Source of the DNA: Desulfomicrobium escambiense DSM 10707
GTDB taxonomy: Bacteria; Desulfobacterota; Desulfovibrionia; Desulfovibrionales; Desulfomicrobiaceae
Assembly: GCF_000428825.1 (NCBI RefSeq)
Contig: NZ_AUAR01000020.1
Location: 1-64,000 of the forward strand
Direction of reading: 5' to 3'
Length of the DNA stretch: 64,000 nucleotides
Position numbers and translations under genes: made by a program. Below are positions 1 through 64,000 of the stretch, in pieces; within the stretch, counting starts at the first letter, position 1; each line of letters opens with the position of its first letter. The notes under the pieces were generated by a model. The model was not told the DNA's origin and did not search any database. It saw only the letters and a program-made list of their open reading frames with translations.

Positions 1-1395
1 GACCACGGCCTGTCCGCCGGCCTGGGCGTCCTGGGCTGCCTTGAGGGCGATCTTCTCGGTCTGGGTGGCGTTGTCGGCGTTCTGGCGGATGTTGGAGCTC
101 ATCTCCTCCATGCTGGACGAGACTTCCTCGACGGACGCCGCCTGCTCGGTGGCGCCCTGGGAGAGCTGCTCGGCCGAGGCGCTCAGCTCCTCGGAGCCCG
201 AGGCCACGTTGTCGGAGGCCGACTGGACTTCACTGACGACCTCGCGCAGCTTGGCGACCATCTCGCGCAGGGCCTGGGCCAGGATGCCCAGTTCGTCCTT
301 CTGGTTGACGTCCACCTCTGCTGTCAGGTCGCCCTGGGCCAGCTTGCGCGCGAAGTCCACGCCCTTCTGCACGGGCACGGTGATGGCCTTGGTCAGGAAC
401 ACCGCCGTGAAGATGCCGATCAGCACGCCCACGGTCAGGCCGCCGATCATGACGGTCGATGCCGTGGACAGGTTCTGCACGGCCTCGTCGGCGATCTTCT
501 GGGTGCCTTCCAGGCCCGCCTCGGCCGTCTGCTGGGCGGCCGCAAGGACATCCTGACCGGACTTGGCCCGCTTGGCGTTGATCTGGTCGAGTTCCTTCCA
601 GTGCTCGCCCAGACTGTTCATGGCCGTCTTGTACTGCATGGCGGCCTCGCGCGTGGCCGCGATCTGCTTGAGGTTGACCTCCTGCCTCGTCACGGTCTTG
701 AGCTTGTCGAACAGCCCTTCCATTTTGGGAAAATTGTCCATGGCGGCTTCGACGAGCTTCAGGTCGCGTGTGGCCTGGGCGCGCCAGACCTTGATGCGGG
801 TGTCGTTGCCGAGGTCGATGATGTCGTTGAGCCAGGTGATCTTGTCGAGGCGCTCCGACAGCTTCTCAGCCGAGGCGCCTTCGGCCATCTCACGTTTCAT
901 GGCCTCGTTCTGGGATTCGAGATAGTCGGCGCAGTTCTTCATGTACAATGCGGCGCCCTGGTCCAGGGCCTTGCGGTCGTTGTGCATCGCCTCGACGACT
1001 TCCACGGTCTGGTCGGACAGGGCGACGTAGGCGGCGACCTCGCCCTTGGCCGTGACGACCTGCTCCTTCAGCTTGACCAGCGAAGGATAGGTCTGCGCGT
1101 GCTTCTCGGCCACGCCCAGGCCCTGCTGCACGGCGGCGAGCTTCTTGCGCCCCTCGTCCAGGAAGGTCTGCTCTTCCGTGAAGGCGTAGCCGCGCCAGGC
1201 GTACATGGCCAGCAGGGACGAACGCTCGATCTCGTTGGCCATGCCAACTTCCGGGACATACTCCTTGGCCAGGCGGATGGAGTCGCCCTCGACGCCCTTC
1301 ATGTTGAACACCGCCATGCCGCCGAGGATGCATGCAATGAGAATCAGAACTCCGAAGCCTCCGCCGATCTTGATTCCCAACTTGATGTTTTTCAT
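1..1395 (-). CDS. Methyl-accepting chemotaxis protein (partial, C-terminus beyond window)
   Basis: Chemoreceptor whose first 465 codons lie in the window; it reads off the left edge without a stop. The start ATG at 1395 has a strong AGGAGG-type ribosome site just upstream. A first membrane helix (about residues 10-29) is followed by a roughly 275-residue, almost entirely helical periplasmic region, then a second membrane helix (about 305-328), a HAMP domain and the start of the signalling domain with its Ser/Ala/Glu-rich adaptation helix. The long helical sensor resembles the helical bimodular (HBM) type rather than the shorter four-helix bundle; that is inferred from length and helicity. It lies 71 bases downstream of the XRE-PAS gene on the same strand and may be co-transcribed with it. 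The kinase-contact hairpin is outside the window. The ligand cannot be told from sequence. Confidence 0.93.
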   Translation of the reverse strand, partial: MKNIKLGIKIGGGFGVLILIACILGGMAVFNMKGVEGDSIRLAKEYVPEVGMANEIERSSLLAMYAWRGYAFTEEQTFLDEGRKKLAAVQQGLGVAEKHAQTYPSLVKLKEQVVTAKGEVAAYVALSDQTVEVVEAMHNDRKALDQGAALYMKNCADYLESQNEAMKREMAEGASAEKLSERLDKITWLNDIIDLGNDTRIKVWRAQATRDLKLVEAAMDNFPKMEGLFDKLKTVTRQEVNLKQIAATREAAMQYKTAMNSLGEHWKELDQINAKRAKSGQDVLAAAQQTAEAGLEGTQKIADEAVQNLSTASTVMIGGLTVGVLIGIFTAVFLTKAITVPVQKGVDFARKLAQGDLTAEVDVNQKDELGILAQALREMVAKLREVVSEVQSASDNVASGSEELSASAEQLSQGATEQAASVEEVSSSMEEMSSNIRQNADNATQTEKIALKAAQDAQAGGQAVV

Positions 1396-1466
1396 TCGTC
1401 CCTCCTTGTGAGTGAAACGGCGGAAATCCGCCAAAATTCTTTCCCTCTGGCCTGTGTATTGCGGTC

Positions 1467-3416
1467 TCATCGCATGTCGCCAGGGACGAGCTCGCGGCTC
1501 TTCCTGGCCTGGATGTCCTCCAGAAATACGTCCCAGCCCCGTACGCCGCCGCGGTCGCCGCGGGCCACCCTGATGGAGCGGGAGGTCCAGGGGGTGGTGC
1601 CGTCCTTGCAGCGGATGCGGCATTCGAAACCCGTGATCTCCTCCCTGGCCAGGATCTGCTCCTGCAGGGCGGCCCAGTCCGAAGGCGAGGCGAAGGCCTC
1701 GGATTCGGAGTGCACGGAGCGCATCATCTGCCTGGCCGAGGCGTAGCCGTGCAGGCGGGCGTAGCGGGCGTTCATGCGCACGAACCGTCCCGCGGCGTCC
1801 ACGGTGCACAGGCCGATGGGCGCGGACTCGTACATGTCCTGGAGCTGCGCGTCGCTGTCCAGGGCGATGCGGGACTGCCGCTTGGCGGTGATGTCGCGCA
1901 CGAAGACGATGACGCCGGTGACCTCGTCGCCGCTCATGTCCCGGATGGGGTAGGCGCTGAATTCGATGGAGCGCACGGACGTCGACGACGTTACCTCCAG
2001 CACCTCGAACTCGTTGCGGCCCGTGCGCAGGGACCTGACCGCAGGGCAGCGTGCGCAGCACTCGCCGAGCTGGTGGAAGGCCTGGTGGCACTTCTTGCCC
2101 ACGGGGTTGAAACCTTCGGCGTACCAGCGGACCATGGTCGGGTTGGCGTAACGCACCGTCATGTCCGGGGCGAGGACGCTGATGCCCTCCTCGATGCTGC
2201 CCAGGAGCGTTTCGAGGAAGGCTTCGTTGGCCAGGATCTGTTCCTCGATGGCCTTGCGCTGGCTCATGTCGTGGTGGGTGCCCGTAATGCGCGTGGCCGC
2301 GCCCGTGGCGCCCTTCTCCATGAGCTTGCCGCGGGAGTGGATCCACTTGTAGGACCCGTCCTTGCACAGCAGGCGGTACTCGAAATCGTAGAACTCGGTT
2401 TCGCCGCGCACGTGCGCCGCCAGCGTGTCCATGGCCGGGCCGCGGTCTTCGGGGTGGAGCATGCGCTCCCACTGGTCGATGGTCAGTTCGAATTCGTTGC
2501 CGGCGTACCCGAGCATGGCCATCCACATGGGCGAGTGCTGCACCCGGCCCGTGGGGATGTCGTAGTCCCAGACCGCGCCGCGCGAGCCTTCCAGGGCGAA
2601 TTTCCAGCGTTCCTCGCTGGCTTCCAGGGCCTGCCTGGCCTGCAGCAGTTCCGTGACTTCGAACTGGAGGTGCACGATCTGGGTCACGGTCCCATCCGCC
2701 GCCAGCACCGGGGCGCTGCGGAGCAGCCAGTGCCGGCCGTCGATGCTGCGGTATGTCCCGTTCTGGATGGTGCGCGTCTTGAGCGCCCGCCAGGCCGTGC
2801 AGTAGGGGTTGGCTTCGGAGCCGTCTGGGCCCAGCTGGCCGCAATTGCCCGTGCCGAGCTGGTGCATGAGGCTCGACGGGTTGTCCGTGACCGGGGTGTT
2901 GGACCAGACGATGCGGAACTGGGTGTCGAGGAGGACCACGGACACGTCCCGCAGGTTCTGGAGGATGGTGCTCTGCACCTTCTGCTGTTCGCGCAGCTGA
3001 CCTTCGAGAACCTGCCGCTGCCGGATCTCGTCGCGCAGCAGCCTGGTCAGCTCTTCGAGTTCGTTCTTGCGCTGGGCCAGACGCTGGGTGGGCGAGTCGG
3101 CGGTCAGTCCGGCCATCACGGACTGAAGGGAGACCAGGGACTCCTGGAAGGCTGCAGGGTTGGAGCGTATCAGGGCGGTGGTGCGCTCCGAGAGCTTCCC
3201 GGCCAGGGCCATGAGCACTTCGGGGTCTTCGCCCAGCAGGCGTGCCAGGGCGTGGATGCGCTCCTCGGTCAGGGGGGCGTTCTCACCGCGTTCGAGCTTG
3301 CTGAGGTAGGAGTGGTGGATGCCGATGCGCTTGGCCACACTGCGGATGGAATAGCCCGAGTGTTTGGCGGACAGCGCCTCCCTGCGCTCTTTGACGTAAC
3401 TTCCTAGGGAGCTCAT
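1467..3416 (-). CDS. XRE-family regulator with four PAS domains
   Basis: Predicted cytoplasmic sensor-regulator of 649 residues. An XRE helix-turn-helix (about residues 3-60, with the motif SYLSKLERGENAP) is followed by a coiled coil (about 110-150) and four PAS domains (about 150-270, 270-390, 395-515 and 518-640). There is no kinase, GGDEF, EAL or sigma-54 domain, so DNA binding is the only visible output. The third PAS holds a cysteine cluster (GECCARCP) and the first also has two cysteines, which could bind metal, a cluster or respond to redox state. The ATG at 3416 is preferred because the helix-turn-helix begins there; an upstream TTG at 3452 would overlap the predicted -35 box. No Shine-Dalgarno sequence precedes the ATG. 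The signal and targets are unknown; shared promoter sequence suggests it controls itself and the divergent kinase genes. Confidence 0.9.
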   Translation of the reverse strand: MSSLGSYVKERREALSAKHSGYSIRSVAKRIGIHHSYLSKLERGENAPLTEERIHALARLLGEDPEVLMALAGKLSERTTALIRSNPAAFQESLVSLQSVMAGLTADSPTQRLAQRKNELEELTRLLRDEIRQRQVLEGQLREQQKVQSTILQNLRDVSVVLLDTQFRIVWSNTPVTDNPSSLMHQLGTGNCGQLGPDGSEANPYCTAWRALKTRTIQNGTYRSIDGRHWLLRSAPVLAADGTVTQIVHLQFEVTELLQARQALEASEERWKFALEGSRGAVWDYDIPTGRVQHSPMWMAMLGYAGNEFELTIDQWERMLHPEDRGPAMDTLAAHVRGETEFYDFEYRLLCKDGSYKWIHSRGKLMEKGATGAATRITGTHHDMSQRKAIEEQILANEAFLETLLGSIEEGISVLAPDMTVRYANPTMVRWYAEGFNPVGKKCHQAFHQLGECCARCPAVRSLRTGRNEFEVLEVTSSTSVRSIEFSAYPIRDMSGDEVTGVIVFVRDITAKRQSRIALDSDAQLQDMYESAPIGLCTVDAAGRFVRMNARYARLHGYASARQMMRSVHSESEAFASPSDWAALQEQILAREEITGFECRIRCKDGTTPWTSRSIRVARGDRGGVRGWDVFLEDIQARKSRELVPGDMR

Positions 3417-3422
3417 GTGTCT

Positions 3423-3452
3423 ATTATGAAGTAGCCATAATTTCCGGTGCAA
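3423..3452 (-). promoter_or_regulatory. Predicted promoter and palindromic operator of the XRE-PAS gene
   Basis: On the minus strand TTGCAC (3447-3452) and CATAAT (3423-3428) are separated by 18 bases. The -10 box is one arm of a perfect palindrome, ATTATG-N7-CATAAT (3423-3441), fitting repression by a dimeric regulator. Transcription would start at about 3416, the A of the start codon. TGGCTAC-N2-CATAAT recurs in the promoter facing the other way. Confidence 0.5.
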
Positions 3453-3654
3453 GCATTATTTCGTCTGACACGCCACGTTTGCAAAAAATAATCAGGACGG
3501 ATGTTGTTTTCAAAAATTCGCATGGTTGAGATGCTGCTGCCGTCATACGCTCTCGTCCGGGCCGAGATCGCCTTGGGCTGAAATTGGTAGCCGGCCTGGG
3601 CCGCAGTGGTCATCGGCGGGTCGACAAAAGTTGTGCTCGCGGAGCAAAATTACA

Positions 3655-3684
3655 TTGACCATGGAAAAGTGGCTACCACATAAT
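3655..3684 (+). promoter_or_regulatory. Predicted promoter of the hybrid kinase operon
   Basis: TTGACC (3655-3660) and CATAAT (3679-3684) with an 18-base spacer that contains TGGCTAC (3670-3676). It matches the divergent XRE-PAS promoter at 20 of 30 aligned positions. The spacer also carries the small palindrome GTGGCTACCAC. Confidence 0.5.
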
Positions 3685-3827
3685 CGTCATCAGGGGCGCC
3701 TGGTGACTGCCGAAGCCGGAACGAGTCCAGGTAGGCCCTCGGACGGGTCTTTTCTGATGGATGGCTTCCCGCCGGCATCCGGAGCATCATGCCAGGGACT
3801 GTAACGCAGCAAAGGACGGACGCGACC

Positions 3828-6676
3828 ATGGAAGGACTGTTCAGGAGCAAGGCGTGCCCCGAGGGCGTCCGCACGAGCGCCGGCCCGTCGCAGCCAGGGA
3901 CCTGCGGCGTTCCCTCTGCGCGTCGGGTCGCGACCGCCCTTTGGCACGAGGTGCAGGGTGCGGCCACGCCGTGGACCAGGGTGCGGCCGCTCAGGGGCCT
4001 GGCGGCGGTCCTGCTGTGCGCGTTTTTTGCAGTCAGTGCCTGGGGCGGGGGGCGTCATGCGCTTCTGATCAGCTCCTACCATCCGGGATTCCCCACGTTC
4101 TTCGACCAGGCCGGCGGACTTCGCGAGGCCCTGGAGCCTGCCGGGGTGGCCCTGGACGTCGAGTTCATGGACACCAAGCGTTTTCCCGTGAGCGAGGCCT
4201 CCGCGCGCTTTCTCGATTCCCTGCGTTTCAAGCTGGCCGCGCTTCCGGCCTACGATGTCGTGGTCACGGCCGACGACGCGGCCCTGCATTTCGTCCTGGA
4301 CCACGGGCGCGAGCTGTTCCCTGGCCTGAACGTGGTCTTCTTCGGGGTCAACGATCAGGACCTCGCTCACGGCCTGAGCGGTTCCCAAGGGTTCACCGGG
4401 ATCATCGAATCCGTGTCCATGGGCGAGACCCTGCAGGACATCCGGTCGCTGCGGCCGGGAGCCCGGGGGGTGCACGCCGTGGTCGACGGTCAGCCCGGGG
4501 GCCGCGGTGACCTGAGGACGTTCCTCTCGCAGCAGGGTCGCATCCGGGACCTCGAACTGCATGTCCTCGACCTGGACACAATGTCCTGGGACGAACTCGG
4601 CAGCAGGCTGTCCGCCGTGCCGAAAAGCGACGCGATCCTGCTGCTCTCGGCCTACAGAGACCGGCAGGGGGAGGGCCGTTCCTTCGAGGACGGCCTCGGG
4701 TTCATCCTGCGGCATGCCGGGGCGCCCGTGTTCCATCTCTGGGAGCACGGGATCGGTCAGGGCATCGTCGGGGGCAAGGTCATCTCCCACCGGGAACAAG
4801 GCCGTCTCGCCGGCGGGCTCGTGCTGCGCATTCTGGGCGGCGAGGCGGCGCGCACCCTTCCGGTCATCGAAGGCGACGACGCCAACAGACAGGTCTTCGA
4901 TCATGCCGCGCTCACGCGCTTCGGCATCGACGAGGCGCTCCTGCCGGATGGGAGCGACGTCCGGGGCCGGCCCGTGTCCCTCATCTCGCGCTACATGCCG
5001 CACATCCTGCTGGCCGGGGCCGTGGTCTGCGTGCTGGTGACCCTGGTCGCGGCCCTGTTGCAGCACGTGTTCCGCCTGCGCAGCGCCAAGGCCAGCCTCA
5101 TGGACAGCGAGGCGCGCTACAAGGCCCTGTTCAATGCCAACGCGGACGGTATCCTGGTGGCCGAAAGGGCCGGAGGGCGCTTTGTTTTCGCCAACCCGGC
5201 GGTGTGCCGGATGTTTGGCTACTCGGAAGGGGAATTCCTCTCCCTGGGCGTGGAGGACATCCACCCGCGCGAGCATCTGGCGGAGGTTTTCGCCAACTTC
5301 GATCAGCAGTCCAGGGGACAAAAGGATCTTGCCGAGGGCTTACCGTGCCTGTGCCGGGATGGGGGAGTCTTCACGGCCGACATCAGGAGCTTTCCCCTTG
5401 AGGTCGACGGGACGCCGTGCCTGGTCGGCCTGTTCCGCGACGTGACCGAGCGCAGCCAGGTGCTCGAAGCCCTGTGCCAGGCCCGGGACGCGGCCGAGGC
5501 GGCCAACCGCAGCAAGTCGGAATTCCTGGCCAACATGAGCCACGAAATCCGCACGCCCCTGAACGGGATCCTCGGCATGCTGCAGCTCCTGGAGGGCCTG
5601 GAACAGTCCGTCGAGCAGCGGCAGTACGTGCAGATGGCGGCGAACTCCGCCCGGCGGCTGACCGGGCTTTTGAGCGACATCCTGGACCTTTCGCGCATCG
5701 AATCCGGCCGGTTGGCCGTCTGCGAACGGCCTTTCGAAGTGCAGGAAGTCTGCGCCTCCATCGAGGAGCTTTTCTCCCAGGCGGCCGACAGGAAGGGCGT
5801 GCGCCTGGAGGTGGTGGCGGCCGCCGGACTGCCCGGCCGGTTGACGGGGGATGTCCTGCGGTTGCGCCAGATTCTCTTCAATCTGGTCGGGAACGCCGTG
5901 AAGTTCACCTCGGACGGGTTCGTGCGCGTGGACATGGAGTCGCTGGGCCAGGACGCGTCCGGGCGGGAGCGGATCCTGTTCTGCGTCGGCGACAGCGGGC
6001 CCGGCATGGACGACGCCTTCCTGTCCAAGGCGTTCGAGCCGTTCGTCCAGGCCGAGAAGGAGTATGTCCGTCAGCACCAGGGCGCCGGGCTCGGTCTGGC
6101 CATCGTCAAGCGCCTGGTGCACATGTTGGGCGGGACCTTGGCCATCGACAACGCTTCGGGTGGCACGACGGTCTGCTTCACTCTGCCCATGGCGGCCGCG
6201 GGAGAGGCCTGTGCGGCGTATGGCGAGGAGGCGCCTCCGGAGCCGGACTCCCTCAGAATCCTGCTGGCCGAGGACGATCAGGTCAGCGTGTTCGCCGCCC
6301 GCCGCCTCCTGGAACGGATCGGCCACGCCGTCGTCTGCGTCGAGAACGGGCGGCAGGCCCTGGATGCCCTGCGCGGCGGGGAGTTCGACGTCGTGATCAT
6401 GGATGTCCAGATGCCGGTCATGGACGGGCTGCAGGCCGCGCGGCTGATCCGGGCCGACGCCGGCCTTGGGTCCATGGCCAGGGTGCCGATCATCGCCATG
6501 ACCGCCTACGCCATGAGCGGCGACCGCGACATATGCCTGGCGGCGGGCATGAACGACTACATCTCCAAGCCGGTGGGCGCCCGCGAGCTGAAGCGGGCGT
6601 TGACCTGCGCGGTCCCGTCCGGGTCGGGACGGAGCGGGTTAGGGGAGCAACGCACAATTGGCGATGAGGGCGCGTC

Positions 6677-6683
<7 letters not shown>
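3828..6683 (+). CDS. Hybrid histidine kinase with periplasmic ABC-substrate-binding-like sensor
   Basis: Membrane hybrid kinase of about 951 residues. The order is: N-terminal membrane helix or signal (about 54-75), a periplasmic domain of some 310 residues resembling the ABC_sub_bind family (begins near HALLISSYHPGFP), a second membrane helix (about 390-412), one PAS (about 427-541), HisKA with the phospho-accepting His in NMSHEIRTPLNG, HATPase_c (NLVGNAVKFT, GLGLAIV) and a receiver with Asp in VIMDVQMPVMDG. Sensing is therefore outside the cell membrane, possibly of a small solute; the ligand is unknown. The start is uncertain: ATG 3828 has AAGGA 11 bases upstream, but ATG 3789 or GTG 3981 (right at the signal peptide) are possible. 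It overlaps the next kinase by 7 bases, so the two are surely co-transcribed. Confidence 0.88.
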
Positions 6684-9925
<3,242 letters not shown>

Positions 9926-9952
9926 GCAGGACATAAACACACAGAGGTTGCA

Positions 9953-10348
9953 ATGCGAATTCTGATTGTCGAGGACGATTTCGTCGGCCGCAAGATCATG
10001 CACAAGCTGCTTATGGAGTACGGGGAATGTGACATCGCCGTGGACGGGGCCGAGGCGGTCAAGGCCTTCGACCTGGCCTGGGAGGCGGGGAACCCCTACG
10101 ACGTCCTGTTCCTGGACATCATGATGCCCAACATGAGCGGCCACGAGGCCCTGAACATCATCAGGAGCAAGGAGAAGGAGCGGGGCGTGCCGCTGTCCAG
10201 GGAGGTCAAGGTGATCATGACCAGCGCCCTGGACGACGTGAAGAACGTGACCCAGTCCTTTTTCCAGGGCGGGGCGTCGGCCTATCTGGTCAAGCCCATC
10301 GAGCGTCGCAAGATCATCGACGAGCTGCGCAAGCTCGAGCTGATCTGA
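9953..10348 (+). CDS. Stand-alone CheY-like response regulator
   Basis: Single receiver domain of 131 residues, start ATG after an AGAGG ribosome site, 27 bases downstream of the PocR kinase. The acidic pocket (LIVEDD), the phospho-accepting Asp (VLFLDIMMPNMSG) and the conserved Lys (LVKPIE) are all present. There is no output domain, so it probably acts by protein contact or as a phosphate shuttle in the relay started by the two hybrid kinases. It converges with cheB across a 9-base gap. Confidence 0.92.
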   Translation: MRILIVEDDFVGRKIMHKLLMEYGECDIAVDGAEAVKAFDLAWEAGNPYDVLFLDIMMPNMSGHEALNIIRSKEKERGVPLSREVKVIMTSALDDVKNVTQSFFQGGASAYLVKPIERRKIIDELRKLELI

Positions 10349-10368
10349 GCCGGGGCGTCAGTCCCGGC
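10349..10368. terminator. Hairpin in the gap between convergent genes
   Basis: GCCGGG (10349-10354) and CCCGGC (10363-10368) flank an 8-base loop between the receiver gene and cheB, overlapping the cheB stop. There is no T run, so termination is only a guess. Confidence 0.3.
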
Positions 10369-11428
10369 AGAGCTGGAGCACCGTCGGCGCGATAAGGTTC
10401 AGGGGCACGACCTTGTCTACGCCGCCCAGCTTGATGGCCTCGCCGGGCATGCCGAAGACGACGCAGGACGCCTCGTCCTGGGCCACGGTCACGGCCCCGG
10501 CCTCGTGCATCTCGAGCATGGCCTTGGCCCCGTCGTCGCCCATGCCGGTCATGATCACGCCCACGGCGTTCTTGCCGGCGTAGCGGGCGGCCGAGCGGAA
10601 GAGCACGTCCACGGACGGACGGTGGCGCGAGACCAGGGGGCCGTCCTTGATCTGGACGTAGTACCGGGCTCCGCTGCGCTTCAGCAGCATGTGCAGGTTG
10701 CCCGGCGCGATGAGGGCCTGGCCGCGCAGCACGGTATCGTTGTCCGCGGCCTCCTTGACCGTGATGTCGCACAGAGTGTTGAGCCGCTGGGAAAAGGCGG
10801 CCGTGAACTTCTCGGGCATGTGCTGCACGATGACGATGCCCGGACAGTCCACGGGCATGGCCTGCAGCAGGGTCAAGAGGGCCTCCGTGCCACCGGTGGA
10901 CGCCCCGACCACCAGGACCTTCTCGGTGGTCTGAACCATGGCCTTGGACGCGGGCTTGGGCAGCATCGCGTCGGCCGTGAGCTTCTGGCTGACCTTGAGG
11001 GTGCGGGGCACGTACTTCTTCACCTTGGCCTTGGCCGCGGCCTTGACCTCGTCGCACAGCATGATCCGTGACTCCTCCATGAACTGCTTGGTGCCGACCT
11101 TGGGCTTCTGGATGACGGACACGGCGCCGTATTCCAGGGCCTTCATGGTCGTTTCGGCATTCTTTTCCGTCAGCGTCGAGCAGATGATGGTCGGGATGGG
11201 GTGCTGGCTCATGATCTTCTTCAGGAAGGTGATGCCGTCCATACGCGGCATCTCCACGTCCAGGGACAGCACGTCCGGAACCTGCTCGCGCATGATCTCG
11301 GCGGCGGCGAAGGGGTCGCCGGCGGCGCCGATGACCTCGATCTCCGGATCCGAGGAATAGATGGAAGTCAGAGTCTGACGGACCAGGGCCGAGTCGTCGA
11401 CGATCAGTATGCGGATTTTCGTGCTCAT
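10358..11428 (-). CDS. cheB: Chemotaxis protein-glutamate methylesterase/deamidase CheB
   Basis: CheB of 356 residues removes methyl groups from chemoreceptor glutamates. An N-terminal receiver (LIVDDS; Asp in [12 protein letters not shown]; Lys in VIQKP) is followed by a linker and the esterase domain with catalytic Ser in VGASTGG, His in VIVQHMPE and Asp in MTGMGDDG. All three catalytic residues are present. The start at 11428 (MSTKIRIL) places the receiver at the N-terminus; the upstream extension in the same frame is not receiver-like. The cheR-like gene lies 93 bases upstream on the same strand. No cheA or cheW is in the window, so this is an adaptation module detached from the core kinase genes. 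Confidence 0.96.
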
Positions 11429-11521
11429 GTTCGTGCGCTCCGGAAACGGGTGGGATGGCCTGATTCTGGGCACTATATATGCAGAATCATGGCGAGTAAA
11501 TCGTCAATGGGCGCGAAGGGT

Positions 11522-12184
11522 TCAGACGGCCTGATACAGGGCGTGTCCCAGGTGCCGCAATCCGGGCGCGCGGGACATGCGCACCCCGAGCACCAGAATG
11601 CCGCCCGGGGCCAGGTATCCGCGCAGCCTCTGCGCCAGGGCGGTGGCCAGGGCGGGGTGGAAATGGTGCAGGACTTGGCGGCAGACGATGACATCCATGG
11701 GTTCGCGCAGGGAAAAGGACTCGAAGATGTCCTGGCAGCGGAAGCTGACGCGGTTGCGCACGCCGGGGCGCAACCGGACCAGATCGTCGGGGGCGGTGCG
11801 GCTGCGCAGGAAGTAGCGCTTGGTCAGGGCCACCGGCAGGGAGCTGACCGTGGATGCGGGATAGATCCCCCGCACTGCCTGACCCAGGTTGGCGGGCAGG
11901 AAGTCCGTGCCCAGGATGGAGAACTCAAGGCCCGGCAGCCTGGCCGCTTCCTCCAGCAGGGCGATGCACAGGCTGTAGGCGTCGATGCCGCGGTCGCAGC
12001 CGGCCACAAGGAAAGACGTCAGCGGCTCCCCGTGGCGGTGGTGGTCGGCCACGATTTCGGCCAGGAAATCGAATTGTCGGGTGTCGTGCAGAAACCCGTG
12101 GTCTTTGGACAGGGCGTCGACCAGATAGGGAAGCTCCAGACGCAGGCCCGGACAGAAGGTGTTTTCAGCTGATGACTTCTGCAT
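11522..12184 (-). CDS. CheR-like methyltransferase, short and divergent
   Basis: A 220-residue protein matching the C-terminal SAM-binding half of CheR receptor methyltransferases. Recognisable CheR marks are ILGTDFLPANLGQAVRGIYP, CRQVLHHF and APGGILVLGV. The helical N-terminal domain of standard CheR (about 280 residues in all) is missing. The SAM motif reads AGCDRGIDAYSL where CheR usually has a CSxGEEPYSL pattern, and the usual NV in the CRNVLIYF motif is QV. It may be a methyltransferase with altered specificity, or inactive. It lies just upstream of cheB and diverges from cheD, which supports a chemotaxis role. Start ATG at 12184. Confidence 0.8.
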   Translation of the reverse strand: MQKSSAENTFCPGLRLELPYLVDALSKDHGFLHDTRQFDFLAEIVADHHRHGEPLTSFLVAGCDRGIDAYSLCIALLEEAARLPGLEFSILGTDFLPANLGQAVRGIYPASTVSSLPVALTKRYFLRSRTAPDDLVRLRPGVRNRVSFRCQDIFESFSLREPMDVIVCRQVLHHFHPALATALAQRLRGYLAPGGILVLGVRMSRAPGLRHLGHALYQAV

Positions 12185-12254
12185 TGAGAAAAGTTATTGT
12201 TTGCAAACTGGAACGGCGTTTCCTCAACCTACACCCCAGGACTTCGTGACGGCA

Positions 12255-12815
12255 ATGCACAAGACCGCGAAAAAAAGGATGTCCCTGCCCCCCAAGGACC
12301 TGGAGGGTGTCGAGGACTGCCGGGACATGCCTCACGAGTACCTCCTCGTGGGGCAGGGCGGGGTCTACAAGACTCCGACGGTGGTGCAGACGGTGCTCGG
12401 CTCGTGCGTATCCGTGACCATGTACTGCGCCCGGTACCGGTGGGGAGGGATTTTTCACGCCCTGCTGCCGCGCATCGGTGACTTCTCCAAAACCTCGGCG
12501 CCTGACGAGCGCTTCCGCTACGTGGACTCGTCCATCAAGGAACTGCTGCGGGAATTCGCCAAGGCGGGCATCTATCCGGACAGCCTGGAGTGCAAGGTGT
12601 TCGGCGGGGCCTCGCCCCTGCACCAGAACTGCGACGCCTCGGCCGGCCGGCGCAACGTCGATGCGGCCATGGAGACCCTCGAACGCGAGGGCGTGAGCGT
12701 CAGCGCCTCCAGCGTGGGCGGCAACGTGGGCCGCAAACTCTTCTTCCGCACCGACACGGGCCTGGTCCTGCAGAAACGCTTCCAGGTCAAGGCATGCAAG
12801 GAGTGCGGGCGCTGA
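12255..12815 (+). CDS. cheD: Chemoreceptor glutamine deamidase CheD
   Basis: CheD of 186 residues, which deamidates receptor glutamines. The catalytic Cys is in VLGSCVSVTMY and the catalytic His in GGIFHALLP; the conserved KVFGGAS and the GGNVGRK motif are also seen. Several starts are possible: ATG 12255 is used here, GTG 12246 has AGGA closer, and an upstream frame extends to 12159 across the divergent cheR-like start. It completes a cheB-cheR-cheD adaptation set, transcribed away from cheR. Confidence 0.93.
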   Translation: MHKTAKKRMSLPPKDLEGVEDCRDMPHEYLLVGQGGVYKTPTVVQTVLGSCVSVTMYCARYRWGGIFHALLPRIGDFSKTSAPDERFRYVDSSIKELLREFAKAGIYPDSLECKVFGGASPLHQNCDASAGRRNVDAAMETLEREGVSVSASSVGGNVGRKLFFRTDTGLVLQKRFQVKACKECGR

Positions 12816-12836
12816 AGCCCGCACATCGCCGTTTTC
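12803..12836 (+). terminator. Intrinsic terminator of cheD
   Basis: Perfect 8-bp hairpin GTGCGGGC / GCCCGCAC (12803-12824) whose 6-base loop contains the cheD TGA stop, followed after a few bases by TTTT. It separates cheD from the convergent EAL gene. Confidence 0.55.
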
Positions 12837-12901
12837 CCCTCCCCATCCATTCCCATTCGCCAGCCCATGCCATTGCAGGGCAGCAGGGAGTCCGGCGTTT
12901 T

Positions 12902-15016
12902 TCAGCGCGCGAGATACGCGGCGATGAAACCCTCGACCTGGTCGAGGAAGATGGGCCGCGAGAAATGGAACCCCTGGGCGAATTCGCAACCCATCTCCTT
13001 GAGGACCTGGTACTGGCGCTCGCTCTCGATGCCTTCGGCCACCACCGACAGGCCCAGGCTGTGGGCCAGGTTGACGATGGTGCGCACGATGACGCGGTTG
13101 GCGTGCTGCTCCAGCTGGGTCACAAAGCTGCGGTCGATCTTCAGGGTGTCGATGGGAAAGCGCTGCAGGTAGCTCATGGACGAGTAGCCCGTCCCGAAAT
13201 CGTCGACCAGGATCGCCACGCCCAGTTCCTTCATGAGCCTGAGCTTCTGGACCGTAATGTCGGGGTTGGTCATGACGTCGCTCTCGGTGATTTCGAGCTT
13301 CAGCAGCGACGGGGAGATGCCGTTGGATTGGATGCAGTCGAAGATGTTCTGCACCAGGTCCGGGCTTGAGAACTGGCGGGCCGAAAGGTTGACGGAAATG
13401 CTCAGGCCGCTGTCCGGAAAGGTGGTCGCCCACGAGGCCAGGACACTGCAGGACTGTTCCAGGACCCACTGTCCGATGGGCAGGATGAGGCCGGTCTGTT
13501 CGGCGATGGGGATGAACTCCGCCGGCGAGACCCAGTCCCGGTCCGCGGGCTTCCAGCGCAGCAGGGCCTCGAAGCCGGTCAGGACCGGCTCCTCGCCGAT
13601 GGCGAAGATGGGCTGTAGGGCCAGATGCAGTTCGTTGTCGCGGATGGCGTTGCGCAGCCTGCTTTCCGTGTCCATCTTGCGCAGGGCCTTGTCCTGCATT
13701 TCATGGGCGTAGAAGCGCAGCTGGTCCGGCCCCTGTTCCTGGGCGTGGCGCAGGGCTATGTTGGCGCCCTGCAGGTAGTTTTCGGGCGTTTCGTAATCGC
13801 TCGGGCCGAAAAGGGCACCGAGGCAGGCGCTCAGGTGCAGGGCGTGCCCCTCGATGATCAGGGGGCGGTTCAGGGCGGCCTTGATCTTCTTAATGGCGGT
13901 TACGGCGCTTTTCTTGGACGGCAGTTCTTCGAGCAGGACCACGAATTCGTCGTCGCCGAGCCGGGCCACGGTGTCGATGGACGATACCTCGTCCTGCAGG
14001 ATGCGGCCGATGGTCTTCAGGAGCGTGTCGCCGACAAAATGCCCGAGGCTGTCGTTGATGTCCTTGAAGCGGTCGACATCAACCTGCACGACGGCGAAAA
14101 GATAGTCCTCGCGCACCCTGGCGCGGTCCATGGCCTGCTTGATGCGGTCCAGGCACAGGGCGCGGTTGGGCAGGTTGGTCAGTGCGTCGTGGAAGGTGCG
14201 GTGCTGCAGCCGCTTTTCGGCGTCCTTGCGGGCTGTGGTGTCCTCGAAGATGGCCGCCACCTGACGTTCCTGGGGGCTGAAGGCCACGATGGAGAAATGC
14301 CGGCCCAGAAAGGCGGCGAAGCCGTCGAAGCGGATGGACTGGCGGCTTATGGCGGTCTTGCCCAGGACGTCTATCCAGAAGGGCTCGACCCTGTCGGAAA
14401 GCTCACGCAGGCTGCGGCCGACGATGTCCTGGGCAGGCAGCTCGAAGAAATTGGCGAAGGCCGGATTGACGTCGAGCAGCACGAGGTCCACGGGCCGCCC
14501 CGCGTCGTTCAGGATCACCTCGTGCAGGGCGAAGCCGTTGAGCATGGAGTTGAAGAGCAGCCGGTACTGCTGCTCGCTCTTCTGCAGGGCCTGGGTGGCG
14601 GCGTGCTTGTAGAGGGCGATCTCGATGGCCACATGCAGGTCGCGCGGTTTGGCGGGCTTGATGATGTAGCCGAAGGTCTCGGTGATCTTCGCGCGGCCCA
14701 GGGTCTCCTCGTCGTCATGGCCCGTGAGGAAGATGATGGGGATCTGACTCTTTTCGAGGATCTTCTGGGCGGCCTCGATGCCGTCCATGCGGCCTTCGAG
14801 GAAGATGTCCATGAGGATGAGGGCCGGCTCCTGCCGGGCTACGGTCTCGACGGCCTCCTCGCCGGAAGCGACGATGCCCTGGACCGCGTACCCGAGCTGC
14901 TGCAGGCGCTGCTGCATGTCGAAGGCGACGATGACGTTGTCCTCGACGAGCAGGATGGAAGGTTTGTTCCGCCGCGTTTCCGGAGAGGAGGGCGAATCAG
15001 CGAACGTACTCTGCAT
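12902..15016 (-). CDS. Response regulator with PAS, degenerate GGDEF and EAL phosphodiesterase
   Basis: A 704-residue protein: receiver (about 20-135, Asp in ILMDIFLEGRMDG), PAS (about 145-265), GGDEF-like domain (about 275-435) and EAL domain (about 445-695). The cyclase signature is GDDEF (residues 354-358) rather than GGDEF, and the usual RxxD product-inhibition site is not present, so cyclase activity is doubtful. The EAL domain looks intact: EALLRW, NLSARQF, LEITES, VDDFGTG, LKIDRSFV, VAEGIE. The expected role is phosphorylation-controlled breakdown of cyclic di-GMP. ATG 15016 is preferred, with AAGGA upstream; an alternative start lies at 15106. Confidence 0.93.
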   Translation of the reverse strand: MQSTFADSPSSPETRRNKPSILLVEDNVIVAFDMQQRLQQLGYAVQGIVASGEEAVETVARQEPALILMDIFLEGRMDGIEAAQKILEKSQIPIIFLTGHDDEETLGRAKITETFGYIIKPAKPRDLHVAIEIALYKHAATQALQKSEQQYRLLFNSMLNGFALHEVILNDAGRPVDLVLLDVNPAFANFFELPAQDIVGRSLRELSDRVEPFWIDVLGKTAISRQSIRFDGFAAFLGRHFSIVAFSPQERQVAAIFEDTTARKDAEKRLQHRTFHDALTNLPNRALCLDRIKQAMDRARVREDYLFAVVQVDVDRFKDINDSLGHFVGDTLLKTIGRILQDEVSSIDTVARLGDDEFVVLLEELPSKKSAVTAIKKIKAALNRPLIIEGHALHLSACLGALFGPSDYETPENYLQGANIALRHAQEQGPDQLRFYAHEMQDKALRKMDTESRLRNAIRDNELHLALQPIFAIGEEPVLTGFEALLRWKPADRDWVSPAEFIPIAEQTGLILPIGQWVLEQSCSVLASWATTFPDSGLSISVNLSARQFSSPDLVQNIFDCIQSNGISPSLLKLEITESDVMTNPDITVQKLRLMKELGVAILVDDFGTGYSSMSYLQRFPIDTLKIDRSFVTQLEQHANRVIVRTIVNLAHSLGLSVVAEGIESERQYQVLKEMGCEFAQGFHFSRPIFLDQVEGFIAAYLAR

Positions 15017-15214
15017 GATGGTCCGGAAATCCTTGGGAAAGTGTTCGGTGTCACTGAAACGTATGCCTCTTTCCGCAGGCCCAGACAAGCATTTTCTGGA
15101 AACCAAGGACCAGAGCGTCTGTAGCGGGGAAAATCCGCATCAGGGGAAGACGGTTACGAGTTGCTGAGAAGCCTCAATGGTGCCCCGGGTGTGCCCACTG
15201 GTCATGGCGGACCA

Positions 15215-16294
15215 TCAAATCCACTTCTTGCGTTTGAAAAACAGCACCATGCCGACGCCTACACCGGCCATGACCAGCCAGATCAGATAATATCCCCATG
15301 GCCATTTCAACTCGGGCATGTGTTCGAAATTCATTCCATAAACTCCGACGATAAACGTCAGCGGAATGAAAATGGTCGCGATTATCGTAAGCACCTTCAT
15401 GATTTCGTTCATGTGGTTGCTGACACTCGAAAGATAGGTGTCATGCATGCCGCCCAAAAGGTCCCGGAAGGTTTCCACCATATCGATGACCTGGATCGTG
15501 TGATCGTAGAGGTCGCGAAGAAAAATGCGGGTTTCATGATGAATGAGCGGTGATTCGCTTTTTTCGATAGCGCCCACTTCCTCTCTCAGTGGCCAAACCG
15601 CTTTGCGCAAAACCAGTATCTCGCGTTTGAGGCGGTGAATTTCCTGCACGTCATCAGGCTGGGGATCAGCCAGGAGACGGTCGTCGATATCCTCGATAAA
15701 ATCGCCGATCCGCTCGACGGCGAGGAAATAATGATCAACCACGGCATCCATCAGGACATAGGCGAGATAATCGGACGGCATCGCCCGTATCCGGCCTTTT
15801 GCAGACCGGATGCGCGCACGAACCGTATCGAAGACATCCCCCTCGTTTTCGAGAAAGGAGATGACGTAGTTCTTGCCCAGAATGAGGCTGACATGTTCGA
15901 CGTCCACGGAATTGGCGGTTTCGCTGTAGCTCATCATTTTCAGGACGATGAACAGATAGTCGGGAAAGATCTCCGCCTTGGGGCGCTGGTTGGTGTTGAC
16001 GAGGTCTTCGATGGTCAGGGGGTGGAGATTGAAGCGCTTGCCGATCAGTTCGATCATCCCGAGATCGTGAAGGCCGATGACGTTTATCCAGGTCACCGTT
16101 TCCGATTGGGCCAGAAGCGTGCATTGCTCCACGGTTGTGTCCGGAAATTCATTGAGGGCGGCATCGTCGTAGTCGATGATGTCTATTCGTGTTGTTTCCC
16201 GCTTGCGTTCCCCGATGAAGACCGGCGTCCCAGGGGCCAATCCGGATTTTGTGCTCTGCCGTCTGACATTTTTCCGCTTTTGTCTCTTGCTCAT
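15215..16294 (-). CDS. corA: CorA-family magnesium/divalent cation transporter
   Basis: Inner-membrane channel-type transporter of 359 residues. The large N-terminal cytoplasmic domain is followed by two C-terminal membrane helices; the signature YGMN closes the first helix, followed by FEHMPEL, and the protein ends in a basic tail (FFKRKKWI). Start ATG 16294 has AAGGAG at good spacing, better than the upstream ATG at 16321. It stands alone between the EAL gene and the tRNA on the same strand. Whether it carries Mg, Co, Ni or Zn cannot be told. Confidence 0.95.
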   Translation of the reverse strand: MSKRQKRKNVRRQSTKSGLAPGTPVFIGERKRETTRIDIIDYDDAALNEFPDTTVEQCTLLAQSETVTWINVIGLHDLGMIELIGKRFNLHPLTIEDLVNTNQRPKAEIFPDYLFIVLKMMSYSETANSVDVEHVSLILGKNYVISFLENEGDVFDTVRARIRSAKGRIRAMPSDYLAYVLMDAVVDHYFLAVERIGDFIEDIDDRLLADPQPDDVQEIHRLKREILVLRKAVWPLREEVGAIEKSESPLIHHETRIFLRDLYDHTIQVIDMVETFRDLLGGMHDTYLSSVSNHMNEIMKVLTIIATIFIPLTFIVGVYGMNFEHMPELKWPWGYYLIWLVMAGVGVGMVLFFKRKKWI

Positions 16295-16478
16295 GCGGTC
16301 TCCTTGCTGGCGCGGATTCATGTTCCCCGCAATATGGTTCCTCGCGTCGGGACGTTGGTCGCCAATCCCTCCGCTGTGCTGTGGAGGGTCCGATACGGCG
16401 GCACATGAAGGTCGTCATTCCGGAGCCAAACAGTGAAATGCTGGTTCCCGGTCGCCTTGTATTACCGGAAAAGAGTGC

Positions 16479-16516
16479 AAAAAAAATAGGGCTTGGATTT
16501 TTTATATCCAAGCCCT
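16479..16516 (-). terminator. Intrinsic terminator of tRNA-Pro
   Basis: On the minus strand an 11-bp perfect stem AGGGCTTGGAT / ATCCAAGCCCT (16488-16516) is followed by eight U residues (16479-16486), directly downstream of the tRNA gene. Confidence 0.85.
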
Positions 16517-16525
16517 TGATTTTTA

Positions 16526-16602
16526 TGGTCGGGATGAGAGGATTTGAACCTCCGGTCTCTGCGTCCCGAACGCAGCGCTCTACCAGACTGAGCCACATCC
16601 CG
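16526..16602 (-). tRNA. tRNA-Pro (anticodon CGG)
   Basis: A 77-base cloverleaf on the minus strand, with a 7-bp acceptor stem (CGGGATG / CATCCCG), D arm containing GCTCAGTCTGGTAGAGC, anticodon stem CTGCG / CGCAG around loop TTCGGGA, T arm GGAGG-TTCAAAT-CCTCT, discriminator A and an encoded CCA end. The anticodon CGG reads CCG proline codons; the C1-G72 pair is typical of proline tRNAs. Confidence 0.97.
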
Positions 16603-16615
16603 AATGAGGAAATGG

Positions 16616-16644
16616 CATCTACCCAAGATGGTTTTTCTTGGCAA
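16616..16644 (-). promoter_or_regulatory. Predicted tRNA-Pro promoter
   Basis: On the minus strand TTGCCA (16639-16644), a 17-base spacer and TAGATG (16616-16621), ending 13 bases before the tRNA 5' end. Confidence 0.55.
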
Positions 16645-16664
16645 GGATTATTTTCATCCTTGCC
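16640..16664. repeat. Perfect inverted repeat between divergent promoters
   Basis: GGCAAGGAT (16640-16648) and ATCCTTGCC (16656-16664) around a 7-base AT-rich centre. It overlaps the -35 box of the tRNA promoter and ends 5 bases before the -35 box of the HD-GYP gene promoter. It could be an operator; there is no T run beside it. Confidence 0.5.
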
Positions 16665-16669
16665 CTGTG

Positions 16670-16698
16670 TTGTCAGGTCATTGTTTTTCAAATACGAA
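16670..16698 (+). promoter_or_regulatory. Predicted promoter of the HD-GYP response regulator gene
   Basis: TTGTCA (16670-16675), 17-base spacer, TACGAA (16693-16698). It implies a leader of about 70 bases before the ATG at 16773. Confidence 0.45.
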
Positions 16699-16772
16699 AA
16701 TGGCGTGTTCCAACGTCAACGGCTTCGGCGAGGCCGGCCCGGGAAGGGCGGTCTGGCTGGAGAGGTGGGAAG

Positions 16773-18236
16773 ATGACTTCTTCGTTTCACGTGCTGGTGG
16801 TGGACGACGAGCCTGCCCTGAGGGAAATCTGCGAGGAGGCCCTCGGCGGCGCGGGGTATCGCGTCACCCTGGCCGCCAACGGGCAGGAAGCCCTGGCCAA
16901 GGCCTGCGAGCGCTGTTTCGATCTGGTCATCAGCGACCTGCGCATGCCCGCCATGAACGGCCAGGATCTCCTCAGCCAGATCCGGCAGCGCAACATCGAC
17001 TCGGACTTCCTGGTCATCACCGGCTACGGCACCACCGAGACGGCCGTGGACCTCATGAAGAACGGGGCGGCCGACTACATCGCCAAGCCCTTCGACATCA
17101 AGCACCTGCTGCTGCGCGTGCGCTCGGTCATGGAGCAGCGCCGGCTGCGCAAGGAGCAGGAGAAGCTCTCGGCCGTGGTGCGCATGCTTGGCCTGAGCAA
17201 GCGCCTGGGCAGCCAGCTCAACCATCTGGCCGTGGTCGAGGAGTTCCTGAGCCACCTGCGCGAGAATTTCACGCCCGACGCCATCTGCCTGCTCATGCCG
17301 GAGATGATGGAGCAAAAGCCCTGCCGCATCCAGGGGCGGCTTTTGGAAACGAGCGAACTGCTGCGCGTCTTCGTGACGAAGCTGTGCGACAAGATCATGC
17401 GCCACGGCCGCTCCTACCTGCTGGACCAGTTCACCTTGCGGCAATCCTCCTTCAACACCGCCTTTTTCCCGCAGGGCTTCCCGTATTCCGTCATGGCCGT
17501 GCCCCTGGACCTGCCGCACAAGCGGGTCGGCGTCATCGCCCTGGTGCGCGACGAGAAAAACGCCCTGTACCGCGAGCAGGACCTCCAGCTTCTGGGAGTC
17601 TTCGCCTCGCACACGGCCTCGGCACTGCAGAACTCGCACCTCTATTCGCGCCTGCGGACCATGAACCAGGACGTGATCCGCTCCTTTGCCCAGGCCGTGG
17701 AGGTCAAGGACTACTACACCCGCGGGCACTCCGAACGCGTGGCCGAGTACGCCTGCCGGCTGGCGCGGGCGCTGGGGCTGGGGACCAAGGAGATCGACCT
17801 TCTGCACATGGCCGGCATGCTGCACGACATCGGCAAGATCGGCATCCCCGACCACATCCTGAACAAGCCGGGAGCCCTGACCGAGGACGAGTACGAGATC
17901 ATGAAGCGCCACAGCGTCATGGGCCGCGAGATTCTCGGCCAGGTCGAGGCCATGAAGGACATCACGGGCCTCATCTACCACCACCACGAGCGTCTGGACG
18001 GCCAGGGCTACCCCGATGGCCTGGCCGGCGACGAGATCCCCTTCCTGGCCCGCATCATCTGCCTGGCCGACAGCTACGAGGCCATGACCTCCAACCGCGC
18101 CTACCGGCAGGCCCTGCCCATGGACAAGGTCATGTACGCACTCGAACGCGGGGCCGGCACGCAGTGGGACCGGGAACTGACCGTGGCCTGGATGTCCATC
18201 GTGGAGCGGGAAAAGCCCGGCTACCCCCAGCAATGA
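16773..18236 (+). CDS. HD-GYP response regulator (predicted cyclic di-GMP phosphodiesterase)
   Basis: Two-component protein of 487 residues: receiver (about 5-125, Asp in LVISDLRMPAMNG, Lys in IAKPFD), a GAF-like middle region (about 150-300) and an HD-GYP domain (about 315-475) with the metal-binding HDIGKIGIPD, HHHERLDGQGYPDGL and LADSYEAM motifs. HD-GYP domains hydrolyse cyclic di-GMP, and the residues needed are present. The start ATG 16773 follows a purine-rich GGTGGGAAG and puts the receiver at the N-terminus. The stop overlaps the start of the pseudouridine synthase gene (ATGA). No cognate kinase is adjacent. Confidence 0.94.
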   Translation: MTSSFHVLVVDDEPALREICEEALGGAGYRVTLAANGQEALAKACERCFDLVISDLRMPAMNGQDLLSQIRQRNIDSDFLVITGYGTTETAVDLMKNGAADYIAKPFDIKHLLLRVRSVMEQRRLRKEQEKLSAVVRMLGLSKRLGSQLNHLAVVEEFLSHLRENFTPDAICLLMPEMMEQKPCRIQGRLLETSELLRVFVTKLCDKIMRHGRSYLLDQFTLRQSSFNTAFFPQGFPYSVMAVPLDLPHKRVGVIALVRDEKNALYREQDLQLLGVFASHTASALQNSHLYSRLRTMNQDVIRSFAQAVEVKDYYTRGHSERVAEYACRLARALGLGTKEIDLLHMAGMLHDIGKIGIPDHILNKPGALTEDEYEIMKRHSVMGREILGQVEAMKDITGLIYHHHERLDGQGYPDGLAGDEIPFLARIICLADSYEAMTSNRAYRQALPMDKVMYALERGAGTQWDRELTVAWMSIVEREKPGYPQQ

Positions 18237-19129
18237 CCCTGCCGCAACACGCATCAGGGCTGGCGCTGCAAGCGCACATGAGCACGTTCCCGCACCCCGC
18301 ACATCTTTCCCCCGAGCGGCTGGACAAGGTTCTGGCCGCCAATCTCGGCCTTGGGATCAGGCGCAGCCGGGCCTTGATCGAGGCCGGCCTGGTTCTGGTC
18401 GACGGCCGGCCGCTGGCCAAGGGCGGACTGGTGCTGCCCGGCCAGCTCGTCAGCGTTGCGGAACCGGCGGACGCGGGCCCAGGCGTCTGCGACGTCGCCG
18501 GCGTCGAGGTCGTTTTCAGCGCCATGGGGTTTGCGGCCATCTCCAAGCCCGGCGGGGTGCACACCGTGGCCGGGCGCGGCGGGAACAGCCTTGAAGGGTG
18601 CCTGCCGGGGCTGGGCCTGACCGGGTGGCGTCTCCTCAACCGTCTCGACCTGCTGACCGGCGGGCTGGTCCTGGCTGCCGCCGGGGAGCGGGAGGCCGCC
18701 CTGTACAAGGGGTGGCAGGAGGCCGGGCAGGTGCGCAAGTGGTACCTGGCCCTGGCCCATGGCTGCGTGGGGGAGCTTGAACTGACGGGGCTGATCCTGG
18801 ACGACAAGCGCCGCGTGGTGCGCGTCACCGGGCAGGAAGACGAAGCCCTGCGCCATACGGTGGTCCGGCCGGTGCACGCCGTGGAGGGGAACACCCTGGT
18901 CCTGGTCCACATCCTCAAGGGGCGGCGGCACCAGATCCGCGCCCATCTGGCCCATGCCGGGCACCCCCTCGTCGGCGACCCCGTCTATGGCGTTGGCGAG
19001 CATGGCGGTCTTTTCCTGCACCACTGGAGGCTGGACATGCCTGGTTTCACGGCGGAACTGCCGCCGGAGTGGGACTTCGTCGATGTCCGCGCCGTCGAGG
19101 CGGTCCGTCTGTCCTTTCCTGCATCGTAA
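18233..19129 (+). CDS. RluA-family pseudouridine synthase with S4 domain
   Basis: RNA pseudouridine synthase of 298 residues. An N-terminal S4-type RNA-binding fold (about 20-75) precedes the catalytic domain. The catalytic Asp is in LLNRLDLLTGGL, where most relatives have an HRLDxxTSG pattern, so the preceding His is Asn. Other family marks are KPGGVHTV, KWYLALAHG and GRRHQIRAHLAHAGHPLVGD. The start is the ATG that overlaps the preceding stop; ATG 18278 is an alternative. The target RNA position cannot be assigned from sequence. Confidence 0.88.
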   Translation: MTLPQHASGLALQAHMSTFPHPAHLSPERLDKVLAANLGLGIRRSRALIEAGLVLVDGRPLAKGGLVLPGQLVSVAEPADAGPGVCDVAGVEVVFSAMGFAAISKPGGVHTVAGRGGNSLEGCLPGLGLTGWRLLNRLDLLTGGLVLAAAGEREAALYKGWQEAGQVRKWYLALAHGCVGELELTGLILDDKRRVVRVTGQEDEALRHTVVRPVHAVEGNTLVLVHILKGRRHQIRAHLAHAGHPLVGDPVYGVGEHGGLFLHHWRLDMPGFTAELPPEWDFVDVRAVEAVRLSFPAS

Positions 19130-19142
19130 CCCTGGAGGAAGC

Positions 19143-19562
19143 ATGTTCCGGATTGCCCCGTGTCTTGCCCTTGCGGTCTGTCTGGGCCTGGCGTCCTGCG
19201 CCGCGGCCGGGCCTTCGGGACCGGACGGCGGCAGGCTGCGCGCCTGTCCCGGTTCGCCCAACTGCGTGAACTCTGAAGAAGGGAGCGCCCCGCCCCTGCC
19301 CGTGATCGGCGAAGACGGCTGGGCGCGGCTGCGCGAGGCGATCGTCTCGCTCGGCGGCAGCATCGAGCGAGAGGAGGGCGGGTACCTGCACGCCACCTTC
19401 CGTTCCCGCCTCTTTGGCTTCATGGACGATCTGGAATGCCGCCGGGACGGCGATGTGGTTCAGGTGCGCTCGGCTTCGCGCACTGGCTGGTGGGACCTGG
19501 GCGTCAACAGGCGGCGGGTGGAGAGCCTCCGGCGGGCGCTGGGGGATGCGACGGGGAAGTAG
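19143..19562 (+). CDS. DUF1499 family lipoprotein
   Basis: Small predicted lipoprotein of 139 residues with a clear signal peptide and lipobox (LGLASC), so anchored in the envelope. The mature part starts with the family motif CPGSPNCVNSE and ends with a WWDLGVNRRRVE segment typical of DUF1499. The biochemical function of this family is unknown. GGAGG precedes the ATG. A strong terminator follows directly. Confidence 0.9.
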   Translation: MFRIAPCLALAVCLGLASCAAAGPSGPDGGRLRACPGSPNCVNSEEGSAPPLPVIGEDGWARLREAIVSLGGSIEREEGGYLHATFRSRLFGFMDDLECRRDGDVVQVRSASRTGWWDLGVNRRRVESLRRALGDATGK

Positions 19563-19568
19563 GACGAT

Positions 19569-19601
19569 GCGGGCGGGACCATGATCCCGCCCGCGTTTTT
19601 T
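19569..19601 (+). terminator. Intrinsic terminator after the DUF1499 gene
   Basis: Perfect 10-bp stem GCGGGCGGGA / TCCCGCCCGC with a 6-base loop followed by six T. It ends at the stop codon of the convergent ftsY gene. Confidence 0.85.
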
Positions 19602-21181
19602 CAGTCGAAGAGGGCGCTGGCGAATTCCTGGCCCGAGAAGGGGCGCAGGTCTTCCATCTTTTCGCCCAGTCCCACGAAGCTGATGGGGATCTTGAACTCC
19701 AGGGCGATGGCCACGATGATGCCGCCCTTGGCCGTGCCGTCGAGCTTGGTCAGGATGACCTCGTCCACGGGCGAGGCCTGGGAGAAGAGCTTGACCTGGG
19801 ACAGGGCGTTCTGGCCCGTGGTGGCGTCCAGCACCAGGACGGTGCGGTGGGGCGCGCCGTCGAGTTTCTTGCCCAGGACGCGGTTTATCTTTTTCAGCTC
19901 CTCCATGAGGTTGTGCTTGGTCTGCAGGCGTCCGGCCGTATCCACGAAGACCAGGTCGTAACCCTCCTTCATGGCGTAATCCACGGCTTCGAAGGCCACG
20001 GCCGCCGGGTCACTGCCGTGGGTCTTGGCGTAGAAGCCGGCCCCGACCCGCTTGGACCAGACCTGCAGCTGCTCGATGGCCGCGGCGCGGAAGGTGTCGC
20101 CGGCCGCCACCAGGACCTTGCGGCCCTGCATCTGGGCGCGGTGGGCCAGCTTGGCGATGGTCGTGGTCTTGCCCGCGCCGTTGACGCCGATCATGAGCAC
20201 CACCTCGGGCGCCTGGGGCACCGTGGGGGCCTTGGGCTCCAGGAAGACCGCGGCCAGTTCCTCCTTGAGCAGGGCCTTGAAGTCCGCAGCGTCGCGCCCG
20301 CCCGCCTGGCGGACCTTGGGCCGCAGGCGCTTCAGCAGCTCCTGCGTGGCGCTGACGCCCACATCGGCCATGAGCAGGATTTCCTCCAACTCCTCCCAGA
20401 AGGCGTCGTCGTAGCCTCCGGCCATGGACAGGAGCCTGTCGATGCGCATGGTCAGCTGCTCGCGCGTCTTGCCCAGGCCCGCCGAGAGCTTCAGGAAGAG
20501 GCGGTTGCGCTCGTCCTCCTCGTCCTCCAGCTCCAGGGCCAGGGCCATGCGGTACTGCAGTTCCGAACGGAACTCGTCCACATGGTCGTAGTCCATGTCC
20601 GAAAGCCACGTGTCGAAGCGGGCGATGAAATCTTCGGCCTCGGCCGTCGGCACGTCCAACTGCGCGAACAGAAAGCGCAGGCGGCCCCACAGGGCGTCGC
20701 CGCGTTTGGTCACGCCGTCCAGGATGTGCGTCATCCAGGTCGAAAGCTTGGGCTCGGCCTCGCCGAGGGCCTGCACCAGGGCCTGCTGCCAGGGCTCCAG
20801 GGCGGCCTTGGCCGTGGGCTTTTCCTGGAAGAGCACGGCCGGCTCCGTCGGGACGGGCGCCGTTTCCGTGGTCTCTTCGCCGCCGAAACCGAAAAGCCTG
20901 CGCCAGCCGCCTTCCTTGCGCGCGGGCTCGGCAGGTTGCTGCGGCTCCGTGGGCTTTGCGGGCTTGGCGTCCCGCGTCGCTTCGTCGGCCGGGACAGCCT
21001 GGGTGGGTTCCGGAGTTTGCGCTTCGCGGCGGGGCGGCTCGGGCGGTGTCGGGGCCCCTTCATGCGGGGGGGCTGCTTTGGGACGTTCCGGAGCCTCTGG
21101 GGCCTGCGGCGGCGCGGAGGCCTGGGGCTGCGTTTCGGTTTCGGAGCCCCAGAGTTTCTTGATGCGGGAGAAAAAGCCCAT
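19601..21181 (-). CDS. ftsY: Signal recognition particle receptor FtsY
   Basis: SRP receptor GTPase of 526 residues that docks ribosome-SRP complexes at the membrane. A long Pro/Glu/Ala-rich acidic A domain (about 1-200) follows a short basic N-terminus (MGFFSRIKKLWG) that probably binds membrane. The NG domain carries the P-loop GVNGAGKTTT, DTAGR and TKLDGTAKGG. It lies 34 bases downstream of the Smr gene on the same strand and is probably co-transcribed with it. Confidence 0.97.
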   Translation of the reverse strand: MGFFSRIKKLWGSETETQPQASAPPQAPEAPERPKAAPPHEGAPTPPEPPRREAQTPEPTQAVPADEATRDAKPAKPTEPQQPAEPARKEGGWRRLFGFGGEETTETAPVPTEPAVLFQEKPTAKAALEPWQQALVQALGEAEPKLSTWMTHILDGVTKRGDALWGRLRFLFAQLDVPTAEAEDFIARFDTWLSDMDYDHVDEFRSELQYRMALALELEDEEDERNRLFLKLSAGLGKTREQLTMRIDRLLSMAGGYDDAFWEELEEILLMADVGVSATQELLKRLRPKVRQAGGRDAADFKALLKEELAAVFLEPKAPTVPQAPEVVLMIGVNGAGKTTTIAKLAHRAQMQGRKVLVAAGDTFRAAAIEQLQVWSKRVGAGFYAKTHGSDPAAVAFEAVDYAMKEGYDLVFVDTAGRLQTKHNLMEELKKINRVLGKKLDGAPHRTVLVLDATTGQNALSQVKLFSQASPVDEVILTKLDGTAKGGIIVAIALEFKIPISFVGLGEKMEDLRPFSGQEFASALFD

Positions 21182-21215
21182 GTTCAGGTCCTTTGGTGAT
21201 GCAGATGAATGAAAT

Positions 21216-21899
21216 TCAGCCGTCCAGATCGACGAAGACGTCTTCCCAGACGATCTTGCCCCTGTCCTTGCGCACCTGGCGCAGCAGGAGATAGATGGCC
21301 CCGCTGCCGCCGTGCTTGGGCAGGGCGGTGGTGAAGGCCAGCACGACGCGCTTCAGGGGGGCCTGGGTCAGCCAGGCGGTCAGCTCTTGGCGCAGCACGC
21401 CCTGGCCCATGGGGGAGTTGCGGCCGCGCCCTGGGATGAGCAGCACGCAGCGCTTGCCTTCCATGTAGCAGCGCCGCAGAAAGTCAAGGACAGCGAGCTT
21501 GGCCTGGTCGGCGTTCATGCCGTGCAGGTCCAGGTGGGCCTGCACGCTGAACTCCCCGCCCTTGAGCTTGCGTAAGATCTTGGGGTCCAGCCCCCGGATC
21601 TGCCCGGTGATGAACTCGTGGGTGTAGTCCATCTCGAACTCAATGTTCTCCTCCAGCAGCCGGGCGAAGGTCGGCGGAGGGGCGGGGGCCGCCTGGGGCG
21701 GAGCCGCCGCCGGTGCCACGTCGCGGCCGCCCTTGTTCAGGGGGACCACGTCGGAGAAGGCGTGCAGGAAGAGCTCGTCCTCGGATTTTTCCCGAGGGCC
21801 TTCGGCCGGAGCGAGCGCCGTGGCCGCGGGCTTGCGTCGTTTTTTCATCCTGGCCTTGAGGCCTGGATCTTTTTCCAGCGATTTGAAAGGATTATGCAT
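21216..21899 (-). CDS. Smr domain protein
   Basis: A 227-residue protein with a charged, Ala/Pro-rich N-terminal half and a C-terminal Smr domain, marked by LDLHGM and, further on, IPGRGRNSP and LPKHGGSGAIYLLLR. Smr domains are nucleases or nucleic-acid-binding modules related to the MutS2 C-terminus; free-standing forms have RNA-related roles in some bacteria. The start ATG at 21899 is preferred because the upstream extension in this frame looks non-coding. Confidence 0.88.
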   Translation of the reverse strand: MHNPFKSLEKDPGLKARMKKRRKPAATALAPAEGPREKSEDELFLHAFSDVVPLNKGGRDVAPAAAPPQAAPAPPPTFARLLEENIEFEMDYTHEFITGQIRGLDPKILRKLKGGEFSVQAHLDLHGMNADQAKLAVLDFLRRCYMEGKRCVLLIPGRGRNSPMGQGVLRQELTAWLTQAPLKRVVLAFTTALPKHGGSGAIYLLLRQVRKDRGKIVWEDVFVDLDG

Positions 21900-21905
21900 G
21901 TGTGG

Positions 21906-21920
21906 TGTCCACTGTGGACA
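21906..21920. repeat. 15-bp palindrome upstream of the Smr gene
   Basis: TGTCCAC-T-GTGGACA, perfect 7-base arms around one base, 7 bases upstream of the Smr start. CTGTGGACA recurs near 21980 in the same spacer. A possible regulator site; no known motif is assigned. Confidence 0.35.
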
Positions 21921-22074
21921 GGGGCCATACACCATAACGCGTCCGAGGGCAAAACCCAAGGGCCCGGCCGCGCGCCGGGTCTGTGGACAAGGCGCCCCCG
22001 GGTCTGCTACCCGAAGGCGATGGCGGTTCCAGGCATCCGTGCATCCAACCCCCCGTAACGCAAAGGCGCAGCGC

Positions 22075-23040
22075 ATGACCCAGACCATGGAAGACAAGGA
22101 CAGGTTCACGTTCCTGCTCGTGGAGCCCGACGACGACGTCGCGCGGGAAATGATCGCCGTGCTGCGGCGGCTCGATCTGAAGGTCGATCACGTGCGCGGC
22201 CATCTCAAGGCCGTGGCCCTGACCGAGGACATCGCCTACGACTGCCTGCTCGTCTCCTCCCTGGGGGTGGACATCTCGGGCCTGGAACTCTGCGCCATGG
22301 TCCGGGCCCGTGAGTCCAGGCGTTCCCTGACTCCTGCCTACATCATCCTGTCGGGCCCCCAGGCCGACATGATCCCGATCTATTCGAGCCAGAACGAGGT
22401 CGACGACGTCATCGCCGCCCCCTGCCTCGACCTGGAGCTGGAATGGAGAATGCGCCGGGCCCTGCGGGCCATGTTCCTGTGCCGGAAGTACGGCGCGTCG
22501 CGCTTGCTGGACAGGGAGACGGGCCTGCTGACGCCCGATGGCCTGCGCATCTATCTGGGCGAGGAGGTCAACCGCATCGGCCGCCGGGAAGGGTGGGTTT
22601 CCCTGAGCGTCCTTTCGGTGCCGGGCCTGGCGGCCCTGCGCCTGAGCTACGGCGACGGCTGGATGGAGTGGTTCAAGAACGGCATCTGGGCTTCCCTGCG
22701 CCGGCAGCTGCGCAACTACGACCGGCTGGCATCCATGGACAACGGGTTCCTGTGCCTCGTCTCCCCCGACCTCGACGAGGAGGGCACGCGATCCATGCTG
22801 GCCCGGCTCGGCGCGGCCATCGGAGAATACCAATTTCAGGATGACGTCCCGACCGCGCGCATGACCCTGGCCGCACGGTATCTGTGCGTGCGGGTGCTGG
22901 GCGACTACAGGCAGTTCGACCGGACGAGCGACGTGCTGTGGAACTGGGTCTGCGAGAGGATGAACGAGCCCGCGCCCGAAGGGGTCATGGGGCACACGGG
23001 CGCCGTCGATCTCGAACTGCGCTGCACCACGGCCCCCTGA
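22075..23040 (+). CDS. Pseudo-receiver / pseudo-GGDEF protein
   Basis: A 321-residue protein with the architecture of a receiver (about 5-125) joined to a GGDEF domain (about 140-300), but both active sites are altered. The phospho-accepting Asp position is Ser (LLVSSLGVDISG) and the conserved Lys region reads IAAPCLD. The GGDEF-like part keeps the fold pattern (LDRETGLLTPDGLRIYL) but has MDNGF where GGDEF should be, and SVP where the metal-binding Asp lies. It is probably a binding or scaffold protein rather than an enzyme. Start ATG 22075 follows AAAGG; ATG 22087 is possible. It converges with the HDOD gene over 3 bases. Confidence 0.8.
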   Translation: MTQTMEDKDRFTFLLVEPDDDVAREMIAVLRRLDLKVDHVRGHLKAVALTEDIAYDCLLVSSLGVDISGLELCAMVRARESRRSLTPAYIILSGPQADMIPIYSSQNEVDDVIAAPCLDLELEWRMRRALRAMFLCRKYGASRLLDRETGLLTPDGLRIYLGEEVNRIGRREGWVSLSVLSVPGLAALRLSYGDGWMEWFKNGIWASLRRQLRNYDRLASMDNGFLCLVSPDLDEEGTRSMLARLGAAIGEYQFQDDVPTARMTLAARYLCVRVLGDYRQFDRTSDVLWNWVCERMNEPAPEGVMGHTGAVDLELRCTTAP

Positions 23041-23043
23041 ACC

Positions 23044-23892
23044 TCAGGCGAAGGCCTGGTTGACGAGCGTCTCCACCTTCAGGGCCACTTCCTCGACCAC
23101 GGGCTGGTAGTCGTTTTCGAGCAGGAAGAGCGGGACGCCGAGGCCCTTCATGTCCGCCGTGAACATGGGGTTGAAGTGGTACCCGGCCTTGGTGGCGAGG
23201 TAGTCCGCCAGCTTGATGAGCATGATGGAGGGGGGGGAGTCCTGGGCCACCGCACGGTGATGGGCGTAGACCGCGAGCTGGACGTTTTTCGGGAATTTCC
23301 AGAGCTTGAGGGCCTTGGCGCTCAGGAGCGGGTGGCTGACGCCGAAGAGTTTCTCTTCGACGTCCATGGGGTCCCGTCCACCCTCTTCCCAGATCTTTGT
23401 CATCACGGTGAACTCTCCGGGCATCAGGGTGGCCATGACCACGTACCCGATGTCGTGCAGCAGCCCGGCCAGATACGTCCCGTCCTGTTCTTCCGGGGAC
23501 ATGGGAAAGAGGCTCGGGTAGTACTGGATGAGCTTCTTGGACAAGAGGGCCGTGCTCAGGCTGTGGGTCCAGAAACGCCGTATGGAGAACGAGGGCGGGA
23601 ATGCGTTCTTGGTGACCGAGTCGGCCAGGGTCAGGTAGTAGACGATGCCCTTGACCTCGTTCAGACCCAGCCGCACAAGCGCCTTCTGCGGCGAGGTGAT
23701 CTCGTCGAGGCCGCGGTACATGGGCGAGTTGGAGATGGCCATGATCCGGGCGCACAGGACGGGCTCGGCGCTCATGGCCTCGACGATGTCCTGCAGACGG
23801 GTGTTGGGGGCATTGAGGAGCTGCCACAGCCGGATGACCATCGGCTTGAGAGGGGGCAGATCCCGGTCGCTGAGTTTGTCCAGATTGATCAT
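23044..23892 (-). CDS. HDOD domain protein
   Basis: A 282-residue protein made of one HDOD domain, related to the HD phosphohydrolases but usually without their full metal site; here LLHDIGYVVMA keeps the HD pair. HDOD proteins are common in signalling gene sets of deltaproteobacteria, and their enzymatic role is unsettled. The gene converges with the pseudo-GGDEF gene and diverges from the metallo-hydrolase gene. Confidence 0.88.
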   Translation of the reverse strand: MINLDKLSDRDLPPLKPMVIRLWQLLNAPNTRLQDIVEAMSAEPVLCARIMAISNSPMYRGLDEITSPQKALVRLGLNEVKGIVYYLTLADSVTKNAFPPSFSIRRFWTHSLSTALLSKKLIQYYPSLFPMSPEEQDGTYLAGLLHDIGYVVMATLMPGEFTVMTKIWEEGGRDPMDVEEKLFGVSHPLLSAKALKLWKFPKNVQLAVYAHHRAVAQDSPPSIMLIKLADYLATKAGYHFNPMFTADMKGLGVPLFLLENDYQPVVEEVALKVETLVNQAFA

Positions 23893-23933
23893 GGGTTGGT
23901 TCGTCTTGGCAAAAAGGTTGTCGCCCCGTCATG

Positions 23934-23948
23934 GGACACGGCGTGTCC
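23934..23948. repeat. Inverted repeat in a divergent promoter region
   Basis: GGACAC-GGC-GTGTCC, perfect 6-base arms, 41 bases upstream of the HDOD start and 82 upstream of the metallo-hydrolase start, with an outer CCCCG/CGGGG pair. A possible operator. Confidence 0.35.
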
Positions 23949-24030
23949 TCGGGGCTAGCACACCCGGCCCTTCAAGGGCAATGGGTTGCGGGGCATTGTT
24001 TTCATCCATTTGAAATATAGGGAGAAAGAA

Positions 24031-25674
24031 ATGAAGATAACGTTTCTTGGCGCGGCCCGGACCGTGACGGGCTCATGCTACGTGCTCGAATGCGAACACG
24101 CCCGTTTCGCCATAGATTGCGGCATGCATCAGGGCAACAGGGTCATCGAGGCGCGCAACTGGGACGAGAACGGCGTGTACCGTCCCGAAGCCCTCGATTT
24201 CATTCTTCTGACCCACGCCCACATCGACCATTCCGGGCTGCTGCCGCGCCTGGCGGCCAAGGGGTTCAAGGGCCGGGTGCACACCACCGCGCCGACCCGC
24301 GACCTGCTGACCATCATGCTCGAGGACAGCGCCCGCATCCAGGAGACCGACGCCCAGTGGCGCAGCACCAAGAAGCTGCGCGCCGGCGACCGGCCCGTGG
24401 AGCCCCTCTACACCGTGGAGCAGGCCCAGAAGGTCCTGAAGCAGCTGAAAATCGAGGAGTACAACACGTCATTCGAGCCGGCCCCCGGCATCCGCGTGGT
24501 CTTCAACGACGCGGGGCACATCCTGGGCTCGGCCTTCATCGAGCTGTGGGTCAAGGAGGGGGACGAGGAGACCAAGCTCGTCTTTTCCGGCGACCTGGGT
24601 CGCCCCAACCAGCTTCTGGTCCGCAACCCGCAGACCGTGGAGCACGCCGATTTCCTCTTTCTGGAGTCGACCTACGGCAGCCGCAACCACAAGAACGAGA
24701 CCCAGAGCCGGCAGGAACTGGCAGAGGCCATCGCCTACAGCTACGAGCGCGGCGAGAAGGTCATCATCCCGGCCTTCGCCGTGGAGCGCACCCAGGAACT
24801 GCTGTACTCCTTCTATCTGCTGCGCAAGGAGGGGAAACTGCCCGAGAACCTGCCCGTCTACGTGGACAGCCCCCTGGCCATCAAGGCCACCGAAATCTTC
24901 CGTCGGCATTGGGACTATTACGACCACGAGACCAAGGAGCGGGTCAAGAACGGCGAGAACCCCCTGGAACTGCCCAACCTGCGCTACACCCTGACGGCCG
25001 AGGAGTCCCGGGCCATCAACACCTCCCAGGGTCCGGCCATCGTGATCGCCGGCAGCGGCATGGCCAATGCGGGGCGCATCAAGCATCACCTGCGGCACAA
25101 CATCTGGAAGCCGGGCGCGTCCATCGTCTTCGTCGGGTTCCAGGCCGAGGGCACGCCGGGCAGGCGCATCGTCGACGGCGCCCAGACCATCCGCATCCTG
25201 GGGGAGGAGCTTTCGGTCAAGGCCAAGGTCTTCACTATCGGCGGCTTTTCGGGGCACGCCGGGCAGTCGCAGATCCTCGACTGGCTGTCCCACTTCCGCA
25301 ATCCCGATGTGCAGATCTACCTGGTCCACGGCGAGCATTCCGGGCAGAAGGTCCTGGCCGAGCTGATCCGCGAGAAGTTCAAGTACGCCGTGCACATCCC
25401 GGACTATCTGGACGAGTGCCTGTTGGAGAAGGGCGGGCGTTTCGAGCTGACGGCGCGTCCGTCCCTGGCCGCCCCGCGCATCGATTGGGAATACCTGCTG
25501 GAGGAGACGACCGACAAGCTGGATCAGGTCCGGGAGCGGGTGGAGTTCATCCAGCGCATGGGCCTGTCCAACCAGGTGGAGATCCGCGGCAACCTGCTGG
25601 ATATCAACGCGCGCTTCACCTCCATCCTTTCGGAGCTGATGTTCGAGCAGAAGCGCAAGAACGGTAAGGCCTAG
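24031..25674 (+). CDS. MBL-fold metallo-hydrolase with beta-CASP domain
   Basis: A 547-residue protein of the metallo-beta-lactamase/beta-CASP (CPSF73-like) group, probably a zinc-dependent ribonuclease. Motifs in order: THAHIDHSG (metal site), SGDLGRPN, ESTYGSRNH, the beta-CASP marks FAVERTQELL and SGMANAGRIKHHL, then GFSGHAGQ and HGEHSGQKV. The C-terminal 80 residues are charged and lack a recognised domain. Start ATG 24031 follows AGGGAGA. RsmD follows after 3 bases, so this gene heads an RNA-related run (rsmD, coaD, miaA). Confidence 0.92.
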   Translation: MKITFLGAARTVTGSCYVLECEHARFAIDCGMHQGNRVIEARNWDENGVYRPEALDFILLTHAHIDHSGLLPRLAAKGFKGRVHTTAPTRDLLTIMLEDSARIQETDAQWRSTKKLRAGDRPVEPLYTVEQAQKVLKQLKIEEYNTSFEPAPGIRVVFNDAGHILGSAFIELWVKEGDEETKLVFSGDLGRPNQLLVRNPQTVEHADFLFLESTYGSRNHKNETQSRQELAEAIAYSYERGEKVIIPAFAVERTQELLYSFYLLRKEGKLPENLPVYVDSPLAIKATEIFRRHWDYYDHETKERVKNGENPLELPNLRYTLTAEESRAINTSQGPAIVIAGSGMANAGRIKHHLRHNIWKPGASIVFVGFQAEGTPGRRIVDGAQTIRILGEELSVKAKVFTIGGFSGHAGQSQILDWLSHFRNPDVQIYLVHGEHSGQKVLAELIREKFKYAVHIPDYLDECLLEKGGRFELTARPSLAAPRIDWEYLLEETTDKLDQVRERVEFIQRMGLSNQVEIRGNLLDINARFTSILSELMFEQKRKNGKA

Positions 25675-25677
25675 TCC

Positions 25678-26292
25678 GTGCGCATCATCTCCGGGGAGTA
25701 CCGCGGCAGGCGCATCCGCACCACCGAGGGGCCGGGCTACCGCCCGGCCACGGGCAAGGTGCGCGAGTCCCTCTTCTCCATGCTCGAATCCCAGGGCGTG
25801 GCCTGGGGCGGGACGAGGGTGGCCGACATCTTCGCCGGCAGCGGCTCCCTGGGGATCGAGGCCCTGAGCCGCGGCGCGGCGGAAGCGGTCTTTGTCGAGA
25901 AGGCCGCCCACGCCGCGGCCCTCATCCGCTCCAACCTCGATGAGCTGGGCGTCGCGCGGCAGCGTTTCCGGATCGTCAAGGGCGACGCCGCGCGCTGGCT
26001 GGGTGGGGACGGTACGGGCTCCTTCGGGCTGGTCTTCATCGACCCGCCCTACGGCAAGGACCTTTTTCTGCCGGCTCTGAGGCTGCTGCTTGACCGAAAC
26101 GTCCTGGCGCGCGAAGGGCTGCTGTGCGCCGAGGTGGAGGCGGGGTTGGCCTTCGACGCCCCCCCGCACCCGGACCTGGCGCTCCTTCGCGACAAACTCT
26201 ACGGACAGACAAGGATTTGCATATGGCGCAGAAATCAGAGCGCATCGCCGTCTACCCCGGCACCTTCGACCCCTTCCACAACGGACACCTGA
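25678..26292 (+). CDS. rsmD: 16S rRNA (guanine966-N2)-methyltransferase RsmD
   Basis: SAM-dependent methyltransferase of 204 residues. It begins with the family signature MRIISGEYRGRRI from a GTG start, followed by RPATGKVRESLFSML, the SAM motif DIFAGSGSLGIEALSRGA and the catalytic IDPPYG. The domain ends naturally near GQTRICIWRR; the last 20 residues are Ser/Thr/Pro-rich and are read from DNA that also encodes coaD. The two genes overlap by 70 bases. Confidence 0.95.
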   Translation: MRIISGEYRGRRIRTTEGPGYRPATGKVRESLFSMLESQGVAWGGTRVADIFAGSGSLGIEALSRGAAEAVFVEKAAHAAALIRSNLDELGVARQRFRIVKGDAARWLGGDGTGSFGLVFIDPPYGKDLFLPALRLLLDRNVLAREGLLCAEVEAGLAFDAPPHPDLALLRDKLYGQTRICIWRRNQSASPSTPAPSTPSTTDT

Positions 26293-26765
26293 GCCTGGTG
26301 CGCCGGGGCCTCGAGGTCTTCGACCGCATCATCGTGGCTGTGGCCAGGGACTCGGGCAAGAACCCGCTCTTCACCCTCGACGAACGCGTCGACATGATCC
26401 GCGAGGTCTTCCGCGGGCAGCTGCGCGTGGAGGTCGAGGCCTTTTCGGGCCTGCTGGTGGACTACGTGCCAGGCACGCAGGCCAACACCATCCTGCGCGG
26501 TCTGCGCGCCGTCTCGGACTTCGAGTACGAGTTCCAGATGGCCCTCATGAACCGCAAATTGAAGCCCAGCATCCACACCGTCTTCATGATGACGGACTAC
26601 CGCTGGCTGTACATCAGCTCTTCCATCATCAAGGACGTGGCCAAGCTCGGCGGGGTCATCGAGGGGCTGGTGCCCGAGTCCATCCAGGCCCACATCGAGG
26701 CTCGGCTGGCCGAGACCCGTTCCGGCGCGGCCGTTCTGCCCGCCGGGGGGCCTGCCAAGGCATGA
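26223..26765 (+). CDS. coaD: Phosphopantetheine adenylyltransferase CoaD
   Basis: CoA biosynthesis enzyme of 180 residues that joins ATP and phosphopantetheine to dephospho-CoA. The nucleotidyltransferase motif YPGTFDPFHNGHL and the C-terminal ISSSIIKDVA motif are intact. Start ATG 26223 follows AAGGATTTG and lies inside the end of rsmD. The stop overlaps the miaA start as ATGA. Confidence 0.97.
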   Translation: MAQKSERIAVYPGTFDPFHNGHLSLVRRGLEVFDRIIVAVARDSGKNPLFTLDERVDMIREVFRGQLRVEVEAFSGLLVDYVPGTQANTILRGLRAVSDFEYEFQMALMNRKLKPSIHTVFMMTDYRWLYISSSIIKDVAKLGGVIEGLVPESIQAHIEARLAETRSGAAVLPAGGPAKA

Positions 26766-27685
26766 GCGTCACGAGTCTCGTCTGTCTGGTCGGGGCCACG
26801 GGCACGGGCAAGACCGCCGCGGCCCTGGCCCTGGCCGGGGCCCTGGGCGGCGGGGTGGTCAACTTCGACTCCCGCCAGGTCTACGCCGGCCTCGGCATCG
26901 TCACGGCCCAGCCCACGCCGCAGGAGCAGGCCGTCTGTCCCCACTCCCTCTACGGCTACCTGCCCGTGGACCGGCCCGTCCGGGCGGGCTCCTTCGCGGC
27001 CGAGATCCTGGCCCGGGCCGAGACCTACCGCAGCGAGGGCCTCGTGCCCATCCTCGTCGGCGGCACGGGCCTCTACCTGAAGAGCCTCGTCGACGGCCTG
27101 GCGCCCATCCCGGACGTCGACCCGCGCATCCGCGAGGAACTGGCGCGGGAGTGCGCGTCCGTCGGGTCGCCGGTCCTGTACGCCCGTCTGCGGGGCGTGG
27201 ATCCGGACTACGCGTCCAAAATCCATCCCAACGACCCGCAGCGCATCTGCCGCGCCCTGGAGGTCTTCGCCGCCACGGGCCGGACCCTGACCTGGTGGCA
27301 CGGCCAGACCCGCCGCCCGGAGGGGCTTCGCGCCCTCAAGATCGGCCTGCGCACGGACTTGGCGACGCTGACCCCGCGACTGGAGCGCCGCATCGGACTC
27401 ATGCTCGAAGCCGGCGCCCTGGACGAGGTCCGTCTGGCCTACAAAGGCTGCCCGCACCGGGACGCCCCGGGGTTTTCGGGCATCGGCTGCCCCGAACTGC
27501 TGGCCGTGCTCCTGGACGGCCTGGATATGGCCCAGGCGCGGGCCGACTGGCTGCGCAGCACGCGGGCCTACGCCAAGCGCCAGCTGACCTGGTTCAACAA
27601 GGACGGGGACATCGCCTGGCACGACCCGGCGGATTTCGAGGGGATGACGGCCAGGGCCAGGGCGTTCCTGGAGTCCCCGGCGTAA
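26762..27685 (+). CDS. miaA: tRNA dimethylallyltransferase MiaA
   Basis: Enzyme of 307 residues that adds an isoprenyl group to A37 of tRNAs reading U-starting codons. The P-loop GATGTGKTAAALALA, the substrate motif FDSRQVY, ILVGGTGLYLKSL and HPNDPQRICRALE are present. Translationally coupled to coaD (ATGA overlap). Length is normal for the family. Confidence 0.96.
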   Translation: MSVTSLVCLVGATGTGKTAAALALAGALGGGVVNFDSRQVYAGLGIVTAQPTPQEQAVCPHSLYGYLPVDRPVRAGSFAAEILARAETYRSEGLVPILVGGTGLYLKSLVDGLAPIPDVDPRIREELARECASVGSPVLYARLRGVDPDYASKIHPNDPQRICRALEVFAATGRTLTWWHGQTRRPEGLRALKIGLRTDLATLTPRLERRIGLMLEAGALDEVRLAYKGCPHRDAPGFSGIGCPELLAVLLDGLDMAQARADWLRSTRAYAKRQLTWFNKDGDIAWHDPADFEGMTARARAFLESPA

Positions 27686-27743
27686 GGGCCGGGTTGCGGC
27701 AGGTCGACCCTCGCGCTACAGATTTTCACGAAGGAGTGTATCC

Positions 27744-28631
27744 ATGCAAGGACGCGTTTTCGGTGTGGTTGCGGCCCTGATGCTCTGGTCCACCCTGGTT
27801 CTGGCGGACCAGCGCGTGACGGTGCCGCTGGTTCAGGGCGAGGACAGGGCCTCGGCCGTGGGGCGCGGGTTCGACGAGGCCCTGGCCCTGGAAACTCAGA
27901 CCATCGCTGGCCCGGCGCTGACGCCGGCGCGGCTCAAGGCCGTCATGGGCGTCCTGGCCAAAGAACGGGACACCCTGGTCCTGGGCTACAAGGAAGCGGT
28001 CGGTGACGTCGGCAACGCCACGGCCGGGGGCAACGCCACGGGCGAGACGTTGGCGCTCGACGTGCGGGTTCACGGCGCGGGCCTCAAGACCCGTTTGCGG
28101 GACATGGGCGTGCTCTCCACCCTGACGGGTCCGCTGCCGTACGTGCTCCGCCTGTCGGGCGTGGAGCCTTCGCGCACCAAGCGGCTTGGCGCCCTGCAGG
28201 AACTCTCGGGGCTCGCCCCGGTGGCCGCCGCCGATGAGGACGTGCCGGTTCTGACCCTGTCGCAGGGCCGGGACTGGAACGGTGTGCTGAGCCTCGGGGA
28301 GTGGAGTTCGACTCGCTCGGCCAAGACCCTGGACGAGGTCTGGCTGGCGGTGTGGAAGGACTATTTTTCCCGACCGGCGCAAGCCGGGGGGAGCGGGGCC
28401 GGGGTCGAGGTCCGCATCTCCGGCTGGCTTTCGAGCATGGGACCCATGGAGTTCGACCGTCTCATGGACGGCTGGAACGCGGAGATCGAGCGCAAGGCCC
28501 TGATCGGTGTGGAAATGGAAGGGCAGGGGCTGGCCGGCGTGTGGCGGATCACGACCGGGTCCAGGGACGCCCTGGTCCGGCGCCTGGAGGACGCGGCCAA
28601 GGCCCAGGGGCTGACGGTGCGGGTCAGGTAG
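27744..28631 (+). CDS. Secreted protein of unknown function (DUF2066-like)
   Basis: A 295-residue protein with a signal peptide (cleavage likely after VLA). The start of the mature part, VPLVQGEDRASAVGRGFDEAL, and the general plan recall DUF2066 periplasmic proteins of Proteobacteria, but the match is weak. No catalytic motif is visible. The ATG follows AAGGAG. A bidirectional terminator lies downstream. Confidence 0.72.
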   Translation: MQGRVFGVVAALMLWSTLVLADQRVTVPLVQGEDRASAVGRGFDEALALETQTIAGPALTPARLKAVMGVLAKERDTLVLGYKEAVGDVGNATAGGNATGETLALDVRVHGAGLKTRLRDMGVLSTLTGPLPYVLRLSGVEPSRTKRLGALQELSGLAPVAAADEDVPVLTLSQGRDWNGVLSLGEWSSTRSAKTLDEVWLAVWKDYFSRPAQAGGSGAGVEVRISGWLSSMGPMEFDRLMDGWNAEIERKALIGVEMEGQGLAGVWRITTGSRDALVRRLEDAAKAQGLTVRVR

Positions 28632-28645
28632 GGGCTTTTGAAAAC

Positions 28646-28674
28646 AAGAATCCCGGCCAAGGCCGGGATTCTTT
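28646..28674. terminator. Bidirectional intrinsic terminator
   Basis: Perfect 13-bp stem AAGAATCCCGGCC / GGCCGGGATTCTT with a 2-base loop between convergent genes. T runs are short on both sides (TTT on plus, TTTT on minus). Confidence 0.75.
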
Positions 28675-28694
28675 CGATTTCAACCGTCTGAAAT

Positions 28695-28892
28695 TCAGTC
28701 TTTCTTATCCGTTGTGTCCTTCGAGTCGGACTTGGGCGTCACGTCGATTTCTTCAGGCTCGCTGGTGGCCTTCTTGAAGTTCTTGATGGCCCGGCCCATA
28801 CCTGAACCGATTTCAGGCAACTTGTTGGCCCCGAAAATGACCAGGACGATGACCAGAATGATGAGAAGCTCTGGGATGCCAATGCCGAACAT
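28695..28892 (-). CDS. tatA: Sec-independent protein translocase subunit TatA
   Basis: A 65-residue TatA/E protein that forms the Tat export pore. One N-terminal membrane helix starts with the typical [12 protein letters not shown], followed by the hinge and amphipathic helix ([19 protein letters not shown]) and an acidic/basic tail. No tatB or tatC is in the window, so the gene stands alone. A strong ribosome site (GGAGG) precedes the ATG. Confidence 0.96.
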
Positions 28893-29058
28893 GTATGCCT
28901 CCTCGGAAATGAATGCGCCTCATATACACATAGCCCTTCGGGCAGGTCAACAATTGGGTGACGAAGAAAAATCTTGGTTTCCGGATGGATGGAATGTATT
29001 CCCTAAATAGCCTGAGGTCATGCCCGCGGCATCCGGACGCCTTTGGAAGGGTGGTTGC

Positions 29059-29445
29059 GTGAGCCCGCCGCTTCCGCTGCCGGGCAAGGGCTGCCGCTTC
29101 TGGGCGGCGGGGCGCTGCCTCTACGAGGAGCGTCTCAACCCCGGCCTCCACACGGCTTTCGCCTGCGCCGCGCTGCAGGCCCTCGCGGACAGCTTCGACG
29201 CCTTCGTGGTCCGCGGCGAGAGCCTGGGCCTGTCTTCGGAGGAGGCCGGGCGAATCTGGGAGCGGCGCGTGGATGCGGCCTTGAACATTGGCCTCGACTG
29301 TGCAAATTTCGTCCCCCTGCCGGGCGAGGCCGGGGAGGTGCCCTGCGCGCACTTCCTGGACGGCGTCTGCCTGCTGCGCATGCCCTTATGCCCCGGGCGA
29401 TGCCGCAGGTTCGTGCTGGCGGGTTCTGACGCGGATACGGTTTAA
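29059..29445 (+). CDS. Cysteine-rich protein of unknown function
   Basis: A 128-residue protein from a likely GTG start after GGAAGG (an ATG at 29020 is also in frame). Cysteines cluster at both ends: GCRFWAAGRCLYEERLNPG near the N-terminus and CAHFLDGVCLLRMPLCPGRC at the C-terminus, a spacing that suggests a metal site. No known domain is recognised. The next gene starts 9 bases later, so the two are probably co-transcribed. Confidence 0.72.
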   Translation: MSPPLPLPGKGCRFWAAGRCLYEERLNPGLHTAFACAALQALADSFDAFVVRGESLGLSSEEAGRIWERRVDAALNIGLDCANFVPLPGEAGEVPCAHFLDGVCLLRMPLCPGRCRRFVLAGSDADTV

Positions 29446-29454
29446 GGAGATCAT

Positions 29455-30207
29455 ATGACCGCAATGCTCGTGCATTTTCCCTGGATGCACCCGAGGCTGG
29501 GCCAGGGGCCCCTGCCCGAGGGGCTCGTCTTTTTCGACCCCGGCGTGGACATGGCCACGGACCGGCCGCGCTGGCGGCCCGAGGGCCTGCCCTGTTCGCC
29601 GGCCGAGGTGCGCGCGCTGCTGCGCAGCTACATGGAGTTCGGGGAGCGGTTTCCGCGCGCCTCGGACATGAAGGCCTACCAGGCCGCGGGACTGGACAAT
29701 TTCTTCACGGGCACGAGCCTGGAATTCCGGTCGCAGCTCCTTGGCGGCGCCGAACCCGAGGCGGCCGACCCGCGCCGTCAGGCCCAGGTTCTGCTGGCCA
29801 TGGCCCTCTCCCGCGAGGAGCAGTTCGTGGCCATGCGCGAGCAGGAAGGCCGGTTCGAGGCGGCCCGGGAAGGGTTCGCCGCGGTGCTGGGTCTCGACGA
29901 TGAGGAGAGCTTCGCGGAACTCGGCGTGCCCGACGAGGTCATCTTCCCGCGGGCCGGCGCGGAGCTGCCCTGGAAATCCCTGCTGCCGTCCCTGCTGTGC
30001 TTCCTGCCCCGGGACGCGCGGCTGTACGTGACCGACGCCGACGTGCTGCGGGAGCTTGCGGCCCTGGATCTGGATTTTTCCCCTTGCGGTCAGGACGGCG
30101 CCCTGCTGTGCTGCCGGCTGGACGAGGACGGCCTGGAGCGGCTCTGCGGCGTCCGGGTCGAGCTGTCCGAACCCCTGACCATCGTGGCCCCGTCCCTGCA
30201 ACCCTAA
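29455..30207 (+). CDS. Protein of unknown function
   Basis: A 250-residue soluble protein without signal peptide, membrane helix or known motif. It is rich in Leu, Glu and Arg, with tryptophans in the N-terminal part. AAGGAG lies just upstream of the ATG. It sits between the cysteine-rich protein and a cupin regulator in one plus-strand run. The coding pattern (codon use, strong ribosome site, tight spacing) supports a real gene; no function can be given. Confidence 0.78.
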   Translation: MTAMLVHFPWMHPRLGQGPLPEGLVFFDPGVDMATDRPRWRPEGLPCSPAEVRALLRSYMEFGERFPRASDMKAYQAAGLDNFFTGTSLEFRSQLLGGAEPEAADPRRQAQVLLAMALSREEQFVAMREQEGRFEAAREGFAAVLGLDDEESFAELGVPDEVIFPRAGAELPWKSLLPSLLCFLPRDARLYVTDADVLRELAALDLDFSPCGQDGALLCCRLDEDGLERLCGVRVELSEPLTIVAPSLQP

Positions 30208-30223
30208 CCAGCGAGACCTGAGT

Positions 30224-30793
30224 ATGAGCAAAGAGCAACTCGGCAGACGCATCAAACGTTTCCGGGAAATGAACGAAATCAGCCTCGAAGATCTGGCTGC
30301 GCGCACCGGCCTGCAGCTTTCCTTTCTCAAATCCCTCGAAGAGGACTCGGTCTACCCGTCCCTGGGACCCCTGCTCAAGGTCGCCCGCGGCCTCGGCGTG
30401 CGCATGGGCACCTTCCTGGACGACGAACTCGGGCACGACCCCCTCATCGTGCGTCTGGGCGAACGTGAGGCGGGCCTGAACATGCTCGGCGGCAAGGACT
30501 GCCCCGTGGACATGAAGTTCTACTCCCTGGGCCGCGGCAAGACCGACCGGCACATGGAGCCCTTTTTCGTCGAGCTCATGCCGTCGGCCTGCGCCGAGCG
30601 CAAACTGTCGAGCCACGAGGGCGAGGAGTTCATCGTCGTGCACGACGGCGCCATCGAGGTCACCTACGGCCGCGAGGTGCTGACCCTGTCCAAGGGCGAC
30701 TCCATCTATCTCAATTCCATCGTTCCGCATCATGTGGCCTGCAGCGGGGACTCCCCGGCCTCCATCTATGCGGTGCTCTACTTTCCGGAATAG
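30224..30793 (+). CDS. XRE-family regulator with C-terminal cupin domain
   Basis: A 189-residue regulator. The N-terminal helix-turn-helix (about 7-60, with [20 protein letters not shown]) is followed by a cupin barrel (about 105-185; the metal-type pattern includes [14 protein letters not shown] and IVPHHVAC). Such HTH-cupin proteins usually sense a small ligand and control a neighbouring metabolic gene. Here the acyl-CoA ligase gene follows after 25 bases, so control of acid activation is the natural guess. Confidence 0.92.
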
Positions 30794-30818
30794 TCCGGGA
30801 TCATTCCAAGGGGGAGTC

Positions 30819-32471
30819 ATGGACAAGCCAGCGTTGCGAGAAATTACCCTCGGGCAGATGCTCGACGAAGCCATCATGCAGCACCCGGACAACGAAGCCG
30901 TGGTCTACGTGGACCGCAATTTCCGCATGACCTACCGGGAGTTCGGCGAACTGGTCGACAACCTCGCCAAGGGCCTCATGGCCATGGGCGTGCAGAAGGG
31001 CGAGAAGGTCGCCATCTGGGCCACCAACGTGCCGTACTGGGTGGCCTTCCAGTTCGCCACGGCCAAGATCGGGGCCATCCTGCTGACGGTCAACACCTTC
31101 TACAAGAAGGCCGAGCTCGAATACCTGCTCAAGCAGTCCGAGTGCGAGAACCTGCTGCTCATCGATTCCTTCCGCGATACGGACTACGTGCAGACGGTCT
31201 ACGAGCTGGTGCCCGAGCTCAAGACCCAGGAGCGGGGCTACCTGCGCAGCGAGAAGTTCCCGGACCTGAAGCGCGTCTTCTTCCTCGGGCAGGAGAAGCA
31301 CCGCGGCATGTACTCCATGCCCGAGCTGCTGGCCCTGAGCCGCGTGACCGCCGAGGAGGACTACCGGGCCCGCCAGGCGTCCCTCGACGCGCACGACGTG
31401 GTCAACATGCAGTACACCTCGGGCACCACCGGGTTCCCCAAGGGCGTCATGCTGACCCACTACAACATCGGCAACAACGGCTTCTGGATCGGCGAGAACC
31501 AGAAGTTCACCCACAACGACCGGGTCTGCCTGCCCGTGCCCCTGTTCCACTGTTTCGGCTGCGTGCTGGGTGTCCTGGCGGCCATCAGCCACGCCGCCAC
31601 CCTGGTCATCCTCGAAGGCTTCAGCCCCCTGCTGGTCCTGACGGCCGTGGAGGAGGAGAAGTGCACCGCCCTCTACGGCGTGCCGACCATGTTCATCGCC
31701 GTGCTCGAACACCGCTCCTTCTCCAGGTTCGACCTGTCGTCCCTGCGCACGGGCATCATGGCCGGTTCGCCCTGCCCGGTGCCTGTCATGGAGAAGGTCA
31801 TGGACGTCATGAACATGAAGGAGATCACCATCTGCTACGGCCTGACCGAGACGTCCCCGGTCATGACCCAGACGCGGGTCAACGATTCGATGGAGCAGCG
31901 CACGCGCACCGTGGGCCGCGCCATGCCCGAGATCGAGGTGCGCGTGGTCGAGCCCGAGACGGGCGAGCCCGTGGCCCCCGGTGTGCAGGGGGAGGTCTGT
32001 TGCCGCGGCTACAACGTCATGAAGGGCTACTACAACAACCCCGACGCCACGGCCCAGGCCATCGACCCCGACGGCTGGATGCACTCGGGCGACCTGGGCG
32101 TCATGGACGAGGACGGGTACCTGAGCATCACCGGGCGCCTCAAGGACATGATCATCCGCGGCGGTGAGAACGTCTACCCGCGCGAGATCGAGGAGTTCCT
32201 GTACCGCATGGAGGGCATCAAGGACGTGCAGGTGGTCGGCGTGCCCAGCCGCAAGTACGGCGAGGAGGTCGGCGCCTTCGTCATCCTCAAGGAGGGCTTC
32301 GACTACGGGACCGAGGACATCCGCGACTTCTGCCGCGGGCAGATCTCCCGCTACAAGATTCCCAAGTACGTGGCCTTCCTCGACGAATACCCCATGACGG
32401 CCAGCGGCAAGATCCAGAAGTTCAAGCTGCGCGAGCTCGCCGGGCAGTATTTCCCTGAGGCCATGGGGTAG
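30819..32471 (+). CDS. AMP-binding acyl-CoA ligase
   Basis: ANL-superfamily acid:CoA ligase of 550 residues. Motifs: the phosphate-binding [25 protein letters not shown], the [10 protein letters not shown] and [18 protein letters not shown] hinge and the catalytic Lys in [13 protein letters not shown]. The overall pattern is that of medium/long-chain fatty-acid-CoA ligases; the exact acid is not evident. The ATG follows GGGGAG. Downstream of the cupin regulator and 2 bases before the HAD gene. Confidence 0.93.
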
Positions 32472-32473
32472 CC

Positions 32474-33148
32474 ATGCCATCTCGTGCGGGCCGGCCCCGC
32501 CGTATCGACCTGGGGCTCGTCCGCGGCGTGGTCTTCGACTGCGACGGGGTCCTCTTCGACTCCCGCGACGTCAACCGCCACTACTACAACCACATCCTCC
32601 TGACCCTGGGCCTTGAGCCCATGAGCCCCGAGGATGAGGAGTACGCGTTCATGCACACCGTGGACGCGGCCATGGCCAGGATCATTCCCCCGGACCTCAG
32701 GACCAGAGCGGCCGCGGTCCAGGGGCACATGACCTACAACGACTTCATCGACCGCATGATCCCCGAGCCGGGGCTCTTCGAACTGGTGGAGGACCTGGCC
32801 CGGCGCGGGGTGCGCATGGCCGTCAACACCAACCGCAAGAACTCCATGGAGCTGGTCCTGGAACGCTTCGCCCTGACCGGCTACTTCGACCCGGTCATGA
32901 CCGCGGCCAAGGTCGCCCGGCCCAAGCCGGACCCCGAGGGGCTGCGGCGCATCGTTGAAACCTGGGGAGTGGGCGAGGGGGCCATGGCCTACCTCGGGGA
33001 CTCGTCCGTGGACCAGGAGACGACGGTGCGGGCGGGGGTGCCGTTCTGGGCCTACCGCAACCGGCAACTGGCCGCCCAACTCCATGTGGACAGTTTCCAT
33101 GAACTGCGGCAATGGTTTGAAAGGGGATTTTTTGAGATAATCGATTAA
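32474..33148 (+). CDS. HAD-superfamily hydrolase
   Basis: A 224-residue phosphatase-type HAD protein. Motif I is VVFDCDGVLFDS, motif II the Asn/Thr in AVNTNRKNS, motif III the Lys in VARPKPDPEG and motif IV LGDSSVDQ. A helical cap lies between motifs I and II, as in phosphoglycolate phosphatase relatives. The substrate is unknown. It is packed 2 bases after the acyl-CoA ligase. Confidence 0.92.
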   Translation: MPSRAGRPRRIDLGLVRGVVFDCDGVLFDSRDVNRHYYNHILLTLGLEPMSPEDEEYAFMHTVDAAMARIIPPDLRTRAAAVQGHMTYNDFIDRMIPEPGLFELVEDLARRGVRMAVNTNRKNSMELVLERFALTGYFDPVMTAAKVARPKPDPEGLRRIVETWGVGEGAMAYLGDSSVDQETTVRAGVPFWAYRNRQLAAQLHVDSFHELRQWFERGFFEIID

Positions 33149-33223
33149 CGCTTGCGCGGCCATGGCGCACGGAGTATCCCGCCCCAGCGCCGCGCAGGAA
33201 GAATATATTCTTACGGAGGCTTC

Positions 33224-33517
33224 ATGCCGGTTTTTTCGAGCCTGATCACGGCTGTATACTATGTGGTGGACAGCGTCCTGTCCCTGTATTTCTGGGTGGT
33301 CATCGCCGCGGTGGTCATGTCCTGGGTCAACCCCGACCCCTACAATCCCATCGTGCGCGGCATCCGGACCCTGACCGAGCCCGTGTTCTACCGGATCCGC
33401 AAGTGGATGCCGTTCACCTATTTCAGCGGCATCGACTTTTCGCCCTTCGTGGTCGTCCTGGCCATCAAGTTCATCCAGGTCTTCATGACGCGACTCCTGT
33501 CGCAGATGATGTTCTAG
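33224..33517 (+). CDS. YggT family membrane protein
   Basis: A 97-residue integral membrane protein with two helices around the family segment SWVNPDPYNPIVRGIRTLTEP. YggT proteins are linked to cell-envelope organisation and osmotic tolerance, without a defined reaction. GGAGG precedes the ATG at 33224. It is followed 9 bases later by the DUF167 gene, a common pairing. Confidence 0.93.
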   Translation: MPVFSSLITAVYYVVDSVLSLYFWVVIAAVVMSWVNPDPYNPIVRGIRTLTEPVFYRIRKWMPFTYFSGIDFSPFVVVLAIKFIQVFMTRLLSQMMF

Positions 33518-33526
33518 GGGGCGACG

Positions 33527-33835
33527 GTGGCGAAGGACCGCCCGGTCTGGGCCGGCCCGGCCAAGGACGGCGGGTGGCGGATCAGCCTCTGGGTGCAGCC
33601 CGGGGCGAAGAGGACGGAGCTGGCGGGCATGCACGGCGACCATCTCAAGATCCGCCTGCGCGCCCCGGCGGTTGACAACAAGGCCAACAACGCGTTGACA
33701 GTATTTGTGGCCGAGCTTTTCGGAATGAAGACCCAGCAGGTGGTCATCGAGTCCGGGCACGGGTCCCGGCACAAGAACCTGCTCCTGACGACCGAGGAAG
33801 AGCCCGACTGGGACGTCCTGTCCGGCCGGGCATGA
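33527..33835 (+). CDS. DUF167 (YggU) family protein
   Basis: A 102-residue protein from a GTG start. It has the family core WVQPGAKRTELAG and RAPAVDNKANNAL. The function is unknown; the gene is a frequent neighbour of yggT, as here. Confidence 0.93.
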   Translation: MAKDRPVWAGPAKDGGWRISLWVQPGAKRTELAGMHGDHLKIRLRAPAVDNKANNALTVFVAELFGMKTQQVVIESGHGSRHKNLLLTTEEEPDWDVLSGRA

Positions 33836-33864
33836 GGATAACCATAACGCTAAGGAGACATCCT

Positions 33865-34095
33865 ATGGAACAGCAAGACCTCGAACTGATTGCGGCCCAC
33901 ATGGGTCACGACGAGGAACTCAAGGCTCTGTGGGAGGAACATGTGGGCTACGAGAAGATCCTGGAGCGCTATTCGGGAAAGGCTGCGCTTTCTCCCGCGG
34001 AAGATCTCGAGGTGAAGGAGTACAAGAAGAAGAAGCTGGCCGGAAAGACCCGGATCCAGGCCCTGCTTGAAAAATACAGGAAACAGGAGGGATAG
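33865..34095 (+). CDS. DUF465-type small coiled protein
   Basis: A 76-residue, highly charged, helical protein resembling DUF465 (YdcH-like) proteins, with a conserved Leu/Lys/Glu-rich C-terminus ([15 protein letters not shown]). The family function is unknown. AAGGAG precedes the ATG at 33865. It ends 5 bases before ilvB and is probably the first gene of that transcript. Confidence 0.88.
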
Positions 34096-34100
34096 GAGCC

Positions 34101-35789
34101 ATGGTGCTCACCGGTGCCCAGATTCTGATGGAGTGTCTGAAGCGGGAAGGGGTGGACCTCATCTTCGGTTTCCCCGGCGGCGCGGTCATCGACATCTACG
34201 ATGAACTGCCCAAGCACCCGATCAGGCACATTCTCGTCCGGCACGAGCAGGCCGCGGTCCACGCCGCGGACGGCTACGCCCGGGCCTCGGGCAAGGTGGG
34301 CGTGTGTCTGGTCACGTCCGGCCCCGGTGCGACCAACACCGTGACCGGGATCGCCACGGCCTACATGGATTCCATTCCCCTCGTCGTCATCACGGGGCAG
34401 GTGCCCACGCACCTGATCGGCAACGACGCCTTTCAGGAAGCCGACATCGTGGGCATCACCCGGCCCTGCACCAAGCACAACTATCTGGTCAAGAACGTCG
34501 CCGATCTGGCGACGACCATAAAGCAGGCGTTTTACATCGCGCGGACGGGCAGGCCGGGGCCCGTCCTCATCGACCTCCCCAAAAACGTGGTCAACGCGGT
34601 CACGGAATTTTCCTACCCCGAGAGCATCAGCATCCGCAGCTACAACCCCAACGTGAACCCCAACCGCAAGCAGCTGCGCAAGGCCGCCGAGCTCATCGCC
34701 CTGAGCCGCCAGCCAGTCATCTATGCCGGCGGCGGCGTGGTCTCCTCGGACAGCGCGGCGGCGCTGACCAGGCTGGCGGACGAGTTTCACCTGCCCGTGA
34801 CCACGACCCTCATGGGCCTGGGGGCCTATCCCGGCGACCGCCAGAACTGGCTCGGCATGCTCGGCATGCACGGCACCTACACGGCCAACATGGCCATCCA
34901 CAGCTGCGACGTGCTCGTGTCCGTGGGCGCGCGCTTCGACGACCGCGTAACGGGCCGCGTCAACTCCTTCGCCTCGCGGGCCAAGATCATCCACATCGAC
35001 ATCGACCCCACTTCCATCAGCAAGAACGTGGTCGTGGACGTGCCCATAGTGGCCGACTGCAAGCAGGGGCTCGAAGGACTGCTCGAAGAGGTGGCCCGCA
35101 TCAAAGATGTGGACTGGAAGGACAAGCACGCCGACTGGAATGCCTCCCTGGCCGAGATGAAGACCAAGCACCCCTTAGGTTACGCCAAGAACGGCGGGGC
35201 CATCAAGCCGCAGTGGGTGGTGGAGAAGATTTACGAGCTGTCCAAGGGCGAGGCAATCATCTCCACGGAGGTGGGGCAGAACCAGATGTGGGCTGCGCAG
35301 TTCTACACCTACAAGAAGCCCCGCACGCTCCTGACTTCCGGAGGTCTGGGGACCATGGGGTACGGTTTCCCGGCGGCCATCGGCGCGCAGTTCGCCTTCC
35401 CGGACAGGCTGGTCGTCGACATCGCCGGCGACGGGTCCATCCAGATGAACATCCAGGAACTGGCCACGGCCGTGAGCTACAACGTGCCCGTCAAGATCGT
35501 CATCCTCAACAACGGCTACCTGGGCATGGTCCGGCAGTGGCAGGAGCTCTTCTATCAGAAGAACTACTGTTCCACCTGCCTGCACGCCAACCCCGACTTC
35601 GTGGCCCTGGCCAAGGCTTACGGCGCAGCGGGGTATCTCGTCGACAAGCCCGAGGATCTGGAGGCGACCCTGGAGGCGGCCTTCGCCTATCCGGGACCGG
35701 TCATCGTCGACGTGCGCGTGGAGCCCGAGGAGAACGTCGCGCCCATGGTCCCGGCCGGCGCGGCCCTGTCCGAAATGCTGCTGGTTTAG
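34101..35789 (+). CDS. ilvB: Acetolactate synthase, large (catalytic) subunit
   Basis: Thiamine-diphosphate enzyme of 562 residues catalysing the first shared step of branched-chain amino acid synthesis. The active-site Glu is in [19 protein letters not shown]; the ThDP/Mg motif runs from GDGSIQMN to the [16 protein letters not shown] segment, with FAD-region residues between. Length is normal. It is followed by ilvN (9 bases) and ilvC, a complete ilvBNC set. No leader peptide or T-box was found upstream. Confidence 0.97.
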
Positions 35790-35798
35790 GAGGCCGCC

Positions 35799-36287
35799 AT
35801 GAGACATGTCCTTTCCATTCTCGTCGAGAACGAACCCGGAGTCCTGTCCCGCGTGGTCGGCCTGTTCAGCGGCCGCGGATTCAACATCGAGTCCCTGAAC
35901 GTCGGCCCGACCCTGGACAACGGGATCTCCCACATCACCATCTGCACCAGCGGCGAAGAGCAGATCATCGAACAGATCATCAAGCAGCTGCACAAGCTCA
36001 TCACGGTCATCAAGGTCGTGGACCTGACCCACCTGCAGGCCGTGGAGCGCGAGATCGTGCTGATGAAGGTCGGCGCCGAGGATGCCAAGCGGGCCGAGGT
36101 GCTCAGGATCGCGGATATTTTCAGATGCAAGGTCGTCGACGTCAGCCCGGACGAGCTGACGCTCGAAATCACCGGGGATCAGGGCAAGATCAAGGCCGTC
36201 GTGGCTCTGCTGCAGCGGTTCGGCGTGAAGGAGTTCATCCGCGCCGGCACCGTGGCCATGCGGCGCAGCATGCAGCTCGCCGACTGA
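35799..36287 (+). CDS. ilvN: Acetolactate synthase, small (regulatory) subunit
   Basis: Regulatory subunit of 162 residues. The N-terminal ACT domain, beginning [21 protein letters not shown], binds valine in feedback-sensitive homologues; the C-terminal ALS_ss domain follows. GGAGG lies upstream. In most bacteria it activates the large subunit and gives feedback control. Confidence 0.97.
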
Positions 36288-36345
36288 TCCATTTGGCAAT
36301 GGGGCCCGACAGCGGGCATCACGAACCACGAGAGAAGGAGAAACC

Positions 36346-37335
36346 ATGAAAGTTTACTACGACAAGGACGCCGATCTGAATATACTCAAGGACAAGGTCG
36401 TGGCCATCATCGGCTACGGCAGCCAGGGTCACGCCCATGCCCAGAACCTGCGCGACTCCGGCGTGCAGGTCATCATCGGCCAGCGTCCCGGCGGCCCCAA
36501 CTGGCACCTGGCCCGCGAGCACGGCTTCGAGCCCGTCAGTGCGGCCGAGGCGGCCAAGAAGGCCGACATGATCCAGATCCTGGTCCAGGACCAGTACCAG
36601 CCCAAGGTCTTCCAGGAAGAGATCCTGCCCAACCTGACCGCCGGCAAGACCCTGGTCTTCGGCCACGGCTTCAACATCCACTACAACCAGATCGTCCCGC
36701 CCAAGGACGTCGATGTGGTCATGATCGCCCCCAAGGGACCCGGACACCTCGTGCGCCGCGAGTTCGAGAAGGGCGGCGGGGTGCCCTGCCTGGTGGCCGT
36801 GCACCAGGACGCCACGGGCCAGGCCCTGGCCAAGGCCCTGGCCTATGCGGCCGGCGTCGGCGGGACCCGTTCCGGCGTCCTTGAGACCACCTTCCGCGAA
36901 GAGACCGAGACGGACCTCTTCGGCGAGCAGGCCGTGCTGTGCGGCGGCGTGAGCGAGCTCATCCGCGCCGGTTTCGAGACCCTGGTCAAGGCCGGATACC
37001 AGCCCGAGATCGCCTTCTTCGAGTGCATGCACGAACTCAAGCTCATCGTGGACCTGCTCTACGAGGGCGGCTTCAAGAAGATGCACCACTCCATCAGCGA
37101 CACCGCCGAGTACGGCGACTACGTGACCGGCCCGCGCGTCATCAACGACGAGTCCCGCAAGGCCATGCAGAAGGTCCTCGAAGAGATCCAGGACGGCACC
37201 TTCGCCCGCAACTGGATCCTGGAGAACAAGGCCGACCTGCCGTTCTTCCTGGCCCGCCGGCGTCAGAGCCACGAGCATCAGGTGGAGCAGGTCGGCGACA
37301 GCCTGCGCGGCATGATGGCCTGGCTGAAGAAATAA
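36346..37335 (+). CDS. ilvC: Ketol-acid reductoisomerase, class I
   Basis: Second enzyme of the branched-chain pathway, 329 residues, class I length. The Rossmann motif is [17 protein letters not shown], and the metal-binding helices carry [12 protein letters not shown] and [17 protein letters not shown]. The cofactor loop reads [12 protein letters not shown] (residues 45-56), lacking the Ser/Thr usually contacting the NADPH phosphate. AGGAG precedes the ATG. Confidence 0.97.
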
Positions 37336-37343
37336 CACCGCTT

Positions 37344-37371
37344 CCGGGCGGCCTTCTCCCGGGCCGCCCGG
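37344..37371. terminator. Strong hairpin after ilvC
   Basis: 10-bp stem CCGGGCGGCC / GGCCGCCCGG with an 8-base loop, 9 bases after the ilvC stop. No T run follows, so it may be a processing or Rho-linked element rather than an intrinsic terminator. Confidence 0.4.
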
Positions 37372-37398
37372 CAGCCGACCAACGGGTGAGCGAGACGC

Positions 37399-39507
37399 AT
37401 GTCAACCCCTTTGACAGAGGAACAACTCCTGTCCAAGGCCTGGGGCCTCTTTGCCAAGGACGACTACGCGGGTGTGCTGAACATCTGCCGTAGCGGCTAT
37501 GCCCAGGGCCTGCGGACCTACGACTTGGTCAGGCTCATGCTCGACAGCCTGAACAAGCTCGGCAAGGTCCAGGAGCAGGCCGAGGTCACCCTCAAGGTGC
37601 TGGGGGAGAACCAATACCCGCCCAAGGTCGCTGCCAAGCTCTACTTCCGCGCCGGCCTCATCTACCAGCATCAGGAAGACGTCGCCGAGGCGCGCCGCAT
37701 CTTCGAGAAGGTCCGCATCCTCGATCCCGACTTCCCGGGCATCGAGCAGCGCATCAAGGCCCTCACGCCGCGGCCCGTGGCGTCGAGCAGCAGCCGCTAT
37801 TCCTTCCTGCTCGACAAGGGCGTCATCACCGCCGAGCAGCTCTCCAAGGTTCTTTCCGTCGACAGCAAGGACCCTGACGGCGTCCTGCTCAAGGAATACA
37901 AGATCGCCAAGAAGGACCTGGGCGAGAGCCTGGCCCGCTTCTACGGCACGGAGTTCGTGCCGTTCTCCGCGTCCAAGGAGCCGCCCTTCGAGCTGTTCGA
38001 GAAGCGCCGGCTGGACCCCGATTTTCTCAAGCGCTACGGCTGGATTCCGTTTTCCCAGGAAGGCAACACCATCACGGTGCTCATGACCAACCCCTTCGAC
38101 CTGGGGCGCCTGGACGAGATCCGCTTCATCTACGGCACGTCGAACGTGCAGGCCAAGGTCACCCTGGCCTCGGACATCGAGCAGTACATCGAGCATTTCT
38201 ACAAGCAGTTCGGGGCCGGCGAGGACCTGGCCGCGGCCTTTGACGAGGACGTCGAAGCCGGCGACGTGGTGTCTGCCGCCGATGAAGGCGACGCGGAACT
38301 GAGCGACACGGACAGCGAGGTCGTGCGCATGGTCAACGCCCTGCTGGTCGAGGCCTGGCGCAAGAACGTCTCGGACATCCACATCGAGCCCAACCCGTAC
38401 TCGAAATTTTGCATGTTCCGCTTTCGTCTGGACGGCACGTGCTACGAGTTCCGCAAGGTGCGCCTGCCCCTGGCCCGGCCCATCGTCTCGCGCCTGAAGA
38501 TCATGGCCAGCCTGGACATCGCCGAGCGCCGCCTGCCCCAGGACGGCAAGATCAAGATCAAGCTCCCGGACCGCAACAAGGTCGTCGAATACCGCATGGC
38601 CACCATTCCCACCCTGGAGGGCATGGAGGACGTGGTCCTGCGCGTCCTGGCCTCGGGCAAGCCCCTGCCCCTCGACAAGCTGGGCCTGCTGCCCCGGAAC
38701 AAGGCCGCCTTCGAGAAGCTCATCTACAAGCCCTACGGACTGATCCTCGTGGTCGGGCCCACGGGCTCCGGCAAGACCACGACCCTGCACTCGGCCGTGA
38801 GCTACATCAACACGCCCGAGCGCAAGATCTGGACGGCCGAGGACCCGGTGGAAATCACCCAGGAGGGCCTGCGGCAGGTGCAGGTCAACCCCAAGATCGG
38901 TCTGACCTTCGCCTCGGCCCTGCGCTCCTTCCTGCGCGCGGACCCCGACGTGATCATGATCGGCGAGATGCGCGACAAGGAGACGGCGCACATCGGCGTC
39001 GAGTCGTCCCTCACGGGCCACCTCGTGTTTTCGACCCTGCACACCAACTCCGCCCCCGAGACCGTGACGCGCCTTCTCGACATGGACCTCGACCCGTTCA
39101 ACTTCGCCGACTCGCTGCTGTGCGTTCTGGCCCAGCGTCTGGTCAAGACCCTGTGCCCCAACTGCAAGAAACCCTATACGCCGCAGCAGCAGGAACTCGA
39201 CGAGATGGCCATGGAATTCGGCCCAGGCTGGGAGATCCATGCCAAGGAGTTTCTGGAAGGCTCGCGGACCCTCTACCAGAAGGTCGGCTGCGCCCAGTGC
39301 GTTGGCGGCTACAAGGGCCGGCTCGGCATCCACGAACTCATGGCCAATTCCTCGGGCATCAAGCAGCAGATCAAGCATCGCAAGCCCACCGAGGAGATCC
39401 GCGCCCAGGCCGTGGTCGAGGGGATGCTCAGCCTCAAGCAGGACGGTATGCTCAAGGTCCTGGACGGCCACACGGACATGGACCAGGTCCGGGCCGTGAG
39501 CGGGTAG
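37399..39507 (+). CDS. GspE/PilB-type secretion ATPase with TPR-like N-terminus
   Basis: A 702-residue ATPase of the type II secretion/type IV pilus family. A helical, TPR-like N-terminal region (about 1-125) precedes an MshEN-type domain (about 130-275, a module that binds cyclic di-GMP in some members), an acidic linker and the ATPase core. Walker A is GPTGSGKTTT (G453-K459), with the Asp box ADPDVIMIGEMRD, the HTNSAPETVTRLL His box and the four-cysteine zinc site CPNCKKP...CAQC. No other pilus or secretion gene is near. A second such ATPase lies at 55598. Confidence 0.92.
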   Translation: MSTPLTEEQLLSKAWGLFAKDDYAGVLNICRSGYAQGLRTYDLVRLMLDSLNKLGKVQEQAEVTLKVLGENQYPPKVAAKLYFRAGLIYQHQEDVAEARRIFEKVRILDPDFPGIEQRIKALTPRPVASSSSRYSFLLDKGVITAEQLSKVLSVDSKDPDGVLLKEYKIAKKDLGESLARFYGTEFVPFSASKEPPFELFEKRRLDPDFLKRYGWIPFSQEGNTITVLMTNPFDLGRLDEIRFIYGTSNVQAKVTLASDIEQYIEHFYKQFGAGEDLAAAFDEDVEAGDVVSAADEGDAELSDTDSEVVRMVNALLVEAWRKNVSDIHIEPNPYSKFCMFRFRLDGTCYEFRKVRLPLARPIVSRLKIMASLDIAERRLPQDGKIKIKLPDRNKVVEYRMATIPTLEGMEDVVLRVLASGKPLPLDKLGLLPRNKAAFEKLIYKPYGLILVVGPTGSGKTTTLHSAVSYINTPERKIWTAEDPVEITQEGLRQVQVNPKIGLTFASALRSFLRADPDVIMIGEMRDKETAHIGVESSLTGHLVFSTLHTNSAPETVTRLLDMDLDPFNFADSLLCVLAQRLVKTLCPNCKKPYTPQQQELDEMAMEFGPGWEIHAKEFLEGSRTLYQKVGCAQCVGGYKGRLGIHELMANSSGIKQQIKHRKPTEEIRAQAVVEGMLSLKQDGMLKVLDGHTDMDQVRAVSG

Positions 39508-39509
39508 CC

Positions 39510-39761
39510 ATGATTCTCTCCTCCAGTCAGCTCCGGGCCCTCAAGGAGCGCAACGACGAAGAGCTGCGTAAGGGCAAGCACGGCAAATACGGATACCCTG
39601 CCCACACCATCCAGGACCTGCTGCAGACCATCGAAGCCGTGAAGAAGGAAAAGAAGAAATGGAAGCAGCTGGCCCAGGACAGGGGCAAGGCGCTGCAGGA
39701 GATCTTCGCCACGGCCGCCAGGGCCGTGCCCGCGTCTTCCGAGGCCGAGAACGACCTGTAG
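39510..39761 (+). CDS. Small charged protein next to the secretion-type ATPase
   Basis: An 83-residue Lys/Glu-rich helical protein with a central basic coil (EAVKKEKKKWKQLAQDRG) and no known domain. It starts 2 bases after the ATPase stop, so the pair is co-transcribed, but no clear ribosome site is seen and translation may be coupled. A partner or regulator of the ATPase is possible. Confidence 0.75.
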   Translation: MILSSSQLRALKERNDEELRKGKHGKYGYPAHTIQDLLQTIEAVKKEKKKWKQLAQDRGKALQEIFATAARAVPASSEAENDL

Positions 39762-39782
39762 TTCCCTCTTCCCCGGCTTTTC

Positions 39783-42700
39783 TCAGTAATCGTGCTTCCA
39801 GTTGATTCCGGCGCCCTGCCGGGAGTCCGTCCCGACCTCGGTCTCGACGCTGATCTTCGGCGTCAGCTGTACCTCGACCTTGGTCCGGTCCTGGCCGGAC
39901 ACGCTGCGCTGCGTCCGGATGTAGTATTTCCCGCCGACGTACCCGCCGACCCCTACGGATGTTTCGTCCTCCTCGTCCTTGCGCACATCGACCTCCTGCA
40001 GCCCCAGACGGGACTTGACGGCCCCGAGCACGTCCAGGCCGGTGCCGACGCCCGTCATCTCGGCCGCAGCCTGGGCCAGGGCCACGGCCTGCAGGGGCGA
40101 GATCTCGCGCATGGAGCGGCCGAAAAGGATCATGGCCAGGAGTTCGTCCTGGGGCAGGGCCGGGATGGAGGTCAGGTTCAGGCGGAAATTCCTGGCCGGT
40201 CCGTTCAGATGGACCTGCACGACCGTATCCAGGACGCGGGTTTCGCCGAGCATGTCCAGGAAGGGGTTGGGCGGGCTCTCCCCGGCCATGAGCAGGGAGC
40301 CCTTGGTCAGGTCGAAGGTGCGGTCGAGGAAGTCGAAGGTGCCGCGCAGGAGGTTCATCTCCCCGCTCAAGGCGGGACGGGCGTGGTGTCCGCCGATGTG
40401 TAGCCGGCCGCCCCATTCCGAATCCAGGCCGCGTCCCTTGACCGTGAGTCTGGCGGGAATGTCCACGTTCAGGTCCATCCCGATCAGGAAGCGTGGCTCG
40501 ACAACGGGTGTGTGGTTCCCCGTGGCACCTGTATTGATTTCGCGGATGTCGATGTGCGGCGCTTCCTTGGCCGTGGACTTGGGCAGGGCGATGGTGGCGG
40601 GGTCCAGGGTCAGGTCGCCTGACAGGGCGGCCGCGTCCAGGTCGCCGCTGAAGCGGAAGGGGCCTGCGGCCGCACCCTGGATCAGATCCAGCCGCAGCAG
40701 GCGGAAGGCCTTGAGATCCACGTCGAAGGCATAGGTCAGGGCGCCCAGGTCCACCATGCCGCGTCCGGCGGCTTTGCCCGTCCCGCCGTCGGTGGCCGTG
40801 GCGTTCAGCTCGATGGCAGTTCCCGTGGCCAGGGCATCCACGTCGGCGGACTCCACGGCCGTGCCGCTGCGGAAGTTCTCGTAGCGGCCGCCGCGGACCT
40901 TGGCCGCGCCGGTCAGGGCTGGGTTCGACCAAGTCCCGCCGACCCGCAGGTCGAGTTCGCATTTGCCTGCCACGGCCTGGTCGTCCAGGCGCAGGAGGGT
41001 GGGCAGGATGCCGAGTTCGGCGTATCCGCCGATCCGGCCCGAGAGGGGGGCGTCGGGGCGCACGTCGATGGATGTCAGTTCGGCTCGGATGGGGCAGGCC
41101 AGTTCCGCGTCCAGGGCGATTCCGCTGGCCGAAGCGATGGAGGCCCGCGCTTCCACCCGGTCGCCTCCGAGGCGTGCCTGCGCTGTTGCTCCGAGATCCT
41201 GCAGGTTGCCGATTCCGCCGCCTCTGACGCGGATTTCGCGGGCCTCCATGTCCAGCACCGCATCGGGATTCAGCGGAGAACCCTGGACATGCAGCCGTGC
41301 GTTGACGAGGGCCCCGGGCATGCCCGGAAAGGCGGTGCGGAGCATGGCCGGGTCCAGGTCCCGCAGCTCGGCCGAAATGTCGGTCCCGTCGGGTGCGACG
41401 GCTCCCCGGCTGGTCAGCCTGGCGCGGCCGAAACTCAGGACCGCCTCCCGCCACTCGGTCCGGCCGGCGTCCCAGGTCACGTCGAGCGGGGATTCGAGAC
41501 GCACCCGTTCGCGCAGAAGGGTGCCCTGCAGGCTGTCGATCCGCAGCCGAGCCGGGGATGGCGAAAGGAACCCTTTGGCCTCGATGTCGGTGTGGGCCGA
41601 GGCGCGGCTCAGACCCAGGTCGAAGGCCAGCCCCCGGTCTGCGCCCCGCACCCCTGCGGTGATCCGGTCCGCCCTGAGCGCGCCCGTGTCCACCGCGTCG
41701 AGGGAGACCCGCATGTCCGTCCCGCGCAGCGGGTCAGGCCAGACCGAGAATCCGTCTATCGACGCCCGGCCGATGTCCAGGCCCATGAGACCGATGCCAC
41801 GGCCGCGGCCCTCGACCCGGACATGCTGTGCGCCCTTGCCTCTGGTCAGTTCGGCATGGGCGGCGAGTGTCCCCCGCAGGTCCTGGCCCAGGATCAGCCC
41901 CGGGACGCCAAGGTCCTCGCTTGAAACGTCCACGGTTCCGGCAAAAAGCAGGGTGGCCGGGTCGAGGTCGCCTGTGGCCTGGATTTTCGTGCCCGGCGCT
42001 TCAAGCAGGAAATGGGAGACGCGCACGTCCCGGCCGGTCGGCACGGCCTCGATGTGCAGGCTTGCGGGCTGGCCGGCCGCTTGCGCTGCGGCCGTGAGGC
42101 TCACGGCCGGGAGCTTCGGGAGATTCTGCAATGTCGCGCTGGCCCGCAGTCCGTTCAGTTCAAGCCCCGAGGCCGCGAGGGCGCCGCTTTGCGCCGTCAG
42201 CTTCAGGGCGAAAGAGGCCGGCGCGCCTTCGGCCGTCCCGCGCACGGATGCGCCGTTCGGCAGGCTCAGGCCCGCCCGGCGCAGGGCGGGCAGGGTGGCG
42301 TCAAACTCGGTCCGGAAGCGCGACGAGGCCGGGTCGAGTTCTCCGTTCATGGTGACCTGGGTGCGTGCGCGCAGCGTGGCTTCACGGATCAGGACGCGCT
42401 CGGCTCCGGCTTCGAAGACGGCCTGGAGGCGGCCGTCGCGGCCCAGCAGCTCTTCGATGTCCCGGGGAAGCCCCGCGATGTCTGTCGCGTTCACGGCCAA
42501 CTCCCCGGACAGGCTGCGTGCGTCGGGCGCCACAGCGCCCTTGAGGGCCGAAACGAAGGACCCAGAAAGGCCGGGTGTCCCGATGCACAGGGGGATGTCC
42601 CGCATGTCGATCCTGGCCGCGATGTTCATGTCCCGGCCGACCCGGCCGTTGAGGTCGCCGGATATTTTTTCCGAGGTCAGGTGAAGCCCGTCGATGGAGA

Positions 42701-43991
42701 TGGTCGTGAAATCGCCGCCCAGCGTGGCGGTGGCGTTCCACGTGCGCATGCCTTCGGGCAGGCCGGGGGCCATGGCGCGCATTTCCCCCCGCCCCTGCCA
42801 GCGGTTCAGCCCCGTCGGCATTTCCAGGACGAGGTCCGCCGCCGCTTCGGACAGGGCCTGGCCGGAGAAGTTCCAGGCCGCAAGGCTGGCCTGCACGCTG
42901 GCATGCAGGCCGTCGCCGTCCAGCCGCAGGGCGGCCAGCGCCGACGCCGCGCCGGGACTGACGGCGGGCGGCGTGACGGCGCCCAGGTCCTTTGCCCGCC
43001 CTTCGAGCCGGGCGTCGAGCGTGCCCGACCCGCTGTCCCAGGTGGCGTTGCCCCCGATGTCCGCGATGCGGTTGCGCACGTCGAAGCGGGTCAGGTGCAG
43101 GATCGGATCCCGCCACGAGCCGCTGGCGGCGATGTCGGCCTCCTCGGGCGGCAGCCCCGACCACCCGGTCCAGGCGGGCCCGGGCGTGAAGCCGGCCTGC
43201 AGAGCCACCCGCGGTCCATCATCAAGGTCCAGGGTGGCGTTGCCGGAGAGCTTCAGGACATCGGACAGCCGGGCCTCCAGGGTCAGCGGACAGTCGCGGA
43301 ACGGTCCGCTTCCGGATACGGCCAGGGAAATGCCTTCGGTCCCGTTCACATGGGAAAGGGAATGCAGCAGGCCCCCCGGTGCCTCCCGCAGGTCCAGGCG
43401 TACGTCCATCTCGCGCCTGGCGAAATGGGCCCGCCCCTCCAGGTCGAGGGCGTCCCCGTCGCGGTCCAGCCGCGTCAGCTGCAGGCTGGCCCGGGCTTCC
43501 CGCGCGTCAAGCGCGACCGCGCCGTGGAGGGAGAGGAGCGCCGCGTGCCCGGCCACCGCCTGTCCGACCCGGATCGTGCCGGCATCAATGCTGCGGATGC
43601 GAAGCCCCGACAAGCCCGCGCCGCCCGAGGATTCCCCGGCGGCCGGGAGGCGTTCCAGGGCGAGGGTCCCCACGCCCAGATGGTTCAGGGTGACGCGGCC
43701 GAGGAACAGCTCCCCCAGGACCGGGCGGATGGTGATGTCCTCCGCGAACAGCCATGGCCCAGCGGCGTCGCTGACGGTCAGTTCTTCGAGTTTCCACTGT
43801 GCCCCGATGCGCAGGCCCCGCATTTCGAGACGGAAATGCGGCCCGGCCGCCAGGCCGCCGATGGCGTCCAGGAGTGCCTGCCTGCCGCGTTCGGTGCCCA
43901 GGGTGACGGCCGCGAACATGGTAGCCGCAACGACGACGGTGGCCAGGGCGAGAAGGAGACGCCTGCGTATGGGCTGTGCAAGCGCCGCCAT
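39783..43991 (-). CDS. tamB: Translocation and assembly module protein TamB
   Basis: A 1402-residue inner-membrane-anchored protein that spans the periplasm. One N-terminal signal-anchor helix (about 8-31) is followed by more than 1000 residues of repetitive beta structure and the C-terminal DUF490/TamB domain, ending in the conserved GINWKHDY. TamB-type proteins work in outer-membrane protein insertion and lipid transport. The start overlaps the tamA stop by one base. Confidence 0.94.
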   Translation of the reverse strand: MAALAQPIRRRLLLALATVVVAATMFAAVTLGTERGRQALLDAIGGLAAGPHFRLEMRGLRIGAQWKLEELTVSDAAGPWLFAEDITIRPVLGELFLGRVTLNHLGVGTLALERLPAAGESSGGAGLSGLRIRSIDAGTIRVGQAVAGHAALLSLHGAVALDAREARASLQLTRLDRDGDALDLEGRAHFARREMDVRLDLREAPGGLLHSLSHVNGTEGISLAVSGSGPFRDCPLTLEARLSDVLKLSGNATLDLDDGPRVALQAGFTPGPAWTGWSGLPPEEADIAASGSWRDPILHLTRFDVRNRIADIGGNATWDSGSGTLDARLEGRAKDLGAVTPPAVSPGAASALAALRLDGDGLHASVQASLAAWNFSGQALSEAAADLVLEMPTGLNRWQGRGEMRAMAPGLPEGMRTWNATATLGGDFTTISIDGLHLTSEKISGDLNGRVGRDMNIAARIDMRDIPLCIGTPGLSGSFVSALKGAVAPDARSLSGELAVNATDIAGLPRDIEELLGRDGRLQAVFEAGAERVLIREATLRARTQVTMNGELDPASSRFRTEFDATLPALRRAGLSLPNGASVRGTAEGAPASFALKLTAQSGALAASGLELNGLRASATLQNLPKLPAVSLTAAAQAAGQPASLHIEAVPTGRDVRVSHFLLEAPGTKIQATGDLDPATLLFAGTVDVSSEDLGVPGLILGQDLRGTLAAHAELTRGKGAQHVRVEGRGRGIGLMGLDIGRASIDGFSVWPDPLRGTDMRVSLDAVDTGALRADRITAGVRGADRGLAFDLGLSRASAHTDIEAKGFLSPSPARLRIDSLQGTLLRERVRLESPLDVTWDAGRTEWREAVLSFGRARLTSRGAVAPDGTDISAELRDLDPAMLRTAFPGMPGALVNARLHVQGSPLNPDAVLDMEAREIRVRGGGIGNLQDLGATAQARLGGDRVEARASIASASGIALDAELACPIRAELTSIDVRPDAPLSGRIGGYAELGILPTLLRLDDQAVAGKCELDLRVGGTWSNPALTGAAKVRGGRYENFRSGTAVESADVDALATGTAIELNATATDGGTGKAAGRGMVDLGALTYAFDVDLKAFRLLRLDLIQGAAAGPFRFSGDLDAAALSGDLTLDPATIALPKSTAKEAPHIDIREINTGATGNHTPVVEPRFLIGMDLNVDIPARLTVKGRGLDSEWGGRLHIGGHHARPALSGEMNLLRGTFDFLDRTFDLTKGSLLMAGESPPNPFLDMLGETRVLDTVVQVHLNGPARNFRLNLTSIPALPQDELLAMILFGRSMREISPLQAVALAQAAAEMTGVGTGLDVLGAVKSRLGLQEVDVRKDEEDETSVGVGGYVGGKYYIRTQRSVSGQDRTKVEVQLTPKISVETEVGTDSRQGAGINWKHDY

Positions 43992-45766
43992 CAGAAGGCC
44001 TGTCCCAGGCTGATGTAGAGTTGGAATGGGTCGTCGATGCCGTCCCGGCGGTCCAGGGGCACCGCCACGTCCAGGCGGATGGGGCCGATGGGGGTGTAGT
44101 AGCGCAGTCCCGCGCCCGTGCCCCAGAAATATGCCTCCTTCTCGGCCGGACTGCGCCCGGAGAACGCGCCACCGCCGTCGCCGAAGATGACGAACCCGTA
44201 CTCCCTGTTGATGCGCCAGCGCAGTTCCGCGGAGAAATCCACGGCGCTCACCCCGCCCAGGGGCTCGTCGTCCTCGTCGAGCTGGCCTGCGTACTGGTAG
44301 GCGTACCCGCGGATGGACCCGCCGCCGCCGGCGTAGAGGAGCATGTCCTCGGGAATGCTCTCGCGGCTGGCGCCGGCCAGGAGGCTGTAGCGGCCGCGGG
44401 TGGCCAGGACGAGGGACTTGTCCCTGGTCAGGGGCAGGTAGTGGCGGCCCGAGACGTCCCAGAAGACGAAGGACGTCCCACTCTGATCAATGCTGGCGAA
44501 CGGTTCCATGCGAGCGGCCAGGGTCAGCCCCGTGGTGGGCTCCAGCGGGTTGTCGGCGCTTGAGAACTCCGCGATGAGCGGCGTCGAGATGAGGTTGAAG
44601 GTGCGCACTTCGTCGTTGTCCACGCGCGAGAGACGGTAGCCGAGGCCGCAGCCGACCTCGAGCTCCGAAAGGGGGCGCCGGACCATGGCGGACAGGATGA
44701 GGTTGGTGGCGTCGTAGACGTCGGTCTGTTCGCTCTTGTACCTGGCCGTCAGGCCCAGGCTCTGGCGGGGCTGGCCCATGTTGGGCAGGATCAGTTCCGA
44801 GCCGGCCTGCTGCAGCTTTTCCGAGACGGACGAGTCCAGACGCAGCTCCTGGCCAGCGCCGAAGATGTTGCGGTGCGTCCATCCCAGCCCGGCTCCGAGG
44901 CCCAGGTCGGAATAGTGCCACAGGCCCGCGCGGACGGTGCGCGGCGGGGCTTCGAGCAGGGACACGCGCATGGTCACGCTGTCTGCGCCCGGCTGATGGG
45001 CCGGGACGATGCGGACCGAGCGGAAGAGCCCCGTGCGGATGAGGTTTTCCCTCGTCTTGTCCACCAGCCGTCGGTCATAGGGGGCGCCTGCGCTCCATGC
45101 CAGTTCCGGGGCGACGAAGGCTTCGGAGATGGTCTCCAACCCTGAAAATTCGGTCTCGCCGAACGTCGCGGCCCGGCCGGGATCGACGACGTACGTGACG
45201 TGCACTTCCCGGGTGGAGTGGTCGGCCGCCACATCGCGCGAAATCAGGGCCGGAGAGGGGTGGCCGTATTCCTTGAGGCGTTCGAGAAGGGCGGTCTCCA
45301 CATCGAGGACCGTACCGGAGGAGTAGCCGGAGCCGGTCTGGATGCCCATGAGCGTGTCGCTCATGAGGCTGGCCGCAGCGGGGTCTGCGGGCCGCAGGAT
45401 CAGTTCTGGCCTGGCGAAGACGAAGCGGGAGCCGGGGTCGATGCGGAAGCGCACCGCCGCAGGACGTGCCTGGGTGTCGAGTTCGCCCTCGATGGAGGCC
45501 TGGAAATACCCCCTGGAGTCGAGGGCGCGGGCAAAGGACTCGACATCGCCGCGCATGCGCTTGCGCAGCAGGCCGGGGGAGTCCGGCGGATTCTCCCGCA
45601 GCCCCACGCAGTCCGAGACCGAGGCCAGCAGAGGGGTGAGGTCTTCGGGCAGCGGCGGGATGTCCACCGTGTACTCCATGGGCGCCGCGACACCGGGCCG
45701 CGGGCCGAGACAGACCGCAACGGCAAGGCAGAGCGCGAGGAGAAACCGGACCTGCGATGCGGGCAT
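43991..45766 (-). CDS. tamA: Outer membrane assembly protein TamA (BamA/Omp85 family)
   Basis: A 591-residue outer-membrane protein. A signal peptide ends near residue 28 (PGVAA), then POTRA-like domains (about 30-270) and a C-terminal beta barrel (about 280-591) with the Omp85 motif GGGGSIRGYAYQY and the final strand ending in QLYISLGQAF. It pairs with TamB, encoded directly downstream. It lies 9 bases after the photolyase gene, so it is likely in the rlmN-phr-tamA-tamB transcript. Confidence 0.94.
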   Translation of the reverse strand: MPASQVRFLLALCLAVAVCLGPRPGVAAPMEYTVDIPPLPEDLTPLLASVSDCVGLRENPPDSPGLLRKRMRGDVESFARALDSRGYFQASIEGELDTQARPAAVRFRIDPGSRFVFARPELILRPADPAAASLMSDTLMGIQTGSGYSSGTVLDVETALLERLKEYGHPSPALISRDVAADHSTREVHVTYVVDPGRAATFGETEFSGLETISEAFVAPELAWSAGAPYDRRLVDKTRENLIRTGLFRSVRIVPAHQPGADSVTMRVSLLEAPPRTVRAGLWHYSDLGLGAGLGWTHRNIFGAGQELRLDSSVSEKLQQAGSELILPNMGQPRQSLGLTARYKSEQTDVYDATNLILSAMVRRPLSELEVGCGLGYRLSRVDNDEVRTFNLISTPLIAEFSSADNPLEPTTGLTLAARMEPFASIDQSGTSFVFWDVSGRHYLPLTRDKSLVLATRGRYSLLAGASRESIPEDMLLYAGGGGSIRGYAYQYAGQLDEDDEPLGGVSAVDFSAELRWRINREYGFVIFGDGGGAFSGRSPAEKEAYFWGTGAGLRYYTPIGPIRLDVAVPLDRRDGIDDPFQLYISLGQAF

Positions 45767-45775
45767 TCGGGCTTC

Positions 45776-46961
45776 CTAGGGTCGGGTTGGCGGTGCGTCC
45801 GGGCCGGGGAGCCAGGATCGGACGAAACGGTCGACGTCGAATTTCCGGCGTGCGCCGGCCATATTCATGTACCTGATCTTGCCGAAAACCGGCCGTTCGG
45901 TCCAGCCGCGGTCGTGCACGCCGCCGATGGACCAGGCGATGCCCGTGTACCCGTTGCTGTCGCGGCCGTCGAGGCTGTAGCGGTCGTTGAGGAGGATGGC
46001 CGCGCGCATGGCGTCCTCGGCCGACGGCGACCACTCCAGGATCTTCTTGGCCCAGTACATGCGCAGGTACCCGTGCATCTTGCCGCAGCGGACCATCTGG
46101 GTCTGAGCCGCGTTCCACAGGGGGTCGTGGGTGCGGGCCCCTTCGAGTTCCTCCGGGGAATAGATTGCCGGCCGCGGGTCCTTGCGGTGCCGGCGCAGGG
46201 TTTCCCGGGCCCAGGCCGGGAAGCCGGATTCACGGTCGTAGTCTGGGGTGTGGAGGCAGAAGTTGTCGGAAAGCTCGCGGCGGACGATTAGTTCCTCCAG
46301 AAACGAGTCCACGTGCTCGCCGGACAGCTTGCGGGCCATGATTTCGAGCGCCACGCGCTGGGCCGAGATCATGCCGAAGTGCAGATGCGCCGAAAGGTTG
46401 GAGCAGACGTCGCGGTTGGGGCGGCAGGGCGGGGAAGTTGTCCAGGAATTCGTGCAGCTGCCGCCGGATTCTGGGCCGGATCGTCTTGGCCATGTACTCG
46501 CGGCGGTCCGTGGCCTCACGTGCCGGGACGATGTTGCGGGAGTCCACTTCCCAGACCGGCTGGGCGCTTGCGTCCAGCAGATCCCGGGCCCAGTCTCTCT
46601 TGGCCCGCAGGGGGTCGAAGTCCGTGACGACGAGGGCCGCGTCGTGGGCGCGGGCGAAGGCGGCGACCTCCCTGCCGGGCTCCCCGCGCAGCGCGAAGAG
46701 GGGGATGCCCTCCCGGCGCAGGGCCGCGTCGGTTTCCTCCAGGCCCTGCAGAAGGAAGTCGAAGTGCGCGGTCGTGGCGGCGCCAAAGGACGGCGCCAGG
46801 CAGAAGACGACGGCCACGGGCCGGCCCAGGCGCAGGGCTTCGAGCCTGGCGCAGGTCAGGCCCCAGTTGTCGGCCGCGCGGAAGTCGCGGTGCATCCAGT
46901 ACACCACCGGCCCCCTCCCTTCCGGGGCAGCCCTGAGAACGTGCGTGCGTCGCGGGTTCAT
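45776..46961 (-). pseudogene. Class II CPD photolyase gene with a frameshift
   Basis: Deoxyribodipyrimidine photolyase of class II, which repairs UV pyrimidine dimers with FAD and light. The first part (VVYWMHRDFRAADNWGL onward) and the second part (NLSAHLHFGMISAQR, CGKMHGYLRMYWAKKILEW, NDRYSLDGRDSNGYTGIAW) lie in two frames that meet near 46418-46421, a run of four G. Removing one G joins them as ALPPNRDVCSNLS, giving an otherwise complete protein of about 394 residues. It may be a recent loss of function or a sequencing error; nothing else is damaged. The ATG at 46961 overlaps the rlmN-like stop. Confidence 0.88.
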
Positions 46962-47920
46962 GCTCGTGTCTCCTGCTGCGTGCAGCCCGTCCCCGCGTCG
47001 TCCGCGCGGTGGCGTCCGCGCAGCTGGCCGCAGGCGGCCATGATGTCAGGGCCGTGGCTGCGCCGCACGAAGGCGGTGCGGCCCAGGGCCTTGAGGGCGG
47101 CCGCGAAGCCTTCGGTTCGTTCCCGGTCCGGCGCCCGGTGGGGGGCGCCGGGTACGGGGTTGCACGGGATGAGGTTGATCTTGGCGCGCATGTCCCCGAG
47201 GAGTTCATGGAGCTGGCGCGCGTGCCGGTCGGCGTCGTTGGCGTCGCGGATGAGGATGTATTCGACCGTCATGCGCTCCCGCCCGGGCAGGGGATAGCGC
47301 AGCATGGCCGGCATGAGCTCCCGCAGGGGCCAGGCCCGGGCCCCGGGCATGAGCCTGTCTCGCAGATCCTGAGTCGGGGCGTGCAGGGAGACGGCGGGCA
47401 GGGCCAGCCGCAGGCGCCCGAGTTCGTCGAGGCGTTCCGGGATGCCGACTGTCGATACCAGAATCTTCCTCCAGGAAAGATGAGGCCCGCTGGCCCGCGC
47501 GAGGTTTTCCAGGCAGCCGCGCAGGGCCGTGAAATTGAGCAGGGGTTCGCCCATGCCCATGAACACGGCCCGCTCGGGCAACCGGCCCGTGGCGGCGCGG
47601 AGTTCCTCGCCGGCGGTCGCGATCTGGGCCAGGAGTTCGCCTGCGGTCAGGTTGCGGACGAAGCCGGAACCGCCCGTGCGGCAAAAGGTGCAGCCCACGG
47701 GGCAGCCGACCTGCGTGGAGAGGCAGACGGTGTGCGACTTGGGCATGTCCATGATGACGGTCTCGACGGACTGCCCGTCGGCGAGTTCCAGGAGCAGCTT
47801 GCGGGTGCCGTCGGCGCCGGCCTGCCGGTCGCGCACGGGCAGCAGGTTTTGTGGCGGCCACAACCCTGGCGCGCGATCATGCTTCGGAAGGTGAGTCTGC
47901 AATGGGCGGGCGCTTGGCAT
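46958..47920 (-). CDS. RlmN-family radical SAM protein with short N-terminus
   Basis: A 320-residue radical SAM methyltransferase-like protein. The cluster motif is CPVGCTFC (C73, C77, C80), with MGMGEPLLN and the C-terminal second catalytic Cys in IMAACGQL. RlmN methylates C2 of A2503 in 23S rRNA and A37 in some tRNAs. About 50 to 60 residues of the usual N-terminal accessory domain are missing, so the substrate may differ. TTG 47926, ATG 47923 and ATG 47920 are all possible starts; a consensus -35 box lies so close that the mRNA could be leaderless. First gene of the minus-strand run. Confidence 0.88.
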   Translation of the reverse strand: MPSARPLQTHLPKHDRAPGLWPPQNLLPVRDRQAGADGTRKLLLELADGQSVETVIMDMPKSHTVCLSTQVGCPVGCTFCRTGGSGFVRNLTAGELLAQIATAGEELRAATGRLPERAVFMGMGEPLLNFTALRGCLENLARASGPHLSWRKILVSTVGIPERLDELGRLRLALPAVSLHAPTQDLRDRLMPGARAWPLRELMPAMLRYPLPGRERMTVEYILIRDANDADRHARQLHELLGDMRAKINLIPCNPVPGAPHRAPDRERTEGFAAALKALGRTAFVRRSHGPDIMAACGQLRGRHRADDAGTGCTQQETRA

Positions 47921-47925
47921 CATCA

Positions 47926-47954
47926 ATACTTGTCCAGTTGTCCGGAGGTGTCAA
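47926..47954 (-). promoter_or_regulatory. Predicted promoter of the rlmN-like gene
   Basis: Minus-strand consensus TTGACA (47949-47954), 17-base spacer, AAGTAT (47926-47931). Transcription would start at about 47919, at or within the first start codons. Confidence 0.5.
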
Positions 47955-48413
47955 CCGGATGCCCGGATGCGCCCGTTTCGTCTTTCTACGCATAAGACAA
48001 CGTATCAACTCGCAAGAGATATGCATGCTCTTGCATGACGTGTTGAAGAGAATTCATGATATGGATTGCTTTATTGATAAAGATTGATAATGATATCTCG
48101 CATATCCGACGACAATGGGAGGATGGATGGCCGCAAGCGTCGCGGGTGAGGTCATCGACAGCGCGACGGACCGGGTAAGGCTGCATCATGCATGGCGGGC
48201 GCCGGACTCCGGCGCACCCGTACCGGGAGAGCCCCATTTTCCCTTGAAACATGCGGCAGTGCGTGACATCAACGGCACTATCCGACGAGATGGACCCGGC
48301 GGCCGTTCGTGACGGCGCTGCGGAAACTGTGCGAGGCCAGCGGCGACGACGCCTGATGGCGGCATGTCCCGGCGTTTTCCCGACCTGCACACTTCAACAC
48401 GAGACAGCACATA
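47927..48413. other. Intergenic region with an AT-rich core
   Basis: About 490 bases between divergent genes. Roughly 47985-48105 is strikingly AT-rich, with two copies of GATTGATAA in close tandem and GATAATGATA (48086-48095), which matches half of a Fur-box consensus, plus ATGCA/TGCAT repeats near 48020-48037. The right part is GC-rich with only short open frames that look like chance. Confidence 0.6.
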
Positions 48414-48902
48414 ATGAATGAAAGCAAATCATCGGATGTCGAAGTTTTCGTGCACAGGAAACTCGTCGTTTCCTTCCGCTGTCCGTCCTGCAATCTGGAA
48501 AAATCCATCAACGTCGAAAAGATCAAGGACGTCTCCCATTGGAAAGTGAACGCAACGTGCCGTCGTTGTGCGCACAAGTTCAAGGTGTCTTTCAATTTTC
48601 GCAAATACTATCGCATGGAAACGTCCCTGCACGGGCTCCTGTACGCGTCGTTCGAGACGCTTGAGCCTTTGGGGGATGTGCACGTTACCGATCTGTCGCT
48701 GACCGGGATCGGCTTCGAATCCGAGAGGTGTGCGCTCGGCGTGGGCGATATCGTGGTCGTACGTTTCCTGCTGGACGACGAGGACCAGTCCCCCCTGGAA
48801 AAGGAAATCGAGATCACCTCCGTCCGGGGCTTCAAGGTTGGTGCCGTTTTCCGGGACACGAGCGGCTTCGATACGGTGCTGGGCAGATACATTCTCCCCT
48901 GA
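48414..48902 (+). CDS. PilZ domain protein with N-terminal zinc ribbon
   Basis: A 162-residue protein. Four cysteines in two CxxC pairs (C23, C26, C49, C52) form a likely zinc ribbon, followed by a PilZ domain with the cyclic di-GMP motifs RKYYR (63-67, an RxxxR pattern) and DLSLTGIGF. The residues needed for binding are present, so it is a probable cyclic di-GMP receptor. No good ribosome site is seen at the ATG. It is the first gene of the plus-strand signalling run. Confidence 0.9.
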   Translation: MNESKSSDVEVFVHRKLVVSFRCPSCNLEKSINVEKIKDVSHWKVNATCRRCAHKFKVSFNFRKYYRMETSLHGLLYASFETLEPLGDVHVTDLSLTGIGFESERCALGVGDIVVVRFLLDDEDQSPLEKEIEITSVRGFKVGAVFRDTSGFDTVLGRYILP

Positions 48903-48944
48903 CGGGGTGCACGTATATGGCGATGCGAGAAAGGAGCTCTTTCG

Positions 48945-50705
48945 ATGACTGAAGTGGAGGGCGCGCGTTCCGCGGGCAAAACATGGTGTGTGGTGCTTGT
49001 CCTGGTGGCGCTGATCGGCGTCGGTTTCGCCGTGGCGCTGGCCGTCTGGCCCGATCTGCTGTCCCTGGGATCCGGGCGCATCGTCGGGCAGGTGTCCATC
49101 GCTCCGCAGGAGGCGGCCCAGGCCGGCGGACAGTGGCGGGTGGTCAGCCAGTGGCAGGCCGCGGGTGAAATGCAGGACGCCGGGAACATCTATCTCGTGG
49201 AGTTCAAGGCCATTCCGGGCTGGGAAGCCCCGGCGCCCGTCGTACTGAAGAAGGGCGAAGCCGGAGGGCGCGTCGAAGGCGTGTACATCCCGGCCCCCTT
49301 TGCGGAGCAGACCATCCTGACCTGCACCGGTGCGAGCACCCTGGCGGGGAGGCTCGCGCCCGAACTCGCGCAGCTCTATCTCAGACAGTCTGGCGCCGAT
49401 GAGGTCAAGGTCGTCCCGGGAGCGGGGGCGGACGAATTTTCGGTGCAGGGAATTTTCTTTGCCGCCAAGGAGATCCGCAAGATCGAGATCCAGGGGCGCG
49501 GCACGCAGTTCGGCTTCATGGCCCTCAAGGACGGGCAGTGCGACGTGGCCCTGGCCGCGCACAAGCTCTCGCCGGTCGACGCCAGGTCCATGGGCGCCGA
49601 CGCCATCACCGGCGAGAGCGAGCACCGGCTCGGCATGGACGCTGTGTCCGTGGTCGTGCACAGGGACAACCCGGTCAAGGCCCTGACTCTGGAACAGGTG
49701 GGGAAGATTTTCGCCGGCGAGATCACCAACTGGGAGCAGGTCGGCGGGCCGTCGGCGAAGATCAACGTCTTCGCCCTCAAGGACACCTTCGCCACGCGCG
49801 GCTTCTTCGAGAGCGTCTTCCTTGGCTCGCGGCCGATTTCGCCTGATGCGCGGGAAGTCGATGTGCAGTCCCAACTGCCCGAGTTCGTGGCCCGCGATCT
49901 CTGGGGCATCGGCTTCTGCAGCATCACCCTGGCCGGCCCGTGCCGCGAGATGCCCCTCAAGGCCAACGCCGATTCCGAGGCAGTTCTTCCCGGCCCCGAA
50001 AGCATTCGCGCCCTGACCTACCCGGCCAGCCGGAGCATGTATCTCTATGTCCGGGGCGATTCGAAGAACGTCTACGCCCAGGAGTTCGTCAAACTGTGCC
50101 TGTCCGGCGCCGGACAGGGACTCGTCGGGAAATTCGGTTTCGTGACCCTTGGCGAACTTGCGGGCTCCGCCGCGGCCGAAACGCACGTTTCGGGGGCGCA
50201 GCAGGCCGCGTCGAACCTTCCGTCGATCTTCCGCCCCGGAGCGCCGTCGGTCCTCAAGGCCCCGGCCATCAGCGGACCCCTGCCGAGGCTGGTGCAGTTC
50301 GACGGGGAAGTCGTGCCCAACGAGGCCCGCAAGGCCGTCCTGCAGGAATATCTGGACGGGGTGTACGGCGCCGAGCGGCTGCCCATCGTGTTCCGCTTCC
50401 AGTCCTCGAGCCTGGAGCCTGACGCGCAGGCCATGCAGGACATCGGCCGTGTCGCGGCCCTGATGAAGGAGCCGGCCAATGCGGCCAAGGCCGTCATCCT
50501 CGTCGGATTTTCCGATTCCGTCGGCGAGTACGCCTCCAATCTGGCCGTGGCCGTCAAGCGCGCCGAGGTGGTCGCCGACAAGCTCCGGGCCAAGGGGCTG
50601 CGCAACATCACCGTACTGGCCGCAGGCGAGGAGGAAGCAGTGGAACCCAATGAATCCCGCATCGGCCGGGAAAGAAACCGCCGTGTCGAGATATGGCTGA
50701 AATAG
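48945..50705 (+). CDS. Membrane-anchored PstS-like substrate-binding / OmpA fusion
   Basis: A 586-residue envelope protein. One hydrophobic helix (about 13-35) without a clear cleavage site anchors it; a PstS-type periplasmic binding domain (about 120-410, from TCTGASTLAGRLAPE to the FVKLCLSGAGQ region, with ALTLEQVGKIFAGEITNWEQVGG) is followed by an OmpA-type peptidoglycan-binding domain (about 470-586, GFSDSVGEYASNLAV, ending RNRRVEIWLK). This places an anion- or solute-sensing domain between inner membrane and cell wall. The stop overlaps the next gene by 13 bases. Confidence 0.9.
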   Translation: MTEVEGARSAGKTWCVVLVLVALIGVGFAVALAVWPDLLSLGSGRIVGQVSIAPQEAAQAGGQWRVVSQWQAAGEMQDAGNIYLVEFKAIPGWEAPAPVVLKKGEAGGRVEGVYIPAPFAEQTILTCTGASTLAGRLAPELAQLYLRQSGADEVKVVPGAGADEFSVQGIFFAAKEIRKIEIQGRGTQFGFMALKDGQCDVALAAHKLSPVDARSMGADAITGESEHRLGMDAVSVVVHRDNPVKALTLEQVGKIFAGEITNWEQVGGPSAKINVFALKDTFATRGFFESVFLGSRPISPDAREVDVQSQLPEFVARDLWGIGFCSITLAGPCREMPLKANADSEAVLPGPESIRALTYPASRSMYLYVRGDSKNVYAQEFVKLCLSGAGQGLVGKFGFVTLGELAGSAAAETHVSGAQQAASNLPSIFRPGAPSVLKAPAISGPLPRLVQFDGEVVPNEARKAVLQEYLDGVYGAERLPIVFRFQSSSLEPDAQAMQDIGRVAALMKEPANAAKAVILVGFSDSVGEYASNLAVAVKRAEVVADKLRAKGLRNITVLAAGEEEAVEPNESRIGRERNRRVEIWLK

Positions 50706-51121
50706 CGAACACCCCCCCCGAAACCGGCGAGCCCGCCCCGAAGGCCGCCGTGCAGCGAATCCTCGTCATCGACGACGACAAGCTCATGTGTCTGGCCCTG
50801 GCCAGGATTCTTGTCTCCGCCGGGTACGAGGTGGTCCAGGCCTACAACGGCGAGGAAGGGCTGCAGAAGTACCGCAGCGGGAAATTCGACCTGGTCATCA
50901 CGGACCTCATCATGCCGGACAAGGAAGGCATCCAGATCATCCGGGAGCTGCGCAAGGAAGACAGCGCCATACGCATCATCGCCATGTCCGCCGGAGGACG
51001 CGGCGGTGCGACGGATTACCTGAAGTGGGCCAGGCTCATGGGCGCCAAGCAGTGCCTGAGCAAGCCCATCAGGCGCGAGGAACTCCTCGTCGCCGTCTCC
51101 TCCGTGCTGACGACGCCGTGA
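50693..51121 (+). CDS. Stand-alone CheY-like response regulator
   Basis: A 142-residue receiver with a short N-terminal extension. The acidic pocket (VIDDD), the phospho-accepting Asp (LVITDLIMPDKEG) and Lys (LSKPIR) are present. No output domain. The start lies within the end of the OmpA-fusion gene, so translation is coupled. It is a likely partner of the three-Hpt kinase 69 bases downstream. Confidence 0.93.
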   Translation: MAEIANTPPETGEPAPKAAVQRILVIDDDKLMCLALARILVSAGYEVVQAYNGEEGLQKYRSGKFDLVITDLIMPDKEGIQIIRELRKEDSAIRIIAMSAGGRGGATDYLKWARLMGAKQCLSKPIRREELLVAVSSVLTTP

Positions 51122-51189
51122 CGGGCGCGCCCCATACGACCACATGAACCTTTGCCCCTGCCGCATGCGGCAGACCGCGCGAGTCGCAT

Positions 51190-54977
<3,788 letters not shown>

Positions 54978-54981
<4 letters not shown>

Positions 54982-55496
54982 GTATGTACAATCAGGACAT
55001 TGACGCCATTGCGTCGCAATACGTGACGCCCATACCCATTTCGGTTCTGCTCATCGATGACGAGTTCCTCATCGGCGAGGCCATGCGCATCAAGCTGTCC
55101 GGAGAGACGGACATCACCTTCCATTACTGCAAGGAGCCCGACAAGGCCTTGGAGACGGCCATCTCGGCCCAGCCGACGGTCATCATGCTCGACCTCGTCA
55201 TGCCCGGCGTGAACGGGCTGACCATGGTCAAGTTCTTCAAGAGCAGCGAGGATTTCAACGATGTCCCGCTCATCGTGCTCTCGGCCCGCGAGGAGCCCGA
55301 GCTGAAGAAGAAGGCCCTGGCCCTGGGCGCCAACGACTACATGATCAAGCTGCCGGACAAGCCCGAGCTCATCGCCCGCATCCGCTGCCATTCCGATCGC
55401 TACATCTTCAAGCAGCAGCGCGACGAACTGATCATGAAGATCAGGGCCATGCGCGAACACAACGGCGCCGGTTCGGCCCCGACGTATCTGGTCTGA
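54978..55496 (+). CDS. Response regulator with C-terminal helical extension
   Basis: A 172-residue protein: receiver (about 17-140; LLIDDE, Asp in VIMLDLVMPGVNG) plus a helical tail. The usual KP after the last strand is KLPDKPE. No DNA-binding domain. Its start overlaps the three-Hpt kinase stop (ATGA), so it is the most likely direct phosphate target. Confidence 0.92.
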
Positions 55497-55520
55497 TCGT
55501 GCGCGGGGATGTGTCGTTCA

Positions 55521-55562
55521 CGGGGCCGGAGCGTTCTTACCCGGTCCCGTTTCTCGTTTTTT
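55521..55562 (+). terminator. Terminator or attenuator before the GAF-GspE gene
   Basis: 9-bp stem CGGGGCCGG / CCGGTCCCG (55521-55549, one G-U pair) followed by a T-rich stretch with six consecutive T (55557-55562). It lies inside an otherwise continuous run, so it may only partly stop transcription. Confidence 0.55.
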
Positions 55563-55597
55563 AAGGTATTTCGACGTCTCGAACGCGAGGATTCAGG

Positions 55598-57907
55598 ATG
55601 CCCAAGACCCAGCTCATCGCCATTAAGAACATCTTTCAGGAAGCCCAGGCCTTCGAGATGGCCTGGAACAAGTGCCTGCCCGACCTCAAGGCCCTTTTCC
55701 AGGTCGACCAGATCCGTCTCTACCGCTGCGACGAGAAGAACTCCGAGCTCTACTCCGTGGTCCTGAAGGACGGTCGGCCGGCGGAGGTCCGGCTGCAGAT
55801 TTCGGCATCCAGCGTGGCCGGCTACACGGCCATGTCCCTGCTGCCCCTCATCCTGAAGGGCATCGAGCCCGCCGACCTCGAGGCCGTGCACCCCAGCCTG
55901 CGCTTTGACCGGGAGTACGACAAGCTGGTCGGGTTCGACACGGAGAACCTCATCTCCATGCCCATCCAGTACGAAGACTCCCTGTTGGGCGTCCTGCAGC
56001 TCCTCAACAAGAAGGGCGGCGCGTTTTCACGGGAGGACGAGGCCTTCTGCCGGCTCATCGTCAGCATCATGGGCCAGAAGATGTTCGAGGAGCGCAAGCT
56101 CCCCAAGGGGCCCTACGAAAACCTCGTCATGCGCGGACTGGTGACCCGGCAGCAGCTCGACGACGTGCTATCCAGGTCGTCCAAGCGTGGGGTCTCGGCG
56201 TCGCGTCTGCTGCAGTACGATTACGGGGTCAGGGCCGAGGACATCGGCGCCTCCCTGGAGCTCTACTACCAGACGCCCTTCGTGCGCTTTCAGGACAATC
56301 CCGTTTCCGACCAGGTCCTCAAGGGCATGAACCGGCAGTATCTGCTCAACAACCTCTGGGTGCCGCTGCAGGTCCGGGGCGACAGGGCCGTGGTCCTGGT
56401 GCACAACCCCCACGACTCCGAGATGATCGAGGAGATCCGCCGGACCATGAATGTCCACGAATTCGAGTTCAAGGTCGGTCTGCCCGAGGAGATCCTGGCC
56501 TTCCTGGGCGACCGCAGCCAGCTCCCGAAGAACGGCGGGGCCGCCAAGACCAAGTTCGAGGCGAAGCTGCCGGAGGAGATGGACGAGGACGAGCTGTCCG
56601 TGGACGACGACTTCGGCGAGGATCTGGCCGACACCTTCGCCGATCTGGAGGAGATCGCCGAGGAAGGGCTCGAGGTCTCGCAGGTCGAGGAGGAGGACAT
56701 CTCCCAGGAGAGCCGCCAGCTGGCCGTGCGCTTCGTGAACAAGGTCATCATGCACGCCCACAAGGCCGGCGCGTCGGACATCCACATCGAGCCGGCCAAG
56801 CCCGGCCGCCCCGGCATGGTGCGCATGCGCATCGACGGCTCCTGCGAGCGCGTCCTGTCCATTCCCGAGAGCATCATCAAGCCCGTCATCTCGCGCATCA
56901 AGATCATCTCCAACCTGAACATCTCCGAGCGCCGCCTGCCCCAGGACGGCAAGGCCAAGGTCCGCTTCAAGGGGCGCGAACTGGAGCTGCGTATCGCCAC
57001 CCTGCCCACGGTCTACGGCGAGAGCGCGGTCCTGCGCATGCTTTCCTCGGGCCGGTCCATGCCCTTCGACAAGCTCAACCTGAGCGACGCCAACAGGGCG
57101 CACATCGAGCGGCTCGTGGTCAAGCCCCACGGCATATTCCTGGTGGTCGGCCCCACGGGGTCGGGCAAGACCACGACCCTGCACTCCATCCTGGCGCGCA
57201 TCAACACGCCGGACAGGAAGATCTGGACCGTCGAGGACCCGGTTGAAATCACCCAGCCGGGCCTGCAGCAGGTGCAGGTGGACCCGGCCATCGGCCTCGA
57301 CTTCCCCCGCATCATGCGCTCCTTCCTGCGCGCCGACCCGGACGTCATCCTGGTCGGCGAAATGCGCGACCTGCAGACCGCCCAGATCGGCGTGGAGGCC
57401 TCCCTGACGGGCCACATGGTCTTTTCCACCCTGCACACCAACTCCGCGGCCGAGACCGTGACGCGCCTTCTGGAGATGGGCATCGAATCCCTCAACTTCT
57501 CCGAGGCCCTGCACGGCATCCTGGCCCAGCGCCTGGTCAAGACTCTCTGCCCGCAATGCAGGGAGGAACATGCGCCCACGGACGAGGAATGGACATTTCT
57601 GGTCCAGCAGTACGGCGAGAAGTATTTCCCGGAACTCGGCCTGGACCGTGCCACGGCCAGGACGTACCGGGCCAAGGGGTGCGGGCGCTGCTCCATGACG
57701 GGATACCGCGGCCGGACGGGCATTCACGAACTGCTCGTGGCCACGCCGGAAATACGCAAGGCCATCTCCCGCCGCATGACGGCCGACGAGATCGCCGAAA
57801 TGGCCATTGAACAAGGCATGCGGACCTTGTATCAGGATGGCATCGCCAAGATATTCAAGGGGGACATCGACATCCTTCAACTGCAGAAAGTTACCCTGGC
57901 GGAGTAG
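55598..57907 (+). CDS. GAF domain-GspE/PilB-type ATPase fusion
   Basis: A 769-residue protein. A GAF-like sensor domain (about 1-165) precedes an MshEN-type domain (about 170-300), a strongly acidic linker (about 318-370) and the secretion-type ATPase (about 375-740) with Walker A GPTGSGKTTT (G518-K524), Asp box ADPDVILVGEMRD, His box HTNSAAETVTRLL and zinc site CPQCREE...CGRC. The ATPase is intact. Loading GAF onto such a motor suggests control by a small ligand. No pilin, PilC-like platform or secretin is in the window. Confidence 0.93.
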   Translation: MPKTQLIAIKNIFQEAQAFEMAWNKCLPDLKALFQVDQIRLYRCDEKNSELYSVVLKDGRPAEVRLQISASSVAGYTAMSLLPLILKGIEPADLEAVHPSLRFDREYDKLVGFDTENLISMPIQYEDSLLGVLQLLNKKGGAFSREDEAFCRLIVSIMGQKMFEERKLPKGPYENLVMRGLVTRQQLDDVLSRSSKRGVSASRLLQYDYGVRAEDIGASLELYYQTPFVRFQDNPVSDQVLKGMNRQYLLNNLWVPLQVRGDRAVVLVHNPHDSEMIEEIRRTMNVHEFEFKVGLPEEILAFLGDRSQLPKNGGAAKTKFEAKLPEEMDEDELSVDDDFGEDLADTFADLEEIAEEGLEVSQVEEEDISQESRQLAVRFVNKVIMHAHKAGASDIHIEPAKPGRPGMVRMRIDGSCERVLSIPESIIKPVISRIKIISNLNISERRLPQDGKAKVRFKGRELELRIATLPTVYGESAVLRMLSSGRSMPFDKLNLSDANRAHIERLVVKPHGIFLVVGPTGSGKTTTLHSILARINTPDRKIWTVEDPVEITQPGLQQVQVDPAIGLDFPRIMRSFLRADPDVILVGEMRDLQTAQIGVEASLTGHMVFSTLHTNSAAETVTRLLEMGIESLNFSEALHGILAQRLVKTLCPQCREEHAPTDEEWTFLVQQYGEKYFPELGLDRATARTYRAKGCGRCSMTGYRGRTGIHELLVATPEIRKAISRRMTADEIAEMAIEQGMRTLYQDGIAKIFKGDIDILQLQKVTLAE

Positions 57908-57910
57908 CGC

Positions 57911-58303
57911 ATGGAAGAGCCTGCCGAAAAGACCGAGGCGACGGCCGTTGAAGAGCCGGTGGTCATCCCGCCGAACCTCAAGCTGCGGCTCGAGAAGTGC
58001 CCCAAGTGCGACTATGAGCGGAGAGAGGGGGATGACGATTTCGCCTCCCCCTTCGAGTGCCCCAAGTGCGGGGTGGTGTACGCCCTGGCCATGGAGGAGG
58101 TGCGCCGGCGCGACCGGGGGCAGGAGATGCAGGACGAAGCCGAGGCCGACGCGCTGCGCCGTCTGGCCCAGGCCCAGGACGAGAACCTCCGCAGCTCCCA
58201 GGTGGGCAGCGCCATGTTCGTGGGCCAGGAGAAGACGAAGGTTTGGATGATCGTGGCCGGGGTGCTGATCCTGGCGGCCGCGTGCGCGTTCCTTTTTCTG
58301 TGA
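57911..58303 (+). CDS. Small zinc-ribbon protein with C-terminal membrane helix
   Basis: A 130-residue protein with two CPKC motifs (C30, C33, C50, C53), a charged middle helix and one C-terminal membrane helix (about 110-130), so tail-anchored with the zinc ribbon in the cytoplasm. Starts 3 bases after the GAF-GspE stop and surely shares its transcript. No known family is recognised. It could recruit the ATPase to the membrane. Confidence 0.82.
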   Translation: MEEPAEKTEATAVEEPVVIPPNLKLRLEKCPKCDYERREGDDDFASPFECPKCGVVYALAMEEVRRRDRGQEMQDEAEADALRRLAQAQDENLRSSQVGSAMFVGQEKTKVWMIVAGVLILAAACAFLFL

Positions 58304-58366
58304 TGCCTGCCGCCGCCCCGTATCGGGGGCGCAGGTGCGATGCAACCGTGTGACCGATGGTGAGGT

Positions 58367-58828
58367 ATGGCCAAGCTTTTTCCCTGGGATCCGTGGCTTG
58401 AGATGGAGTGCCTGAAGGAGGACATGAAGAGGCTGGTGGAGGATTCTGTCTGCCCATCGCCCTTTGCCGAGGGCCTCAGGAGGCTGGGGCAGTTCCGCCC
58501 CCTGGCCGACGTGGTGGAGACGACCGATGGCTTTCTCATCATGGTGGAGTTGCCGGGGCTGGAACGCGAGGACGTTTCTCTGGAGGTGCACGGAAGCGAA
58601 CTGGCGATATTCGGCGAACGCAAGCCGCCCGCCGATCTCGCCGGGGTCGCCTTCCAGAGCATGGAGCGCTCCTACGGCTGTTTTTCGCGTCGTTTCGCCC
58701 TGCCCATGGAAATCGACCCGCCGTCCGTCGAAGCCAGGATGCGGGCCGGGCTGCTGCACGTTTTCGTTCCAAAACGCGTCGCCAAGCCGGAGAACAGGAC
58801 CATCTCCATCACCTTCGAGGAAGAGTGA
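58367..58828 (+). CDS. Hsp20-family small heat shock protein
   Basis: A 153-residue alpha-crystallin-type chaperone. The core begins PLADVVETTDGFLIMVELPG and ends with ARMRAGLLHVFVPKR. The C-terminal I/V-x-I/V anchor is ISITF. Such proteins hold unfolded substrates under stress. Sits just upstream of the HtrA protease gene, fitting a protein-quality role. Confidence 0.93.
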   Translation: MAKLFPWDPWLEMECLKEDMKRLVEDSVCPSPFAEGLRRLGQFRPLADVVETTDGFLIMVELPGLEREDVSLEVHGSELAIFGERKPPADLAGVAFQSMERSYGCFSRRFALPMEIDPPSVEARMRAGLLHVFVPKRVAKPENRTISITFEEE

Positions 58829-58885
58829 CGCTTCGGGGGGTGCCTGCATCCCTGCGTTGAGGACGTTCATCAAGGAGAAGATGCT

Positions 58886-60220
58886 GTGAGGATATCGCGA
58901 CTTCTGGCCGTACTCGTTTTCTGGGCGCTCACGAGCGCCCATTTTGCTGCGGCGTCAAACTCCGACGTGCGCATGACCCCCGTCGTGCGCACGGTGCGGG
59001 AGGTGGCCCCGGCCGTGGTCAACATCCATACCGCGCGCATCGTCGAGCAGGATGTCAACCCCTTCGGCACGCTCTTCGACGACCAGCTCTTCCGGCACTT
59101 CTTCGGCGACCAGGACCTGACCAGGCGCTTCGAGCAGCGCAGCCTGGGCTCGGGCGTCATCATCGACGGCCGCAAGAACCTGGTCCTGACCAACGCCCAC
59201 GTCATCGAGGGCGCCTCGACCATCCGCGTCCGCCTGCTCGACGGACGGCAGTACGACGGCGAACTGGTGGGCTCTGACCCGGACTTCGACCTGGCCGTGC
59301 TGCACCTCAAAGACGCCCGGGATCTGCCCCAGGTGGCCATGGGCGACTCCTCGGACATGATGATCGGCGAGACGGTCATCGCCATCGGCAACCCCTTCGG
59401 CTTCGGCAACACCGTGACCACGGGCGTGGTCTCGGCCATGGGCCGGACCATCGAAACCAAGCAGGGCACCTTCACGGATTTCATCCAGACCGACGCGGCC
59501 ATCAACCCCGGCAACAGCGGCGGCCCCCTCATGAACCTGGCCGGCGAGCTGGTCGGCATCAACACGGCCATCTACGCCGAGGCCCAGGGCATCGGCTTCG
59601 CCATCCCCATCAACAAGGCCCGGCGCGTCGTCGACGAGCTGGTCAGTCTGGGCCGGGTCCAGGCCGTGTGGCTCGGGCTGGAGGGGCAGGACGTGGACGA
59701 GCGCATCGCCAGCTACCTTGGTCTCGCTGAGGCCCGCGGCATGGTCGTGACCCAGGTCCACGAGCCCGCCGTGGAGCGGGCCGGGATCAGGCCGGGCGAC
59801 GTGATCATGGCCGTGGGCCGGGTCGACGTCGAGGACCGCGACCACTATTTGCGCATCCTCAGGAACTACACCCTCGGCCAGGACGTCCCCCTCGACGTGG
59901 CCGGCCAGGGCGGCCGGCGCACGGTCACGGTCCGCATGCAGCCCTTCACGGACGAGAAGGCCCTGGAAATGGCCGAAAAACGCTGGGGACTGACCGTGCA
60001 GGTCCGCGGCCGCGGCCTGGTCGTGGCCGGCGTGCGGCCCGGCAGCCCGGCCCAGCAGCTCGGTCTCAAACCCGGGGACGCCCTGGTCAAGGTCGCCGGG
60101 GAGGCGCAGGCCTCGGTCACGGATTTCGCACGAGCCTTCAAGCGTTACCGCATGGCCAACACCGTGATGCTGCTCGTCGCCCGCGACGGCCGGGGCTATC
60201 ACGTGCGCCTGCGGGTCTGA
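58886..60220 (+). CDS. HtrA/DegP-type periplasmic serine protease
   Basis: S1C protease of 444 residues from a GTG start with AAGGAG upstream. A signal peptide (about 1-23) is followed by the trypsin-like domain with the triad H105 (TNAHVI), D135 (DFDLAVL) and S211 (NPGNSGGPL), then two PDZ domains (about 260-340 and 360-440). It degrades or refolds misfolded envelope proteins. Length and layout match DegP/DegQ/DegS relatives. Confidence 0.95.
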   Translation: MRISRLLAVLVFWALTSAHFAAASNSDVRMTPVVRTVREVAPAVVNIHTARIVEQDVNPFGTLFDDQLFRHFFGDQDLTRRFEQRSLGSGVIIDGRKNLVLTNAHVIEGASTIRVRLLDGRQYDGELVGSDPDFDLAVLHLKDARDLPQVAMGDSSDMMIGETVIAIGNPFGFGNTVTTGVVSAMGRTIETKQGTFTDFIQTDAAINPGNSGGPLMNLAGELVGINTAIYAEAQGIGFAIPINKARRVVDELVSLGRVQAVWLGLEGQDVDERIASYLGLAEARGMVVTQVHEPAVERAGIRPGDVIMAVGRVDVEDRDHYLRILRNYTLGQDVPLDVAGQGGRRTVTVRMQPFTDEKALEMAEKRWGLTVQVRGRGLVVAGVRPGSPAQQLGLKPGDALVKVAGEAQASVTDFARAFKRYRMANTVMLLVARDGRGYHVRLRV

Positions 60221-60243
60221 CCCGACAACCTAAGGACACACCG

Positions 60244-61368
60244 ATGAGCATCTGGTACAATCATGTGCGCACGCGCATCCGCATGGGCGCGATCGTCGAT
60301 AATTTCACCCTGATCCGTGGCCGCGCGGCCAACCCCGCGCCGGTCATCAAGTCCGACGCGTACGGGCACGGCCTGCGCGAGACGGCCAGGGCCCTGTTTG
60401 CCGCCGGGGCGCGGACCATGGCCGCAGGCACCGTGGGCGAGGCCGCCGTCCTCAAGGAGACGACGCCGGGCGCGGAGGTCATCTCCCTGCTTGGGCCCAT
60501 CGACGCGGCGGATTACGGGCTGGTCTGCGAACACGACATCATCCCCTTTGCAGGCAGCTCCGAGCAGCTGCTCCTGCTGGAAGAGGCCGCGTCCAGGGCG
60601 GGCGTGCCGGTACGGGTCGCCCTCAAGTTCGACACGGGCATGTCCCGGCTCGGGTTCGGGGCAGACGAGGCCGGCGGGGTGGCGGATCTTCTGGAGGGGC
60701 TCGGCAACGTCCGGGCGGTCATGGCCGCCTCGCATCTGGCCACGGCCGACGACCCCGACCAGGACGGGTACGCGCAGGAGCAGGCCGGGCGCTTCGAGGG
60801 CATCCTGCACGCCCTGCATGCGCGGGGCCTCGACGTGCAGGGCAGCCTGGCCAATTCCGCGGCCATCTTCGGACACCCGCGGACGCACCACGGCCTGCAG
60901 CGGCCGGGCATAGCGCTCTACGGCGGCAACCCCTTCCACGGCACCGGCCTTGCGCATCTGGGCCAGGGGCTCAAGCAGGGCATGGACGTGGCCAGCCGCC
61001 TGGTGCAGGTCCGGACCATCCCGGCCGGCCGCACCGTCAGCTACGGGCGGACCTTCACCGCCACGCAGGAGACGCGCGTCGGCATCGTCGCCGTGGGCTA
61101 CGCCGACAACTACTCCCGCGGGCTGTCCTCGCGGGCCCAGATGCTCGTCCACGGCCGCAGGGTCGATGTGCTCGGCCGGGTCTGCATGCAGCTCACGGCC
61201 GTGGATCTGGGGCCCGTGCCCGAGGCCGCCGTGGGGGACGAGGTCTTCGTCCTCGGCGGGCCCGGCGGGAACGCCATCAGTGCAGATGAATTGGCCGCCT
61301 GGTGGGGGACCATCACCTACGAGGTCTTCTGCCTGCTGGGTCAGAACCCGCGCGAATACGTCGAGTAG
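60244..61368 (+). CDS. alr: Alanine racemase
   Basis: PLP enzyme of 374 residues making D-alanine for peptidoglycan. The PLP Lys is K36 (VIKSDAYGHG), with the racemase Tyr region VGYADNYSR. The conserved Asp after RVCM is Gln (Q316, in RVCMQLTAVDL). It follows htrA by 23 bases and ends in a hairpin shared with the convergent metC-like gene. Confidence 0.94.
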   Translation: MSIWYNHVRTRIRMGAIVDNFTLIRGRAANPAPVIKSDAYGHGLRETARALFAAGARTMAAGTVGEAAVLKETTPGAEVISLLGPIDAADYGLVCEHDIIPFAGSSEQLLLLEEAASRAGVPVRVALKFDTGMSRLGFGADEAGGVADLLEGLGNVRAVMAASHLATADDPDQDGYAQEQAGRFEGILHALHARGLDVQGSLANSAAIFGHPRTHHGLQRPGIALYGGNPFHGTGLAHLGQGLKQGMDVASRLVQVRTIPAGRTVSYGRTFTATQETRVGIVAVGYADNYSRGLSSRAQMLVHGRRVDVLGRVCMQLTAVDLGPVPEAAVGDEVFVLGGPGGNAISADELAAWWGTITYEVFCLLGQNPREYVE

Positions 61369-61396
61369 GCGCACCGTCTGCCGGCTCGAAACACAT

Positions 61397-61432
61397 CGCG
61401 CCGTTCCCGTGCACGCGGGGACGGCGCGTTTT
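61397..61432 (+). terminator. Intrinsic terminator of alr
   Basis: 12-bp stem CGCGCCGTTCCC / GGGGACGGCGCG with one G-U pair, an 8-base loop and TTTT (61429-61432). It abuts the stop of the convergent gene. Confidence 0.7.
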
Positions 61433-62589
61433 CATTCCGCGAGCCGGTCCAGTCCCTGCCGCAGGTCGTCCAGCAGGTCCTGCGGGTCTTCCAGGCCGAT
61501 GTTCAGGCGGATGAGCGTCCTGTCCTGCAGCGGGCCGCCAAAGCGCCGCGCAGGGCGTCCCGTGGTCGCCAGGCTCATGAAGCCGCCCCAGCTGTAGCCG
61601 ATGCCGAAGAGCTGCAGGCTGTCGAGGAAGCGGCCGAGGGCGTCGTCAGGGTATTCCTTTTTCAGCGTGATGGCGAAGAGCCCCGACGAGCCGCGGAAGT
61701 CCCGCTTCCAGCGGTCGTGCTGGGGGTGGGAGGGCAGGGCGGGGTGGAGAACCATGTCCACCAGAGGATGTCCGGCCAGGCCCGAGGCCACGGCCAGGGC
61801 CGAGGCCTGGTGCGCGCGCATGCGCACGTCCAGAGTCTTGAGCCCCCGCAGGGCGAGGGCGCAGTCTTCGGGCGAAGCGTAGATCTCGCGGCAGGCGTAG
61901 AAGTCGGCCAGGGTCTGCGCGTGGTCCGCGTTGACTGACACCGAACCCATGAGCAGGTCCGAGTGGCCGCAGATGTACTTGGTCACGGACTGGATGACCA
62001 CATCCACGCCCAGCGCGAAGGGGTCGAGAAACAGAGGCGTGGCCCAGGTGTTGTCGAGGACCGTGACGATCCTGCGCCTGCGCGCCTCGGCGGTCACGGC
62101 CGGGATGTCCTGGATCTCGAAGGTGATGGAGCCGGGGGACTCCAGGAAGACGAGGCGCGTCTCGGGACGCAGGAACTGCGTGATATCCGCACCGACGTCC
62201 GGCGGGACGGCGTCGCAGCGCACGCCGAATTTCCCGAGGACCTCGCGGCAGAAGCGGGTCGTGGGCCCGTAGGCGTTGTCGCAGACCAGCACGTGGTCGC
62301 CGGCCTGCACAAAGGCCATGAGCGTCTCGGAGATGGCGCTGATGCCCGAGGGGAAGACCCGCGTCAGGGCGGCCCTCTCCAGGTCCTGCAGGGCTTCCTC
62401 CAGCATGCGTTGCTGGGGCAGGCGGTCTGTGCCGTAGGTGATGCCGGGGTATTCGCCCCGTCCTGCCCGCAGGAAGTCGGCGTGGCTGTCGAAGAGGACG
62501 GTGGAGCCGCGCTGGACCGGAGGGCTGACGGTGCGTGCGGCCGGGCAAGGCGTGAGGGGGGCGTGGATCAGTCGTGTGGAGGGGCGCAT
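61432..62589 (-). CDS. Cys/Met metabolism PLP enzyme (cystathionine beta-lyase-like)
   Basis: PLP-dependent enzyme of 385 residues in the cystathionine beta-lyase/gamma-synthase family. The PLP Lys is in QSVTKYICGHSD; YGTDRLPQQRMLEEAL and LDNTWATPLF are further family marks. The overall pattern is closest to MetC, which makes homocysteine from cystathionine, but related lyases cannot be excluded. The ATG at 62589 follows GGGAG; a much longer upstream frame is not coding. Confidence 0.9.
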   Translation of the reverse strand: MRPSTRLIHAPLTPCPAARTVSPPVQRGSTVLFDSHADFLRAGRGEYPGITYGTDRLPQQRMLEEALQDLERAALTRVFPSGISAISETLMAFVQAGDHVLVCDNAYGPTTRFCREVLGKFGVRCDAVPPDVGADITQFLRPETRLVFLESPGSITFEIQDIPAVTAEARRRRIVTVLDNTWATPLFLDPFALGVDVVIQSVTKYICGHSDLLMGSVSVNADHAQTLADFYACREIYASPEDCALALRGLKTLDVRMRAHQASALAVASGLAGHPLVDMVLHPALPSHPQHDRWKRDFRGSSGLFAITLKKEYPDDALGRFLDSLQLFGIGYSWGGFMSLATTGRPARRFGGPLQDRTLIRLNIGLEDPQDLLDDLRQGLDRLAE

Positions 62590-62644
62590 GGGGGAACTCC
62601 CGTGTTTAGCAAGAACCGTGCGGAAGAAAATTGGGCTTGAGGTT

Positions 62645-62673
62645 TTGACGAAAGGGATTTCCTCGTGTAGGTA
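62645..62673 (+). promoter_or_regulatory. Predicted promoter of the first NlpC/P60 gene
   Basis: TTGACG (62645-62650), 17-base spacer, TAGGTA (62668-62673), about 33 bases before the ATG, which has AGGAGG upstream. Confidence 0.45.
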
Positions 62674-62706
62674 CTCCCGAAATATTCTGGAACAGGAGGG
62701 GAAGCT

Positions 62707-63447
62707 ATGGGTTTTCGACACAGTGGGCAAGGCCCTGTTGACTGGCTGCACGTGCTGTGCGCGTTTCTCTTCGCCCTGGCCCTCGCCGGCGGGGGATGCG
62801 CCCCCAAGGCTGCGGGACCTGGTTCCGCAGGCATGCAGGCTCCGGATCAGCAGACCGCCTGTGCGCCTGTGACGACCCCGGAAAACGCTCCCGTTCCCGC
62901 TCCGCCCCGCGAGGCCGACTTCTCGGCAGTTTTCGACGAACACGATCATCTTTTCGGCGATATGTCCCTGAACGGGGACGTTGAAGACGGCGAGCAGGAA
63001 GACGCGGCCATGACGCAGGACTCCCTCGAATCCGTCGAGGACGTTCCCTCCGTCAGCGATATCGTGCTGGCCCAGTACGAGGATTGGCAGGGTGTCAGAT
63101 ACCGTCCCGGGGGGACCGACTACCGCGGCGTGGATTGCTCCGGGCTGGTCCAGGCCATCTTCCGGGATGCCTTCGAGGTGGACCTGCCCCGCAGTTCCAC
63201 CGACCAGGCCAGGCTCGGAGAGGCAGTGCCCAAGGGCGACATCCGTCCCGGCGACCTCCTGTACTTCATCGACCGCGGCCGCAAGCACGTCGGCGTGGCG
63301 GTCAACGATCGTCAGTTCATCCACGCGTCCCGCCGCAAGGGCGTGATCATCTCCAAATTCGAAGGCTACTGGTCCAAGCGTCTCATCCGCGTCCGCCGGA
63401 TTCTCGACGAAAAGGACCAGGACGCGCTGATGCGCAAGGGCGGCTGA
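62707..63447 (+). CDS. NlpC/P60 family lipoprotein (cell-wall hydrolase)
   Basis: A 246-residue lipoprotein with lipobox LAGGGC and a long acidic linker. The C-terminal NlpC/P60 domain (about 115-235) has the catalytic Cys in GVDCSGLVQ, His in RKHVGVAV and the third polar residue in FIHAS. Such enzymes cut peptidoglycan stem peptides. A related gene follows directly. Confidence 0.94.
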   Translation: MGFRHSGQGPVDWLHVLCAFLFALALAGGGCAPKAAGPGSAGMQAPDQQTACAPVTTPENAPVPAPPREADFSAVFDEHDHLFGDMSLNGDVEDGEQEDAAMTQDSLESVEDVPSVSDIVLAQYEDWQGVRYRPGGTDYRGVDCSGLVQAIFRDAFEVDLPRSSTDQARLGEAVPKGDIRPGDLLYFIDRGRKHVGVAVNDRQFIHASRRKGVIISKFEGYWSKRLIRVRRILDEKDQDALMRKGG

Positions 63448-63500
63448 GGCCCGAGTCTCGCCCCGATCCCGCCCCGGCGGCGGCACATGGGAAAATGGGC

Positions 63501-64000
63501 ATGCGCTGTCTCACGTTTCCGATTCCCTTCATCCGACCGCTCCTCGTTCTCGCCGCCTGCGCCCTTTTCCTGTCCGCCGGCTGCGCATCCAAGACTGTCA
63601 TCCAGTCTGTCCCGTCTCCTCCTCCCGTTCAGCAGCCCGCCAGGCAGCCTGCCGTGACGGAAACCCTCCTGGCCAGATACGAGGCCTGGAAGGGCGTTCC
63701 GCACCGCATCGGCGGCACGGACCACCGTGGCGTGGACTGTTCGGGACTCATGCAGATCGTTTTCCGGGAAGCCTTCGACATGGAACTGCCGCGCACCTCG
63801 CGGGAGCAGAGCCGGCTTGGGCAGAACGTGCCGCCGGCCGACATGCGGCCCGGCGATCTGGTCTATTTCATCGACAAGCGCGGCGATCACATCGGCGTTG
63901 TGGTCGAGCGGGGCAGGTTCCTGCACGCGTCCGCGACCGTCGGGGTGACGGTATCGCAGTTCGATGCCTACTGGTGGCCGCGCCTCAAGCGGGTGCAGCG
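63501..64000 (+). CDS. NlpC/P60 family lipoprotein (partial, cut by window end)
   Basis: Second NlpC/P60 lipoprotein, cut at the right edge after about 166 codons. Lipobox LSAGC; catalytic Cys in GVDCSGLMQ, His in GDHIGVVV and His in FLHAS. It parallels the upstream gene but lacks its long acidic linker. ATG 63501 has GGGA at good spacing; ATG 63495 is an in-frame alternative. Probably from local duplication. Confidence 0.92.
   Translation, partial: MRCLTFPIPFIRPLLVLAACALFLSAGCASKTVIQSVPSPPPVQQPARQPAVTETLLARYEAWKGVPHRIGGTDHRGVDCSGLMQIVFREAFDMELPRTSREQSRLGQNVPPADMRPGDLVYFIDKRGDHIGVVVERGRFLHASATVGVTVSQFDAYWWPRLKRVQ

Follow-up and report, generated by a model that had tools for sequence, protein, structure and literature searches.

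Twin divergent promoters of an XRE-PAS gene and a sensor-kinase operon in Desulfomicrobium escambiense as candidate targets of the XRE-PAS protein

Why do two promoters that face away from each other, one before a regulator gene and the other before an operon of sensor kinases, carry so similar a sequence, and which protein would read it? The question arises in the window analysed here, a 64,000-nucleotide stretch of the genome of Desulfomicrobium escambiense DSM 10707, in which the gene for an XRE-PAS regulator, on the minus strand, diverges from an operon on the plus strand for two hybrid kinases, the second overlapping the first; a gene for a single-domain receiver is probably its last member (Table 1). 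The original prediction, made from the letters of the window, held that both promoters contain TTG-N12-TGGCTAC-N2-CATAAT at identical spacing, with 20 of 30 positions equal; both would be bound by the XRE-PAS protein, which would control its own gene as well as the kinase operon. The common pattern is confirmed in every respect at the coordinates in Table 1, with 18 nt between the hexamers on either side. The genome search that had been suggested, for TGGCTAC-N2-CATAAT, returned exactly two copies of the exact 15-mer (TGGCTACNNCATAAT) in the 3.78 Mb genome (G000 in our site searches), both in the window and both at these promoters. The claim of binding finds support in comparative evidence, namely footprints of conservation at nine of nine orthologous loci, elements before paralogous genes, a link between the element and the type of recognition helix, and a dyad. 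We propose, with a probability of about 0.8, that the XRE-PAS protein binds both promoters and most likely represses its own gene, which is predicted to be leaderless, and the divergent kinase operon.

Table 1. Genes and promoter elements at the XRE-PAS locus, in window coordinates.
Feature	Position	Strand	Basis or remark
XRE-PAS regulator gene, 649 aa	1467..3416	-	Pfam: N-terminal HTH and several PAS
ATG start of the regulator	3414..3416	-	Follows the proposed -10 by 6 nt; its A is the predicted +1
Candidate operator of the XRE promoter, TGGCTACTTCATAATAGACA	3418..3437	-	5/7 dyad positions; reaches from the spacer to just before the ATG
-10 CATAAT, XRE promoter	3423..3428	-	Sequence
TGGCTAC, XRE side	3437-3431	-	Sequence
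-35 TTGCAC, XRE promoter	3447..3452	-	Weak, 3/6 consensus bases; 18-nt spacer
GTCNNACR element 5′ of the XRE -35, GTCAGACG	3462..3469	-	9/9 orthologous XRE promoters
GGTAGCC between the promoters	3586..3592		May be a further half site; conserved in the window clade only
-35 TTGACC, kinase promoter	3655..3660	+	Sequence, alignment, consensus scan
TGGCTAC, kinase side	3670-3676	+	Sequence
Candidate operator of the kinase promoter, TGGCTACCACATAATCGTCA	3670..3689	+	4/7 dyad positions; weak
-10 CATAAT, kinase promoter	3679..3684	+	Sequence, consensus scan
Hybrid sensor kinase 1 (PAS, HisKA, HATPase_c, receiver)	3789..6683	+	Pfam; first in the target operon
Hybrid sensor kinase 2 (PocR, PAS, HisKA, HATPase_c, receiver)	6677..9925	+	Pfam; overlaps kinase 1
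Single-domain response regulator (receiver)	9953..10348	+	Pfam

The HTH of the regulator matches HTH_31 (E 3.7e-11) and HTH_3 (E 4.2e-09), both above the Pfam cut-offs, which places the protein in the XRE family. At E 0.001 its only Pfam families are HTH and PAS, with no kinase or other output domain and no cupin. In the structure comparison the fold of the HTH matches those of P22 c2, SinR and the 434 repressor, and DNA complexes of all three are among the structural matches. The AlphaFold model, which rests on a three-sequence alignment and has a mean pLDDT of 71, contains helices at residues 24–31 and 35–42. The recognition helix starts H34-H35-S36-Y-L-S, with residues 34–36 at the start of the third predicted helix (35–42; pLDDT about 82 for residues 31–40). 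One PAS domain holds cysteines 443, 453, 454 and 457 (C-x9-CC-x2-C), kept in nine of nine orthologues; this domain is the best candidate for the sensor, and from the cysteines one might guess at a redox or metal signal. A similar C-PC-C motif is seen by eye in two PAS-like proteins of genus g22.

The chance expectation for the exact 15-mer is about 0.1 per genome under equal base use, for a pattern that was itself derived from these copies. There is no wider family of near-copies: at two or fewer mismatches the genome has 19 matches and the reversed pattern also 19, and in a search of the window genome at three or fewer mismatches (4 matches against 10 for the control) no further sites stand out. 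A one-mismatch copy (G000:C17:26452) was rejected as an extra site, as it sits in GC-rich, coding-looking sequence. A consensus scan of positions 3380–3800 lists the kinase promoter, with 10 of 12 consensus bases; the proposed XRE promoter is absent from it. The sigma-70 consensus, beyond the form used in the scan, is textbook background. For the XRE gene the scan offers another promoter-like match, TTGCAA-N18-AATAAT at 3484–3455, with low conservation in the −35 (0 of 6 columns invariant); were it used, the regulator mRNA would have a leader. The intergenic DNA from 3420 to 3700 has no match in the plasmid collection, and the scan of named genome contigs returned two close relatives and one weak match.

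Orthologues of the regulator occur in 9 of the 22 family genomes, its own included, all within the genus, and both promoters are kept at every one of these loci. Averaged over the columns of the nine-way alignment, conservation is 0.86 between the XRE −35 and the ATG (3417–3452) and 0.89 at 3453–3471, so the XRE-side block extends to 3471; over the kinase promoter (3655–3689) it is 0.88, in the middle (3472–3654) 0.54, and past the kinase promoter (3690–3745) 0.47. The divergent gene varies between species in its N-terminal sensor, with the promoter unchanged. As judged by reading translations, most of which end at 1500 nt, its product has the N-terminal sensor of the window type in G002, G012, G013 and G015 and another N-terminus in G001, G003 and G005; in G011 it is a short receiver protein. 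Three paralogues whose neighbours differ (L018, L019 and L020) have TGGCTAC (TGTCTAC in L019), then 14 nt, then the ATG, so that the element or a one-base variant stands at an equal distance from the start codon in all three. Over 16 genomes of the genus the bipartite pattern gives 23 matches and its reversed control none, and it is found in the nine regulator-bearing genomes and in one of the seven others (G008, site L029), where no ORF of more than 90 aa begins within 200 nt downstream.

What, then, would the protein recognise? The original prediction had singled out the palindrome ATTATG-N7-CATAAT in one promoter and a third GGTAGCC between the two, and both are there, the former on the XRE side. 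The palindrome is whole only in the window genome, however; it has lost one base in L010 and more in L017, and is absent in the other six orthologues. For this want of conservation it is ruled out as the operator, and since another dyad is found in the relatives we regard it as incidental. Conservation of the middle GGTAGCC is likewise confined to the window clade (GGTAGCC in L010, GGTAGTC in L017). From sequence comparison, the true dyad of the candidate operators is TGGCTAY-N6-RTAGCCA, which lies over the −10; it begins 9 nt upstream of the hexamer, spans it and stops 5 nt after. Such symmetry is as expected for an XRE dimer, which would recognise the dyad through the recognition helix that starts with HHS. 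On the kinase side the dyad improves from 4 of 7 positions in the window to 6 of 7 in the G005 orthologue. Some relatives outside the genus have the element as a complete palindrome. In G148, TGGCTACCATATAGTAGCCA precedes a Cache-MCP gene and 14 of 14 arm bases pair; such copies also precede a Cache-PAS-GGDEF-EAL gene in G267 (TGGCTATCATATGATAGCCA) and the XRE gene in G106 (TGGCTACTATACCGTAGCCA).

The spacing of the arms was computed over 58 collected sites, 31 of them distinct. For spacers of 0–15, matching of the arms peaks at a spacer of 6 (4.87 of 7), with 2.45 as the next best value. The search pattern fixed only the TTG of the −35, the first arm and part of the −10, leaving operator positions 15–19 free, so that these positions serve as an internal control that limits selection. 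There the second arm (AGCCA) is matched at 3.57 of 5 positions in 21 distinct associated sites and at 0.82 of 5 in 17 distinct unassociated ones, the sites having been sorted by neighbouring gene and not blind (Mann–Whitney p about 9e-8; as the species are related, p-values overstate independence).

According to our proposal, two sigma-70-type promoters would each carry an XRE-PAS operator over the −10 region. Because the operator covers the −10, binding would most likely block RNA polymerase; autorepression, together with repression of the two hybrid kinases and the receiver, would follow, the position of the operator being the sole ground on which repression is named as the most likely outcome. 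Release of the protein would follow when its PAS domains sense their signal. The ATG of the regulator follows the end of the proposed −10 by 6 nt in nine of nine orthologues, three of three paralogues and G201, and from this distance a leaderless mRNA is predicted; in g22 and g24 the XRE gene starts further downstream of the promoter. The TTG at 3452 was rejected as a start codon, given an in-frame TGA inside the operator of five orthologues (L012–L016).

Alternatively, the XRE-PAS protein might act at the same two sites as an activator of one or both promoters, or switch between the two modes with its signal. The −35 of the XRE promoter is weak, and a second element upstream, GTCNNACR, suggests further regulation; moreover, NceR reportedly mediates activation, which shows that XRE activators exist. 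GTCNNACR starts 14–17 nt upstream of the −35 in all nine orthologous XRE promoters (the window and L010–L017) and is also present at 9 of 10 remote sites in the genus (L030, L145–L152), while at that place none is found in the nine kinase-side promoters, the three paralogues or 27 sites outside the genus. A second regulator may bind it, and its position just upstream of a weak −35 suggests that an activator may also act there. As for the XRE-PAS protein itself, the dyad begins within the spacer and lies over the −10 and the start, which speaks against activation. Proteins bound over the −10 or the start usually block polymerase. In addition, the XRE-cupin regulators on core promoters are all inhibitors, as far as the part of the source drawn on here describes them (PMC7901475). 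We consider activation or switching unlikely.

Whether this protein is the one that reads the element can be judged from the wider order. In 297 order genomes, the pattern has 63 matches against 17 for the reversed control (a total summed by hand). By neighbourhood, as classed by the author of this analysis and not blind, 41 of the 63 are associated, 24 of them as promoters of XRE genes of the HHS type and 17 as promoters of signalling genes. The remaining 22 unassociated matches, of which 17 were examined and 5 lay outside the examination, are near the number for the reversed pattern. At E 1e-20, HTH relatives are found in 33 of the 297 genomes. Their recognition helix starts with HHS in 27 genomes and with EPS or EQS in six, and G013 has an HPS paralogue besides. 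Of the HHS-type genomes, 25 of 27 contain the pattern at some place, versus 0 of 6 of the EPS/EQS type (Fisher p 2.5e-5, with the same overstatement), and the two misses, G106 and G201, do have the element, with a −10 or a spacing outside the pattern. Among genomes without an HTH relative at the cut-off the pattern occurs in 27 of 264; seven of these belong to genus g24, which has HHSYLS proteins below the cut-off, and there the matches precede proteins of 327–337 aa with HHSYLSR. The contrast between helix types is repeated within genera, in g5 (G035 versus G074) and in g22 (G184 and G198 versus the HHS-type genomes). Four of four HHSFLS relatives (L055, L066, L072 and L101) lack a site upstream of their own gene and have one only elsewhere in the genome.

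A separate observation concerns the EPS-like relatives. In six sequences (L058, L071, L097–L100), two of them near-identical, a dyad near TGTGTA-N8-TACACA is apparent by eye at the same promoter position, with 4 to 6 of 6 arm positions matching, and in most of the six a hexamer resembling a −10 lies some 6 nt upstream of the ATG. In L161 and L162, also EPS, no dyad of the TGTGTA type is found in the 90 nt read; L164–L167 were outside this reading.

It is fair to ask whether the element is read by some other protein, such as another of the genome's HTH proteins, the XRE-PAS gene being merely one of its targets. Conservation reveals a regulated element and not its binder, and several kinase genes elsewhere in the genus carry the element. 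Nevertheless, the element tracks the helix type of the XRE protein over several genera, and in g22 it precedes the XRE gene even where the HTH protein is short, stands alone and lacks a PAS domain. The near-restriction of the pattern within the genus to regulator-bearing genomes, with a single occurrence among the seven others, points the same way. We hold binding by another protein to be quite improbable.

A third possibility is that TGGCTAC is a part of the core promoter, either an extended −10 or the mark of a special sigma factor, with no regulator involved. In favour of this, the distance to the −35 and −10 is one and the same in nearly every collected site, G201 being the exception. Against it, downstream of the −10 the reverse complement of the first arm is conserved as a second arm, the genome holds only two exact copies, and neither side has a TG directly before the −10; the extended −10 was rejected on inspection, and we give this explanation very little credence. 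Chance similarity of two unrelated promoters, for which it may be said that merely 20 of 30 positions agree in one genome, can practically be dismissed given conservation at nine of nine loci and recurrence across the order.

If the XRE-PAS protein and its HHS-type relatives do bind these elements, the targets read here would, besides XRE genes, mostly be signalling genes. In G035 they are a PocR-PAS hybrid kinase and a receiver-PAS protein, in G148 the Cache-MCP gene and in G267 the Cache-GGDEF-EAL protein, and two further Cache-like genes are recognised by eye (G081 and G267). Over 13 genomes of the genus, a search at three or fewer mismatches shows no overall excess (80 matches against 101 for the reversed control, summed by hand); the eight sites L145–L152 were kept for their recurrence at like places in several genomes, and not for any excess. 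Together with L030 and L046 they make ten extra sites, of which seven precede PAS or hybrid-kinase proteins (L145, L146, L150–L152, L030 and L046), those of L150–L152, L030 and L046 at a distance of about 240–600 nt; L146, L150 and L113, the last of which holds the L046 gene, were analysed with Pfam, and the other genes were judged by eye. L147 precedes a short ORF that by eye looks like a signalling gene, and neither L148 nor L149 has a visible kinase nearby. Genomes of g22 differ in the form of the HTH: some carry it on a histidine kinase, others as a stand-alone protein. In L067 (1489–2823, plus strand) Pfam finds an XRE HTH joined to HisKA and HATPase_c, and by eye the ORF that follows in G225 encodes a PAS-like protein bearing a C-PC-C cluster. 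The sensor targets, the fusion to a kinase and the PAS-like neighbour together tie this HTH to sensing.

It is tempting to extend the proposal to the whole order, tentatively and at somewhat less than even odds. An unnamed family of HHS-type XRE proteins, with or without fused PAS or kinase domains, might control the making of sensors (hybrid kinases, chemoreceptors, c-di-GMP enzymes) through one 20-bp operator, TGGCTAY-N6-RTAGCCA. The operator of EPS-like sisters would have equal geometry but different inner bases (roughly TGTGTA-N8-TACACA), the specificity code would reside in two or three residues of the helix, and many of the genes would be leaderless.

With these comparisons a resemblance between two copies becomes a defined candidate regulator–operator pair. 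It suggests a layer of control in sulfate reducers by which a one-component sensor would decide which two-component and chemotaxis sensors get made. The HHS and EPS variants of the helix look like a specificity code and would be natural material for a specificity switch. In the open full-text literature no description of this pair was found; RegPrecise lay outside that search, and an earlier description is possible. Local XRE regulators with operators over core promoters are already known; the regulon proposed here, made up of sensors, would be unusual.

How does the proposed pair compare with known systems? SinR (3zkc), P22 c2 (2r1j) and the 434 repressor (2or1) have the same HTH fold as the XRE-PAS protein, and its HHS aligns with the residues that open the recognition helix of SinR. 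That helix of SinR reads DNA. Operators and partner proteins of the three differ from those of the XRE-PAS protein, and to our knowledge neither they nor DdrO of Deinococcus have PAS domains. The HTH fold of DdrO is also similar (6rnz, VIA Z 9.4, rmsd 2.4, 66 aligned). In the part of PMC5552922 used here, DdrO is an XRE-family repressor with a palindromic operator before its own gene, and it binds between two divergent regulated genes. It differs, according to the same part of that source, in its 17-bp motif, in being inactivated by IrrE cleavage and in controlling radiation-induced genes (PMC5552922). As described in the portion of PMC7901475 consulted, the XRE-cupin regulators of Pseudomonas have 1–12 sites and mostly one or two targets beside their gene; their sites lie in core promoters, they are inhibitors, and some are autoregulated. 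The XRE-PAS protein is like them in joining an XRE HTH to a sensory domain and in having its putative elements in the core promoters of its own and the adjacent genes. It differs in that their sensory domain is a cupin and their targets, in that same portion, are metabolic (PMC7901475), whereas here the sensory domain is PAS and the candidate targets are sensor kinases and chemoreceptors.
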